From an uncultured Pelagibacteraceae bacterium (lineage in GTDB: Bacteria; Pseudomonadota; Alphaproteobacteria; Pelagibacterales; Pelagibacteraceae): a stretch of DNA of 64,000 nucleotides. The stretch is from the NCBI GenBank assembly GCA_902634455.1, contig CACPKQ010000001.1, forward strand, positions 1-64,000. The letters run 5' to 3'. A model generated the notes under the pieces. The model saw only the letters and a list, made by a program, of their open reading frames with translations. It did no database searches and was not told where the DNA came from. The position numbers and the translations under genes are program-made. Positions 1 to 64,000 of this stretch are shown piece by piece (positions within the stretch are counted from its first letter, which is position 1; each line of letters opens with the position of its first letter).

Positions 1-2
1 CA

Positions 3-1859
3 CAAGCTAAAGTTTTAGAAAATGCTGAAGGAGCAAGAACAACTCCTTCTGTTGTTGCGTTTACAGATAATGAAGAAAAATTAATTGGTCAACCTGCTAA
101 AAGGCAGGCAGTCACAAATCCAGAAAATACAATTTTTGCAGTTAAAAGATTAATTGGAAGAAATTTTGAAGATCCAACAGTGAAAAAAGATATTCAAACA
201 TCTCCTTTTAAAATTATAAATTCTGATAAAGGTGACGCTTGGATAGAGGCTAAGGGACAAAAATATTCACCATCACAAATTTCTGCCTTTGTTTTACAAA
301 AAATGAAAGAAACAGCTGAAAAATATTTAGGTCAAGAGGTAACTAAAGCTGTAATTACTGTTCCAGCATATTTTAATGATGCTCAAAGACAAGCAACAAA
401 AGATGCTGGAAAAATTGCAGGTCTCGAAGTTTTAAGAATTATAAACGAACCAACTGCTGCATCATTGGCTTACGGTTTAGATAAAAAGACTAATAAAAAA
501 ATTGCAGTTTATGATTTAGGTGGAGGTACTTTTGATGTATCAATTCTTGAATTGGGTGACGGTGTTTTTGAAGTAAAATCTACTAATGGTGATACATTTT
601 TAGGTGGAGAAGATTTTGACAATACAATCGTTGAATATTTATTAAATGAATTTAAAAAAGAAAGTGGAATTGATTTAAAATCAGACAAATTAGCTCTACA
701 AAGATTAAAAGAAGCTGCAGAAAAAGCTAAAATTGAACTTTCTTCTGCTGCACAAACTGAAATAAATTTACCTTTTATTACAGCTGATAAAACTGGTCCT
801 AAACATATAAACTTAAAAATGACTAGGGCAAAATTAGAAGCATTGGTGGAAGACTTAATTTCTAGAACAATCCCTCCATGTAAAACTGCTTTAAAAGATG
901 CTGGATTGTCTGCTGGAGAAATTAATGAAGTAGTTTTAGTTGGTGGAATGACAAGAATGCCAAAAGTAATGGAAGAAGTTAAAAATTTTTTTGGTAAAGA
1001 ACCAAATAAATCAGTAAATCCTGATGAAGTAGTTGCAATGGGAGCAGCTATTCAGGCAGGAGTATTACAAGGAGATGTTAAAGATGTATTATTGCTAGAT
1101 GTAACACCTCTTTCTCTTGGAATTGAAACTTTAGGTGGTGTTTCAACTAAGTTGATTGATAAAAATACAACAATACCAACTAAAAAAAGTCAGGTATTTT
1201 CAACTGCGGAAGATAATCAGCCTGCAGTATCAATTAGAGTTTTACAGGGTGAAAGAGAGATGGCATCAGACAATAAAATTTTAGGAAACTTTGAGCTAGT
1301 AGGTATAGCACCAGCTCCAAGAGGAGTTCCGCAAATTGAAGTAACCTTTGATATAGATGCAAATGGTATTGTTAATGTTTCAGCAAAAGATAAAGGAACT
1401 GGAAAAGAACAAAAAATTCAAATTCAAGCTTCTGGTGGCTTAAGTGAAGAAGAAATTAATAAAATGGTTAAAGAAGCAGAATCAAATAAAGAAGCTGATA
1501 AAAAAAAAAGAGATGCTGTTGATTCAAGAAATCAAGCAGATACTTTATTACATTCAACGGAAAAAAATTTAAAAGAACATGGAAGCAAAGTTTCTGAGAC
1601 AGATAAAAAAGCTATTGAAAATGCATCAGCTAACTTGAGAAATGCATTAAAAGGAACTGATGTTGAAGATATAAAGAAAAAAACCCAAGAATTAGTTCAA
1701 GCATCAATGAAAATGGGCGAGGCAATATATAAATCCCAACAAAGTGCTAAACCTGGTGATGCACCCAAAGATACAAAAAAAGAAGGAAAAAAAGACGATA
1801 ACGTTGTTGATGCAGACTTTGAAGAAGTAAAAGACGACAATAAAGAAAAAAGCGCCTAA
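3..1859 (+). CDS. dnaK: Molecular chaperone DnaK (Hsp70), 5'-truncated by window start
   Basis: Frame is open from nt 3 ([21 protein letters not shown]...), upstream of the listed start at 180; [40 protein letters not shown] motifs. Confidence 0.98.
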
Positions 1860-1887
1860 GCTAACAACTGATTGTCTATAATTAGTT

Positions 1888-3012
1888 ATGGCAAAAAGAG
1901 ATTATTATGACGTCTTAGGTGTAAAAAAAAGTTCTACTCCAGATCAAATAAAATCAGCTTATAGAAAATTAGCAGTAAAATATCATCCTGATAAAAATAA
2001 AGGTGATAAAGCAGCTGAAGAAAAATTTAAAGAAGCTTCTGAAGCATATCACATTTTGTCAAATTCTGAGAGAAAACAAAACTATGATAATTTTGGTCAT
2101 GCAGCCTTTGAAAATGGAGCAGGCGGAAGAGGAGGATTTAACAATTTTGATTTCTCAAGTAATTTTTCAGATATTTTTGAAGATTTCTTTGGTGAAGGAT
2201 TTGGAGGTGGTAGAAGAAGTAGAAAATCAAGTCATAGAGGATCTGATTTAAGATATGATTTATCAATTACTTTGGAAGAAGCATTCACTGGAAAAAAACA
2301 AGATATTAAATTTTCAACATCGGAAAAATGTGACACTTGTAAAGGAAGCGGTTCAAAACCTGGGCATGAAGCTGGCTCTTGTTCAATGTGTGGAGGTCAT
2401 GGTCAAGTAAGATCTAGCCAAGGCTTTTTTACTGTTCAACAAACTTGCCCTCAATGTTCAGGGTCGGGAGAAGAAATTACAAATCCTTGCACAACATGTA
2501 ATGGACAAGGAAAAAAACAAGCATCTAAAAGATTATCAGTTACAATTCCCAAAGGTGTTGATGATGGAACAAGAATAAGACTTGCAGGAAAAGGTGAGGC
2601 AGGATCTAGAGGTGCCGGAAATGGTGATTTATATTTATTTATTAACGTATATTCTCATGATTTATTTAAAAGATCTGAAGAAAATCTATTTTTTGAATGT
2701 CCAATTTCTATTGCAGATGCAGCACTAGGAACGGCTATAGAAATTCCAACAATAGATGGTGGAAAGGCAAAAATTAAAATACCATCAGGAACACAAAGTG
2801 GAAAGCAATTTAGATTGAAAGGTAAAGGAATGCCTTTTATGAGGGGAAGTGGAACTGGAGATCTTTATGTACAAGTTAATACTGAAGTTCCTGTTTCATT
2901 AAACAAAGAACAAAAAGAATTACTTGAAAAATTTAGAGAAATTGAAAATGAAAAGTCAAACCCAAGTATTAAAAAATTCTTTCAAAAAGCTAAAAGTTTC
3001 TGGAAAAATTAA
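1888..3012 (+). CDS. dnaJ: Chaperone DnaJ
   Basis: J domain with YHPDKN (HPD), G/F-rich region, four CxxCxGxG-type zinc motifs; directly downstream of dnaK. Confidence 0.98.
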   Translation: MAKRDYYDVLGVKKSSTPDQIKSAYRKLAVKYHPDKNKGDKAAEEKFKEASEAYHILSNSERKQNYDNFGHAAFENGAGGRGGFNNFDFSSNFSDIFEDFFGEGFGGGRRSRKSSHRGSDLRYDLSITLEEAFTGKKQDIKFSTSEKCDTCKGSGSKPGHEAGSCSMCGGHGQVRSSQGFFTVQQTCPQCSGSGEEITNPCTTCNGQGKKQASKRLSVTIPKGVDDGTRIRLAGKGEAGSRGAGNGDLYLFINVYSHDLFKRSEENLFFECPISIADAALGTAIEIPTIDGGKAKIKIPSGTQSGKQFRLKGKGMPFMRGSGTGDLYVQVNTEVPVSLNKEQKELLEKFREIENEKSNPSIKKFFQKAKSFWKN

Positions 3013-3015
3013 AAA

Positions 3016-3183
3016 ATGGGACTAGAAGAAATCATCCCCGCAATTTTTTTAATTGCAGTTTTGATCTTGATTATTCCAAATTTTTTAAAAACTAATTTAA
3101 AATTAAAACAATTAATTCAGAATTTATTTGTTTGGTTTATAATAGTTGTATCTATTGTAATAATTTCATATCTTATTTTATAA
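3016..3183 (+). CDS. Small membrane protein, 55 aa, two predicted TM segments (not in ORF track)
   Basis: Manual translation MGLEEIIPAIFLIAVLILIIPNFLKTNLKLKQLIQNLFVWFIIVVSIVIISYLIL*; its stop overlaps the ATG at 3183 by 1 nt, so translational coupling is likely. Confidence 0.6.
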   Translation: MGLEEIIPAIFLIAVLILIIPNFLKTNLKLKQLIQNLFVWFIIVVSIVIISYLIL

Positions 3184-4499
3184 TGAAGAAAAAAATAATT
3201 TTTATAACTTTATTTTGCTTAATTTTATTTTTTTTATTTCAAATTCTCTTTTCTAGTAAATATAACTACAAAAATATTTATAAAAATATATCTTACGAAA
3301 ATCGCCAAATAATTAAAAAATATCTTAAATTAAGTACTAATTACATTAAATATGAAGTTTTTTATGAAAATTATTCTGATTTTCCCAGTACAGCTTTGAT
3401 AGACCTAGATTTCCAAAAAATTAAAATCGAAAAATTTACTAATAGGATCAACAGTACAAAAGCAGTTGGATATTTAGATCTTTATAACAATAAAATTATT
3501 CTCGTATCTGGTAATGGAAATTTCTTGTTTCTTGATAAGAGTAATCTTTCTAAAGACACAAAACAAATTACAATAAAATCTAATTTGAAAAATATTATAA
3601 AAGATGAATTATTTTTTAATAAAACATCTTCATCGTTCAATGATGCAATTTCCGTAAATGACATCTTAATAGATGATGATACAATTTACATGAGCTTTGC
3701 GAGAGAAATAGAGGATAGTTGCTACAACACATCAATCATTAAAGCAGAAATGAATACAGATTTTTTAGAATTTGAGGATTTTTTTACTTATCCAGATTGT
3801 GCGATTTTAGATAAAAGTAAATCTGAAAGGGAACTAAAATTTAATGCCCAAGCGTCTGGTGGCAGAATGGCAATCTACAACGAGGGCGACTCCAAAAAAA
3901 TGCTTTTTACCACTGGTACTTTTTTAATTAATTCAAATGCTCAAAAAGATGAATCAAATTTAGGAAAAATATTATTGATAAATTTAGAAAATGGAAAAGG
4001 TGAAATATTTGCTAAAGGTTTTAGAAATCCACAAGGTTTACTTGTTAAAAATGATATTATTTTAACGAGCAGTCACGGTCCTAAAGGGGGAGATGAAATT
4101 AATAAAATTTTATATGGTAAAAATTATGGATGGCCAATTTCTTCTTACGGTACAGAATATAGATATAAAAAAAATGCTAATCTTAAATACAAAAAAAATC
4201 ATTCAAGTCATGGATTTGAAGAACCAGTTTTTTCTTTTGTACCTTCCGTAGGTTTGTCTCAAATTGTTGATGTTAATAATAATTTTAACAATAAATGGAA
4301 AAATAATATATTGGTAACATCTTTAAAAGGAAGCAGCATATTCAGATTGACAATGAATGAGGATTACTCGAAAATAATTTCTAAAGAGAGAATAATAGTT
4401 AATGAAAGAATAAGAGATATCGTTTACGACACAAAAAATAAAGCTTTTTATCTTTTATTAGAGGATAGTAAAAGTCTTACAATAATTAAAAATAAATAA
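3183..4499 (+). CDS. Membrane-anchored glucose/sorbosone dehydrogenase-like beta-propeller protein
   Basis: KGFRNPQGLLV..SSHGPKGGDEINKI..GKNYGWPISSYGTEY resembles the GSDH/PQQ-sugar-dehydrogenase propeller family; N-terminal TM helix. Start moved from 3132 to the ATG at 3183. Confidence 0.75.
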   Translation: MKKKIIFITLFCLILFFLFQILFSSKYNYKNIYKNISYENRQIIKKYLKLSTNYIKYEVFYENYSDFPSTALIDLDFQKIKIEKFTNRINSTKAVGYLDLYNNKIILVSGNGNFLFLDKSNLSKDTKQITIKSNLKNIIKDELFFNKTSSSFNDAISVNDILIDDDTIYMSFAREIEDSCYNTSIIKAEMNTDFLEFEDFFTYPDCAILDKSKSERELKFNAQASGGRMAIYNEGDSKKMLFTTGTFLINSNAQKDESNLGKILLINLENGKGEIFAKGFRNPQGLLVKNDIILTSSHGPKGGDEINKILYGKNYGWPISSYGTEYRYKKNANLKYKKNHSSHGFEEPVFSFVPSVGLSQIVDVNNNFNNKWKNNILVTSLKGSSIFRLTMNEDYSKIISKERIIVNERIRDIVYDTKNKAFYLLLEDSKSLTIIKNK

Positions 4500-4503
4500 T
4501 TTT

Positions 4504-5508
4504 TTGACTAAAATAATTTTAGGAACTGCAAAACTAGGTTGGGATATATCAAATAAAAACTATAACAATCAAATAAAAGTAATTGAATTTTTTTTAAAAA
4601 AAAATTATCAAATTCACATATCTGCTAACTATGGTTATAGTCTAAACAGAATAAGAAAGATAAAAATTCTCAGTAAAAGCAAATCTTCTTTTTTACTAAA
4701 GATCTCTTTTAATAATCAAGAAAGTTTTATCCATGAATTAATTTATTCTTCTATGATGATTGGAAGTAACAAAAAAATTGATATTCAAATAGATGAGTCT
4801 TTTCAAACAAAAAATTTAGTTTCCTTATTACAAACAATTCAAATTACAAAAAATTTAACAAATATTAATAAGATTTTATTTACACCTATGACCTATAATC
4901 AAAATGAATTTTTAAAGAAAAATTTTTCAAAATTTGATTTTACAATTCATTATTCATTTGTAGAAAGAAGTGTTAATAATAATCTTTTATCAAATAAAAA
5001 AAGTAGAAAGATCATCGCTCTCAGAGCTTTAGGAAAAGGATTTAGAAATTTTTCTTTTGATGATTTTTATAAGAAAAAAACCAGATACAATCATAAAAAA
5101 TTAAACAAAACTCTTTTAAAGTTAAATTTAAGTGAGCTTGAAGCTAGAGCTTTATACGTATTTAATAATAAATCTTTAAGTAAGGTTGTTATTTCAACAA
5201 GCAAATTAAAAAATTTATTTGAACTGTTCAAGTTGGAGAAAAAAAAATTAGAAATTAAAAAATGGAAAATTCTTGAAAGGTATTCAATTAAAAATTTTAC
5301 AATTAAAAAAACTAGTAAACCCTTATATCAAAATTCATTTACAAAAAAACATAACCCACAAATTTTTTTTAAATCTCTTAATTTTCTTAGAAAGAAAAAC
5401 TTAATAAGCAAAAGATACTTTTTAGTAGGTATATACCATTTAAACATAGGATTAATTAATTTATTAATTAATTTTTTTAAAATTAAAATTATAAGTTTAC
5501 TAAAATGA
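4504..5508 (+). CDS. Divergent aldo/keto-reductase-like protein (TTG start)
   Basis: N-terminal ILGTAKLGWD and central IHYSFVERSVNNNLLSNK..IALRALGKGF resemble the AKR barrel; otherwise diverged. Confidence 0.6.
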   Translation: MTKIILGTAKLGWDISNKNYNNQIKVIEFFLKKNYQIHISANYGYSLNRIRKIKILSKSKSSFLLKISFNNQESFIHELIYSSMMIGSNKKIDIQIDESFQTKNLVSLLQTIQITKNLTNINKILFTPMTYNQNEFLKKNFSKFDFTIHYSFVERSVNNNLLSNKKSRKIIALRALGKGFRNFSFDDFYKKKTRYNHKKLNKTLLKLNLSELEARALYVFNNKSLSKVVISTSKLKNLFELFKLEKKKLEIKKWKILERYSIKNFTIKKTSKPLYQNSFTKKHNPQIFFKSLNFLRKKNLISKRYFLVGIYHLNIGLINLLINFFKIKIISLLK

Positions 5509-6755
5509 TTTATGATTATTTAATCATCGGGAGTGGACCAGCTGGTAGTATCCTTGCAAAATCTCTCCCTACAAAATCTAAAATATTAATTGTTGATATT
5601 GCTAAAAACAGTGATCACTATAAAACACAAAATTTCAAGCACCCTTTAATAAACTTTTGCACATCAAATTATAAAATCAGATATAGCAATCGACTTGGGG
5701 GAAATTCAGTTTTATGGAATAACAAATTATCGATATTATCACCGCATGAATTCAGAGATATGGGTTTTTTATTTTCTTATGATGAATACAAAAAATACTC
5801 TTCTGAAATTATCAAAATTTTAAACTTAAAAAAAATAAAAAAAAAATATAATCCAACTTTTCTAGAAGTTTTTAGAGCAAAGTTAGATAATATATTTACC
5901 CTCATGAATTTAAAAAAAAATAAAAATATAAAAATACTGAAAGGTCATTTTCCGGTTAAAATAATTTTTGATAAAAATAAAAAAAGGGTAAAAGGAATTA
6001 CTTTTAAAAACAAAATTAAAAATAAAACATATTATTTTAAGAAAAATCTAGTTCTGTGTGCAGGCAATTTCGGAAACGTTTTCATGATAAAAAATTTTTT
6101 TAAAAAAAATAGAAATTCTGGCAAAATTCTATGCGATCATCCTCATATCAGTATAAATATTGATTTTACCTTATCCAAAAAATTTTTAGAATTTAAAAAA
6201 AAATTTAATTATGAGAAAAAAATTGTTTATGAAAAACTGTATACAAAAGTGAATAAACCGCTTTATACAGTTCAATTAAAAAAAAACTTTGATAACAAAT
6301 CAAAATCATTATTTTTTAAATTTGTTAATATTATTCTGCATAAACTAAAAATTAAATCCTTTTATAATTTAGAATTTGTTTTTTCTCAGAAAAAAAATAA
6401 ATCAAGATCAATTGATTTAAATAGTTATTCAAAAATTGAAAACTCAAAAAAATTAGATGTTTTTTATAAAATCCAAAAAAAAGAACTAGAAAATATTAAA
6501 GATAATATTGAACAAATTGTTAAAAGAAAAATATCTAGTTTTTCCGAATTAGTAATTGGAAATCATCCATGTTGTTCTAATCCTATGGGAAAAAATAAAA
6601 TTTCTAGCGTTGTGGATAAAAATTTAAAACTTAATAAATATAAAAATGTATATCTTTGTGGTTCAGATGTGTTTCCAAATAGTGGACTAACAAATCCAAC
6701 CTTTACTATAATGGTATTATCTCGTAGATTAGCAAAATACTTATCATTAAATTAA
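5505..6755 (+). CDS. GMC-family FAD oxidoreductase
   Basis: YDYLIIGSGPAGSILA Rossmann motif; C-terminal NHPCCSNPMG..VYLCGSDVFPNSGLTNPTFTIMVLSRRLA. Confidence 0.85.
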   Translation: MIYDYLIIGSGPAGSILAKSLPTKSKILIVDIAKNSDHYKTQNFKHPLINFCTSNYKIRYSNRLGGNSVLWNNKLSILSPHEFRDMGFLFSYDEYKKYSSEIIKILNLKKIKKKYNPTFLEVFRAKLDNIFTLMNLKKNKNIKILKGHFPVKIIFDKNKKRVKGITFKNKIKNKTYYFKKNLVLCAGNFGNVFMIKNFFKKNRNSGKILCDHPHISINIDFTLSKKFLEFKKKFNYEKKIVYEKLYTKVNKPLYTVQLKKNFDNKSKSLFFKFVNIILHKLKIKSFYNLEFVFSQKKNKSRSIDLNSYSKIENSKKLDVFYKIQKKELENIKDNIEQIVKRKISSFSELVIGNHPCCSNPMGKNKISSVVDKNLKLNKYKNVYLCGSDVFPNSGLTNPTFTIMVLSRRLAKYLSLN

Positions 6756-6756
6756 A

Positions 6757-7533
6757 ATGACAAAAATTAACTTAGCTATAACTGGATGTTTAGGACGTAT
6801 GGGTCAACAAATAATCAAATCTACAAAAAAAGACAAAAATTTTCACATAGTGAGCCTAACTGAGAATAAAAAAACAAATAAAAAGGTTCATGGAATTAAT
6901 ATTTATCAAAATACGGAACAGGCGTTTAAAAGTGCAAACGTAATTATAGATTTTACCATTCCAAAATGTACTCTTCAGGTTTTACAGATTGCATCAAAAT
7001 TAAGGAAAAAAGTAGTAATTGGAACCACAGGTTTTACTAAGAATGAAGAAAATTTAATAAAAAGATTTTCGCGTAAAATACCAATTTTAAAAGCTGGCAA
7101 TATGAGTTTGGGTATAAATCTTTTAATGTATTTAACAGAAATAGCATCTAGTTCTTTAGGAAGAGGTTTTTTAAGTAAAATTTTTGAAATTCATCACAAA
7201 CATAAAAAGGATTTTCCATCTGGGACTGCATTAATGTTGGCCAAAGGTATTGCTTTAGGAAAAAATAAAAATTTTTATAGTTTAGTTGGAAATAAATATT
7301 TCAATAAAAAAAATTTTCCTTATGGAAAAAAGATAAATTTTAACTCTATTAGAAAAGGCGAAGTTATAGGTAAACATGAAGTTAAATTTTCAAGTGGAAA
7401 AGAAATAATAACTCTTGATCATGAAGCATTTGATAGAGCTTTGTATTCTGAGGGGGCATTATCTGCTGCAAAATGGTTGATGAAAAAAAAGCCTGGCCTT
7501 TATTCTATGCGAGATCTTATGAATTTCAAATAA
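6757..7533 (+). CDS. dapB: 4-hydroxy-tetrahydrodipicolinate reductase
   Basis: ITGCLGRMGQQI, EIHHKHKKDFPSGTA, SLG...FSSGKEIITLDHEA signatures. Confidence 0.97.
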   Translation: MTKINLAITGCLGRMGQQIIKSTKKDKNFHIVSLTENKKTNKKVHGINIYQNTEQAFKSANVIIDFTIPKCTLQVLQIASKLRKKVVIGTTGFTKNEENLIKRFSRKIPILKAGNMSLGINLLMYLTEIASSSLGRGFLSKIFEIHHKHKKDFPSGTALMLAKGIALGKNKNFYSLVGNKYFNKKNFPYGKKINFNSIRKGEVIGKHEVKFSSGKEIITLDHEAFDRALYSEGALSAAKWLMKKKPGLYSMRDLMNFK

Positions 7534-8186
7534 TGAATGAAATTGAAAGAGCAAAAATCATAAATAAAACACTTAATAAACTTTATCCAAATATAGTCGT
7601 TCCTCTAAATAGTAGAAATGTTTTTACACTTTTAATATCAGTTCTTCTTTCTGCTCAATGTACAGATGTAAATGTAAATAATGTTACAAAAAATATCTAT
7701 CCTAAATATAATAAACCAGAACACTTTGTAAAATTAGGAAGAAAGAAAATTGAAAGTTTAATTAAGAGTATAGGCATTTTTAGAGTGAAGGCTAAAAGCG
7801 TTTATTTATTATCAAAACAACTTATTGAAAAACACAATGGAAAAGTTCCTGATAATTTTGAGGAACTTGAAAAACTTCCAGGCGTGGGACATAAAACGGC
7901 AAGTGTAGTTATGTCACAGGGATTTGGTCATCCAGCTTTTCCTGTAGACACTCATATTCATAGACTGGCTCAAAGATGGGGCTTAACTAAAGGCAAAAAT
8001 GTTATTCAAACAGAAAAGGATTTAAAGAGATTATTTCCTAAAAAATTTTGGAATAAACTTCACCTTCAAATAATTTATTATGGAAGAGAATATTGTAAAG
8101 CTAGAGAATGTTATGGTTTAACTTGTAAAATTTGTACTACTTGTTATCCTAAAAGAAAATCACCAATAAAAACAAAGAAAGCTTAA
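7533..8186 (+). CDS. nth: Endonuclease III
   Basis: LLSAQCTDVNVN, LPGVGHKTASVVM (HhH), VDTHIHRLAQRWGL, C-terminal 4Fe-4S cysteines; start moved to the ATG overlapping the dapB stop. Confidence 0.95.
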   Translation: MNEIERAKIINKTLNKLYPNIVVPLNSRNVFTLLISVLLSAQCTDVNVNNVTKNIYPKYNKPEHFVKLGRKKIESLIKSIGIFRVKAKSVYLLSKQLIEKHNGKVPDNFEELEKLPGVGHKTASVVMSQGFGHPAFPVDTHIHRLAQRWGLTKGKNVIQTEKDLKRLFPKKFWNKLHLQIIYYGREYCKARECYGLTCKICTTCYPKRKSPIKTKKA

Positions 8187-8188
8187 TT

Positions 8189-9121
8189 ATGAAAATTTTA
8201 GGAATAGGAAATGCAATTGTAGATGTTATTTGTAAAGTTGATGACAATTTTATTTCCCAAAACAATTTGACTAAAAGTACAATGAAATTAATTTTTGATG
8301 AAAATGAATTTAAAAAATTATTAACTAACCTTAAAATAGAAAAAACTGTTTCAGGTGGATCAGTAGCAAATTCAATAGTGGGTATATCTCAACTGGGTAA
8401 CAAAGTAGGATTCATAGGTAAAATATCTGATGATGCGCTTGGAAGTAAATATGAAGAAGGATTAAAAAAAGAAAATGTAAAATATTTTTATTCTAAAAAG
8501 AAAGAAGAATTACCAACAGGAACATGTTTAATTTTAGTTACACCAGACTCTGAAAGAACAATGTGCACATTTTTAGGTACTGCGGGAAAAATTAATGAAA
8601 CTGATGTTAACTCTGATGCAGTTAAACAAAGTGAAATAATATTTCTCGAAGGTTATTTATGGGATGAAGGTGAACCTAAAAAAGCTTTTGATAAAGCAAT
8701 TAATAATGCAAATAAAGTAGCTATGTCATTATCAGATCAATTTTGTGTTGATAGACATAAACCTCATTTTTTAAATTTAGTAAAAAATAAGCTAGATATT
8801 ACCTTTGCTAATCAGCAAGAAATCACTTCATTAATTGATGCTAAAAACTTTGAAGAGGTCATAAATTTTTGTAAACAACTTGGTAAATTAATAGTTGTTA
8901 CTAGAGGAGAAAATGGAGCAGTTGCAATAAAAGGTGACGAAGTAGTTGAATGTAGTGTTCAAAAAAATCTTAAAATTGTTGATTTAACTGGTGCAGGAGA
9001 TCTTTTTGCCGCTGGATTTTTACATGGTCATATAAATAATTTATCAATTAAGGAAAGTTTAGAAAAAGGAACAGAAATGTCATCTAAAATAATTCAACAA
9101 ATTGGCGCTAGAATAAGTTAA
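8189..9121 (+). CDS. PfkB-family (adenosine-kinase-like) sugar kinase
   Basis: GIGNAIVDVICKV N-term; VSGGSVANSI; C-terminal VDLTGAGDLFAAGFLHG. Confidence 0.9.
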   Translation: MKILGIGNAIVDVICKVDDNFISQNNLTKSTMKLIFDENEFKKLLTNLKIEKTVSGGSVANSIVGISQLGNKVGFIGKISDDALGSKYEEGLKKENVKYFYSKKKEELPTGTCLILVTPDSERTMCTFLGTAGKINETDVNSDAVKQSEIIFLEGYLWDEGEPKKAFDKAINNANKVAMSLSDQFCVDRHKPHFLNLVKNKLDITFANQQEITSLIDAKNFEEVINFCKQLGKLIVVTRGENGAVAIKGDEVVECSVQKNLKIVDLTGAGDLFAAGFLHGHINNLSIKESLEKGTEMSSKIIQQIGARIS

Positions 9122-9227
9122 TTTTTTTTTTTCTTTTAAAACTTCCTTTTCCTTTTTTAGGTTTTACCACTCTTGGTCTATATTTTTTTGTTCTTAATTC
9201 CTTTGCAATAAAATTTTTCTTATTCAT
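9108..9227 (-). CDS. ArfA-like (alternative ribosome-rescue factor) mini-protein, 39 aa (not in ORF track)
   Basis: Manual translation MNKKNFIAKELRTKKYRPRVVKPKKGKGSFKRKKKINLF*; the KKGKGSFKRK core resembles the ArfA KKGKGSYMRK motif. Overlaps both flanking genes. Confidence 0.6.
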   Translation of the reverse strand: MNKKNFIAKELRTKKYRPRVVKPKKGKGSFKRKKKINLF

Positions 9228-9810
9228 CTATTTTATAACCATTATCTAAACTTATAATAAAATTTTCATCATTAAATTTATCCTTGATCTTTTTTCTTAA
9301 CCTGTAAATATGAGTTTCTACAGTATGTGTTTCAAGTACTGATGTATGGCCCCAAACACTTTTCTGAAAAATTTCAATACTTTGCGGTCTTTTATTTTCA
9401 TTCAAATGTAAAATAATATCTATTTCTCTTTCAGTTAATTTTAATTGTTTTTTATCTTTAGTAATTTTTCTAGAATTTAAATCCAAAATATATTCTTTTA
9501 TTTTAATTTCAGACTGATCTATATATTTTTGTTTTAATAATTGAATATTCAATTTTTCAATTAATTTATTAATTGTTAATGGAAAATCTTTTAGAACTAA
9601 TATTTTTTTTTTATCTATATTTTTTTTAATTTCAAAATATATTTCACTGTTAACTAATATTAAGTAATTTCCATATTTATCTTCATTTATATTTAATAAT
9701 TCACTATAATTTTGAACTTTAAATAATTGGAATTTTAAATTTTCTTTAATTTCATCTAAAACATTGAATAAAATGTCAAAATCATAAATAATAATACTTT
9801 GTTTATTCAT
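9220..9810 (-). CDS. OmpR/PhoB-type winged-helix regulator with degenerate receiver domain
   Basis: C-term KLTEREIDIILHLNENKRPQS..VWGHTSVLETHTVETHIYRLRKKI..NGYKI is a Trans_reg_C domain; N-term lacks an obvious phosphoacceptor Asp. Confidence 0.8.
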   Translation of the reverse strand: MNKQSIIIYDFDILFNVLDEIKENLKFQLFKVQNYSELLNINEDKYGNYLILVNSEIYFEIKKNIDKKKILVLKDFPLTINKLIEKLNIQLLKQKYIDQSEIKIKEYILDLNSRKITKDKKQLKLTEREIDIILHLNENKRPQSIEIFQKSVWGHTSVLETHTVETHIYRLRKKIKDKFNDENFIISLDNGYKIDE

Positions 9811-9823
9811 GTATAAATAAAAT

Positions 9824-10315
9824 ATGCTAATTAAACTAAAAAATAAAGATAAGTTAATTGTTGATCATTTTACATTTAAATGCTGCATTGGAAAAAAAGG
9901 TATAAAAAATAATAAAAAAGAAGGTGACAAATCAACACCTGTAGGAATTTTTCAACTAGGTAATGTTTATTATAGATCTGATAGAGTTAAAAAACCATTA
10001 ACAAAATTAAAATGTATAAAAATTTATAAAAATATGGGTTGGTGCAATGACCCACACAATAAATTTTATAATAAAAAAATAAAGACTAATAAAAAAATAA
10101 AACATGAAAAACTGTTTAGAAGAGATTATAAATATAACTATTTAATAATAATTAAATATAATTATTTAAATAGTATCCCTGGAAAAGGAAGTGCAATTTT
10201 TCTACATTTAACAAAAAATTATAAACCAACAGATGGATGTATTGGATTAAAAGAAAAAGATTTATTAATATTATTAAAATTAGTTAATAAAAAAACAAAA
10301 ATTAAAATTAATTAA
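9824..10315 (+). CDS. L,D-transpeptidase (YkuD-like) family protein
   Basis: GDKSTPVGIFQLG..., SAIFLHLTKNYKPTDGCIGLKEKDL catalytic His/Cys pattern. Confidence 0.8.
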   Translation: MLIKLKNKDKLIVDHFTFKCCIGKKGIKNNKKEGDKSTPVGIFQLGNVYYRSDRVKKPLTKLKCIKIYKNMGWCNDPHNKFYNKKIKTNKKIKHEKLFRRDYKYNYLIIIKYNYLNSIPGKGSAIFLHLTKNYKPTDGCIGLKEKDLLILLKLVNKKTKIKIN

Positions 10316-10974
10316 TTTCTGGACCCAAAAATACTTGATCCAATTCTTAAATAAGTTGCAGAATACTTAATGGCATTTAAATAATCGTTTGACATTCCCA
10401 TGCTAAGTTCATTTAAATTTAAACTTTGATTTAATTTTTTCATTTTAGAAAAAAAAATATTGCTATCCTGATTTTCAGGAGGTAAACACATTGTACCAAC
10501 AATTTCTAAACTCATGTTTTTACAAGATTGATAAAAATCAGACAATTTTTCAACATCAATTCCACTTTTTTGAAACTCTTGACCAATATTGATTTGAATA
10601 AATAGTTTTGGTTTTGTTTTTAAATTTTCTTGCTCTTTAGCAATTTTTTCTGCAAGCTTAAGACTATCTAATGAGTGAATATACTCAAAAATTTTTAAGG
10701 CATTTTTTACTTTATTTGTTTGAAGTTTACCAACCATATGTAATTTAAGTTTATTATTTTTTTCTTTAACCTGTTTCCATTTTTCTAAAGCTTCTTGAAC
10801 TTTATTTTCACCGAAATCAGTGTGACCAAAATTAATGAGAGGTAAAATATGATCAATTTTAAAGGTTTTTGAAATTGCTACTATTTTTGGATTATAATTA
10901 TTTATACTCATTTCTGAAATTTTAGATTGAATTTCACTTTGAATATAAGTTAAATTTTTAACTGTCTGATGCAT
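10312..10974 (-). CDS. YggS-family PLP homeostasis protein
   Basis: VAISKTFKIDHI, FGENKVQEALEKW, LHMVGKLQTNKVKNAL, LSMGMSNDYLNAI. Confidence 0.93.
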   Translation of the reverse strand: MHQTVKNLTYIQSEIQSKISEMSINNYNPKIVAISKTFKIDHILPLINFGHTDFGENKVQEALEKWKQVKEKNNKLKLHMVGKLQTNKVKNALKIFEYIHSLDSLKLAEKIAKEQENLKTKPKLFIQINIGQEFQKSGIDVEKLSDFYQSCKNMSLEIVGTMCLPPENQDSNIFFSKMKKLNQSLNLNELSMGMSNDYLNAIKYSATYLRIGSSIFGSRN

Positions 10975-11547
10975 AAAAAATTACCCAAAATTTATCATTA
11001 TATTGATAAATTTAATTATAATTATATTAAAGCTCTTCATAAAGATATAGCTCTTATATTTAGAAATTATCATAAAAAAATAGATGAAAATTTAATAAAA
11101 AAAATTAAATTATTTTGTGTTAAAAATAAAAGAAAATTATTTATTTCAAATAATTTAAACCTTGCATTAAAACATAATTTAAATGGTGTATATATTCCTT
11201 CATTTAATAAAAATTTAAAAATAAATAGAGCTAATCTTAAAAAAAATTTTATAGTTTTAAGTTCAGCCCATAATATTAAAGAAATTAGAGAAAAAGAAAA
11301 ACAAAATGTTGATGTAATTTTTTTATCTCCATTGTTTAAAGTTAAAAAATATAAAAATTACTTAAATTTAAATAAATTTAATTTTTTATCAAAATTTACA
11401 AAAAAAAAAATTATTGCATTAGGTGGAATATCTCAAAAAAATATAAATAAACTTAGATTAGTAAATTGTGATGGTTTTGCTTCAATTTCTTTTATTAAAG
11501 TTTTAAATAAAAAATGTATAGTCTCATACTTATTAAAAACTAAATGA
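10969..11547 (+). CDS. Thiamine-phosphate-synthase/TenI-like TIM-barrel protein
   Basis: FIVLSSAHNIKEI..DVIFLSPLFKVKKYKNY..IIALGGISQKNINKL..CDGFASIS matches ThiE/TenI architecture. Confidence 0.7.
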   Translation: MHKKLPKIYHYIDKFNYNYIKALHKDIALIFRNYHKKIDENLIKKIKLFCVKNKRKLFISNNLNLALKHNLNGVYIPSFNKNLKINRANLKKNFIVLSSAHNIKEIREKEKQNVDVIFLSPLFKVKKYKNYLNLNKFNFLSKFTKKKIIALGGISQKNINKLRLVNCDGFASISFIKVLNKKCIVSYLLKTK

Positions 11548-13097
11548 ACAATCAAATTGATATAAATAATGAAATTAAGGTTCTTATGAACCATTTTAAT
11601 TCTAAAAATTTCGATTTTGTAATTCAAAAAAGCTTAAAACTTGTAAAAAAATTTCCTAAAATAATAATTCTATACAATTTACTTGGCTCATCTTTGCAAA
11701 ATATTGGAAATTTTAAGGGTGCAGCTGAAGTATTTAATTCTGGATTAAATATTCAAGAAAAATATGTGCCTATAATGAATAATTTATCTAATGTTTATAA
11801 AAAATTAGGTGAATTTAAAAAAGCAGAAAATTTATATAAAGAGATAATTAAAATAGACCCTAAACATTTCCAAGTTTATGTAAACTATGGCAATTTTAAA
11901 AGAGATTTTAATCAAACCGAAGAGGCTATCAAATTATATCATAAGGCTTTAGAAATTGATTCTAATAATGTTGAGTTGCATCATAATTTAGCCCTAACAT
12001 ATCAAGGATCAGGAAAATTTGAAGACTCAAATAAACATGCTAGAAAATGTTTAGAATTAAATCCTAATTTTTCTCACGCAGATGTAATTATAATAAATAA
12101 TTTTGTATACAAACAAGATAATTATTCAATTTCAGATATGGAAAAAAAATTAGTTAGTGAAAAAATTAATGATTTAGAAAAACAACTTTTGCATTTTTCT
12201 ATAGGTAAAGCTCTTGAAAATAAAAAAAATTATAGCAAGGCTGCAGAAAATTTTAAAATAGGCAATAATATTAAAAAAAAATTAACTAATTATAAAATAG
12301 AACAAGATATAGAAAAATTTAAAAAAATTAAAAATCTTTTTGAAAAAATTAATTTTAAAAAAATTAATATTAATAATAATGATATAGGAAATAAGATATT
12401 TATTTTAGGTTTACCGAGATCAGGATCAACCTTAATAGAGCAAATAATCTCATCTCATAGCAAGGTCTATGGATTGGGAGAAACAGGATATTTAGAGACA
12501 ATTTTTAAAAAAGATTTAATTGATTTAGATAAAGGCGAGTTTAAAAAGGATATTGAAAACCTCTTAGATTATGATTTTAATCAAATAGTTAGTAAATATG
12601 ATAATTTTTTAAGTTTTTTTAATACCAAAAAAAATATTTTTGCTGATAAATCATTATTTAATTTTTTCCATTTAGGATTTATAAAAATTATTTTTCCAAA
12701 TTCAAAGATTATTCTTACTGGTAGAAATCCAAAAGATAATCTTTTATCAATTTATAAAAATAGTTTTGCCGGTTTAAATTGGACTAATGATGAAAACGAT
12801 ATAAATAAATACTTTTTTTTATATAAAGATTTAATAAGCTTTTGGAAAAAAAAACTAGGAAATTTTATATATGAATTTAATTATGAGACTTTAATTAATG
12901 ATCATGAAAATAAAATAAAAGAATTATTAAATTACTGTAATCTTAAATTTGAAGATAAATGTTTGAAATTTTATAAAAATAAAAATCAAGTAAAAACTGC
13001 AAGTATTACTCAGGTTAGAAAAGACTTTTATAAAAGCTCTATAAACCTATATAAAAATTACGATAATAATTTCAAAAATTTATTTAAAGATCTGTAA
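11544..13097 (+). CDS. TPR-repeat protein fused to a sulfotransferase domain
   Basis: Several N-terminal TPRs; IFILGLPRSGSTLIEQIISSHSKVYGLGE PAPS-binding 5'-PSB loop. Confidence 0.88.
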   Translation: MNNQIDINNEIKVLMNHFNSKNFDFVIQKSLKLVKKFPKIIILYNLLGSSLQNIGNFKGAAEVFNSGLNIQEKYVPIMNNLSNVYKKLGEFKKAENLYKEIIKIDPKHFQVYVNYGNFKRDFNQTEEAIKLYHKALEIDSNNVELHHNLALTYQGSGKFEDSNKHARKCLELNPNFSHADVIIINNFVYKQDNYSISDMEKKLVSEKINDLEKQLLHFSIGKALENKKNYSKAAENFKIGNNIKKKLTNYKIEQDIEKFKKIKNLFEKINFKKININNNDIGNKIFILGLPRSGSTLIEQIISSHSKVYGLGETGYLETIFKKDLIDLDKGEFKKDIENLLDYDFNQIVSKYDNFLSFFNTKKNIFADKSLFNFFHLGFIKIIFPNSKIILTGRNPKDNLLSIYKNSFAGLNWTNDENDINKYFFLYKDLISFWKKKLGNFIYEFNYETLINDHENKIKELLNYCNLKFEDKCLKFYKNKNQVKTASITQVRKDFYKSSINLYKNYDNNFKNLFKDL

Positions 13098-13102
13098 AAA
13101 AA

Positions 13103-13129
13103 AACCCCCCGAATATAATTCGAGGGGTT
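13103..13129. terminator. Bidirectional intrinsic terminator between convergent genes
   Basis: AACCCCCCGAA-TATAA-TTCGAGGGGTT stem-loop with A-run upstream and T-rich sequence downstream, between convergent CDSs. Confidence 0.8.
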
Positions 13130-13155
13130 AAATTATTAATAATCAAACTAAATAA

Positions 13156-14157
13156 TTAGAATGACATTGATAAACTAATTTCAGTAAGTTTCTGAGTTTT
13201 TCCTGCTGTGTAACCTGCATTGTCAGTTTCACCAGTGAAAATTCTAAGTGAACCACCACCTACAGAGTACGCTGCATTTATACCAGTAGCTTCTGCACTT
13301 GAAGAAGCAGTAGCACCGATTGCTTTAACTTCGTTTTCTGTTACTGAATAAGATACAGTTAAATCATCGTTAACTGCAAAGTTAAGACCATAAGCTGTTA
13401 CTTCATCAGCTGCAGCTGTAGCATCTTCTACTTCAGAGTGCTGATAACCAATTTTAACTGGACCCATTGTATAATCGAATCCAATAGTCATCTCAGTATC
13501 ATCATCTCTTGTACCGTCTGAACTTTCATTAGCATAACCAAAGTATAGATTTAAACCATCAACCATAGGAACTGCATAGTTAACTGCTGTGTTCCACTCA
13601 GATCCAGTTGAACCTGCGCCTGATGTTGCACCTGCTGTAGTGTTAGAAGTTTGAGCACCTATAGAAGGAATTATCTCAACGCTGAAGTCTAAACCATCAA
13701 TAAGCATTCCAGATGGAGAAGAATAACCCAGAACTTGAGTAGCACCATTCACGTCGATTTGGTGCATGTCAGTCATTCCATGGTCAGCTTCTTCGTATGC
13801 TGAAACGTTACCTTTGTTTTCTAATCCACCAATACCAGTTTTTCCTGCACCATGGTCAACATAAACCTTACCCATATCTCCAAGATCAAAAGTTAGTGAA
13901 GATGAAGAAAGTGATGCATCATCAGTTAGAGCAGTTGCTAAAGTAACATCATAACCCATTACTTCACCAGTTGCACTCCAGCTAATGCCTTTTTCGAATC
14001 CCCATTGGTTACCGTCTACACCAGCTTTTGTTGATCCGCTAGTAGTAGTATAGGTTAACTCAACTCCGCCAGTCACTGCCATATCAGCTGAATAAGCTGA
14101 AGTAGCTACTAGTGATCCAGCTAAAGCTGTTAAACCTAGTTTCTTAATGTTTTTCAT
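13156..14157 (-). CDS. Gram-negative porin (porin_4-like)
   Basis: Signal peptide MKNIKKLGLTALAGSLVATSAYSAD; SLTFDLGDMGKVYVDHGAGK; C-terminal Phe; well-formed RBS AAAGGAG. Confidence 0.88.
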   Translation of the reverse strand: MKNIKKLGLTALAGSLVATSAYSADMAVTGGVELTYTTTSGSTKAGVDGNQWGFEKGISWSATGEVMGYDVTLATALTDDASLSSSSLTFDLGDMGKVYVDHGAGKTGIGGLENKGNVSAYEEADHGMTDMHQIDVNGATQVLGYSSPSGMLIDGLDFSVEIIPSIGAQTSNTTAGATSGAGSTGSEWNTAVNYAVPMVDGLNLYFGYANESSDGTRDDDTEMTIGFDYTMGPVKIGYQHSEVEDATAAADEVTAYGLNFAVNDDLTVSYSVTENEVKAIGATASSSAEATGINAAYSVGGGSLRIFTGETDNAGYTAGKTQKLTEISLSMSF

Positions 14158-14368
14158 ATTTACTCCTTTTCATTATAATAATTATTATGAAAGCTTAGTT
14201 TTTATGATATAAATCATCAAAAAATAAGAATATTGATATATTTTACATAAAAAACTATTGATTTGTGGCAAAAATATCACTCTTTTTTTATTATTTTACG
14301 GGCTTTTTGTATGGAATTAACAAATAGATTTTAATTGTACCTTTATTCAAATATTAGATAATTATTCA

Positions 14369-14917
14369 ATGATATATCCTAGATTTATAACAGTTCTTTT
14401 ACTCTTTTTTATAATTGTTCTTTCTTCATGTGGGGGTCATAAGTTCGGAGATCAAAGAAAAATGGAATCTAATGTAAAAGATAGAGTGAGAAAAAATATT
14501 GAGGAAGGAAGAGGAATTAGATTTGGAAGTGTTAGACAAAAATCTGGAGTATTTAATTTTAATACATCAAATCCTTTATGGAGAGCAACAATTGAAAGTT
14601 TAAGCTTTATGCCTCTAAGTAGTGCTGACTACGGAGGAGGAATAATTATAACTGATTGGTATTCTTCGGGTGATAAAAAAAATGAGGAAATAAAAATCAC
14701 AGTTAGATTTACATCAAATGAAATAAGAGCAGATGCCATAAATATTTTCATACACAAAAGAATATGTAAAATAAATTCTGCATGTAAAATAAATCAAATA
14801 GAAAGTGAAATTAAAAATTCTCTTAAACTAAAAATTCTAAAAAAAGCTGCTTTAATACAAAAAACACAACCAAAAGACTTTGAAAGAAATAGTAAAGCAG
14901 ATATTAAGGTAGAATAG
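14369..14917 (+). CDS. DUF3576-type lipoprotein
   Basis: Lipobox LSSCGG; NPLWRATIESLSFMPLSSADYGGGIIITDWY. Confidence 0.8.
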   Translation: MIYPRFITVLLLFFIIVLSSCGGHKFGDQRKMESNVKDRVRKNIEEGRGIRFGSVRQKSGVFNFNTSNPLWRATIESLSFMPLSSADYGGGIIITDWYSSGDKKNEEIKITVRFTSNEIRADAINIFIHKRICKINSACKINQIESEIKNSLKLKILKKAALIQKTQPKDFERNSKADIKVE

Positions 14918-14946
14918 CTATAAGGTGATAAACTTCATTTCTAAAA

Positions 14947-17499
14947 GTGGATAGATATAATTTTAAAACTGTAGAAAAAAATTGGCAAACTTTTTGGGAA
15001 GAAAATCAATCATTTAAATCAGAAATCGATAAAAGTAAAAAAAAATTTTATTGCCTTGAAATGTTTCCATATCCATCAGGAAAAATTCATATGGGACATG
15101 TAAGGAACTATACTATTGGAGATGTTCTAGCAAGATACAAAATCTTACAAGGATTTAATGTATTGCATCCAATGGGATGGGATTCATTTGGAATGCCTGC
15201 TGAAAATGCTGCAAGAGAAAATAATTTAAATCCTAATGATTGGACAGAAAAAAATATATCTGTTATGAAAAAACAATTAAAAAAATTAGGTTTATCAATT
15301 GATTGGAACAGAGAAATTTCTACATGTTCAAAAGAATATTATAAACATCAACAATTATTTTTTTTAGAACTCTTAGAAAAGGGACTAGTTTATAGAAAAG
15401 AAAATTATGTTAATTGGGATCCTGTTGATGAAACTGTGCTTGCTAATGAACAAGTCATAGACGGTAAGGGATGGAGGTCAGGAGCATTAGTTGAGAGGAA
15501 AAAATTAAATCAATGGTTTTTTAATATATCAAAATTTTCACAAGAATTGCTTGATGGTTTAGAAACCTTAAAAAATTGGCCAAACAAAGTTAAAACAATG
15601 CAAAAAAATTGGATTGGAAAATCATTTGGCTGCGATATTGATTTTGAAATCGAAGGAAATTTGCCTATTAAAAAAATTAAATGTTTTACAACTAGACCAG
15701 ATACACTTTTTGGTTTTTCATTTTTAGCAGTTTCGGTAGATCATGAAATTTCAAAATTTTATGAAAAAAACGAAGAATTTAAAAAATTTAGGAAAGAATG
15801 TTCAAAAACTGGCACAACTGAAGAAGCAATTGCTGTTGCTGAAAAAATTGGTTTTAAAACAAGTTTGATGGCTATAAACCCATTAGACTCTAAACAAAAA
15901 ATGCCTGTCTATTTTGCAAATTTTGTACTTATGGATTACGGATTTGGTGCCGTGTTTGGGTGCCCCGCACATGATCAAAGAGATTTCGATTTTGCAAAAA
16001 AATATAATTTAGAGATTAAAACAGTTGTAAAACCTCCTAATGAAAACGAAAAGTTCAAAGTTACTAAAGAAGCTTATTCTGGTCCAGGAGCACTAATTAA
16101 CTCTAAATTTTTAAATGGTTTAAAAGTTCCTGAAAAATCAGTAATTGAAACTATAAATATTTTAGAACAAAAAAAAATAGGAAAAAAACAGATAAATTAT
16201 AGATTGAAAGACTGGGGCGTATCAAGACAAAGATACTGGGGTTGTCCAATACCAGTAGCATATGATGAAAGCGGAAAAACAATACCTATTCCAAAAAAAA
16301 TGCTTCCTGTGAAATTACCAGAAAAAATTAATCTTAATACAAAAGGAAACCCTTTGGATAATGAAAAAGATTGGAAAAAAATTAAAATTAATGGAAAAGA
16401 ACTTTTAAGAGAAACGGATACTCTAGACACATTTGTATGCTCATCTTGGTATTATTTAAGATTTTGTTCACCAAAAGAAAATAGCTATGGATTTACCAAA
16501 GAAGAAATTGACTATTGGATGCCGGTTGATCAATATATTGGGGGTGTAGAACATGCAATTTTACATTTGTTATATTCACGTTTTTTTATGAAAGCACTAA
16601 GCTATAAAAATGATAAATTTAATATAGATGAACCATTTAAAAGTTTATTCACTCAGGGAATGGTCTGTCATGAAACATACAGAGATAAAAATAATAAATG
16701 GTACAGCCCTGAAGAAATAGAAATAACTGAAAAAAAAACATATCAAAAAAAAAATGAACCAAATATTAAAATCATTGTTGGTTCTTCTGAGTCTATGTCT
16801 AAATCAAAAAAAAATACAGTTGATCCTGAAAAAATGATTGAAACTTATGGTGCAGACTCAGTAAGACTATTTATGCTTTCTGATAGTCCTCCAGAAAAAG
16901 ATGTGCAATGGTCTGAGCAGGGTGTTTTGGGTTGTTATAAATTTATTCTAAAAATTTGGGATCTTCATAAAAAAATAATGGAAAAGATAGATAAAAAAAA
17001 TAACAATTCAAAAAGTGAAGATGAAGAAAAATTATTAAAATTTACTAATCAATTGATACACAAATTTAATATAAATCTTGAAAAATTTCAGTACAATGTA
17101 GTAGTGGCAAATATGTACGAAACTTATAATTTCTTTACTCAAAATTCTAACTTAATTATAAATGAAGAAATATTAAAAAAAAATTATACAAAAATTTTAA
17201 TTCTATTTTCACCTATTGTACCCCATATAATATCAGAATGTCTAAAAGAACTTGGTTTAAGCTTTAATCAGCCATGGCCTAAAGTCGACAAAAAATTACT
17301 AGAAGAAAACGAAGTAATTTTCGTAATTCAAATAAATGGTAAGAAAAAAGACACTATAAAAGTAAAAAAAAATATAGACGAAAAAAATCTTTTAAGTTTA
17401 ATACAGAGTAATCAACAAACAAAAAAAATATTAGAAAATAAGAAAATTAACAAATATTTTTTTGTAAAAAATAGGTTAATAAATATTTTATTAAAATGA
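14947..17499 (+). CDS. leuS: Leucyl-tRNA synthetase (GTG start)
   Basis: [16 protein letters not shown] (HIGH), [11 protein letters not shown] (KMSKS), CP1 editing domain. Confidence 0.98.
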
Positions 17500-18008
17500 T
17501 TAAAAAACTAAAAATTCTTTACATATTTTTACTATTAGCTGTTAGTTCATGTGGATACCAAATGATGTATGAAATTAAAGATATTAAATTCCTTATTGGA
17601 GATATTAATTTAAATGGAAATGATCAAGTTAATAATCAAATTAATAATCGTTTAAAACACTATAAAGAAAATAAAAATTATTCAAAAATTATTGATGTGA
17701 GTATTAATTCATCAACTAATAAAGAAATATCTTCAAAAGATAGAAAGGGTAATGCAAAAACATATAAATTAACTTTAAACATTAAAGTAGAAATTTTTGA
17801 AAATAATAAATTAATTAAAACTAAAAATTATAGCAAAGCTTCAACTTATAATAATTTAAATAACAAATTTGATTTAAATCAGTATGAAAAAAATTTAATG
17901 AAAAATTTAACAAACGATGTATTGGAAGATATTGAAATATTATTAAATTCTGTAAACTTTGTTAAAAGAAAAATTAATAATGAAATTGAATTAACATTAA
18001 CATCTTAA
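17496..18008 (+). CDS. lptE: LptE-like LPS-assembly lipoprotein
   Basis: Lipobox VSSCGYQ; size and position between leuS and holA as in other proteobacteria. Confidence 0.7.
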
Positions 18009-18011
18009 TAA

Positions 18012-19016
18012 ATGATAATAAAAAATTATGAGTTAAAAAAATTGAATGATTATCATGTTAAATTTTATCTTTTATATGGTGAAAATGCTGGCCATAAAAA
18101 TCAGGTAATTGAAGAATATTTTATAGAAAAATTTTTAAATAATACTTACCGATATGAGGAAAGTGAAATATTAAAAAATTATGAACATTTTATATCTAAT
18201 TTATTAAACAAATCTTTTTTTGAAGAAAAAAAATTAATAATAATTCAAAGAAGTTCAGAAAAAATATTAAAACTTATAGAAGAAATAATAAATAAAGAAA
18301 TTAAAGATATAACTATAGTAATTAATTGTGAACCATTAGATAAAAAATCTAAAATAAGAAATTTTTTTGAAAAAAATAAAAACACTATTTGTATACCGTT
18401 TTATCAAGACGAATTAAAAACTTTAAATTATTTAGCTAATTCTTTTTTTAAAAAAAAAAAAATTTCAGTTTCACAAGAAACTATTAATTTGCTAGTAGAA
18501 AGATGTAGGGGTGATAGAATAAATTTAAAAAATGAGCTTATAAAAATAGAAAATTTTTCTAAAAATAAAGTCAAGATATCCAGCGAAGAAATATTGAAAC
18601 TAACTAATTTAGCAGAAAATTATAATGTTTCCGAACTAATTGATAATTGCTTATCAAAAAATTTAAGTAGAACTATAAATATTTTAAATGAAAATAACTA
18701 TACTGATGATGATTGCATTTTAATTCTAAGAACTATGTCGATTAAAGCAAAAAGACTACTGAAATTAATAAAAAGTATAGAGAGTTCAGATAACCTCGAA
18801 AAGGCAATATCCAATTTTAAACCACCAATTTTTTGGAAAGAAAAAGAAATAGTAAAAAAACAAGTTCAAAATTGGACAATAAAAGATGCAAAAAAACTAA
18901 TTTATCAAATAAATGAAGTTGAAATTTTAATTAAAAAAAACTCTTTAAATTCTTTAAATATTATCTCTGATTTTATCTTAAATAATAGTAATAAAATTAA
19001 TAATTATTCTTTATAA
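18012..19016 (+). CDS. holA: DNA polymerase III subunit delta
   Basis: FYLLYGENAGHKNQVIEEY N-term, RGDRINLKNELIKIENF; leuS-lptE-holA order. Confidence 0.88.
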   Translation: MIIKNYELKKLNDYHVKFYLLYGENAGHKNQVIEEYFIEKFLNNTYRYEESEILKNYEHFISNLLNKSFFEEKKLIIIQRSSEKILKLIEEIINKEIKDITIVINCEPLDKKSKIRNFFEKNKNTICIPFYQDELKTLNYLANSFFKKKKISVSQETINLLVERCRGDRINLKNELIKIENFSKNKVKISSEEILKLTNLAENYNVSELIDNCLSKNLSRTINILNENNYTDDDCILILRTMSIKAKRLLKLIKSIESSDNLEKAISNFKPPIFWKEKEIVKKQVQNWTIKDAKKLIYQINEVEILIKKNSLNSLNIISDFILNNSNKINNYSL

Positions 19017-19842
19017 CCTCAGTCAATCTGTTTAGCTGGCCTAAATCTTTATACTCAAAAGTAACTTTTCCACTATTATTTTTCTTATTCTGAATAAAAA
19101 CTCTAATTCCTATTTTATTTTTAATACTATCTTCAAGATCTTTTAGATTAGGATCTTTTACAATTAATTTAATTTTTTTTGTTTTTTTAAAAAATCTAAC
19201 TAAATTCTCAGCCTGACGAACAGAAAATTTTTTATCAATAATTTTTTTTGCTAAAGTATAAGAATTGTCTAAACCAACCAGAATTTTTGCATGACCCTGG
19301 GATAGATAGCCATCATTTATTAATTCAATTACCTCATTGGGTAATGTCAAAAGTCTTAGACAATTGGAAACATGAGCTCTGCTTTTTCCTATAAATTTAG
19401 AAATTTTTTCTTGATCATAATTAAATTCATCGATTAATCTTTTATATCCTTCTGCTTCCTCTACAGGATTTAAATCAGATCTTTGAACGTTCTCAACAAT
19501 AGCAAATTCTAAAGACTTTAAATTATCTGCATCAATTACTACTGTTGGCACTTCATGAAGTCCTGCATTTTGTGCTGCAAGCCATCTTCTTTCACCTGCA
19601 ACAATTTCAAATTTATCCTTGCTATCTGTTTTTCTTACTATTATTGGCTGAATTATGCCTCTTTCCTTTATTGATGTAGTTAATTCATCTAAGCTTTCTT
19701 TATCAAAAATCTTTCTAGGTTGATATTTGTTTCTAACTATTGAACTGATAGAAAGCTTATTTTGTGATTTAATAACTTCATTGTCACCAATCAGAGAAGA
19801 CAAACCTCTTCCTAATCCTTTTTTTATTTTAAACGGATTCAT
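18997..19842 (-). CDS. parB: Chromosome partitioning protein ParB
   Basis: GLGRGLSSLIGD, NKYQPRKIFD, EIVAGERRWLAAQNAG, RSDLNPVEEAEGY, KSRAHVSNCLRLL. Confidence 0.97.
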   Translation of the reverse strand: MNPFKIKKGLGRGLSSLIGDNEVIKSQNKLSISSIVRNKYQPRKIFDKESLDELTTSIKERGIIQPIIVRKTDSKDKFEIVAGERRWLAAQNAGLHEVPTVVIDADNLKSLEFAIVENVQRSDLNPVEEAEGYKRLIDEFNYDQEKISKFIGKSRAHVSNCLRLLTLPNEVIELINDGYLSQGHAKILVGLDNSYTLAKKIIDKKFSVRQAENLVRFFKKTKKIKLIVKDPNLKDLEDSIKNKIGIRVFIQNKKNNSGKVTFEYKDLGQLNRLTEVIKNNY

Positions 19843-20642
19843 TAAGCTGCACTCTCCATAATTTTTTCTTGATCTAAAAATTCATCTGTAAAACTAAAAT
19901 ATGACTTACTTCCAGGACATTTTTTATCGTACAGCAAAACAGGTACTCCGTGTGATGGTGCTTCTGAAAGTCTAACATTTCTAGGCACAACTGATTGATA
20001 AACTTTATTCTTAAAATATTCTCTGGCTTCTTTTTCGACTTCACTAGATAACTTGTTTCTCTTATCATACATCGTAAGAAGGATACCTCTAATATCCAAA
20101 GATGGATTTAAACTAGATTTAATTCTTTCGATTGTCTTCATAAGTTGTGTTAGACCTTCTAGAGCAAAAAATTCAGTTTGAAGAGGTACTACCAAGGCAG
20201 TTGAGGCTACTAATGCCATAATTGTCAAAAGACTAAGGGAAGGAGGACAGTCAATGAGTATATAATCATATGATGCCCCAGAATCATTTAAAATAGAGGC
20301 TAATTCATCCTTCAATTTGAACGCTCTTCTACTATCTCCAGCAGTCTCAACCTCTAAACCAGAGAGATCTACATTGGAGGTAATCAAATTTAAATTTTTG
20401 AGACTAGTTGATTGAATTACCTGAGAAATTTCTTTATTTCCATTAAGCACACTGTAAATAGTCTGCTCAGAATTTTCTGTATTTGATAATCCAAGACCTG
20501 TTGTTGCATTTCCTTGTGGGTCGAGATCAATTACTAAAATTTTTTTTCCTTTCATAGACAAACCAGCTGCTAAATTGATTACTGTTGTCGTCTTGCCTAC
20601 TCCACCTTTCTGATTGATTACTGAAATAATTTTTTTATTCAT
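19842..20642 (-). CDS. parA: Chromosome partitioning ATPase ParA
   Basis: VINQKGGVGKTTTVINLAAGL Walker A; DLDPQGNATTGLG; adjacent to parB. Confidence 0.97.
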   Translation of the reverse strand: MNKKIISVINQKGGVGKTTTVINLAAGLSMKGKKILVIDLDPQGNATTGLGLSNTENSEQTIYSVLNGNKEISQVIQSTSLKNLNLITSNVDLSGLEVETAGDSRRAFKLKDELASILNDSGASYDYILIDCPPSLSLLTIMALVASTALVVPLQTEFFALEGLTQLMKTIERIKSSLNPSLDIRGILLTMYDKRNKLSSEVEKEAREYFKNKVYQSVVPRNVRLSEAPSHGVPVLLYDKKCPGSKSYFSFTDEFLDQEKIMESAA

Positions 20643-21277
20643 TTTTTTTGTAAATTTGAAATTTTTATCAACAATGATTCATTATTTGTTAAACTTTTTT
20701 TTTCCTCGTAATCAAATTTCCACTTCTTTGTTGCCTGTTTTAAAATTTCTTTTCCGCTTTTCCCTAAAAATAAAATTATATATTTAAATTTTTTAAAATT
20801 CTTTGACGCAATTTCAAAAATAACTGGCAAAGGTTTGAATGCTCTCGAAATTATGATATCCGTTTGCAAATTTTTTTGTTCAAAAATATTTTTTTGATGA
20901 ATTACTGTGTTTAATTTAAATTTTTTTGACATATCTTTTAAGAAATTGCTTTTATGATAACTTTTTTCGTAGAAAATCACTTTAAATACTGGTTTTTTTG
21001 CTTTCATCAAAATAGCTAGAACTATGCCAGGAAGGCCTGCACCAGACCCAAGATCAGTACATACTTTAACATCATTTTTATCAATAAAATCAATTGTTTG
21101 TGCACTATCGATAATATGCCTTGTTTTTATTGATTTTTCTGTACTTGAACTTATTAAATTTATGTCTTTATTTTTTCTTAAAATCGATAAACTATATTTA
21201 TTAAGTTCATCTAAAGTTTCACGTGAAACATTTTTTATTCCAAGTTCTGAGTTTTTTATAAAATTCGAATCAATCAA
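20639..21277 (-). CDS. rsmG: 16S rRNA (guanine527-N7)-methyltransferase RsmG (GidB)
   Basis: [43 protein letters not shown]. Confidence 0.95.
21215..21230. promoter_or_regulatory. parS: parS centromere-like site (ParB binding), inside rsmG
   Basis: AGTTTCACGTGAAACA is 15/16 identical to canonical TGTTTCACGTGAAACA; within 2.5 kb of parB. Confidence 0.9.
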
Positions 21278-23145
21278 GCTATATGCTTAATAGACTTTCT
21301 TTTAAGATGAGACAACAAAATATATACAGCTGCTGGGGTAATTCCATCTATTCTTAATGCTTGACCCATAGTTTTAGGCCTAATTTTCTTAAATTTTGAC
21401 TTAACTTCGTTAGAAAGTCCAGAAAATATATCATAGTCCATATTTTCAGGTATAATAAGATTTTCATCTCTTTTGAAGGCTAAAATATCTGCATTTTGCT
21501 TCTTTAGGTATCCTCTATAGTGAGAATTGATCTCCAATTGCTCATCTATTTCATTTGAAATATGCTTAATTTCAGGCCAAATTTCACGTATTTTATGCAT
21601 ATTTACTGATTTTTGTGCTAATATTTGGTTAGCATTACGACTAACACCATCTTTAGCAATATTTACACCAAATTTAGCAACTTTTGAAGGGGTAATAGTT
21701 AATTTATCCATTTTATCTTGGGTTTTTTTAAGATGAAAATGCTTCTCTTTATATACGCGTTTTCTTTCATCAAGCACTAAACCTATATTTATTCCTTTTT
21801 GAGTAAGTCTAATATCAGCATTGTCAGATCTTAAAGAAAGTCTATATTCTGCCCTAGAAGTAAACATTCTATATGGTTCAGCAACTCCTTTTGTGACAAG
21901 ATCATCAATCATTACTCCAATGTATGCCTCGGATCTGTCAAGAATAAATGGCTCATGACCCTTAAATGAAAGGGCTGAATTAATTCCAGCTATAATTCCT
22001 TGAGCAGCTGCTTCCTCATATCCTGTAGTTCCATTGATTTGACCCGCTAGATATAAATTTTTAATTTTTTTAGTTTCTAAAGTCAAAAATAACTCTCTAG
22101 GGTCTACAAAATCATACTCAATAGCATACCCGGGTCTTAATATTTTAACATTCTCTAAACCATTGATTTTACTACATATTTCTTGCTGAACCTCCTCGGG
22201 AAGTGATGTAGAAATACCATTTGGATAGATTGTACAATCATTTAGTCCCTCGGGCTCTAAAAATATTTGATGCTTTTGTTTGTCGGCAAATTTAACAATT
22301 TTATCCTCTATTGATGGACAGTATCTTGGACCAATTCCTTGGATGCTTCCTGAGTACATGGCGCTTCGTTTTATATTTTTTGAAATAATCTTATGGACTG
22401 ACTCATTTGTATAAGTCATCCGACATGTAATTTGTTTGTTTAAATTTTTTTTAGTTAAGAAGGAAAAAAAATATGGATCATCATCTGCAAACTGTTCTTC
22501 TAAATTATTAAAATTAATTGTTCTAGAATCCAATCTTGGAGGTGTGCCTGTCTTAAGTCTTCCAATTTTAAATTCAAATTTCTTTAGTTGCTCACTTAAT
22601 CCTGTAGTAGGTTTTTCATTGTATCTACCAGCTGGGGTTTGTTTTTCTCCCATATGTATTAAGCCATTCAAAAAAGTGCCTGTTGTTAATATTAGCTTAG
22701 ATGTTTTAATTATTTTTCCAGACTGTGTTATAAACCCTTTTACACTACTTTTTTCAAATATAAACTCAATTACAGGGTCCGAAAAAATGCTTAAATTACA
22801 ATAGTTTACAAGTTTTTCTTGCATAAATTTTTTATATAACGATCTATCGCTTTGAGTTCTAGGACCTCTAACTGCTGGCCCTCTACTTCTATTTAACAGT
22901 CTAAATTGAATACCTGATTTATCTGCTACATCGCCCATAACTCCATCTAATGCATCTATTTCTCTTACTAAATGGCCTTTACCCAAACCACCAATAGCTG
23001 GATTGCAGGACATTTCTCCAATAGTTTCTATTTTGTTTGTAAATAAGGCTGTATTAACTCCTAAACGTGCTGCTGCAGTAGCTGCTTCACATCCAGCATG
23101 TCCTCCCCCAATCACTACAATATCAAATATGAAATCATTTTTCAT
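21274..23145 (-). CDS. mnmG: tRNA uridine-5-carboxymethylaminomethyl modification enzyme MnmG (GidA)
   Basis: [79 protein letters not shown]. Confidence 0.98.
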
Positions 23146-23221
23146 AGTTATAATTTATAATTGATATATTTTTTTACAAGATATCAGTTAATAATTGATT
23201 AAAAACTCATAAAATTAAGGA

Positions 23222-24553
23222 TTATTTGCCTATACAAAAATCATTAAAAATTGACCCTAATATTTCCTCAACATCAACTTTTCCTACTATCATGCCTAAG
23301 TGACGAGTAGCTAATCTAAGGTCCTCTGCTGCTTTGTCAAACTCCTCTAATTTATTTTGTTTTTTAAAATTTTCTAAATAACTTACACACTGTTGTAAAT
23401 GTTGCCTGTGTCTTTCTCTTGTAATTAAAACATCCTCAGCATTAATGAACTGATTTTTTAATCTTTTTTTTACTTCTGAAATTAATTGATCAAGATTTTT
23501 TTCATTTTTTAATGATATATAAATTGGATCATATTTTCTAAATTCATCAATTCTTTTTTCAATATCAAGATCTGATTTATTAATTACTAATATTGATTTG
23601 TTTGACATTAGATTCTTCAAAAAGCTAGTAAAATCAACACTTTTTTCTTCTATTACAACTATATTCAAATCAGCATCTTCTGCTCTTTTAAGCGCTAATT
23701 TGATGCCTTTTTTTTCTATCTCATTCTTTGATTCTCTAATACCTGCTGTATCAGAAACTACCACTGGCAAACCATCAATATTTAAATGAGTTTCAATAAC
23801 ATCTCTTGTTGTTCCGGCAATCTCAGAGACTATTGCAACTTCTCTTCTAGATAAATAATTAATTAAACTTGATTTTCCTGCATTAGCTGGTCCAACTATA
23901 GCTATTTTAAAACCTTCTCTAATTCTTTCACCTACTTTTTGATCATTTAAAATACTTTGAATTTCTATTTTAATTTTTTCAGTTTCTTTTTTTATATCTA
24001 TTAAGATATCATTAGGAAGATCCTCTTCAGGAAAATCAATTTTTGCTTCTACATTAGATAATAATTTTAATAAACGATCTCTCCAAGAATTAAATTTGCT
24101 TGAGGTTTTTCCAGACATAATTTTTATAGCCTGTTTTCTTTGAATTTCTGTTTCTGATGAAACCAAATCTGCTATACTCTCTGCTTTTAATAAATTTATT
24201 TTCCCATTTTGAAATGCTATTTTTGTGAATTCCCCAGGTTCGGCTAGTCTACAATTTTGAATTTTAGAAATAGAGCTGTGAATTGCTTCAATAACTGATC
24301 TGCTTCCATGAACATGAATTTCAGCCATATCTTCACCTGTGTAGCTCTGAGGGCCTGGAAACCATATAATTATTCCTTCGTCAATCAGTTCATTTGAATT
24401 GATTTTATTGATTTTTTTAAGTGTAGCTACTCTACTTTTGGGGAAATTGCCCTTGGTAAGCTTTGAAATAACTGTTTTTGCATCCTGGCCAGAAATTCTT
24501 ATAATTGCCACTCCTGATACACCAGGGCCCGAAGATAAAGCATAAATAGTCAT
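23222..24553 (-). CDS. mnmE: tRNA modification GTPase MnmE
   Basis: GPANAGKSSLIN, DTAGIRES, C-terminal FNDFCIGK. Confidence 0.98.
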   Translation of the reverse strand: MTIYALSSGPGVSGVAIIRISGQDAKTVISKLTKGNFPKSRVATLKKINKINSNELIDEGIIIWFPGPQSYTGEDMAEIHVHGSRSVIEAIHSSISKIQNCRLAEPGEFTKIAFQNGKINLLKAESIADLVSSETEIQRKQAIKIMSGKTSSKFNSWRDRLLKLLSNVEAKIDFPEEDLPNDILIDIKKETEKIKIEIQSILNDQKVGERIREGFKIAIVGPANAGKSSLINYLSRREVAIVSEIAGTTRDVIETHLNIDGLPVVVSDTAGIRESKNEIEKKGIKLALKRAEDADLNIVVIEEKSVDFTSFLKNLMSNKSILVINKSDLDIEKRIDEFRKYDPIYISLKNEKNLDQLISEVKKRLKNQFINAEDVLITRERHRQHLQQCVSYLENFKKQNKLEEFDKAAEDLRLATRHLGMIVGKVDVEEILGSIFNDFCIGK

Positions 24554-24599
24554 AAAATAAGTATATATAAAATATATTTTTTTATTATATATTTTTTTA

Positions 24600-25427
24600 A
24601 TGATTATATGGCTTGCATCTTATCCAAAAAGTGGCAACACATGGATAAGAGCATTATTAACAACTCTATTGTACTCGAAAGATAGTAAATGTAATTTTAA
24701 AAACCTATCATTAATTGAGCAATATCCTAAAAGAAAACATTACGAAGATTTTATAAATAATTTTCAAGATTTTAATCAAATAAAAAAAGCATGGATAGCT
24801 TCCCAAGATAAAATAAATGTAGATCAAAAATTAAAAATACTTAAAACTCATCACGTAAATTGCAAAATTGGTCAATATCCTTTTACAAGTAAAAGTAATA
24901 CCTTAGGAGTTATTCATATTGTTAGAGATCCTAGAAATGTAGTAACTTCAATTAAAAATCACTTCTCAAAAGGTGATTATACTGAAGCATTAAAGTTTAT
25001 TACAAATGAAAATAAAGTTATTACAAATGACTGGGATGTTTCAACTCTTATTAGCTCTTGGAAAACCAATTATATTTCATGGAAAGCTGTTAATGAAAAT
25101 TATTTGCTGATTAAATATGAAGATTTATTATTAAATTTAGAAAAAGAGTTTATTAAAATAATAAATTTTTTAGGTAAATTTGAACAAATAAACTTTGAAA
25201 AAAATAAAATAAAAGAAGCTATATCTTCTTCTTCATTTGAAAATTTTAAAAAAATGGAAAAAGACGGTTCATTTAAAGAAAGTGCTACAAATAAAGATAC
25301 GGGTGGGAAAAAAAAATTTTTTTATTTAGGTCCTAATAACGATTGGAAAAAACTTTTAGATAATAATATTAGACAAGAAATAGAAAAAAAATTTAAAAAT
25401 GAAATGCAATACCTAGGTTATTTATGA
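24600..25427 (+). CDS. Sulfotransferase-domain protein
   Basis: [24 protein letters not shown] 5'-PSB loop; [19 protein letters not shown] 3'-PB motif. Confidence 0.9.
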
Positions 25428-26693
25428 AGGTTTATTCATTGAATTAAAAAATTCTGCATTATTTTTAGTATTTTTTAATTTAGAGTTAATAAATTCAATT
25501 GCATCCATAGATCCCATGGGTGCTATAATTCTTCTTAAAACATTCATTTTTTGAAGGTCATTTTTTTCAAATATTAATTCTTCTCTTCTTGTTCCTGATT
25601 TAGTTATATCCATTGCAGGGAAAATTCTTTTTTCTGATATTTTTCTATCTAGTATAGTTTCGCTATTTCCTGTTCCTTTGAATTCTTCAAATATTACTTC
25701 ATCCATCCTACTTCCAGTGTCAATTAAAGCAGTTGCAATTATTGTTAGTGATCCACCTTCTTCAATATTTCTTGCAGCACCAAAAAATCTTTTTGGTCTT
25801 TGCAAAGCATTTGCATCAACACCACCAGTTAAAACTTTTCCTGAACTTGGTACTACTGCATTGTAAGCTCTTCCTAGTCTTGTTATTGAATCCAATAAAA
25901 TAACCACATCTTTTTTATGTTCTGTTAATCTTTTCGCTTTTTCAATAACCATTTCAGCTACAGCTACATGCCTTTGGGCTGGTTCATCAAATGTTGAGCT
26001 AATTACTTCCCCTTTAACTGTTCTTTGCATATCTGTTACTTCTTCTGGTCTTTCATCAATTAAAAGTACCATTAAATAACATTCGGGATGATTTGCAGTT
26101 ATAGAATTTGCAATACTTTGTAATATCATTGTTTTACCTGCCTTGGGCGGAGATATAATTAATGATCTTTGACCTTTGCCAATTGGACTTACAAGATCTA
26201 TTAAACGTGGAGTTAAGTCAGGTTTTTTTTCAACTTTAGTTGTTTCAACTTCCATTACTAATTGTTTATTTGGATAAAGGGGAGTTAAGTTATCAAAAGC
26301 AATTTTATGTTTTGATTTGTCGGAATCTTCAAAATTAATTTTACTTACTTGCAAAAGTGCAAAATATCTTTCGCTTTCTTTTGGAGCTCTTACAGGTCCT
26401 TCTACCGTATCTCCCGTCCTTAAACCAAATCTTCTAATCTGGCTTGGACTAATATAGATATCATCAGGTCCTGGAAGATAATTAGACTCAATTGCTCTTA
26501 AAAACCCAAATCCATCTTGTAATAATTGTAATACTCCACCACCAGTTATTTCCTCTCCTTTTTCTGCAAGTTTTTTAAGTATAGCAAATAGAATTTCTTG
26601 TTTTCTTAAAGTGCTGGCATTTTCGATCCCAAGCTTCTCTGCCTCTGCAATTAAATTTTCTGAAGTTTTATTTTTTAATTCTTGTATATTCAT
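25422..26693 (-). CDS. rho: Transcription termination factor Rho
   Basis: [45 protein letters not shown]. Confidence 0.98.
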
Positions 26694-26754
26694 GTTTGGG
26701 GATTTCTTTTTGTTAGATATATATAATATATATACTAATAATAATAATTCAACC

Positions 26755-27189
26755 CTAGATTGGCTTAAAAATTACCACAAAAACGATCAAAATAAGCAAT
26801 ACAGTTGGTATTTCATTAATTATTCTAAAGAATCTAGATGATCTTTTATTCGTGTTTTCTTTAAGGTTTTTTAAACAAATACCCAGATAAAAATGATAAA
26901 TTGTTAATAATACCACAAATAATAATTTTAATTGTAACCATAATAAAGATATGTTTGAAAAATCAATTATAGAAATTAGCAGCAAACCAAAAATCCAAGA
27001 AAGTATCATTGCTGGATACATAATATAGAAATAAAGCTTTCTCTCCATTGTAAAAAATATTTCTACTGTTTGGTTTTTTTCTATATTTTCAACATGGTAT
27101 ACAAAAATTCTTGGAAGATATAAAAGTCCAGCCATCCAAGAAATTACTGCGATTAAATGTAAAGATTTAAAAAAAAGATATAAATTCAT
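26755..27189 (-). CDS. hemJ: HemJ-type protoporphyrinogen IX oxidase
   Basis: [25 protein letters not shown]; polytopic 144 aa; next to hemH-hemE. Confidence 0.85.
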
Positions 27190-27196
27190 TTTATTT

Positions 27197-28222
27197 TTAA
27201 TTGCAAGGACATTTATTAAAATTAGATGGGCATTGAGTTTTTGGGGGATAAATATCGTTTTTAAATTTATAAATTTCTTTATTTAAAATTAATTCTGACA
27301 TACTTTTTATATAATTTTCATTTATTCCTATTGCTGGTACCCTTGAATAGTTCTTGCAGCCATTTTCTTCTGCTATTTTTTTATATTCAATATCTAGTTC
27401 AACCAGTGTTTCGGAGTGTTCTGATACGAAAGCTATTGGCACTATTATAATATTTTTTCCTAATTTAGAATTTTCAATAATTGTGTCATCAGTAGAAGGT
27501 CCTATCCATTTTAAAGGTCCTACTCTGCTTTGATAACTAAGAGTATAATCAAGATTTCTAATGTTCATTTTTTTTACTATAGTTTTAACAGTTTGTTCAA
27601 TTTGCCATTGGTAAGGATCGCCATTTTTAATATTTTTTTCTGGAAGTCCATGAGCAGAAAAAATTAACTTTTCATTTATATTTTTTCCTATTTTATTCTT
27701 TATTTCTTCTATGTGTGCATTAACAAAATTTTCATCTGTAGGATAACAACATATTGTACTTGTTTTTACTTTATAATTATATTTTATACATATGTCTTTC
27801 CATTCCTTTATTGAAGATCCAGATGTAGATGCAGAAAACTGGGGATAAAGAGGCATTAATATTACCTCGTCAGGATTATAAAATTTTATTTCACTAATAA
27901 CATTTTCCGCTCTTGGATGCCAACACCTCATTACAACAAAGCATTTATATAAATCTTTATTTTTATTTTGATTCAATTTTTTTTCTAGTGCATCAGATTG
28001 GTCTCTGGTTAATTTCAAAATAGGAGAAGATCCACCTAATTCTTCATAAATTTTCTTTGCAATTGGAGTTCTTTTTTTTGAAATTATTTTTGCCAAAGGA
28101 TATCTAAATAACTTAGGTAAATTTATTATCGCCGGATCATAAAATAAATTAAATAAAAAAGGTTCAACACTATCTAATTTATCAGGACCGCCCAAATTAA
28201 ATAAAATTACAGCTTTTTTCAC
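27197..28222 (-). CDS. hemH: Ferrochelatase
   Basis: ILFNLGGPD, PLYPQFSASTSGS, LIFSAHGLPEK, VPIAFVSEHSETLVELD. Confidence 0.96.
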   Translation of the reverse strand: MKKAVILFNLGGPDKLDSVEPFLFNLFYDPAIINLPKLFRYPLAKIISKKRTPIAKKIYEELGGSSPILKLTRDQSDALEKKLNQNKNKDLYKCFVVMRCWHPRAENVISEIKFYNPDEVILMPLYPQFSASTSGSSIKEWKDICIKYNYKVKTSTICCYPTDENFVNAHIEEIKNKIGKNINEKLIFSAHGLPEKNIKNGDPYQWQIEQTVKTIVKKMNIRNLDYTLSYQSRVGPLKWIGPSTDDTIIENSKLGKNIIIVPIAFVSEHSETLVELDIEYKKIAEENGCKNYSRVPAIGINENYIKSMSELILNKEIYKFKNDIYPPKTQCPSNFNKCPCN

Positions 28223-29233
28223 TTAGTAGTCCTTTACAAGTTTTACCAAATAATCAACCATCAAAGGATCGGTTTCAGGTAAAATTCCGTGTCCTAAATT
28301 AAATATATATGGAAGATCATTAAAAATATTTAAATATTTTGTCGCCTCTCTTTTTATTTGATCTTTATCACCAAGTAAAAATTTAGGGTCAAGGCCTCCT
28401 TGGATTGGAATGTTGATTTCTTTTGAAATAGTTTTTGGATCTACATCATAATCAATACTAATTACATCAGGTTTAACATCTTCGCAAAAGCGTTTATAAT
28501 TTTTAATTTTCCTTGGAAAACATATCGCTGGAATACCAAGTTTTTTTGTGTGATTAACTAACTCCCTATTAGGTAAATAAATATATTTTTCTAAAAATTT
28601 ATCTTCATTTACTAAACCTGCCCAACTATCAAAAATTTGTATTATAGTTGCACCACTATTAACTTGATTTGTAATATGAATTTTTAAAAATTTAATTATT
28701 ATAGAAATTAAATTTGATACTAACTCATCTTTACTTTGATCAGAAATGAAGTTTTTAAAATCTTTTTTTGGAGATTCTTTATTTAATATATAAACTAAGA
28801 TTGTCCATGGCGCTCCTACAAAACCTATTAAATCTTTTTTATTAATTAATTTATTTTTAGAAGTAATATTTATTGACTTATATATAGGAGATAATTTACT
28901 AGAAAAACTTTTTTCACTAATTGTTAAAAAATTATTTAAATTTACTTCACCGAGCATAGGTCCAAAATTTTTTTTAAATTCAACTTTTTGACCAAGACCA
29001 TAGGGTAGCATTAAAATATCAGAAAAAATAATTGCAGCATCTAGTTGAAATCTTTTAAGTGGTTGTAATGTTATTTCAGGTGTTAAATTTTCATTCAAAC
29101 ATAGTTTTATAAAATCAGGATTTTTTTTTCTTATTTCTCTAAATTCAGGTAAATATCTTCCAGCTTGTCTCATAAACCATATAGGCTTACTTTTTGTATT
29201 ATTTTCCTTTATACATTTTAAAATTGGACTCAT
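28223..29233 (-). CDS. hemE: Uroporphyrinogen decarboxylase
   Basis: PIWFMRQAGRYLPEFRE, IIFSDILMLPYGLG, FVGAPWTILVY, IFDSWAGL, NLGHGILPETDP. Confidence 0.97.
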   Translation of the reverse strand: MSPILKCIKENNTKSKPIWFMRQAGRYLPEFREIRKKNPDFIKLCLNENLTPEITLQPLKRFQLDAAIIFSDILMLPYGLGQKVEFKKNFGPMLGEVNLNNFLTISEKSFSSKLSPIYKSINITSKNKLINKKDLIGFVGAPWTILVYILNKESPKKDFKNFISDQSKDELVSNLISIIIKFLKIHITNQVNSGATIIQIFDSWAGLVNEDKFLEKYIYLPNRELVNHTKKLGIPAICFPRKIKNYKRFCEDVKPDVISIDYDVDPKTISKEINIPIQGGLDPKFLLGDKDQIKREATKYLNIFNDLPYIFNLGHGILPETDPLMVDYLVKLVKDY

Positions 29234-29517
29234 ATAAATAGTAATTATATTATTTATTTATTAGTTATATATTATGTGAATAACTATAATTATTTATAAC
29301 TAACATTTTACTAACTTTTTATTAACAATTTTAACAGTAAAAAAAATCAAATATATACTGCAATTTCTATCATATTAAATTTAATAAAAAATTGTGTATA
29401 TTTGTTTTAAACATGTTTAATTATGTTTATAAAAACAATGTTTTTCATAGGAAAAAGTAATAATAAAAAGTTATTAAATATTTAGCTGACTTATTTTAAG
29501 TTACAAACATTATATAC
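29234..29517. other. Candidate chromosomal replication origin (oriC)
   Basis: Very AT-rich 284-bp gap between divergent hemE and the PPDK-regulator gene, the oriC context described in Caulobacter/Rickettsia; consensus DnaA box TGTGAATAA at 29275-29283; near-match TGTGTATAT at 29393-29401; gene strand polarity switches here. Confidence 0.7.
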
Positions 29518-30342
29518 ATGACTACTACTCATCAAATTTATTTAATTTCTGACTCAACGGGAGAAACTATAGATAGAATATTTTTAGCTCTCAAAGCGCA
29601 ATTTAAAACTTTTAAATGTGAAGACCATCAGTTTTCTTTCACAAGAACTGAAAATCAAATAATTCAAATTTTAGAATTAGCCCAAAAAAAAAATAACGTT
29701 ATTATATTATATACAATTGTTGATAGCAGACTTGCTAAATTTTTAGAAGATGAAGCGCAAAAGATTAAGATACCATGTTTTGGAGTTTTAATAGATTTAA
29801 TATCAAATTTTTCAAAACTTATTAATGAAAAAGCATCTCACATACCTAGCGGACAACATGTTTTGGATGATGAATATTATAATAGAATAGAGGCAATACA
29901 ATTTACTATGAATCACGATGATGGAAAATCAATTAATGATATAAATAAATCTGATATAATTCTTCTTGGAGCTAGTCGTACCAGCAAAACCCCTACATCT
30001 ATTTATTTAGCTAATAGAGGCTTTAAAACTTCTAATATTCCATTAGTTAACGAAAACTCAATTCCCAAAATATTAAAAGAAAAATCTCTGACAATTTGTA
30101 TAGTTGGATTAACAACAGAACCTGAAAGATTAATAGATGTTAGAAGAAATAGAATGAAATCATTAAAAGAAAGTCATGGAACAGACTATACAAATTTAGA
30201 AAAAATTAAAAGAGAAATTGAAAATTCAAAAAAAACTTTTAAAAAATATAATTGGCCAATTGTTGATGTAACGAGAAAGTCTGTAGAGGAAACTGCCGCA
30301 TCAATTATAAAGATTTACGAAATAAAAAAAGGAAATGAATAA
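29518..30342 (+). CDS. Pyruvate,phosphate dikinase regulatory protein (DUF299 kinase/phosphorylase)
   Basis: IYLISDSTGETIDRI, YTIVDSRLAKFLEDE, ILLGASRTSKTPTSIYLANRG. Confidence 0.93.
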   Translation: MTTTHQIYLISDSTGETIDRIFLALKAQFKTFKCEDHQFSFTRTENQIIQILELAQKKNNVIILYTIVDSRLAKFLEDEAQKIKIPCFGVLIDLISNFSKLINEKASHIPSGQHVLDDEYYNRIEAIQFTMNHDDGKSINDINKSDIILLGASRTSKTPTSIYLANRGFKTSNIPLVNENSIPKILKEKSLTICIVGLTTEPERLIDVRRNRMKSLKESHGTDYTNLEKIKREIENSKKTFKKYNWPIVDVTRKSVEETAASIIKIYEIKKGNE

Positions 30343-30919
30343 TATTATTCTTGCTTCTAAAAGTGAAGTTAGAAGAAAAATTTTAGAAGAAAATGGTATA
30401 AAGTGTAAAGTATTGCCATCAAATGTTGATGAGGATTTTGTTAAAAATAGCTTATTAAAAGAAAAGATAACTCCAGAAATAATTTCAAAAAATTTAGCTG
30501 AATTAAAAGCTAACAAAATAAGTCAGAAGGAACCAAATAATATTGTTTTAGGAGCAGACAGCATTATAGATTTAAATGGTCAAATAATTTCTAAACCATC
30601 TAGTCGAGAAGAAGCTTTAAAAATTTTAAAAAAATTAAATGGAAAAACACACAATTTAATTAGCTCAGTTTGTATGTCTAAAAATGGATCTATGATATGG
30701 AATTTTACTGACAAAGCAGCTTTAACTATGAAAAAAATGTCTGATAAGGAAATTGTAGACTATTTAAAGAAAATAAAAGATGAGTCGTTATATGCTTACA
30801 ATGTTTATCAAATTGAAGGAGAAGGAAGATCTTTATTTTCTAAAATAGAAGGTGATGAAAATACAATTATGGGCTTACCAATTAAACAAATTAAGGAGTA
30901 TTTAAAAAATTATGAGTGA
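30335..30919 (+). CDS. maf: Maf-family nucleotide pyrophosphatase
   Basis: IILASKSEVRRKIL, VLGADSIIDLNGQIISKP, SLYAYNVYQIEGEG..FSKIEGDENTIMGLPI. Confidence 0.92.
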   Translation: MNNIILASKSEVRRKILEENGIKCKVLPSNVDEDFVKNSLLKEKITPEIISKNLAELKANKISQKEPNNIVLGADSIIDLNGQIISKPSSREEALKILKKLNGKTHNLISSVCMSKNGSMIWNFTDKAALTMKKMSDKEIVDYLKKIKDESLYAYNVYQIEGEGRSLFSKIEGDENTIMGLPIKQIKEYLKNYE

Positions 30920-31589
30920 AACAGTTTTAATTGTTGGGACTGGTTTAGGTTTAAGTGCTTCATTAGCACGCCTATGTTTTTCTAAAAAAATGAAAGTAAT
31001 TATGGCTTCTAGAAATATTGCAAAATTACAAGAATTAAAAAACGAAGTAAAAGGAGAAACTTTCGAATGTGATTCTAGCAGCAGAGAAAGTGTTTCAAAT
31101 CTTTTTAAACAATTAGATAAAACAGTAGGAACTCCCAATCTTGTTATCTACAATGCTTCATCCAGACCAAAGAAATCAAGTATTGTAGACCTAGATCCTA
31201 TTGAAACTCAAAAAGCTATTAATATTACTTGTTTTGGTGCTTTTTTAGTTGCACAAGAAGCTACAAAAAGAATGATTAAAAGAAAAAACGGAAGTATTTT
31301 TTTTACAGGTGCAACGGCTGGAATTAAAGGTTTTGCTAATTCATCAGCTTTTGCAATGGGTAAATTTGCTCTTAGAGGCTTAGCACAATCTCTTGCTAGA
31401 GAGCTACATCCAAAGGGCATTCACATTGCCCATTTTGTAATTGATGGAGTTATAGGCAAGGAGCCTAAGGGCGAGTATCAAGCAATGGATCCTGATCAAA
31501 TAGCAAAAACCTATCTTCAATTTCATCACCAAGATAAAAGTGTTTGGTCCTGGGAAGTTGAATTAAGAACTTCGGTAGAGAATTTTTAA
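30912..31589 (+). CDS. SDR-family protein with Phe replacing the catalytic Tyr
   Basis: VLIVGTGLGLSASLARLC; NGSIFFTGATAG; SSAFAMGKFALRGLAQSLARE (FxxxK). Confidence 0.88.
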   Translation: MSETVLIVGTGLGLSASLARLCFSKKMKVIMASRNIAKLQELKNEVKGETFECDSSSRESVSNLFKQLDKTVGTPNLVIYNASSRPKKSSIVDLDPIETQKAINITCFGAFLVAQEATKRMIKRKNGSIFFTGATAGIKGFANSSAFAMGKFALRGLAQSLARELHPKGIHIAHFVIDGVIGKEPKGEYQAMDPDQIAKTYLQFHHQDKSVWSWEVELRTSVENF

Positions 31590-32387
31590 ATGAAAAAGTA
31601 TCTAGTCATAGGAAATCCGATTGAACATTCTCTATCTCCCAAATTACATAATTATTGGTTTAAAAAAAAAAATATAAATGCAATTTATGATAAAAAGTTA
31701 TTAAACGAATCTGATATAGAAAATATAATTTCTAAAGTCAAAAAAGAAGAAATTCATGGTTTAAATGTAACTGTACCTTTTAAAAAATCAGTTATACCTT
31801 TTCTTGATGAATTAACTTCCGAAGCAAATGAGTCTAAATCTGTAAATACGATTTATAAAGAAAATAATAAAGTTATTGGTCATAATACTGATATTGCAGG
31901 ATTTGAACTTAGTCTTAGACATTTTAAATATGATGTAAAAGATAAAAAGATTTTTATTTTAGGAGCTGGCGGAGTTGTTTCTTCAATAATTTTGGCACTA
32001 AAAAAAATGGGAACTTCAAAAATATTTTTGAGCAATAGAACAAGACAAAAAGCTGAAAATTTAAAAAAACTTTTTCCTAATTTACATTTAATTGATTGGG
32101 GCGAAACACCAGATTTTAATATGATTATAAATGCTACAACTATTGGACTGAAAGAAAGTGATGAAATTAAATTAAATTATGAAAATTTAGGAAATAATAA
32201 ATTTTTCTATGACATTATCTATAATCACAAGGAAACAAATTTTTTAAAAAAAGCAAAAACGTTTGGTAATAAAATTGAAAATGGTAAAATGATGTTTATT
32301 TATCAAGCCCATCAAGCATTTACTATCTGGCATAAAGTTATGCCAGAAATAAATAATGAAATAATAAAATTCTTAAATAATGATTAA
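31590..32387 (+). CDS. aroE: Shikimate dehydrogenase
   Basis: VIGNPIEHSLSPKLHNYWF, GLNVTVPFKKSVIPFLDE, GHNTDIAGFE, ILGAGGVVSSI. Confidence 0.96.
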   Translation: MKKYLVIGNPIEHSLSPKLHNYWFKKKNINAIYDKKLLNESDIENIISKVKKEEIHGLNVTVPFKKSVIPFLDELTSEANESKSVNTIYKENNKVIGHNTDIAGFELSLRHFKYDVKDKKIFILGAGGVVSSIILALKKMGTSKIFLSNRTRQKAENLKKLFPNLHLIDWGETPDFNMIINATTIGLKESDEIKLNYENLGNNKFFYDIIYNHKETNFLKKAKTFGNKIENGKMMFIYQAHQAFTIWHKVMPEINNEIIKFLNND

Positions 32388-32949
32388 AATTGCTATTCTT
32401 GGTGATATAGGTTCGGGCAAAAGCTATGTGGCTAATAAATTTGGATATCCCGTATTCTCTGCCGATAATGAGGTAAACAAAATATATAAAAAAAATAAAT
32501 TATGTTTTAATAAACTAAAAAAAAAATTACCTAAATACATTTTCTCATTTCCAATAAATAAAAAAGAACTTAGTGCAGCGATTATTAATAATGAAAATAA
32601 TTTAAAAAAAATAAACAAAATAGTTCATCCGATCGTGAGAAAAAAAATGAAAAATTTTTTTAAAAAAAATAAAAATAAAAAAATTGTTATTTTAGATATA
32701 CCTCTTTTTGTGGAAAATAAAATGAATAATAAAAGTTACAAATTGGTTTTTGTTGAGGCAAATAAAAGAGAAATTCAAAAAAGGCTTAAAAAAAGAAAAA
32801 ATTATAAAAAAGAAATTGTCGATAAATTAAAAAAATTTCAACTTTCTCTAATAACAAAAAGAAGGATCTCTCAATATATAATTAAAAATGATTTTAAAAA
32901 TTCATCTATTAAAAAAAAAATAAAAATGATAAAAAAAGCAATTTTATAG
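32380..32949 (+). CDS. coaE: Dephospho-CoA kinase
   Basis: IAILGDIGSGKSYVANKFGYPVFSADNEV; HPIVRKKM; DIPLFVEN. Confidence 0.92.
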   Translation: MIKIAILGDIGSGKSYVANKFGYPVFSADNEVNKIYKKNKLCFNKLKKKLPKYIFSFPINKKELSAAIINNENNLKKINKIVHPIVRKKMKNFFKKNKNKKIVILDIPLFVENKMNNKSYKLVFVEANKREIQKRLKKRKNYKKEIVDKLKKFQLSLITKRRISQYIIKNDFKNSSIKKKIKMIKKAIL

Positions 32950-33621
32950 ATGAAAGAAATAGTTCTTGATACAGAAACAACCGGATTATCAGTTCAAGAG
33001 GGTCATAAGATAGTAGAAATAGGATGTATAGAACTTAATGATCTTGTGCCGACGACTAATATATTTCACTGTTATTTAAATCCTCAAAGAAAAGTATCCA
33101 AGGATGCTCTTGAAGTTCATGGTTATACAGATGAATTTTTATCGAATAAAAAAAAATTTTACGAAATAGTAGATGAATTTTTAGAATTTATAAAAGATAA
33201 AAAATTAATCATACATAATGCAGATTTTGATTTAGCTCATTTAAATAATGAACTTCAACTAATTGGTAAAAAAAAAATAGAAAAAGTAAATGTGATTGAT
33301 ACTTTAGATATAGCCAGAGATAAATTCCCCGGTTTATCTATAAGTTTAGATGCTCTTTGCAAAAGATATAGAATAGATAATTCGAAAAGAGAAAAACATA
33401 ATGCATTAGTAGATTGTGAATTACTCACAAAAGTTTATATTAATTTAATTGATCAGAAAGAACCTACTTTAAATTTTCAAAAAAAAACTGAAGAAAATTT
33501 AATTAAAGATAAAAATATTTTAAAGAATTATTCAAAAAAAATAGTTGAACCAAATATTGAAGAATTAGAATTACATAAAAAATATTTGAAAAATTCTTTA
33601 AAAAAGAATTTTTTTAATTAG
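32950..33621 (+). CDS. dnaQ: DNA polymerase III epsilon subunit
   Basis: EIVLDTETTGLSVQEGHKIVEIGCIEL; HNADFDLAHLNNEL; KHNALVDCELL. Confidence 0.96.
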   Translation: MKEIVLDTETTGLSVQEGHKIVEIGCIELNDLVPTTNIFHCYLNPQRKVSKDALEVHGYTDEFLSNKKKFYEIVDEFLEFIKDKKLIIHNADFDLAHLNNELQLIGKKKIEKVNVIDTLDIARDKFPGLSISLDALCKRYRIDNSKREKHNALVDCELLTKVYINLIDQKEPTLNFQKKTEENLIKDKNILKNYSKKIVEPNIEELELHKKYLKNSLKKNFFN

Positions 33622-34036
33622 ATCTTTCGTTATATAGTTTCTCAAAGTCTATTTTTTTACCTGATTTTATTTCAGGAAATCCAGATTCTCTTAATAAATT
33701 TACAAATATTTTTTCAATTTTTGGATAAACTTCATTTTGTACATCACATAAAAAAATTTTTTCTAATTCTTTTTTATCTTTTAATTCACTAACAATTTTA
33801 ACTAAAGATGTATAAGTTAATTCAAAATGAGATTTTTTTTCACTATTATCTTTATCTTTAAAAATAATTTTTGTGTCTACTTCTACTATTTTATCTTTAA
33901 TGGGTTTTGATTTTATATCAATATTCATTATATAATTATTTATATTTTTTTTTACAAAAAAATAAGTTTCAGCATTTGGTGTTTCGCTGGAAAGATCTTT
34001 AACGAAATTTAAAAGAATTTCATATTTTTTGGACAT
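33614..34036 (-). CDS. secB: Protein-export chaperone SecB
   Basis: FVKDLSSETPNAETYF..IDIKSKPI; size and position next to dnaQ and fxsA. Confidence 0.85.
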   Translation of the reverse strand: MSKKYEILLNFVKDLSSETPNAETYFFVKKNINNYIMNIDIKSKPIKDKIVEVDTKIIFKDKDNSEKKSHFELTYTSLVKIVSELKDKKELEKIFLCDVQNEVYPKIEKIFVNLLRESGFPEIKSGKKIDFEKLYNERSN

Positions 34037-34044
34037 ATATACTT

Positions 34045-34458
34045 TTATTTTTTATCATCTATATCTTCATACTCACCTTCAATAAAGTTTTTTTTATTAG
34101 TTCTACTTGTAGGATATTTTTTTGATATATATTTTAAAAAAAATTTTCTAGTAATAGGAAAAATTAATAATAAACCAAATAGATCAGTAGCAAATCCCGG
34201 TATGATTAATAATATTGCAGCAAATGCAAGCACTGCTCCAGAAATTATTTCATAAAATGGAATTTCATTTTTAAATAAATGTCGCATCCCTGATTTTAAT
34301 GTGTTAAAACCTTCGTATCGTGCATACCAAACACCTATAATTGCTGTTATTAATATTAAAGAAATAGTATTAAAAGCACCTATTTGTGAGCCAATTTTAA
34401 TTAATAAATATATTTCTAATAAAGGAATTCCAATTATCAATAATAATATTGCGTTCAT
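34045..34458 (-). CDS. fxsA: FxsA-family membrane protein
   Basis: GIPLLEIYLLIKIGSQIGAFNTISLILITAIIGVWYARYEGF; LLIIPGFATDLFGLLLIFP. Confidence 0.9.
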   Translation of the reverse strand: MNAILLLIIGIPLLEIYLLIKIGSQIGAFNTISLILITAIIGVWYARYEGFNTLKSGMRHLFKNEIPFYEIISGAVLAFAAILLIIPGFATDLFGLLLIFPITRKFFLKYISKKYPTSRTNKKNFIEGEYEDIDDKK

Positions 34459-34516
34459 TAGTTGTTAATCTAAATTGCCAGTTGAAATTTATCAATTAGT
34501 AAATATTATTTAGATT

Positions 34517-35107
34517 ATGAATTATAGTTTTGAATATATAGATATAGTGCTTTTAGCCATGATTGCTGGCTTTATTTTTCTTAGATTAAGAGGAATCCTT
34601 GGAAAAAAAACAGGTCATGAAGATAATATTCCAACAAGCTTTTCAAATGATTTTTCAACTAAAAAAGAAGATAAAAAAATAGATGTTAATAACTTTGATG
34701 ATGTTGCAAAAAGTAATTTTTTGAAAGGTGCTAAAATTGCTTATGAAACAATTATTATGAGTTTTTCAAATGGGAATCTTAAAGAAGTAAATTCTTTACT
34801 AGATAAAAAAGTGCTTTCTCAATTTAAAGAAGCAATAAAAGAAAGAAATGATAAAGAACTATCTTCCGAAGCTACTTTCGTTGGTATTAATTCTGCTGCC
34901 ATTAAACATTATAGTCAAAACCAAAATATGCTGGAAGTAACAGTTAATTTTGTAAGTGAAATTATATCTTGTGTCAGAGATAAAAATAAAAAAGTTATAT
35001 CTGGCAACCCTGATAAAATAAAAAAAGTTCATGATACATGGAAATTTTCAAGAGATGTAAGATCTTCAAATCCAAGTTGGTTAGTAATTGATACCCAAGT
35101 TAATTGA
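34517..35107 (+). CDS. Tim44/TimA-like domain protein
   Basis: YIDIVLLAMIAGFIFLRLRGILGKKTGHE; FLKGAKIAYETIIMSFSNGNLKEVNSLLDKKV. Confidence 0.88.
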   Translation: MNYSFEYIDIVLLAMIAGFIFLRLRGILGKKTGHEDNIPTSFSNDFSTKKEDKKIDVNNFDDVAKSNFLKGAKIAYETIIMSFSNGNLKEVNSLLDKKVLSQFKEAIKERNDKELSSEATFVGINSAAIKHYSQNQNMLEVTVNFVSEIISCVRDKNKKVISGNPDKIKKVHDTWKFSRDVRSSNPSWLVIDTQVN

Positions 35108-35520
35108 AAAAAAAAATTTCAGATAAAGATAAATTAGATTGGAATAAATTTATTTCAAAAAATGAAAGTGTTGAAGATAAAGATGATATTCAAACTGAAA
35201 AAAGATATATATTTAAAGAAAGAACAGTAGATTTGCATGGTCTTACTTTAGAAAAAGCAAATGAATACATAAAAAACTTTATTATCAAATCTTATAAAGA
35301 TAAAGTGAATAAAATTAATGTAATAACGGGCAAGGGTAAAAGATCAAAAAATAAATATGATCCATATATTTCTAAAGATTTATCAATTTTAAAATACTCA
35401 GTACCTGATTATATAAATAGAGATAAAGATTTAGTTAGTTTAATAAAAAATTTGTCTCCTGCAAGAATGGAAGATGGGGGAGAAGGAGCATTTTATATAT
35501 ATTTACGTAAAAAAAAATGA
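35104..35520 (+). CDS. Smr-domain protein (TTG start overlapping TGA of upstream gene)
   Basis: VDLHGLTLEKANEYIKNFI, INVITGKGKRSKN, GGEGAFYIYLRKK. Confidence 0.88.
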   Translation: MKKKISDKDKLDWNKFISKNESVEDKDDIQTEKRYIFKERTVDLHGLTLEKANEYIKNFIIKSYKDKVNKINVITGKGKRSKNKYDPYISKDLSILKYSVPDYINRDKDLVSLIKNLSPARMEDGGEGAFYIYLRKKK

Positions 35521-36170
35521 CAATAAAAAGAACTAATAAACTTTTTCAAAAAAATTTTTTAAAAAAAAATAATCATTTGAAAATTTTGGATTTAGGTTGT
35601 ACACATATAAATTATTGGAAAGAAGCTAATCATTTTGCAGATATTGTAGATTATTCAAAAGAGTTTTCAAAAAAAAATCTTAATTTTACTCTGCTTAGTC
35701 CAAATCAAAAATTACCTTTCAAAGATAAGGAGTTTGATTATGTAATTTTAAGTCATGTTTTAGAGCATGTATCAAACATTAATGAATTTACTAAAGAAGT
35801 AGAAAGAATTGCTAAAGCTGGGTACATAGAACTGCCCACTAAATTAGCTGATAATTTAGTAATTGGTTGTGATGAAGAAGATATTGGGCATAAATGGTGG
35901 ATGGAATTTGATGATGTAAATGGGCAACTTAAATATATAAAAAAAATAGATGTTTTGCAAAAATTTTTATCTGTTGGATCCTTAAATAAGTTTCAAAATT
36001 TTTTTGAAGATAGTTTAATTCTTCAATTATACTGGGAAAATACAATTGAATTGGTGGAAGGTAAGCATTATTCTTTTGAAAAAAAAATAAGTTTTTTATC
36101 TTTAATTAGAAAATTTTTTGGAAAAAAAGTAAGAGACTATTTTTCTGAAATTAAAAAAATTATAAAATAA
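35517..36170 (+). CDS. SAM-dependent methyltransferase
   Basis: [40 protein letters not shown]. Confidence 0.75.
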
Positions 36171-37524
36171 ATTTTGATAGATCTGTATCTTTAACTAATT
36201 CTCCTAAGTTTTTCTTAACATATTTAGAATCTATAGTAATTTTTTCACCACTTTTGTCTGTAGCGGTGAAACTTATATCATCCAAAACTCTTTCAATTAT
36301 AGTGTGCAATCTTCTAGCTCCTATATTTTCTACTGTTGAATTAACTTCGGAAGCAAGATTGGCAATTGTATCAATTCCATCTTCAGAAAATTCTAAATCA
36401 ACATTTTCTGTTTTTAAAAGAGCTTTGTATTGTTTTATTAAACTATTGTCAGGTTCTTTTAAAATTCTTTTAAAATCACCACTATTTAATGCATCTAATT
36501 CAACTCTAATTGGTAATCTTCCTTGTAATTCAGGTAATAAATCAGAAGGTTTGGCAAGCTGGAAAGCTCCTGATGCTATAAACAAAATATGATCTGTTTT
36601 AATTGGGCCATATTTTGTACTTACAGTCGTTCCTTCTATTAAAGGTAATAAATCTCTTTGGACTCCTTCTCTAGAAACATCTCCGCCAACACGATCAGTT
36701 CTTGCAGAAATTTTGTCAATTTCATCTAAAAAAACAATTCCATTATTTTCAGTTGAATTTTTTGCAGCTTTTATAATTTTATCTTGTTCTATAAGTTTAT
36801 CTGATTCTTCGTTTATTAAAATTTCATGAGATTCTTTCACAGACATTTTCTTCTTTTTAGGTTTATTTCCCATTGATTTACCAAGCATTTCGGAAATATT
36901 AATCATTCCAACGTTTGCACCTGGCATGCCTGGTATTTCAAATGAAGGCATTTGATTTGTTTCAGTTATAGCAATTTCAATTTCATTGTCATCTAAATCT
37001 CCATTTCTTAATCTTTTTCTAAAACTTTCTCTAGTTGCAACACTTGCCTTTTCTCCAACAATTGCATCTAAAACTCTTTCTTCAGCAAGTTTTTGTGCTT
37101 GGGCATGTACTTCTTTTCTTTTTTTTACTTTTTCCATTGCAATTGCTATTTCTAAAAGATCTCTTACTATTTGCTCAACATCTCTTCCAACGTAACCAAC
37201 TTCTGTAAATCTTGTAGCTTCTACTTTTACAAAAGGAGCTTCAGCTAGTTTTGACAATCTTCTAGATATTTCTGTTTTTCCAACACCTGTTGGACCAATC
37301 ATTAAAATATTTTTTGGCAAAACTTCATCTTTCATTTCATCTTTTAATGCTTGTCTTCTCCATCTATTTCTTAAAGCAATAGCTACTGCTCTTTTTGCTT
37401 TATTTTGACCAACCACAAATCTATCTAATTCAGAAACAATTTCTCTAGGAGATAAAGAATTTAGTTTAGTTTCATTTTCATTTTTATCTTTTCTCACTAA
37501 TGTTGTTACGTTTGATTTTTCCAT
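36160..37524 (-). CDS. hslU: HslU ATPase subunit of HslUV protease
   Basis: [60 protein letters not shown]; start set to the internal ATG overlapping the hslV stop. Confidence 0.97.
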
Positions 37525-38039
37525 TATATTTTTTCTATACAAACATTGTTATTTGTAAAAACACAAATTTCAGATGCTACTTTAATTGCTTTTTTTGCTA
37601 CTTCTTCTGCAGATAAATCTGTATCCATTAAAACTTTTGCAGAAGCTAAGGCATAATTACCTCCAGATCCTATACCTATTACATCTCCTTCTGGCTCCAA
37701 AACATCTCCAGTTCCTGAAATAATAAAGCTTTTTTCTTTATCTCCAATTGCCATTAAAGCTTCTAATCTTCTTAAATATTTATCTGTTCTCCAATCTTTT
37801 GCTAATTCAACAGCAGCTCTAGTTAAATTTCCCGCATGTTTTTCCAATTTAGACTCTAATCTTTCAAATAAAGTTAATGCGTCAGCTGTAGATCCAGCAA
37901 AACCAGCAATCACATTTCTTTTCTCAATCTTTCTTACTTTATTTGCAGTGCTTTTTATGACAGTATTACCCATACTTACTTGTCCGTCACTAGCAACTAC
38001 AACGTCATTATTCTTTCTTACCAATACTATTGTTGTCAT
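37524..38039 (-). CDS. hslV: HslV peptidase subunit
   Basis: [37 protein letters not shown]. Confidence 0.97.
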
Positions 38040-38130
38040 GTTTAATAGATGGATATTATTTTTTATAGTTCAAGTGGTTGATACTAATATTGATATAAAG
38101 AAATAATGACTATATACCTATGAAAAATTT

Positions 38131-38721
38131 ATGAAGAGAAAAGCTAAAATTACGCGAAAAACTAAAGAAACTAAAATTGATGTTGAAATAAATATCGATG
38201 GAAAAGGAAAGTATAAGATTAAAACAGGAATTGGTTTTTTAGACCATATGTTAGAACAACTTTCCAAACATTCTTCTATGGATATTAATTTAAAAGCCAA
38301 AGGAGATACTCATATAGATCTTCACCACACTACAGAGGACACTGGTATTGCAATTGGCGAATGTTTAAAAAAAGCTTCAAACAAATTTATAGGAATAAAA
38401 CGTTATGCTCATGCAATGATACCTATGGATGAAACATTAACTAGAGTTGCATTGGATGTATCTAATAGACCTTATTTAATTTGGAAAGTAGACCTTAAAG
38501 TAGAAAAACTTGGAGAAATGGATACAGAATTATTTAAAGAATGGTTCCAGGCCTTTTCTCAAGCTGCAGGAATAACTTTACATGTTGAAAATTTGTATGG
38601 AGATAATAGCCACCATAAAGTAGAATCATGTTTTAAAGGATTGGCTAGATCTTTAAGGGCAGCCTTAGAAATAGATCCAAAAAATAAAAAAGTAATACCT
38701 TCTACAAAAGGTTCATTATAA
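38131..38721 (+). CDS. hisB: Imidazoleglycerol-phosphate dehydratase
   Basis: [51 protein letters not shown]. Confidence 0.97.
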
Positions 38722-38728
38722 AAAATTA

Positions 38729-39355
38729 ATGAATATTACAATTGTCGACTATAATTCAGGCAATATAAGATCGGTAGTTAATTCATTTAAAGAAGTTGCT
38801 CAAAATAAAGTAAATATTGAAGTAACTTCTGATTTAAAAAAAATTAAATCAAGCGATAAAGTTATTTTGCCAGGACAAGGATCTTTTAAAAGTTGCGTAG
38901 ATGCTTTAAACAATATCAGTGGCTTAGTTGATACTTTAAATGAATTTACAATTACTAATAAAAAATCTCTTTTTGGAATTTGTGTGGGTTTACAAATGTT
39001 TGCAGATGTAGGTTATGAAGAAACAGAGACAAAAGGACTAGGATGGATTTCAGGAAAAGTATCAAAGATTGATAATCAAAATGGAAAATATAAGCTTCCT
39101 CATATTGGTTGGAACCAAATTAATATTGTTAAAGAAAGTAAAATTTTTCAAAATATAGAAAATAACTCTCACATGTATTTTGTTCATAGTTATGAATTTA
39201 TTCCAAAAGATAAAAATGTAATTTCAGCTACAACAGATTATTCTTCAAATATTGTTTGTTCTGTTGAAAAAGAAAATATTTTTGGAACTCAATTTCACCC
39301 TGAAAAGAGTGATAAGATGGGACTTAAAATAATTAATAATTTTATAAATTTATAA
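38729..39355 (+). CDS. hisH: Imidazole glycerol phosphate synthase, glutaminase subunit
   Basis: IVDYNSGNIRSV, LPGQGSF, FGICVGLQMF, GTQFHPEKS. Confidence 0.96.
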   Translation: MNITIVDYNSGNIRSVVNSFKEVAQNKVNIEVTSDLKKIKSSDKVILPGQGSFKSCVDALNNISGLVDTLNEFTITNKKSLFGICVGLQMFADVGYEETETKGLGWISGKVSKIDNQNGKYKLPHIGWNQINIVKESKIFQNIENNSHMYFVHSYEFIPKDKNVISATTDYSSNIVCSVEKENIFGTQFHPEKSDKMGLKIINNFINL

Positions 39356-39357
39356 GT

Positions 39358-40074
39358 GTGAAAATATTTCCAGCTATAGATATTAAAGACAAAAAGTGTG
39401 TAAGATTAGTTAAAGGAGATTTCGACAACAAAACTGAGTACGAAATGTCTCCAATTGAACAAGCTGGCAAATATAAGGATCATGGTTTCAAAAATTTACA
39501 TATCGTTGATTTAGATGGAGCTTTAACTGGCGAAACAGTAAATCTAGATATTATCCAGGATATAGTTAGCAAATTTGATCTAAAGGTTGAGATAGGTGGT
39601 GGTATTAGAAATCTTGATAATATTCAAAAATATATCGATGCTGGTGCGGAGAAAGTTATTTTAGGAAGTGCTGCTATAAAAGACAAAAGTTTTTTAAAAG
39701 AAGCATGTGAAAAATTTTCAAACAAAATCGCTTTAGGTTTAGATGCTAAATATGGGTATTTGTCAGTATCTGGATGGAAAGAAAACTCTAATCAATTGAC
39801 TTTAGATTATTTAAAAGAAGTTAATGATTATGGTGTTAGTAGACTGATTTATACAGATATAAATCGGGATGGTATGAAACAAAGTCCAAATTTTGATGAA
39901 ACATTAAAAGTTGCCGAGATATCAAATTGTCCTGTTATTATATCTGGTGGTGTTTCATCAATAGATGACATTAAAAAAGCAAAGAATTTAAAAAATGTTG
40001 AAGGTATAATAGTTGGAAAAGCCATCTATGATGGTGATATTAAATTAGAGGAGCTAGTAAAAGAAGATGCTTAA
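39358..40074 (+). CDS. hisA: Phosphoribosylformimino-5-aminoimidazole carboxamide ribotide isomerase
   Basis: [40 protein letters not shown]. Confidence 0.96.
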
Positions 40075-40822
40075 AAATAGAATTATTCCATGCCTAGATG
40101 TTAAAAATGGTCGTGTTGTTAAAGGTATAAATTTCGTTGATCTAAAAGATGCAGGAGACCCTGTGGAACAAGCCAAAATTTATAGCGATGGTGGAGCGGA
40201 TGAAATTTGTTTTTTAGATATTACAGCATCGAATGAAAATAGAGATATTATTTATGATGTAATAGAAAAAACTTCAAAGAAATGCTTTGTTCCTTTAACA
40301 GTGGGTGGAGGAATTAGAAGTGTAGAAGATATTAAAAAACTACTTAATTGTGGTGCTGATAAAGTTTCGATAAATACTGCAGCTGTTGAAAATTCAAAAG
40401 TTGTTATAGATAGTGCAAAAAAGTTTGGATCTCAGTGTATCGTTGTCGCAATAGATGCAAAAAAGAATGGAGATAAATGGGAAGTATTTACACATGGAGG
40501 AAGGAATAACAGTGGCATTGACGCTTTAGAGTATGCAAAACAAATGGAAGAAAATGGTGCGGGAGAATTATTAGTAACTTCAATGGATAGAGATGGCACA
40601 CAAGTTGGTTATGATATTGATCTAATGTCTAAAATTTCAACTAAAATTAATATTCCTGTAATTGCATCTGGAGGAGTAGGGAATTTAGATCATCTGGTAG
40701 ATGGAATTCAATCAGGTAAAGCTAGCGCTGTTTTAGCAGCATCTATATTTCACTACGGCAAATACTCAGTAAAAGAAGCGAAGGAATATTTGGACTCAAA
40801 AGGAATACCTGTTAGAATTTAA
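40067..40822 (+). CDS. hisF: Imidazole glycerol phosphate synthase, cyclase subunit
   Basis: [45 protein letters not shown]. Confidence 0.97.
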
Positions 40823-40823
40823 T

Positions 40824-41096
40824 ATGCTTAATACATTAGAACACATAGTTAGTCTTGCAAGAGAAAGAAAAAAAAATCCTGAGAATGATTCATATACGAA
40901 CAAATTACTTAGCGATAAATCTTTAAGTAAAGAAAAAGTATTAGAAGAAATTAATGAATTAATAGATGCAGTTGAAAAAAATTTGAATAAAATTCATGAG
41001 GCTGCAGATGTTTTTTATCACTTAATAATCTATCTTGAGGCTAATGAAATTAAAATTGAAGATGTCATGGAAGAACTGGATAAGAGGAAAAAATGA
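40824..41096 (+). CDS. hisE: Phosphoribosyl-ATP pyrophosphatase
   Basis: SYTNKLLSDKSLSKEKVLEEINELIDAV...EAADVFYHLIIYLEA; his operon position. Confidence 0.92.
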   Translation: MLNTLEHIVSLARERKKNPENDSYTNKLLSDKSLSKEKVLEEINELIDAVEKNLNKIHEAADVFYHLIIYLEANEIKIEDVMEELDKRKK

Positions 41097-41458
41097 GCTA
41101 TGATAATAATAATATTTTTGCTAAAATATTAAGAGGAGAAATTCCTTGTGATAAAATTTATGAAGACAATTTCATTTTATCATTTTATGACATAAATCCT
41201 CAAAAAAAGATTCACGCTCTAGTAATTCCCAAAGGTAAATATGTTGATTTAGATGATTTTAGTTTAAATGCTTCATCAGAAGAAATGGTTGGATTATTAA
41301 AAGGTATAAATATAGTTGCTAAAAAATTAAAAATATCAGTAGATACTGGAAAGGGTTATAGAGCATTAGCAAATATTAGCGAACATGGTGGACAAGAGGT
41401 TCCACATCTTCATTTTCATTTATTTGGTGGAGAAAAAGTTGGCAAGATGGTTGAGTGA
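41093..41458 (+). CDS. HIT-family protein
   Basis: IFAKILRGEIPCDKIYEDN; HGGQEVPHLHFHLFGG HIT motif. Confidence 0.94.
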   Translation: MSYDNNNIFAKILRGEIPCDKIYEDNFILSFYDINPQKKIHALVIPKGKYVDLDDFSLNASSEEMVGLLKGINIVAKKLKISVDTGKGYRALANISEHGGQEVPHLHFHLFGGEKVGKMVE

Positions 41459-41961
41459 CAACTTCAATTAAAAGAAATTATTTAGAAATTAATTCAATCA
41501 GGGACCTTTCTAAAAAAAAAAAACCCTCTAACAATCTTAATGTTAGTTTAATTAATCCGCCAGATTTTCAATTAAACAAGTTTTTTTACAAACAAATTGG
41601 AAAAAATCATAGGTGGATTGATAGATTGTCTTGGGATGATAACCAATGGATTCAATACGTTAATAATATAAATGTGAAAACATTTGTTTTAAAAGAAAGT
41701 AATAGTTTAGTTGGATATTATGAACAAATATTTTCTGGAAATAAATCTAGTTGTGAAATAGCATATTTTGGAATTCTAGAAGAATATTTTGGAAAAAAAT
41801 ATGGTGGCTTTTTATTATCTGAAGCAATAAAAAAATCATTTGTTGATGGTGTGCAAAGAGTATGGGTACATACATGTTCACTTGATCACAAATATGCATT
41901 AAAAAATTATTTATCTAGAGGTATGAAAGTATTTAAGTCAGAAGTTATTAATATAAATTAA
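41455..41961 (+). CDS. GNAT-like acetyltransferase
   Basis: LVGYYEQIF..EIAYFGILEEYFGKKYGGFLLSEAIKKSF..RVWVHTCSLDHKYALKNYLSRGM. Confidence 0.75.
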   Translation: MTTSIKRNYLEINSIRDLSKKKKPSNNLNVSLINPPDFQLNKFFYKQIGKNHRWIDRLSWDDNQWIQYVNNINVKTFVLKESNSLVGYYEQIFSGNKSSCEIAYFGILEEYFGKKYGGFLLSEAIKKSFVDGVQRVWVHTCSLDHKYALKNYLSRGMKVFKSEVININ

Positions 41962-42512
41962 AGTTTGGGTAAAATAAAAATTTTTTTATCAATTTTTTTA
42001 TTTTTTTTAATATTATATATAAAAGTAATAACTAGATTTTGATATATATCTTCAGTTTGCCATCCTATTAAATCGTACGTATTTTTATCAAAAAAAATAT
42101 TTATTTTAAAATCATTATTTTTCAGTAAAAAATTATAATATTTATCGTTAACTAACCTTCCATCAGATTTTGTTATTTGATTTAATAAAAAGTTTTTGTC
42201 TAGGATTAAATTTAAAGGAGTTTTTTTTAATGGATATAAAAATGATTTATTAGTGCTTTGATTTTTTATTACTAATGACTTACCATTTGAGACAATTATT
42301 TTTTTTTTGGAATTATTATATTTACAATAAATTTTCTTTGGATATTGAATTGTACAACTTCCATTTTCTGATTTTTCATCAATAGTTTGTTTAAAATTGA
42401 AACTTATATTTTGAATTTTTTTAAAATTAAATATTATTTCATCTTTAATCGATGCTTTAGATAGTGAGTAAATATTTAATAATATTAATAGAAGAATAAT
42501 TTTTTTAATCAT
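41958..42512 (-). CDS. lolA: LolA-like outer membrane lipoprotein carrier
   Basis: Signal peptide, FNFKQTIDEKSENGSCTIQYPKKIYCKYN; next to ftsK as in other alphaproteobacteria. Confidence 0.78.
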   Translation of the reverse strand: MIKKIILLLILLNIYSLSKASIKDEIIFNFKKIQNISFNFKQTIDEKSENGSCTIQYPKKIYCKYNNSKKKIIVSNGKSLVIKNQSTNKSFLYPLKKTPLNLILDKNFLLNQITKSDGRLVNDKYYNFLLKNNDFKINIFFDKNTYDLIGWQTEDIYQNLVITFIYNIKKNKKIDKKIFILPKL

Positions 42513-44598
42513 TTAGAATTTCTCTTTTTCCAACATGATTTGCTTTGCTTATTTCTCCATTAGCTTCCATCATATCTATAATTCTAGCGGCTCTATTATA
42601 ACCTATTTGGAGTTTCCTTTGTAAAAATGAAGTTGAAGCTTTTTTTTCTGTTTTAACTATTTCTAAAGCAGTTTTATACAATTCATCTTGATTTTCATTA
42701 TCAAGTGAATTTATTCCTGTTTCTTTTTCATCAGCAAAATTTAATATTTCATCTATATAATCAGGTTCTGCTTGAGATCTTAAAAAATTATTTACTTTTT
42801 CAATTTCATTTTCAGACACGTAAGGAGCATGTATTCTAAAAATTCTATTTGCAGAAGACATATATAACATGTCACCTTTGCCCAACAACTGTTCTGCACC
42901 TTGCTCTCCAAGAATTGTTCTACTATCAATTTTCGAACTAACTTGAAAAGATATTCTAGTAGGGAAATTAGCTTTAATTGTTCCAGTTATAACATCTACA
43001 CTTGGTCTTTGTGTTGCCATTATAATATGGATTCCAGCAGCTCTTGCCATCTGTGATAATTTTTGAATATATCCCTCTATTTCTTTACCAGAAAATAACA
43101 TGAGATCCGACATTTCATCAACTATTACAACAATATATGGCATCGCTAACTTGTGTTTCTCATTATATCCATCAATGTTTTTAACTCCAACTTTTGTCAT
43201 CAATCTGTATCTACTTTCCATTTCTTTTACGACCCATCCCAAAACTGATGCTGCTCTTTTTGCTTCTGTAATTACTGGACATAAAAGGTGCGGTATTCCT
43301 TCGTAAGTTGATAGTTCAAGCATTTTTGGATCAATTAAAATAAATTTACATATTTCAGGTCTATGTTTATAGAGTAAAGATAATATTATAGTATTTATAC
43401 ATACAGATTTACCTGATCCTGTTGTTCCAGCAATTAGTAGATGTGGCATTGATGCCAAATCCGTTATTATTGGAATTCCAGAAATACTTTTTCCCAGAGC
43501 TATCGGTAATTTTGTATCTTTTTTTAAAAAATTTTTATTAGAAATAATTTCACTTAAATAAACATTTTCTCTGGATGAGTTAGGAATTTCAATTCCTATA
43601 GTGTTACTACCAGGTATCGTTGAAATTCTTGCAGATTCTGAGCTAGTATTTCTAGCTATATCATCAGCAAGATTAATAATCTTAGAAACTTTTACACCTG
43701 CTGCAGGTTCAAATTCATTTAGGGTAACTACTGGACCTTTGCTAATTTTTTTAATTTTTCCCTCAACTCCAAAATCTAATAAAATTTTTTCCAGAAAATT
43801 TTCTTCTAATTTATCTTCAGATTTACTTTTCTCTCTTTCTTTAATCGAAACATTTTTTAAAAGGTCAATGGAGGGTAGTTTAAATTTTCTTTCTGTATTT
43901 TTTTGTTCAATTGTATTTTTGGTAAATGGTAAATTTTCCTGAACTAAAGGCTCAGTGTAAATAATTTCAGATTTGTAATTGTTGTTTTCTTCTAAATTAA
44001 TTTCACTTTGTTTTATATTTTTATTTAATGTAAATTTTTTTTTAAATAAGTTGATAAAAAAAATTACATTAAAATTTGTACTTATAAGGAAAAAAAATAA
44101 AGAAAGTAAAATAAGAGCGTAGTATGATATTTTTTCATTTAAATTTATTATATTTAATAGAAAACTACTTTCAAAAAATTTTCCTACAAATCCACCATTA
44201 CCGTTAATTATAAGCCAGAAAGATTCTGGATAATAAATTTCAAAAAAAAGACTACCTAAAATGCAGTATAGAACAGTATAAAATAAATTTTCAATAATGA
44301 TAAGAAATTTTTTTTTTTTAAAAAGATTTATTCCAATAAAAAAAATTGTTATAGAGACAAAAATGGAAATTAAACCTATTGATTGAAAAAAAATATCAGA
44401 AACAAAACTGCCTTTAAAACCTAAAATGTTTTTTATTTCAATATTTTCTGGAAAAATAAAATTAGGATCTTCTGGAGAATAGCTAATTAAAGAAATTAAT
44501 AGTAATATAGATGAAAAAATTAATACTAATGCTATAAGTTCAGAAAATCTTTTTATAATAAAATCAATGGATTTATTTGATAAACTTTTTATGTTCAT
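42505..44598 (-). CDS. ftsK: DNA translocase FtsK
   Basis: N-terminal TM helices; MPHLLIAGTTGSGKSVCIN; IDPKMLELSTYEGIPHLLCPV; C-terminal gamma winged helix. Confidence 0.96.
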   Translation of the reverse strand: MNIKSLSNKSIDFIIKRFSELIALVLIFSSILLLISLISYSPEDPNFIFPENIEIKNILGFKGSFVSDIFFQSIGLISIFVSITIFFIGINLFKKKKFLIIIENLFYTVLYCILGSLFFEIYYPESFWLIINGNGGFVGKFFESSFLLNIINLNEKISYYALILLSLFFFLISTNFNVIFFINLFKKKFTLNKNIKQSEINLEENNNYKSEIIYTEPLVQENLPFTKNTIEQKNTERKFKLPSIDLLKNVSIKEREKSKSEDKLEENFLEKILLDFGVEGKIKKISKGPVVTLNEFEPAAGVKVSKIINLADDIARNTSSESARISTIPGSNTIGIEIPNSSRENVYLSEIISNKNFLKKDTKLPIALGKSISGIPIITDLASMPHLLIAGTTGSGKSVCINTIILSLLYKHRPEICKFILIDPKMLELSTYEGIPHLLCPVITEAKRAASVLGWVVKEMESRYRLMTKVGVKNIDGYNEKHKLAMPYIVVIVDEMSDLMLFSGKEIEGYIQKLSQMARAAGIHIIMATQRPSVDVITGTIKANFPTRISFQVSSKIDSRTILGEQGAEQLLGKGDMLYMSSANRIFRIHAPYVSENEIEKVNNFLRSQAEPDYIDEILNFADEKETGINSLDNENQDELYKTALEIVKTEKKASTSFLQRKLQIGYNRAARIIDMMEANGEISKANHVGKREILND

Positions 44599-44664
44599 TT
44601 TATTAAAAAACTGTTTTGTAACTTTGTATCATTTAATTTTTATTGTTAAAATTAAAATTTAATT

Positions 44665-45756
44665 ATGAATATATGTTTAATAGGCCAAGGTTTAACCAAT
44701 TTAATATTTGCGAAAGTTTTAGCAAATAAGAATATTAACGTATCATTGTTTTTAGATTCAAAAAAGGCTCAAAAATCACCATCAAGAAGCATAGCGATTT
44801 CCAAAAATAATTTTGACTTTATTAATAATCAAATAAAAAATATAAAAAAAATTTGTTGGCCAATTAAAAATATAAAAATTTATAATGAAAGTAATCAAAA
44901 TGAAGATCTACTAAATTTTGATAAATTTGGTAAAGAATTATTTTTAGTTGTTAAATATGACAAAATTAAAGAGTTTTTTTTAAAAAAAATTAAAAAAAAT
45001 AAATTAATTAAAATTAAAAAAATAAAAAACCAACAATTTTATAATTCAATTTTAGAAAAAAACCAGTTTGATATAATTATAAACTCAGATGGTAATAATG
45101 GAATTTCAAAATTTTTTTTTAATAAAATTGTTAGAGATTATAAAAGCACAGCTTTTACAACAATAATCGATCATAAAAAATTTAATAATAATCAAGCAAT
45201 ACAAATTTTTACCAAATTTGGTCCTTTAGCTTTTTTACCAATTTCTAATTCTAAGACTTCAATAATTTTTTCATTATATAAAGAAAGATTAATTAAAAAT
45301 GATGAATCAATAAAAAAACTTATAATTAAATATAACAAAATATATAGGATCAATAACTTTTCTAAATTTGAAAAATTTAATTTAAAATTTTTTAGTCTAA
45401 GGAAATATTATTATAAAAACATTTTATCTTTTGGTGATGCTATTCATAGAATACATCCATTAGCTGGCCAAGGTTTAAATATGACATTAAGAGATATTAA
45501 ATTATTATCGGATTTAATTGATAAAAGAATAGAACTTGGTTTACCATTAGACTCATCAATTTTAAAAAAATTTGAATCAAAAACAAAACACTTAAATTAT
45601 ATTTTTTCTTCAGGAATAAACTTTATTTATGATTTTTTTAAATTTGATAATAAATTTTCAAAAAACTATTCAAAAAAAATGTTTATTTATTTAGAAAAAA
45701 ATAAATTATTTAAAAAATATGCTACTGAATTTGCTGATCGAGGTATTTTTTTATAA
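44665..45756 (+). CDS. UbiH/UbiF-like FAD monooxygenase
   Basis: CLIGQGLTNLIFA FAD-binding start; SFGDAIHRIHPLAGQGLNMTLRDIKLLSDLI. Confidence 0.85.
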   Translation: MNICLIGQGLTNLIFAKVLANKNINVSLFLDSKKAQKSPSRSIAISKNNFDFINNQIKNIKKICWPIKNIKIYNESNQNEDLLNFDKFGKELFLVVKYDKIKEFFLKKIKKNKLIKIKKIKNQQFYNSILEKNQFDIIINSDGNNGISKFFFNKIVRDYKSTAFTTIIDHKKFNNNQAIQIFTKFGPLAFLPISNSKTSIIFSLYKERLIKNDESIKKLIIKYNKIYRINNFSKFEKFNLKFFSLRKYYYKNILSFGDAIHRIHPLAGQGLNMTLRDIKLLSDLIDKRIELGLPLDSSILKKFESKTKHLNYIFSSGINFIYDFFKFDNKFSKNYSKKMFIYLEKNKLFKKYATEFADRGIFL

Positions 45757-45759
45757 AAT

Positions 45760-46401
45760 TTATTGCAAAGTTTTATTACTAAAATCATCATTAACATAAA
45801 TTTTTAGTATTTCTTCTAATTTTTTTTTTCTTTCATTTAAATTTATTGTTTCTAACAAAATTTGTTTTTCTTCTAATGAAAAAGGAGAAACCATTGAAAG
45901 AGTGTTTATTGTGTAATTTAAACTTTGTTTTTCAAGTTCCTTCCAATTTATCACATAGCCTTGCTTATTAAATAAAGATTTAAAATCTTTAAAAATAAAT
46001 TTTAAATCAGAAAATTTAATTTCTTCTTCTTTGTTACTTAAATCATTATTAAATTCATTAAAACTTACATTGTATTGTCTGTAAAGTTTTTCAGTATTTA
46101 TCTCATTTAAAATTTTGAATCTGCTAACACCTACTATAACTATTAAATATCTGCCATCTTCCGTTTCATTAAAACTTGTAATCTTTCCAGCACAACCAAT
46201 ATTATAAAGTGATGTTTTTTTTTCTATTTTTTTTGGCTGTATCATTCCGATAATTCTATGACCTTTCATTGCATCATCAACCATTTGTATATATCTTGGT
46301 TCAAAAATATTTAACGGAACTGTAGTTTTTGGAAAAATTATAAAATTTGAAAGGGGAAAAATTGGAATTTGTTCAGGTAATTTTTCTATTTTTTTTGTCA
46401 T
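45760..46401 (-). CDS. Lon substrate-binding (PUA-like) domain protein
   Basis: IPIFPLSNFIIFPKTTVPLNIFEPRYIQMVDDAM; GCAGKITSFNETEDGRYLIVIVGVSRF. Confidence 0.9.
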   Translation of the reverse strand: MTKKIEKLPEQIPIFPLSNFIIFPKTTVPLNIFEPRYIQMVDDAMKGHRIIGMIQPKKIEKKTSLYNIGCAGKITSFNETEDGRYLIVIVGVSRFKILNEINTEKLYRQYNVSFNEFNNDLSNKEEEIKFSDLKFIFKDFKSLFNKQGYVINWKELEKQSLNYTINTLSMVSPFSLEEKQILLETINLNERKKKLEEILKIYVNDDFSNKTLQ

Positions 46402-46423
46402 TATTTTTATTTTAAAAATTAAA

Positions 46424-47404
46424 TTAATTTATATATATATTACTTAGTTCTTTTTTATTAATAAAATTTTCATAAATTTTTAAATAAGCTTTTTCTAAAT
46501 TTTGAGTATAAATTTTTGTATCAAAAATAGAATAATGCTTCTTATTATTCATTATTTTTAAATTTAATTCTTTTAATTTAGATTTGTTATTTATTAAATC
46601 ACTTATTTTATCTTTATAATCTTGAGTAGAAACTGTTATTAATTCTTCTAAATTAAGTGAATATAATATACTAGAACTAACTCTACTTGCTAAACAATTG
46701 CCTTTTAAAGCAATTAATGGTTTTTTAAGAAATAAAGCATCGCAAGCAGTTGTATGTGAACTAAAAGGAAAGGTATCTATAAATAAATCAACCAATTTTA
46801 ATCTATTTAAATGATCAGATAAATTATTTAATTTTTTTGCAAAAATTAATCTATTTTCCTCTACTCCTTTTTCAGATGCAAATTTTAACAAATTTTTTTT
46901 TGATAAGTCATTTCCATCTGCCAATAAAATGGAACATGATTTATTTTCTAAAAGAATTTTAGTCCAAATTTCAAATATTTCAGGTGAGATTTTATAATGT
47001 TGATTTAAACATCCTAATAAAAATGAATTTTCCGGTATTTTATACTGACTCTTGGTAATTTTAGAATTAGAAATTTTTTTATTATTATCATTAACCATAA
47101 ATGTATTTGGCAAGTAAATTATTTTTTCAGAATAATTTTTTTGGGATTCTTCAGGAATTATTATTTTATCTGCAATAATATAATCTATATTTGATGAGCC
47201 AGTTGTTCCTGCATAGCCTAAATAAGATATTTGAATTGGCGCACATCTTTTTTCAAATATTTCAAATCTATTATTTAAAGTAAAACCAGTCAAATCTACA
47301 GCTATATCAAGGTTAATTTTATGGCTTAATTCAACAATATCTTTACTCGATTCATTTTCAACATTTATAAATTCATTGAAAGAATTTTTTAGTCTTTTTT
47401 GCAT
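46424..47404 (-). CDS. SPINDLY/O-GlcNAc-transferase-like catalytic region, C-terminal part of a split gene
   Basis: MQKRLKNSFNEFINV..IDIAVDLTGF..RCAPIQISYLGYAGTTGSSNIDYIIADKIIIPEE; continues the upstream ORF in the +1 frame. Confidence 0.85.
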   Translation of the reverse strand: MQKRLKNSFNEFINVENESSKDIVELSHKINLDIAVDLTGFTLNNRFEIFEKRCAPIQISYLGYAGTTGSSNIDYIIADKIIIPEESQKNYSEKIIYLPNTFMVNDNNKKISNSKITKSQYKIPENSFLLGCLNQHYKISPEIFEIWTKILLENKSCSILLADGNDLSKKNLLKFASEKGVEENRLIFAKKLNNLSDHLNRLKLVDLFIDTFPFSSHTTACDALFLKKPLIALKGNCLASRVSSSILYSLNLEELITVSTQDYKDKISDLINNKSKLKELNLKIMNNKKHYSIFDTKIYTQNLEKAYLKIYENFINKKELSNIYIN

Positions 47405-47408
47405 TGCA

Positions 47409-48608
47409 TCATTTTTTATTTATTAATGAAAATGCAATAATTTCAAATTTATTTTTATTATGTAATTCGATCATTTCTGCAATTTGATTTGCAACAGCAC
47501 TATTAAAAAAATCACTGGAAAAATATCCAATTTTAATTTTTTTATCATTTTTTTTCCAATTTAAAACTTTTTCTAATTTATGATTTGTAAAGTTATTTTT
47601 TATCCAAGTTTTAGAAACTTGTAATTGAATTTTTTCTGAATCAAAAATGGATAAAGTTTCCCATGGAGGTGTACAGTTTATATTATTTAAAATTTTCTCT
47701 TTTAATTTATTAATTTTATAGTCATAATTTTTCCAATCACATATATATCTTTCACAATGAATTAATTTACCCATAACTCTTTGGTAATTTTCATCTATTT
47801 CTATAATTTTATTGAAATATTTTATTGATTTTTCAAATTTATTAATTTCCATGTAAACAATGCCTAAATTGTATAAAGATTCTAAATAATTTGAGTCTAA
47901 ATCTAATGCTTTATTAAAATTTAAAATTGATAAATCAAAAATTTTTTTTTTCTTATAGATTATTCCAATATTATTATATGCTCCTTTGTTTGGTTTAATT
48001 TCATTTGATTTATTTAAATTTTTTAAAGCATCTTCGATTTCATTCAATTCTATTTGGATATTTCCAAGATTATTATATGCTTCAAAAAAGTTATCTTTTA
48101 TTTTAATAATTTTATTAAGAATTTCTTTTGCCTCATAGTATTTTTTTTTTATAAGCAAAATGTCACTTAAAGATAAAAGAGCCTCTAAATTTTTATCATT
48201 AATTTGTAAAATTTTTTTTAAATTTATTTCAGCTTCCTGGTGATCATTTTGTGATAATTTAATTTTTGCTAAATTTTGGTATGAATTAATTGAAGTATTA
48301 TCAATTGCTATTGCTTTGTTGAAATAATTTATAGCATCTTTAGTTTTACCAATTTTATAATTTAAAATACCAAGATTGTTATACGATCTTGGATCATTTT
48401 TATTTATTTTAATAGCTTTATCAAAATAATTAGATGACAGTCCAAAATTTTTTAGATTTAATTCTACTATGCCCAATAGATTAATAACTTCATAATTTTC
48501 TTTATAGAATTCTTGAATTTTTAAGCATAGTTCTTTTGCTTCAATAAGTTTATTTTTTTTTATCAAATCTTTTATTTGATCAATCTTTTGACTAAATTTT
48601 TCTTTCAT
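47409..48608 (-). CDS. TPR region and start of SPINDLY/OGT catalytic domain, N-terminal part of a split gene
   Basis: Multiple TPRs then KIKIGYFSSDFFNSAVANQIAEMIELHNKNKFEIIAFSL, stopping by TGA after an A6 run. Confidence 0.85.
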   Translation of the reverse strand: MKEKFSQKIDQIKDLIKKNKLIEAKELCLKIQEFYKENYEVINLLGIVELNLKNFGLSSNYFDKAIKINKNDPRSYNNLGILNYKIGKTKDAINYFNKAIAIDNTSINSYQNLAKIKLSQNDHQEAEINLKKILQINDKNLEALLSLSDILLIKKKYYEAKEILNKIIKIKDNFFEAYNNLGNIQIELNEIEDALKNLNKSNEIKPNKGAYNNIGIIYKKKKIFDLSILNFNKALDLDSNYLESLYNLGIVYMEINKFEKSIKYFNKIIEIDENYQRVMGKLIHCERYICDWKNYDYKINKLKEKILNNINCTPPWETLSIFDSEKIQLQVSKTWIKNNFTNHKLEKVLNWKKNDKKIKIGYFSSDFFNSAVANQIAEMIELHNKNKFEIIAFSLINKK

Positions 48609-48699
48609 ACTCGTAAAATTTTAATAATAGTTAAACTATACGTTACTTCAATATTTCTTGCCTTGAAAAAATCGTTGCTTTATAATCATTTTTTATAAT

Positions 48700-48774
48700 G
48701 CGGGCATAGCTCAGTGGTAGAGCGTCTCGTTGCCAACGAGAAGGTCGTGGGTTCAAGTCCCATTGCCCGCTCCA
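48700..48774 (+). tRNA. tRNA-Gly (anticodon GCC), 3' CCA encoded
   Basis: GCGGGCA...TGCCCGC acceptor pairing; TCTCG-TTGCCAA-CGAGA anticodon arm; GTGGGTTCAAGTCCCAT T-arm; terminal CCA. Confidence 0.97.
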
Positions 48775-48825
48775 AAATGCTTATTGAAAATTTTATTAAA
48801 GTTATTACTTTTAAGAAAAAATATT

Positions 48826-49164
48826 ATGAGTGATTTAGCAAACAAAAAATGTGTACCGTGTGAAGGGGGTATACCAGGGTTTAATATAACAGAAATTCAT
48901 AAATATATTAAAATGGTTGATGGTTGGGAAGTAAAATCAGATGAATCAAATATTTATTATTTAATTAAACATTTTAAATTTAAAAATTTTTTAGAAAGTC
49001 AAAAGTTTATAAATAAAGTGGGAGAGATAGCTGAATCTGAAGGTCACCATCCAGATATTTGGTTTGGTTGGGGGTATGCAAAAATAAAAATTTTTACCCA
49101 TGCAATAAAAGGTCTACATGAAAGTGATTTTATTTTGGCTGCAAAAATTGATCAATTGGTTTAG
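48826..49164 (+). CDS. phhB: Pterin-4-alpha-carbinolamine dehydratase
   Basis: GWEVKSDESNIYYLIKHFKFKNFLESQKFINKVGEIAESEGHHPDIWFGWGYAKIKIFTHAIKGL; start moved to the ATG after the tRNA. Confidence 0.92.
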   Translation: MSDLANKKCVPCEGGIPGFNITEIHKYIKMVDGWEVKSDESNIYYLIKHFKFKNFLESQKFINKVGEIAESEGHHPDIWFGWGYAKIKIFTHAIKGLHESDFILAAKIDQLV

Positions 49165-50141
49165 TGTTTAAAATGTCTAGTGTTAGAAAATACTAGAATA
49201 GTTCCTGTTTGATTTGCAAATTTAATAATTTCTTTATCTCTGATTGAACCAGAAGGTTGAATAACTGCAGTAATACCTGCTTGAACCAATGTTTCAATTC
49301 CATCAACAAATGGAAAAAATGCATCAGAAGCTGCAATAATTTGATCAGTATTTTTAATATTTTGATATTGATGCATTTTATTAATTGCAATTTTACAACT
49401 ATCCAATCTACTTGGTTGTCCTGATCCAATACCAATTGTGCTATCATTTTTTATTAAAACTATCCCATTTGACTTAATACTCCTGCAAACATTAAAAGCA
49501 AAAATCATATTCTTAAGCATTGTAAAACTTGGTTTTTTTTTAGATACTATTCTAAAATTTTTTGATGAAAAAAAATTATTATCAGGTGATTGAATTAAAA
49601 TAGAATTAAAACTTGAATTAATATTTTGGATATTTTCTAACTTAATATTTTTTGCATCTATCACCCTTAAATTTTTTCTTTTTTTTAAAATTTTAAGTGC
49701 ATCATTATCAATTCCATTTCCAATTATAACTTCTAAAAAAATATTATTGAATTCATTTGCTAATTTTTTATTAATTTTAAAATTACAAGAAACTATTCCA
49801 CCATATGCACTTATTGGATCACATGCTAATGCCAATCTATAACTTTGGATTTTATCTTTATTTATTGATACGCCACATGGGTTTGCGTGTTTTATAATTA
49901 CAGTTCCAATATTTTTTGGAAGAGATTTTGAAAGCAAAAGAGCTGAAAAAATATCATTATAATTATTATAACTAAGCTGTTTTCCGTTAAGTTGTTTCAT
50001 GTTTATGTTATTTCCCAAAGAATATATTGCACCATCTTGGTGCGGATTTTCACCATATCTTAGTTTTTCAAAAAGTTTCCCAAAAATTAATTTTTTTTCT
50101 GGAAAGAAATTTTTTTGTTTGTTTATTAAAATAATTTGCAA
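49161..50141 (-). CDS. purH: PurH AICAR transformylase part (C-terminal part of frameshifted purH)
   Basis: LRYGENPHQDGAIYS, VIIKHANPCGVS, SAYGGIVSCN, ASDAFFPFVDGIETLVQAGITAVIQPSGSIRD. Confidence 0.93.
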   Translation of the reverse strand: MQIILINKQKNFFPEKKLIFGKLFEKLRYGENPHQDGAIYSLGNNINMKQLNGKQLSYNNYNDIFSALLLSKSLPKNIGTVIIKHANPCGVSINKDKIQSYRLALACDPISAYGGIVSCNFKINKKLANEFNNIFLEVIIGNGIDNDALKILKKRKNLRVIDAKNIKLENIQNINSSFNSILIQSPDNNFFSSKNFRIVSKKKPSFTMLKNMIFAFNVCRSIKSNGIVLIKNDSTIGIGSGQPSRLDSCKIAINKMHQYQNIKNTDQIIAASDAFFPFVDGIETLVQAGITAVIQPSGSIRDKEIIKFANQTGTILVFSNTRHFKH

Positions 50142-50703
50142 TTACAGCATCGTAATAGGCCGTTTCAGTAAATGCTTCTTCAGACATTTTATTTCTAAAA
50201 TTTATAGAAGTAGAACCACGATTCTTTTTTAATTCTTTTATTAATTTGTTATATTGTTCAACTTTGGTAATTACTGTTACATCATTGTAATTTTTTGCTG
50301 CTGCACGTGCCATCGTTGGACCTCCAATATCAATATTTTCTATAATTTTTTTTTGATAATTTGTTTTTTTAATTGTTTTTTCAAATGGATAAAAATTAAC
50401 AACAACAAGATCTATTTCTTCAAAATTATTTTTTTTTAAATCTATTAAATGTGATTTTTTTTTTCTATTACTTAAGATTCCAGAATAAATTTTTGGGTGC
50501 AAAGTTTTAACTCTTCCATCTAGTACCTCAGGAAAACCTGTATAATTTGATACTTCTAAACACTTAAATCCTAATTTTTTAATTTCTTTATATGTCCCAC
50601 CAGAACTTATTATTTGGATTTTATGTCTAACAAGATTTTTTATTAAGAAATCAAGATTATTTTTATTTGAAACTGAAATTAGAGCTTTTTTAATTTTTTT
50701 CAT
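50068..50703 (-). CDS. purH: PurH IMP cyclohydrolase part (N-terminal part of frameshifted purH)
   Basis: KALISVSNK, ISSGGTYKEIK, FPEVLDGRVKTLHPKIYSGIL, VNFYPFEKT, ENIDIGGPTMARAAAKN. Confidence 0.93.
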   Translation of the reverse strand: MKKIKKALISVSNKNNLDFLIKNLVRHKIQIISSGGTYKEIKKLGFKCLEVSNYTGFPEVLDGRVKTLHPKIYSGILSNRKKKSHLIDLKKNNFEEIDLVVVNFYPFEKTIKKTNYQKKIIENIDIGGPTMARAAAKNYNDVTVITKVEQYNKLIKELKKNRGSTSINFRNKMSEEAFTETAYYDAVIANYFNKQTKKFLSRKKINFWETF

Positions 50704-52334
50704 TAAATTTTAATTATTTCCCAGGTAATTTCTTGTTCTTGATTATTAGTAAAGCCAGAAATAAAAATATTTTGATTTTCACTGAATGAACCTTTTTTAC
50801 CAAAATATAATCCAGTTTCTACATCAATTGGGTGATCTTTGCAAAAAAATCTCCATCCTGAATTAAGTAGTTCAATCAGAATAGTTTTTCCTTCTTGTGT
50901 TTTAGTTATTTTTGTTCCAGGTTCAAAGTGGAAACGTATTTCAAAATTAGTGCTTTTAAATTTTTTTTTTCTTATTAATCTATCTTTTCCAATAAATTTA
51001 TTTGATTTAGCGAAGAATTCTATTTGACGTTCATGAATAACTCCATATTCTTTAAGGTATCCATCGTGAGAACTCATAACACTAAAATAATCTTTTTCTA
51101 AAATTTTTTTTTTTTTTATAATTTTTGCAGCTTTATCAATTATCAAGTTTCCGTCAGTATTTTTTTTTAGTTTTGTAGAAGATCTATTATCTATTGTTAA
51201 AGTAGAGTGCGAAGCAGTTGATCTCGATATAGAGTTAAGTTGGTGTTTATAATTTTGAAAATAACCTGAGTTAGAAATTAATTTTTTTCCTTTAAAGTAA
51301 ATTTCAAAAGATAATGTTCCAGATTGATAGTTATTACTGAATTTTTTTTCGGGTGCAGATCCAATATCTGCAGTTAATAAAATATTTTTATTTTTTAAGA
51401 CTATATATCCACCACATTCATCATTTTCATTTTTAAACTTATAACCATGAAATTTTAAATATTTATCAAAATTTGAATTATCTACTACATGATTACCATT
51501 AAAAAGAAAACTCTGGTTAGTATTTTGCCATGCAAAGTTATAAGCCTGACCTAAATTAAAAATAATTTCATTTAGATATTCTGGGATATCATTTTGGGAT
51601 TCTTTTAACCATTCTCTGATTAATATAAAGTATTTTAAATAAAATATAAGTTGTCTAAAATTTCTAGATTTTGGAAATCCTTCAGAGTCGAATGAAAAAT
51701 TTATTATTTTTTTTAATAAAACTAAACCATAATCTAGATATTTTTCTTTATCTTTGTAAGAAAGACCAGCCAATATAATAGCTGCACATCCAATCATTTT
51801 ATCATCTATCCAAGCTGATCTATTTATTTCATTTTTTAAATGATTTACTTGTTTTTTAATATTGTCATTAAACTTATTTTTAAATTTTTGATCACTACCT
51901 TCGTAAGTTAATTTTGAGTTTGATATCCAAGCAATAACTCTTTTGGAAAGTGTATCTAATTCCCAGCTTTTTGGATTATAATTATGATTTGCATCAATCC
52001 AATTTAAAATTATTGTTTGTGTTATTTTTTTTGAAGATTTTAAATCAAGACTAAACAGCCAAAAAAAACTATGTAATTTTTTGTAATCTTTTTGATTAAT
52101 ATTTTTATTTGACCAAATTGAATTTAAGTAAAAATCTTCTATTTTATTTTTTTTCTTTTCATATTTTATAAGACAATCAAGTAAACTTGGACTTGGTTTA
52201 TACTCTAAACTTTTTTTATCTATATTAGAGATTTTTTTATTATATAAAACTGAACCGAGATAAATTTTTCTTATTTGATTACTTATGTGAAAAAAAAATT
52301 CATTTACAAAAGTTAAAGAACTTTTCAAAATCAT
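50703..52334 (-). CDS. Heparinase II/III-family protein
   Basis: LSKRVIAWISNSKLTYEGSD; GGYIVLKNKNILLTADIGSAPEK; HSTLTIDNRSSTKL; between purH and rpe as in other alphaproteobacteria. Confidence 0.85.
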   Translation of the reverse strand: MILKSSLTFVNEFFFHISNQIRKIYLGSVLYNKKISNIDKKSLEYKPSPSLLDCLIKYEKKKNKIEDFYLNSIWSNKNINQKDYKKLHSFFWLFSLDLKSSKKITQTIILNWIDANHNYNPKSWELDTLSKRVIAWISNSKLTYEGSDQKFKNKFNDNIKKQVNHLKNEINRSAWIDDKMIGCAAIILAGLSYKDKEKYLDYGLVLLKKIINFSFDSEGFPKSRNFRQLIFYLKYFILIREWLKESQNDIPEYLNEIIFNLGQAYNFAWQNTNQSFLFNGNHVVDNSNFDKYLKFHGYKFKNENDECGGYIVLKNKNILLTADIGSAPEKKFSNNYQSGTLSFEIYFKGKKLISNSGYFQNYKHQLNSISRSTASHSTLTIDNRSSTKLKKNTDGNLIIDKAAKIIKKKKILEKDYFSVMSSHDGYLKEYGVIHERQIEFFAKSNKFIGKDRLIRKKKFKSTNFEIRFHFEPGTKITKTQEGKTILIELLNSGWRFFCKDHPIDVETGLYFGKKGSFSENQNIFISGFTNNQEQEITWEIIKI

Positions 52335-52338
52335 TATT

Positions 52339-52998
52339 TTAAATTACTCTTAGAAAATCAATATTTTTTTTAATGTCTCCATTATTTTCTTTAAATATTG
52401 TTGTTCCAGATACAAGAATATTTGCACCTGCTTCAATAACAGATTTATAATTTGTAAAATTAATTCCCCCATCAACTTCAATATCAAAATTTAATTTTTT
52501 TTCTGTTTTAATTTTATTTAACTCAACAATTTTACTTATTACTTCTGGTATAAATTTTTGACCACCAAATCCTGGAAAAACACTCATAATTAATACAAGG
52601 TCAATTTTATCAAGTTGATCTCGTATAACATTAATTCCGGTGTCAGGATTTAATGAAACACCAACTTTTTTTTTGAATTTTTTTATGTGATTTATAGAGT
52701 CTATTAAATTATCGGTGGATTCAGGATGAATTGTAATTATATCTGCCCCAGCATCTACATATGCACTAATATATTTATGTACGGGAGAAATCATTAAATG
52801 AACATCAAAAGGTATTTTAGTATGGCTTCTTAATGCTTTAATAACTGGAGGACCAATGGTTAAATTAGGGACAAAATGTCCATCCATTACATCGACATGA
52901 ATCATATCTGCCCCACCTTTTTCAAGTTTTTTTATTTCATTCCCTAACTGACTGAAATCTCCAGCTAGAATGGATGGTGATATCTTTATTTTTTTCAT
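52339..52998 (-). CDS. rpe: Ribulose-phosphate 3-epimerase
   Basis: ISPSILAGDFSQLGNEI, HVDVMDGHFVPNLTIGPPVI, VFPGFGGQKFIPEV, EVDGGIN. Confidence 0.97.
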   Translation of the reverse strand: MKKIKISPSILAGDFSQLGNEIKKLEKGGADMIHVDVMDGHFVPNLTIGPPVIKALRSHTKIPFDVHLMISPVHKYISAYVDAGADIITIHPESTDNLIDSINHIKKFKKKVGVSLNPDTGINVIRDQLDKIDLVLIMSVFPGFGGQKFIPEVISKIVELNKIKTEKKLNFDIEVDGGINFTNYKSVIEAGANILVSGTTIFKENNGDIKKNIDFLRVI

Positions 52999-53041
52999 TG
53001 ATTACTACATAACTAGTATCAATTTTTTATTTTTATTTGAA

Positions 53042-53380
53042 TTAATTTTTGCCGAAAAGTTTATATATTTCCCCTGCTATTTCGCTTTCTAGAGGAAAAG
53101 ATAGCATTCCCATTACAGAATATCCTAATAAATAAGGCATTAGATAGAATCTGAACATATAAAAAAACCAGGCTACATATAAAGGAACCAATGGTCCTAT
53201 AATAAAACTTGGGGTAATAAATTTAAATAATTTAATAATTGGATTTGTGTATTTTACAAAAACTCTCATGAAAAAAAACTCAGAGTCTTCTTTTTGAAAG
53301 ATATTCATTGCAGACCTGCCAATCAAAGTCCACATAATTACTCCGAGGATATAGTCAATTATTAAAATATAAAGAGGCAT
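53042..53380 (-). CDS. Small membrane protein, YggT-like features
   Basis: 112 aa; DYILGVIMWTLIGRSAMNIF..VFVKYTNPIIKLFKFITP; hydrophobic helices. Confidence 0.55.
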   Translation of the reverse strand: MPLYILIIDYILGVIMWTLIGRSAMNIFQKEDSEFFFMRVFVKYTNPIIKLFKFITPSFIIGPLVPLYVAWFFYMFRFYLMPYLLGYSVMGMLSFPLESEIAGEIYKLFGKN

Positions 53381-53391
53381 TTTAAATTAAA

Positions 53392-53412
53392 GGGGGCGAA
53401 AAATTCGCCCCC
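53392..53412 (-). terminator. Intrinsic terminator downstream of the symporter gene
   Basis: GGGGGCGAA-AAA-TTCGCCCCC perfect 9-bp stem followed by T-rich sequence on the minus strand. Confidence 0.85.
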
Positions 53413-53427
53413 AAAATTAAAATTTAT

Positions 53428-55263
53428 TTAGTGTTGTTTACCAAGAATAGATCTACCACTAGGTACACGAACTTCGTCTACCATTTTTTGAGTAGCACTA
53501 TTAGGCTCTTTAGTCATTAAGCTTACTACAACCATAACAACCAAACATACAGAAGCTCCAATAATACCAAATCTTAAGTGGTCAATACCTAACCATGCAG
53601 GGTTACCCATAAACTTTGGATATACATAAATTAGATATGCTGTTCCTGACGCTAGACCTGCAATCATTCCTGCAATTGCACCTTCTCTAGTTGCTCTCTT
53701 CCACCATACTCCAAGTATTAATGGGAAGAACAATCCAGACATCGCAAAATCGAATGCCCAAGCAACTGCCCCAAGGATACTAGTGATCCTCATTGAAGCA
53801 ATGTAAGCTCCGGCAGCACCGATTACTACTAAAAGTGCTCTTGCAACTAACAATCTTTTTCTTACGTCTGCTTTTGGATCAATGATTTTGTAATAAATAT
53901 CATGTGATAAAGCATTAGCGATCGCAAGAATTAGACCATCTGCAGTTGACATCGCAGCAGCCATACCTCCAGCAGCAACTAGTCCAGAAATAACATAAGG
54001 TAGTCCAGCAACTTCAGGAGTTGAAAGAACAACTACGTCACCTCTCATGAACCATTCATTTAATTGAAGAATACCATCTCCATTAAAGTCAGCAATGAAT
54101 GCTTGTTTTTGTGCAGTCCATGCTTGTACCCAATCAATTGCCATAACAGCAGATATATCTTTTCCAATAATACCCGAAGGTAAGCTTGGATCCATTAGAG
54201 ACAACTTAGATAATGTAGCTAGCATTGGTGCTGAAGTATAAAGTATTGCAATAAAGAACAATGACCATGCCACTGATTTTCTTGCAGCTCTAATACTTGG
54301 TGTTGTGAAATATCTCATTAGGATATGTGGTAAAGAAGCAGTTCCTACCATCATACATAGTGCTAATGAAATAAACTTCCAAGCAGCCATACCACCTTCA
54401 GGTACACCCGCGTGAGGTACCGAAATAGATTTTAATCCCCCTGGAACACCAGCAGCTTTAACATCTGCTGCAGCATTTTTAACTAAACCAAATTGTGCTT
54501 CTAGTTCTCCTATTTTTGCAACTTCATCTCCTAACATTAAATGAGGAAGTGGGTTACCCATTTTACTACCTATCCAGAAAATTGGAAGTAAGTATGCAAT
54601 GATCAATACGATGTACTGAGCAACTTGCGTCCAAGTAACTGCCCTCATACCACCTAACATTGAACAAAGTAATATACTTATTAATCCAACCCAGACTCCT
54701 AATTCAAATGGAATACTAAGAGCTCTAGCAGCAATAGTTCCTGTTGCGTTAATTTGTGCAGTCACATAAGTGAAAGATGCCAAAGAAAGAACACATACTG
54801 CGCAGAAACGTGCGAAGTTTCCACCGTATCTAGTTCCTATGAAATCTGGCACTGTGTAACAACCAAATTTTCTTAAGTATGGTGCTAGCAATGAAGCTAC
54901 CAATACATAACCCCCAGTCCATCCGACCAAGAAAGCCATATATGTGTAACCACCAAAGTAAATTCCACCTGCCATTGCAACGAATGATGCACCAGACATC
55001 CAGTCTGCTGCAGTTGCCATTCCGTTGAATACTGTTGGAACTTGTCTTCCAGCAACATAATAAGCGTCTACTTGTACAGTTCTAGATAGATATCCAATAA
55101 TTGCATATATACAAACTGTAAAAGCTACAAACAATATACCAATTGTTTTGGCAGTCATACCCGCTGACTCTGCAATAGCCATCAATATGATGAATATTAA
55201 AAAGCCTCCAGTATATGTTCCATAAATTTTTGGTAAATTGTCTACAAATTTTCCTTTAAACAT
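53428..55263 (-). CDS. Sodium:solute symporter (acetate/monocarboxylate type, DUF4212-associated)
   Basis: YYVAGRQVPTVFNGMATAADWMSGASFV; GFGCYTVPDFIGTRYGG-like segment; AAMSTADGLILAIANALSHDIYY. Confidence 0.92.
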   Translation of the reverse strand: MFKGKFVDNLPKIYGTYTGGFLIFIILMAIAESAGMTAKTIGILFVAFTVCIYAIIGYLSRTVQVDAYYVAGRQVPTVFNGMATAADWMSGASFVAMAGGIYFGGYTYMAFLVGWTGGYVLVASLLAPYLRKFGCYTVPDFIGTRYGGNFARFCAVCVLSLASFTYVTAQINATGTIAARALSIPFELGVWVGLISILLCSMLGGMRAVTWTQVAQYIVLIIAYLLPIFWIGSKMGNPLPHLMLGDEVAKIGELEAQFGLVKNAAADVKAAGVPGGLKSISVPHAGVPEGGMAAWKFISLALCMMVGTASLPHILMRYFTTPSIRAARKSVAWSLFFIAILYTSAPMLATLSKLSLMDPSLPSGIIGKDISAVMAIDWVQAWTAQKQAFIADFNGDGILQLNEWFMRGDVVVLSTPEVAGLPYVISGLVAAGGMAAAMSTADGLILAIANALSHDIYYKIIDPKADVRKRLLVARALLVVIGAAGAYIASMRITSILGAVAWAFDFAMSGLFFPLILGVWWKRATREGAIAGMIAGLASGTAYLIYVYPKFMGNPAWLGIDHLRFGIIGASVCLVVMVVVSLMTKEPNSATQKMVDEVRVPSGRSILGKQH

Positions 55264-55523
55264 TAATCGTCCTCCCCTCGTTCAGTGAAGCCGAACTCTT
55301 CATCAATTTTCTCTTGTTTATTTGCAAACCAAAAAATTAATACAACAAATATAACAATAGATCCTTGCGCGCACATGTAATACGCTAAAGGATATCCAAG
55401 AAAACTAGAATTATTCAAACTCGAACCAAACATGAAGATAAGATAACCGGCAATAAACCAAATAATTAATGTAAGTATCATTAATCCTTTAGTTTTTTCC
55501 CAGTGTTTAGCTTTGTTTGACAT
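55263..55523 (-). CDS. DUF4212 symporter small subunit
   Basis: 86 aa two-TM protein coupled upstream of the symporter; IWFIAGYLIFMFGSSLN..GYPLAYYMCAQGSIVIFVVLIFWFA. Confidence 0.88.
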   Translation of the reverse strand: MSNKAKHWEKTKGLMILTLIIWFIAGYLIFMFGSSLNNSSFLGYPLAYYMCAQGSIVIFVVLIFWFANKQEKIDEEFGFTERGEDD

Positions 55524-55613
55524 TTTTATCCTCCCTATAGGTTAAAAAATGAGACCATACTGATTTGATAGTGGATTGGAACCCTAAAAAAATGGCATGT
55601 TTAACAGGGTTTA

Positions 55614-56258
55614 TTGGTGTATAAAACTAAAATGGGTATAAAATATAGACTAAAGTTAAAAGATTTAAAGTTGGAGTATCTTATTGAATATTTCTCTCCA
55701 TTAATAAAATATCTCTCTCCTAAAAAAAAAATTAATAATTATTCAGATCTTAAAGAGTTTGTTAAAAAAAAATCTGCATGGGTTAGTCAAGAAACACTTT
55801 ATGGTTATCTTAAAACAAGAATGGGAGCAAAATATGTATTAATGTTTGAAGATGAAATTTTTTTAGGATCTATTAATAAAGCGAAGTGGAATATTTACGC
55901 TGTAGCACTTCAAGATTTAACTTTTTATTCAATTTCCTATTTAAAAAAAAATTTTGACCAACATAATACAGAGCAGGCAAAAGAAATATATTTTCAAATA
56001 TTAGATGAAGAACAAAAAAATGGAATGCCAAATGATATTTTGGACAAAGCAAAGAAAGAATTTGAAAATAGATATGAAAAAATTAATTGGATTGAACATT
56101 GTGACTCTTTGCCGTTTAATGAAAGTGCCTTGGCATTATATGAATGGTCACCTATTGCTGAAGAATTGAAAACTTTAGACAAAAAAATTGTTCTTAATTC
56201 AATTATATTAAAATGGGATAATATAGCAAAAGAGTTTAAAAATTTAATTAATTTTTAA
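55614..56258 (+). CDS. Conserved hypothetical protein (alphaproteobacterial, acs-adjacent)
   Basis: [45 protein letters not shown] at 55614 or ATG at 55632 as start. Confidence 0.6.
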
Positions 56259-58291
56259 ATATTTTTTCTATTATTGACTAAACTTTCAACAACACTAGGG
56301 TCAGCTAAAGTAGTTGTATCTCCTAATTGATCATGTTCATTTGCAGCAATTTTTCTTAAAATTCTTCTCATAATTTTTCCAGATCTAGTTTTTGGAAGTC
56401 CTGGAGAAAATTGAATAAAATCAGGCGTTGCTATGGGTCCTATTTGTCTTCTTACCCAATGTTTTAAATCTCTTTCCAATTCTCCGTTCGGTTCTTCACC
56501 AGCTATTAAAGTTACGTAACAATATAAACCATTACCTTTGATGTCATGTGGATAACCAACTACAGCAGCTTCAGCTACTTTTGGATGTGCAACAAAGGCA
56601 CTTTCTATTTCTGCTGTACCAAGGTTATGTCCTGAAACAATAATAACATCATCAACTCTTCCAGTTATCCAGTAGTATCCATCTTTGTCTCTTTTACATC
56701 CGTCTCCTGTAAAATATTTTCCATCAAATTGAGAAAAATAAGTTTCAATAAATCTATTATGATCACCATAGACGGTTCTCATTTGTCCAGGCCAAGATTG
56801 AGCTATACACAACCTTCCTTTTGCCTCTCCTTTTAAAACTTTTCCATCACTATCAACAATTACAGGCTTAATACCGTAAAATGGTTTTGTAGCAGATCCG
56901 GGTTTTAAATCTATAGCTCCAGTTTGTGGGCTAATTAAAATTCCACCAGTTTCTGTTTGCCACCAAGTATCTACAATTGGACATCTAGAGTCACCCACAA
57001 CTTTGTAATACCATTGCCATGCTTCAGGGTTAATAGGTTCACCAACTGTACCTAGCAATTTTAAAGACTTTCTTGAAGTTTTTTTAACAGGAGCATCTCC
57101 TTCTCTCATTAAAGCTCTAATAGCTGTTGGAGCTGTGTAAAAAATATTTACTTTGTATTTATCCACTATTTGCCACCATCTTGAAGTGTCAGGATAAGTT
57201 GGTATTCCTTCAAACATTATTGTAGTTGCTCCATTGGCCAATGGACCATAAATTATATAGCTATGACCTGTTATCCAACCTATGTCGGCTGAACAAAAAT
57301 AAATATCTTTAGGTTTGTAGTTAAAAATATACTGGTGTGTCATTGAAGCATAAACCATATATCCACCAGTTGTATGGAGGACACCCTTAGGTTTTCCAGT
57401 AGATCCAGAAGTATATAAAATAAACAAAGGATCTTCTGCATTCATTTCTTCAGGTTCACAAGTTGAAGATACTTTTTTGGTCATATCATGGTACCAAATA
57501 TCTCTATCTTCGTCCCAGTTTATATAATTACCAGTTCTTTTAACGACTATGCACTTTTTGATATTAGGACAATTTATTAAAGCTTCATCAGTTATAGATT
57601 TTAAAGGAATAGTTTTTCCTCCTCTAATACCTTCATCTGCAGTTACAACATAATCTGATTTACAATCATTTATTCTTCCTGCAATACTTTCTGATGAAAA
57701 ACCTCCAAAAATTATTGAATGGACAGCTCCAATTCTTGCACATGCAAGCATTGTATAAGCAAGCTCTGGTATCATAGTGAGATAAATTGTAACTCTATCT
57801 CCTCTTTTAACTCCAATTTCTTTTAGGCCGTTTGCAACTTTAGAAACTTCATTATGTAATTGTTTGTATGAAATTTTTTTTTGAATTTTTGGATCATCTC
57901 CTACCCAAATTATTGCAGTGTTATCTCCATTTTTTTTTAAATGTCTATCTATACAGTTTGCAGATGCATTTAATGTTCCATCATAAAACCATCTGATATG
58001 AACATCTGCCTTACTGTATTTTACATCTTTAATTTTTTTATAAGGTTTTATCCAATCAATTCTTTTTCCTTCTTTTTTCCAAAAACCTTCATTATCTTTT
58101 ATTGAGGATTTATATTTTTTTTCGTATTCAGATTTATTTACAATTGCTTTTTTAATCCATTCATTCCTAGTTTTATAAATTAGTTCTGTTTCAGATTTAT
58201 TTGATTTGATCTTTTTTTTAGAAGATTTATTTTTAATTCTTTTTCTTCTATTTTTGACTTTTTTTGATCTTTTTTTCTTTTTTTTTGCCAT
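56255..58291 (-). CDS. acsA: Acetyl-CoA synthetase with polybasic N-terminal extension
   Basis: [75 protein letters not shown]. Confidence 0.96.
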
Positions 58292-58295
58292 TATT

Positions 58296-58712
58296 TTAAT
58301 TGATATTACCCATCTTCAAAATAATTTTCCAGCATTTAGTATCTATCGGCATTACAGATAATCTACTCTGTTTTATAAGTGGTAGGCCTTTAAGAGAAGC
58401 ATTTTTTTTAATATTTTCAAGTGTAACTGGATTGTTAAATTTTTTTTTAAATTTTACTTTTATAGCCACAAATCTATTTGTTTTGTCAGTAGGGTCTGTA
58501 AAAGCAGTTTTTATTACCTCTACAATTCCAACAATTTCTTTTCCAATGTTTGAATGATAAAAAAAACATAGATCACCCTTTTTCATTTTTTTTAAATTAT
58601 TCTTAGCTTGATAGTTTCTTACACCGTCCCAATCAGTTCCACTTGAACCAGCTTTTTGTTGTTGATCTATTGACCATACATTAGGTTCGGATTTTAATAA
58701 CCAGTACTTCAT
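58296..58712 (-). CDS. EVE-domain protein
   Basis: [48 protein letters not shown]. Confidence 0.92.
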
Positions 58713-58719
58713 CTAATTA

Positions 58720-59784
58720 TTATTTACCTAAAACAATTTTTTTTGCAGCTTCGAATTGTTCTTTTGTTAAAGCTCCACTTTCGTAAAGCTCAGTTAATTC
58801 TTTTAATTGATCTACAATAGTTCCTTTATTTAAATTTTGATTTTTTAACTTATTTTTTTTTTCTTTTTTCTTTTTAAGTTCTAACTCTTTTTGTTTTTTA
58901 AGTTCTAGCTCTTTTTGTTTTTTAAGTTCTAGCTCTTTTTGTTTTTTTAACTTTAATGTCTTTGTTTTTAATTTTTCTTTTTCTATTTTTAATTTTTTTT
59001 CTTCTTCTAAAATTTTGTTTAAATTTGATACATCTAATAAATTTTTATCTTCATTAAGATTTTTTTTTAATTCTTCAAGTGTTATTTTTTCATCAAAACT
59101 TTCATAGTTTAAGGATAATTTTCTTTTTATTTTTATACCTTCTTCAAAATTTTTGTGTCTTTTAAGTGATAAATTTATCCAATTATTTATTAAATTTTTT
59201 TCATCTCCATTAAAAACTTCTGTATTTATCATAAACGATATCCAATAAGTAGAACCTGTACTTTTTGCGATTATATGATCACTTCTAAGCATTTTTTTTG
59301 GGATTTTAATATTATTTTTATTAAATAATGCTTTTAAATTTTTTCTCATTTCTGGAAAATCAGTATTGATATTTAAATCTACTTTTGAATCAAAAGATCT
59401 TACTACTAAACAATTAAATCCTCTTTCATTAACTTCAAAATAATAATATTCACTTTTATTTTTACATTCTCCACCCTTGTTTCCACTTTTTGCAATAGAT
59501 ACCATATAATCACGTATGTCACTTCCATATCGATCTGGTCTTTTTACTTCGAAAATTTCAAGAGTTTGAATTATTGTGTTATTGTTATCTAAAGCTCCAT
59601 AAGCTTCTATTCTTAAAGTTACACCCTGATCAGTCATTGAAGAATAATTTTTTAACCATTTGTATTTAGGATCTAATTCAATTTTATATTTATTAATCTT
59701 AACTTCATCTGCAATTGCTAATTTACCAAATAGTAAAATTGTTGATAAAATTAGTAAAAATTTGATATTTTTTTTTAATTTCAT
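58720..59784 (-). CDS. Secreted protein with KKQKELEL repeats and C-terminal SHOCT-like domain
   Basis: Signal peptide; QKELELKK repeats; IVDQLKELTELYESGALTKEQFEAAKKIVL. Confidence 0.75.
   Translation of the reverse strand: MKLKKNIKFLLILSTILLFGKLAIADEVKINKYKIELDPKYKWLKNYSSMTDQGVTLRIEAYGALDNNNTIIQTLEIFEVKRPDRYGSDIRDYMVSIAKSGNKGGECKNKSEYYYFEVNERGFNCLVVRSFDSKVDLNINTDFPEMRKNLKALFNKNNIKIPKKMLRSDHIIAKSTGSTYWISFMINTEVFNGDEKNLINNWINLSLKRHKNFEEGIKIKRKLSLNYESFDEKITLEELKKNLNEDKNLLDVSNLNKILEEEKKLKIEKEKLKTKTLKLKKQKELELKKQKELELKKQKELELKKKKEKKNKLKNQNLNKGTIVDQLKELTELYESGALTKEQFEAAKKIVLGK
58871..58942. repeat. Three tandem 24-bp in-frame units encoding (K)QKELELKK
   Basis: TTTTTAAGTTCTARCTCTTTTTGT x3, one variant base in the first copy. 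Confidence 0.9.
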
Positions 59785-59882
59785 ATAAGCTATTTTTTAT
59801 TGTTTTATTTATAAATAATTTAGCACAATTTAAAAAGACGTACTACACAATGTACTACACATTTATTAAATTAGTTGGATAA

Positions 59883-61892
59883 TTAGTTCATTAATTTTTT
59901 CACTACTGTAAATTGAATTTGATTTTCACGATTATTTTCGCTTGTCATTTCTTCATAGTAATCATAAGAAAATTTTATTTCCAAATTATCATATAAATCA
60001 GCTTCAAAACCGATATTTAATTTACAAAAACTAGTATTGTCATTTTTAATTTTATAAGAAGAAACAGAAGACGAAGTTGTATATGAGCTTTCAGCATCAG
60101 AAATATTAGCAATATTTCCTCCTGCTTCAAAATTCACAAATGGAATAAAAAAACCATCTTTAAAATCTATAACTTTACTAACGTTAGATCCAATTCCTAA
60201 AGTAGCTTGTTTTATATATTGTTTATTGTAATAAATTAATTCACTTGAACCTGTTTCTGTATAACTATCAAGCTGTGTAAAACCTAAATCAAATTTAGAA
60301 TATATAGAAATATTTTTTTTCAAATTTTTTTTAGGTTTTTTTGTATATTTAAAACTACTAAATATTTGCTTGCCATCTCTGGAACCATTATTAAATGAAC
60401 TTGAAACTTTTCTATCTATATCAAATTCAATTTTTCCTAATCCAATTAAAAAGTCTATCCATTCCTTTTCATCCAACATCATACTTGCGTATGAAGCAAT
60501 ATTGAAAGAATTTGCATCTACATATGCTTTATCACTTCCAATTTCAGAGTCCCTAGAAATTAAAGTTAGAGCTAATCCTAGAGAATTATTTTTTTCTAAT
60601 TTTGAATCAACTCCAATAGTTAAACTGTTACTGTTATATATGTCTTCATTTAATATATCATTGCTAAGTTTAATTTTTCCATTTCCAATGCTTCCCTTGG
60701 TCCAAATAGCAAAATTATTAAATAAATTTTTGTTTTTGTTAAAAAAGTAAGAATTCAAATTATTTAAAATTTGTTTTTTTTTTTCACTTTCGATATTAAG
60801 GGCAAGTTTTATGTTTTGATTAGAAATATTTTTATCCAAATTTCTAGTAAATTGCATCCTATCTTGAATATTGCTTATTGATTGTCTTATTAAATAACTA
60901 GATGTTATTGTTTGACTTCTAATTATTGCCTTTGTACTAGAATCTAGAGAAGTACTACTAGTTAAGGTTATAGAAGCTGTAGCATATGAACTTGTACTAA
61001 GAGTGTCAGTATGATCGTATTCAATACAATAATGATCTGCTGCATCAAGTGCAGTGTTATTGGTATCATTCCACTTTCCTCTTTTGCCAACTTTATAGTA
61101 CATAACTACATAATCTTCAGCAGTATTGTTGGGTTCTCCACTATTCCAATTATTAAAATATTCACTCCCTGAAGTGGGGATACTTGTTCCTGCATCTGGC
61201 CCATCTCTCCAAGTATTTGTTTCTCCTGATGCAGCGTACCCACCTAACCACATTGATTGATGAGCATGAGCTCCAGGGGTAGTGTCATGATTAACAAATA
61301 AATCTTCAAGAAAATCATTTTCTGCCTGGCTGTTTACATTACAAAGATAGCCATCAAGACCATTATATGATGAAGCAAGAGCTTTTGCTCTAGCTCCGTT
61401 TGCACCCTCATAATTGTCATTTGTAGCATCAGAGACCACATTATAAAAATGCTCAGTTGATTTAGAATATTTTACACCACTTGCTGTCTCATAGGCTTTA
61501 ATAGTAATAGTTCCAGAATTACCCTTAAATCTTAAAGACTCAAGTGCTGAATTAATATTTGATTGAGTTCCTGAAAAACCTAATTCTGTTAGCGAGCCAC
61601 CATTACAATTGGTTGGTTCACTTTCACTTCTTTCATCCGAGGCAGCATATCCACAATATGAACTTATAGCTTTTAAACCCGAAGTAGTTGTTATTTTAAT
61701 ATTTCCTACAGAAGCCTCTATAATTACAAACGCATTTGTAAAACCACTTATGGCTGGTGTGGTTCCAGAATTTGAAACTTGAATCCAATCTGATGCATCA
61801 GTAGTAAAAGTAGATGGAAGCGTAACATTTGCTGAAAATGTTTTACTAAAGTAAAGAAAAAATAACAAAAAATATATAAATCTAAGCATCAC
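59883..61892 (-). CDS. Autotransporter-like outer-membrane protein with C-type-lectin-like passenger domain
   Basis: Signal peptide; YNGLDGYLCNVNSQAENDFL..SMWLGGYAASGETNTWRDGPDAG..YFNNWNSGEPNNTAEDYVVMYY..GKWND..HYCIEYD (CTLD); C-terminal ~270 aa beta-barrel pattern. Confidence 0.8.
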   Translation of the reverse strand: MMLRFIYFLLFFLYFSKTFSANVTLPSTFTTDASDWIQVSNSGTTPAISGFTNAFVIIEASVGNIKITTTSGLKAISSYCGYAASDERSESEPTNCNGGSLTELGFSGTQSNINSALESLRFKGNSGTITIKAYETASGVKYSKSTEHFYNVVSDATNDNYEGANGARAKALASSYNGLDGYLCNVNSQAENDFLEDLFVNHDTTPGAHAHQSMWLGGYAASGETNTWRDGPDAGTSIPTSGSEYFNNWNSGEPNNTAEDYVVMYYKVGKRGKWNDTNNTALDAADHYCIEYDHTDTLSTSSYATASITLTSSTSLDSSTKAIIRSQTITSSYLIRQSISNIQDRMQFTRNLDKNISNQNIKLALNIESEKKKQILNNLNSYFFNKNKNLFNNFAIWTKGSIGNGKIKLSNDILNEDIYNSNSLTIGVDSKLEKNNSLGLALTLISRDSEIGSDKAYVDANSFNIASYASMMLDEKEWIDFLIGLGKIEFDIDRKVSSSFNNGSRDGKQIFSSFKYTKKPKKNLKKNISIYSKFDLGFTQLDSYTETGSSELIYYNKQYIKQATLGIGSNVSKVIDFKDGFFIPFVNFEAGGNIANISDAESSYTTSSSVSSYKIKNDNTSFCKLNIGFEADLYDNLEIKFSYDYYEEMTSENNRENQIQFTVVKKLMN

Positions 61893-61993
61893 ACTTTCTT
61901 TTTTTGGAAATTTAACTAAATTTTAATAAAATGTCAGTTAATATTCTTTGAGCACCTTGCAACAGAACGCCCCTTCCTAATTTTAAAGTTTTT

Positions 61994-62362
61994 TCATTTA
62001 AAATTTTTTTTCAGTTTATTAAATATAAAGGCATAAAAAATTATATTTATGACTATTAGGGCTATTCCTAGATATATTTGTAAATCTTTCGTAAGACTCG
62101 CCGGATAAACAATCGGCATTAAGTAGTTTTGAATAAAACCTTCAGAATATGTTGTTAGATTAGCTTTATGTAAAAACCAATTTTCAAGATAAGTCAGAGG
62201 ACATATGGAATTAGTTAATTCGATATAGGATCCCCAAATAAGAGCAGGAAAGTGGATAAAAATAATTTTTGTTGTAACAAAAAATAATAATGCACCAAAT
62301 ACAACAAAGAGAATAAAAGCAAAATGAACAATTAATGTTAAATTTGCAGCCAGCTCATACAT
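61994..62362 (-). CDS. DUF2784-family membrane protein
   Basis: LAANLTLIVHFAFILFVVFGALLFF..HFPALIWGSYIELTNSICPLTYLENWFLHKA..GFIQNYLMPIVYPASLT. Confidence 0.88.
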   Translation of the reverse strand: MYELAANLTLIVHFAFILFVVFGALLFFVTTKIIFIHFPALIWGSYIELTNSICPLTYLENWFLHKANLTTYSEGFIQNYLMPIVYPASLTKDLQIYLGIALIVINIIFYAFIFNKLKKNFK

Positions 62363-62430
62363 TTTTTACCTTTACTAAAAACTTCTGTATAATAATCGGA
62401 ATTATCAACTTTTGTTTTTTTATTTTTTCA

Positions 62431-63999
62431 TTAATAAGATTTATTTATAAATATATTTGAATTTTGATTATTGTTGTCTATATCAGCATCTATATTGAAC
62501 TTTAAATCAAATCCATTAATACTTTTTACAATATTTATGCCAGTATTTAAATTTTCATTATAGTTTAAATGTAATGCAAATTTAAATTCATCAATTGGCA
62601 CATATCCGAAAGATAAATAGAATTCATTACTGTGTCCCCTACCATTTGCTTTAAATCTTTCAAAATTAGTTACTATGGACCAACCTGATATTGAAGTTGT
62701 ATCAAAACCGTAACCTATCCTATAATTATGTTTTGCCTTACTATCTGGAGTATATTTATAAATAGTACTTTGACTGTTTACATAATAGAACTCTGCATCA
62801 GACGAAGGGCTTAAATCTGCAATATATTCTAATCGTCCATGATGATTTATTATTTTTTTGTCATTATGATGTTTGTCAGTTTTATCCAAAAGAACACCAA
62901 TTGTAGCTAGTGCTGATTTAACTTTTTGTTTTTTGTAAATTAATGCATCTGCTAAACTATCACCTAATGTTGTTTTTTCTCGAAAAGCAGCAAGTTCCGT
63001 ATAACCTAAGTCAATTTTCATACTAGGATTTAGATTAACTTTTTCATCAATTAATCTTTTTCCTAAATTAATAGATCCAAATATTTGTTTTCCTTCTCTA
63101 TTACCTTTTAAAATATTTCCATAAGTTACTCTATGATGATGAATATCTAATAAGCTAATACCAATGATTCCATCAGCAAATGTATTATTATCTCTTAACT
63201 TTGTACTATACCTGGCTATGCTATAAGAGTCGGTATCTAATTTGGTTCCATTAGATCCAATATCAACATTGTCATTACCATACTGGAACACATAACCATA
63301 CATGGCATCTTTATCTTCCTTATTTATTCTGTCAGTTCCAATTGAAAAACCATAACTATGAATGTCTTTTGAAGAAGAGGTTACTGATTTTCCTTTACCA
63401 AAGCTTATTCTACCTTCGCTCCAATCAAACCAATCTTCTTCATTTAAATTTCCACTATTATTTTTTTTTAAACTTTTTAGACCTCTGAATAATCTTGATA
63501 CTTTTTTATTTGAGAAATCAATTTGAGCATTTAGATTTGATAAGTTATCTTTATTTTTATGTCTTCTTAACCACTCAATTCGATGAAAAACTGGAAGAGT
63601 ATTATGTTTTATAATACGTTTTGATAATTCTACATTAGCTTCTATAATTGCCTTTACATCACTAATACCCGACGGATCACTACATGTTATCGTACCAGCA
63701 CAAGACAAACTATATTCATAAACAACATTTGTTCCCGTACCAGAGCCACCATCTCCAGTTACATATAATTTTGTAAAGTTAGCTGTAAACTTAAATCCTC
63801 TCATATTTTCAGTTTGTGAGCTAATTGAAAAAGTTGTCGTGTTATGAGTAATTGCGCTTATATCCCAAGGTGTAGATAGAGTGTACTTATTAATATCATG
63901 TCCGTTGCTTCCACCCAGATACATTATAGTTCCATCTGAATTAAATTGTATATTTCTCATATCAGATTCTTCACCTGCAAAACTATTTGAACACACATT
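62431..63999 (-). CDS. Autotransporter-like surface protein with propeller-like passenger repeats, 5'-truncated at window end
   Basis: FNSDGTIMYLGGSNGHDINKYTLSTPWDISAITHNTTTFSISSQTENMRGFKFTANFTKLYVTG repeat; C-terminal barrel resembling that of the 59883 gene; frame still open at the window edge. Confidence 0.75.
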   Translation of the reverse strand, partial: NVCSNSFAGEESDMRNIQFNSDGTIMYLGGSNGHDINKYTLSTPWDISAITHNTTTFSISSQTENMRGFKFTANFTKLYVTGDGGSGTGTNVVYEYSLSCAGTITCSDPSGISDVKAIIEANVELSKRIIKHNTLPVFHRIEWLRRHKNKDNLSNLNAQIDFSNKKVSRLFRGLKSLKKNNSGNLNEEDWFDWSEGRISFGKGKSVTSSSKDIHSYGFSIGTDRINKEDKDAMYGYVFQYGNDNVDIGSNGTKLDTDSYSIARYSTKLRDNNTFADGIIGISLLDIHHHRVTYGNILKGNREGKQIFGSINLGKRLIDEKVNLNPSMKIDLGYTELAAFREKTTLGDSLADALIYKKQKVKSALATIGVLLDKTDKHHNDKKIINHHGRLEYIADLSPSSDAEFYYVNSQSTIYKYTPDSKAKHNYRIGYGFDTTSISGWSIVTNFERFKANGRGHSNEFYLSFGYVPIDEFKFALHLNYNENLNTGINIVKSINGFDLKFNIDADIDNNNQNSNIFINKSY

Positions 64000-64000
64000 A

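Follow-up and report, generated by a model that had tools for sequence, protein, structure and literature searches.

A putative chromosomal replication origin beside hemE in a SAR11 bacterium, with a DnaA-trio-like array and weak DnaA boxes at an 11-bp pitch

Results

The locus and its flanking genes

The 64-kb stretch of DNA analysed here (the window) comes from a SAR11 bacterium, as its nearest relatives, uncultured Pelagibacteraceae, indicate; the assembly consists of 35 contigs and 1.086 Mb. At positions 29234..29517 it holds a 284-bp gap with a GC content of 13.7%, a putative oriC, from which hemE and a gene of the PPDK regulatory protein family diverge (Table 1). Genes of these two types are known to flank the origins of Caulobacter and Rickettsia, and the protein family matches (PF01208, PF03618) agree with the flanks named in an earlier note on this DNA, whose coordinates, boxes, inverted repeat and flanking genes were all correct base for base. 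Its description of genes pointing mostly left before the gap and right after it holds locally, for most genes from ~18.9 to 33.6 kb, but fails beyond: genes run mostly rightward in the first 18 kb of the window and mostly leftward in the last 22 kb.

Table 1. Features of the gap and its surroundings in the window. Mismatch counts refer to the 79 SAR11 gaps compared (the window and 78 relatives, which are not independent samples).
Feature	Position	Strand	Remarks
parB	18997-19842		Pfam-confirmed
parA	19842-20642		assigned from its sequence
Probable parS (AGTTTCACGTGAAACA)	21215..21230	+	best match, with 1 mismatch; beside parAB and 8 kb from the gap
hemE, uroporphyrinogen decarboxylase	28223..29233	-	PF01208, 268.7 bits
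DnaA-trio-like array, six 3-nt units	29253..29270	+	ends 4 nt before R1; consensus of relatives TTA TWG TAT TAG TAT TAT
DnaA box R1 (TTATTCACA)	29275..29283	-	anchor box beside the trios; exact in window; <=1 mismatch in 67/79, exact in 37/79
Candidate weak second box R1b	29284..29292	-	abuts R1; poor in window, NGNNAATTA in relatives
Weak DnaA box D1 (TAACTAACA)	29297..29305	+	<=1 mismatch in 31/79
Weak DnaA box D2 (TTACTAACT)	29308..29316	+	11 bp from D1; <=1 mismatch in 26/79
Weak DnaA box D3 (TTATTAACA)	29319..29327	+	11 bp from D2; <=1 mismatch in 54/79, exact in 8/79
Candidate DnaA box R2 (TGTGTATAT)	29393..29401	-	<=1 mismatch in only 10/79; weakly conserved
Candidate weak DnaA box D4 (TTTTAAACA)	29405..29413	+	<=1 mismatch in 20/79
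Weak DnaA box R3 (TTATAAACA)	29424..29432	-	<=1 mismatch in 58/79
Candidate weak box D6 (TTACAAACA in window)	29501..29509	+	just before the PPDK-regulator gene; <=1 mismatch in 55/79
PPDK regulatory protein family (kinase/pyrophosphorylase, COG1806)	29518..30342	+	PF03618, 289.3 bits

The gap in relatives

Adjacency of hemE and the COG1806 gene was found in 78 SAR11 relatives and at 26 other alphaproteobacterial loci. The gap between them measures 266-291 bp in all 78 SAR11 relatives, among which the two flanking proteins have diverged to ~58-75% identity. The median intergenic gap in the relative G002, a closed genome of 1.2 Mb, is ~8 bp by crude gene calling.

Divergent genes need promoters, and D6, which could alternatively be a promoter element, sits where the promoter of the plus-strand gene would lie, so that the gap might only regulate the divergent hemE and PPDK-regulator genes and hold no origin. 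Two groups of relatives speak against this reading. In the order-level SAR11 family f2 the PPDK regulator was undetected (0/20 genomes), yet the gap, now between hemE and maf, is kept at 271-281 bp in the six genomes whose gaps were measured (L246-L251), and most of these six gaps have TAG/TTG repeats adjoining a box. In the genus g5 (L244, L245) hemE is no longer adjacent, yet a 353-bp gap with trio-like repeats persists, bordered by rho and the PPDK regulator; it contains TTATTAGG-NN-TGTTTATAA-[TC]GGGGTTAA. Since the gap survives the loss of either flanking gene, neither neighbour's promoter explains it; together with the position of the gap in G002, described below, this makes a purely regulatory role very improbable. 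The sole URO-D family protein found in g5 is encoded elsewhere and shares ~30% identity with the HemE usual in SAR11, a sign that hemE may have been replaced in that genus.

DnaA boxes

The sequence TGTGAATAA in the R1 position is, as the earlier note stated, an exact TTATNCACA on the minus strand. A single exact box means little alone, because the 64-kb window contains 3 exact matches to TTATNCACA and 3.9 would be expected. Chance does not account for the way in which near-matches cluster in the gap and recur at fixed positions from relative to relative: the 79 gaps hold 345 sites resembling TTATNCACA, as compared to 66.6 +/- 8.4 in dinucleotide-preserving shuffles (~5-fold), and the box-like 9-mers occupy fixed alignment columns. 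The gap is AT-rich with a cluster of DnaA boxes, as is characteristic of an oriC of the hemE/COG1806 type. To describe the region as having few canonical DnaA boxes is correct in the literal sense but overlooks an array of weak ones. Three of these, D1-D3, are direct repeats with a pitch of exactly 11 bp. The D3 column alternates between TTATTAACA, TTATCAACA, TTATCCACA and TTATTCACA in relatives, with the outer TTA and ACA nearly invariant and the middle variable, as one would expect of a DnaA box. SAR11 DnaA retains the canonical DNA-binding sequence of domain IV (DHTTV motif).

The region abutting R1 mostly differs from a DnaA box by 2-4 mismatches. Its columns in relatives are nevertheless constrained, with G at +10 in 86% and A/T/T/A at +14 to +17 in 95-100%. 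We infer that R1b corresponds to the CGGGGAT of other alphaproteobacteria (see below) and that it may be a weak box. The TGTGTATAT of R2 is one mismatch away from a DnaA box, as had been claimed; it was rejected as a major conserved box on account of its weak conservation.

A DnaA-trio-like array beside R1

In basal unwinding systems, a DnaA box is followed by a short spacer and by repeated trinucleotides of consensus 3'-GAT-5' (PMC8287927, PMC6669920). The SAR11 gaps carry T at positions -7, -10, -13, -16 and -19 from R1 in 96, 99, 99, 99 and 94% of cases, each followed mostly by A and then by G or T. Runs of TA[GT] average 2.87 units in the gaps and 1.06 +/- 0.06 in shuffled sequence, and at least three in-phase NAN trios lie within 16 nt of a DnaA box in 59 of the 79 gaps, where the commonest spacer is 4 nt. 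The window's own array is imperfect and among the weaker ones, with a strict run of only 2. The TAG/TAT units stand 5' of TGTGAATAA on the top strand, which, to judge from E. coli oriC, would be the expected orientation. The T-A-[G/T] array with its 4-nt spacer appears to match the DnaA-trio basal unwinding system. Taken by itself, the trio profile is unspecific, because higher-scoring sites exist elsewhere in the window and in G002; it is meaningful only beside R1.

Comparable patterns are not confined to SAR11. Many other alphaproteobacterial hemE/COG1806 gaps have TAG repeats before TGTGNATAA, often with a CGGGGAT abutting the box, and their trio score is 2.12 against 1.02 +/- 0.11 in shuffled sequence. 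As the pattern of trios and box is common to these gaps, the core looks ancestral, which suggests that a box-plus-trio core beside hemE is older than the split of SAR11 from other alphaproteobacteria.

The 9-bp inverted repeat

The earlier note had placed the exact box at the centre of a dyad that might be specific to the lineage, and a perfect 9-bp inverted repeat is indeed formed in the window by TTAGTTATA (29261-29269) and TATAACTAA (29295-29303). Its perfection is what favours a functional dyad around the box; however, the pairing is not conserved, since the aligned positions in relatives keep 4.30 of 9 pairs where column composition predicts 4.21, and no more than 3 of the 79 gaps show a 9-bp inverted repeat of any kind around R1. 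It is also at chance level, as 66% of shuffles of the window gap hold a 9-bp inverted repeat with a loop of up to 40 (mean 1.8). Of its two arms, the left one falls within the trio array and the right one extends into the first weak box. On the sequence comparison, the dyad has arisen by chance in AT-rich sequence, and we rejected it as a functional element; it is refuted as a conserved one, at most a narrow species-level role is possible, and a lineage-specific function of the kind proposed has hardly any probability left.

CtrA sites and methylation

The origins of Caulobacter and Rickettsia carry CtrA sites (PMC1914354), and the TTAA-rich repeats at 11-bp pitch could be read as such sites (TTAA-N7-TTAA) instead of DnaA boxes. 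In some relatives the sequence is TTAACATTTTATTAAC, in agreement with the CtrA consensus, and CtrA sites are known at Cori. Against this, no protein above the CtrA family cut-off was recognised in eight SAR11 genomes (best 148 of 350 bits), using a Rhodobacter-type model which 1 of 14 control genomes passes and which a diverged SAR11 CtrA may escape. CtrA motifs are unenriched in the gaps (56, versus 42.8 +/- 9.9) and there are none in the window gap. The invariant letters of D3 are TTA---ACA, which resemble a DnaA box and not TTAA. CtrA sites were therefore rejected as the main reading of the array, for which we see little chance. The lack of CtrA sites does not disqualify the gap as an origin, because these sites vary even among accepted members of the hemE/COG1806 type, such as some Wolbachia and Ehrlichia (PMC1914354).

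GANTC, the CcrM target, is depleted in the 79 SAR11 gaps (2 versus 8.6 in shuffled sequence), and methylation sites of this kind were rejected as a feature of the gap. A CcrM-type methyltransferase family member is present, in line with PMC3973325, as are HU/IHF-type genes.

Uniqueness of the core and whole-chromosome evidence

A core profile comprising the trios, R1 and R1b, trained without the window, scores 29.3 bits at 29275 and 5.7 at the next site in the window; in G002 the homologous gap scores 33.0 bits and the next site 10.8. The corresponding values for a D1-D3 profile are 28.6 versus 11.4 bits in the window and 33.2 versus 13.6 in G002, where the gap is also the densest TTWTNNACA cluster of the genome. 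In other SAR11 genera and in family f2 the core profile becomes less powerful, and trios were read there by eye and with a looser pattern.

Skew and strand-switch evidence comes from relatives only, the window's assembly being in 35 contigs. In G002 the coding-strand bias gives a best origin at 66.0 kb, close to the gap at 67.0 kb, which ranks 3 of 600. A GC-skew minimum elsewhere, for example near dnaA, had been named as evidence against an origin here. The raw cumulative minimum of G002 does lie elsewhere, at 97.9 kb and 31 kb from the gap, whereas the best two-arm fit to the skew falls at 72 kb, ~5 kb from it. The gap of G021 stands at the maximum skew contrast (20 sampled segments), and in G015, of which 55% was sampled, the skew fit lies 39 kb from the gap. 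The true origin could thus be elsewhere within ~40 kb, near the raw skew minimum or near dnaA, which in G002 is at 129.5 kb and 63 kb from the gap. However, the strand-bias and skew fits of G002 favour 66-72 kb and no second site matches the core profile comparably well, so that we regard this alternative as improbable as well.

The best parS match in G002 (1 mismatch, at 75138) is 8 kb from the gap and beside parAB, as in the window. Each of these two sequences has a single near-perfect parS, inside or beside the rsmG/mnmG junction.

Discussion

We assign a probability of roughly 0.93 to the reading that a SAR11 bacterium starts the replication of its chromosome in the gap beside hemE (oriC), the DnaA-box and trio mechanism being predicted from sequence. 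Five independent lines support the oriC assignment: the conserved gap length and box positions, the unique core profile, the strand and skew fits, the nearby parS, and the survival of the gap when a flanking gene is lost. A published description of a SAR11 oriC was not found in our literature searches, which does not prove that there is none.

By analogy with Bacillus subtilis, DnaA would bind R1, aided by the weak abutting site and by the D1-D3 array, whose 11-bp pitch corresponds to one helical turn. From R1, ATP-bound DnaA would be guided leftward onto the T-A-[G/T] trinucleotides of the top strand and would stretch that strand, so that the AT-rich DNA beside hemE could open for helicase loading. 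The weak boxes on the right (D4, R3 and D6) probably raise the local concentration of DnaA. The arrangement of box, short spacer and trinucleotide repeat is common to the SAR11 gap and to the B. subtilis basal unwinding system, with its DnaA-boxes #6 and #7 and DnaA-trios (PMC6669920, PMC8287927). In contrast to the latter, the predicted SAR11 system has trios of both TAT and TAG, a degenerate candidate for the second box and a position away from dnaA.

Alphaproteobacterial origins are already known from this location; what is added for SAR11 is the trio array, the weak-box array at 11 bp and the apparent absence of control by CtrA. The origin of Caulobacter crescentus, Cori, resembles that of SAR11 in that the same genes flank it divergently and the AT-rich gap between them holds DnaA boxes, and the core of its W-box, TCCCCA, is the reverse of CGGGGAT (PMC4285127). 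In comparison with Cori, the SAR11 gap is much shorter and more AT-rich, its weak boxes resemble TTATTAACA and follow one another at 11 bp, and SAR11 has neither a recognised CtrA gene nor an excess of CtrA sites. The origins of Rickettsia and Wolbachia are likewise AT-rich, belong to alphaproteobacteria with small genomes, and are bounded by hemE (and by COG1806 in Rickettsia); whereas no CtrA was recognised in SAR11, these bacteria keep ctrA, with variable numbers of CtrA sites (PMC1914354). A tentative extension, to which we give somewhat less than even odds, is that the SAR11 origin is CtrA-free and that, with genome streamlining, its timing is set mainly by DnaA acting through one strong box, the trios and deliberately weak TTATTAACA boxes at 11-bp pitch.

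Few kinds of cell on Earth are as numerous as those of SAR11, and estimates of their growth from metagenomes rest on origin-to-terminus coverage; the SAR11 terminus has been inferred from coverage (PMC9589681). A base-level map of the origin would anchor such estimates and offer a defined target for work on replication control in a streamlined alphaproteobacterium without a recognisable CtrA.

A divergent OmpR-type response regulator, of which only the C-terminal DNA-binding half is recognisable, is encoded at 9220-9810 on the minus strand of the window. In all closed SAR11 genomes examined, similar PF00486 matches lie ~17-28 kb from hemE (in g5, from the PPDK regulator), and it is possible that this protein is an origin-linked regulator.
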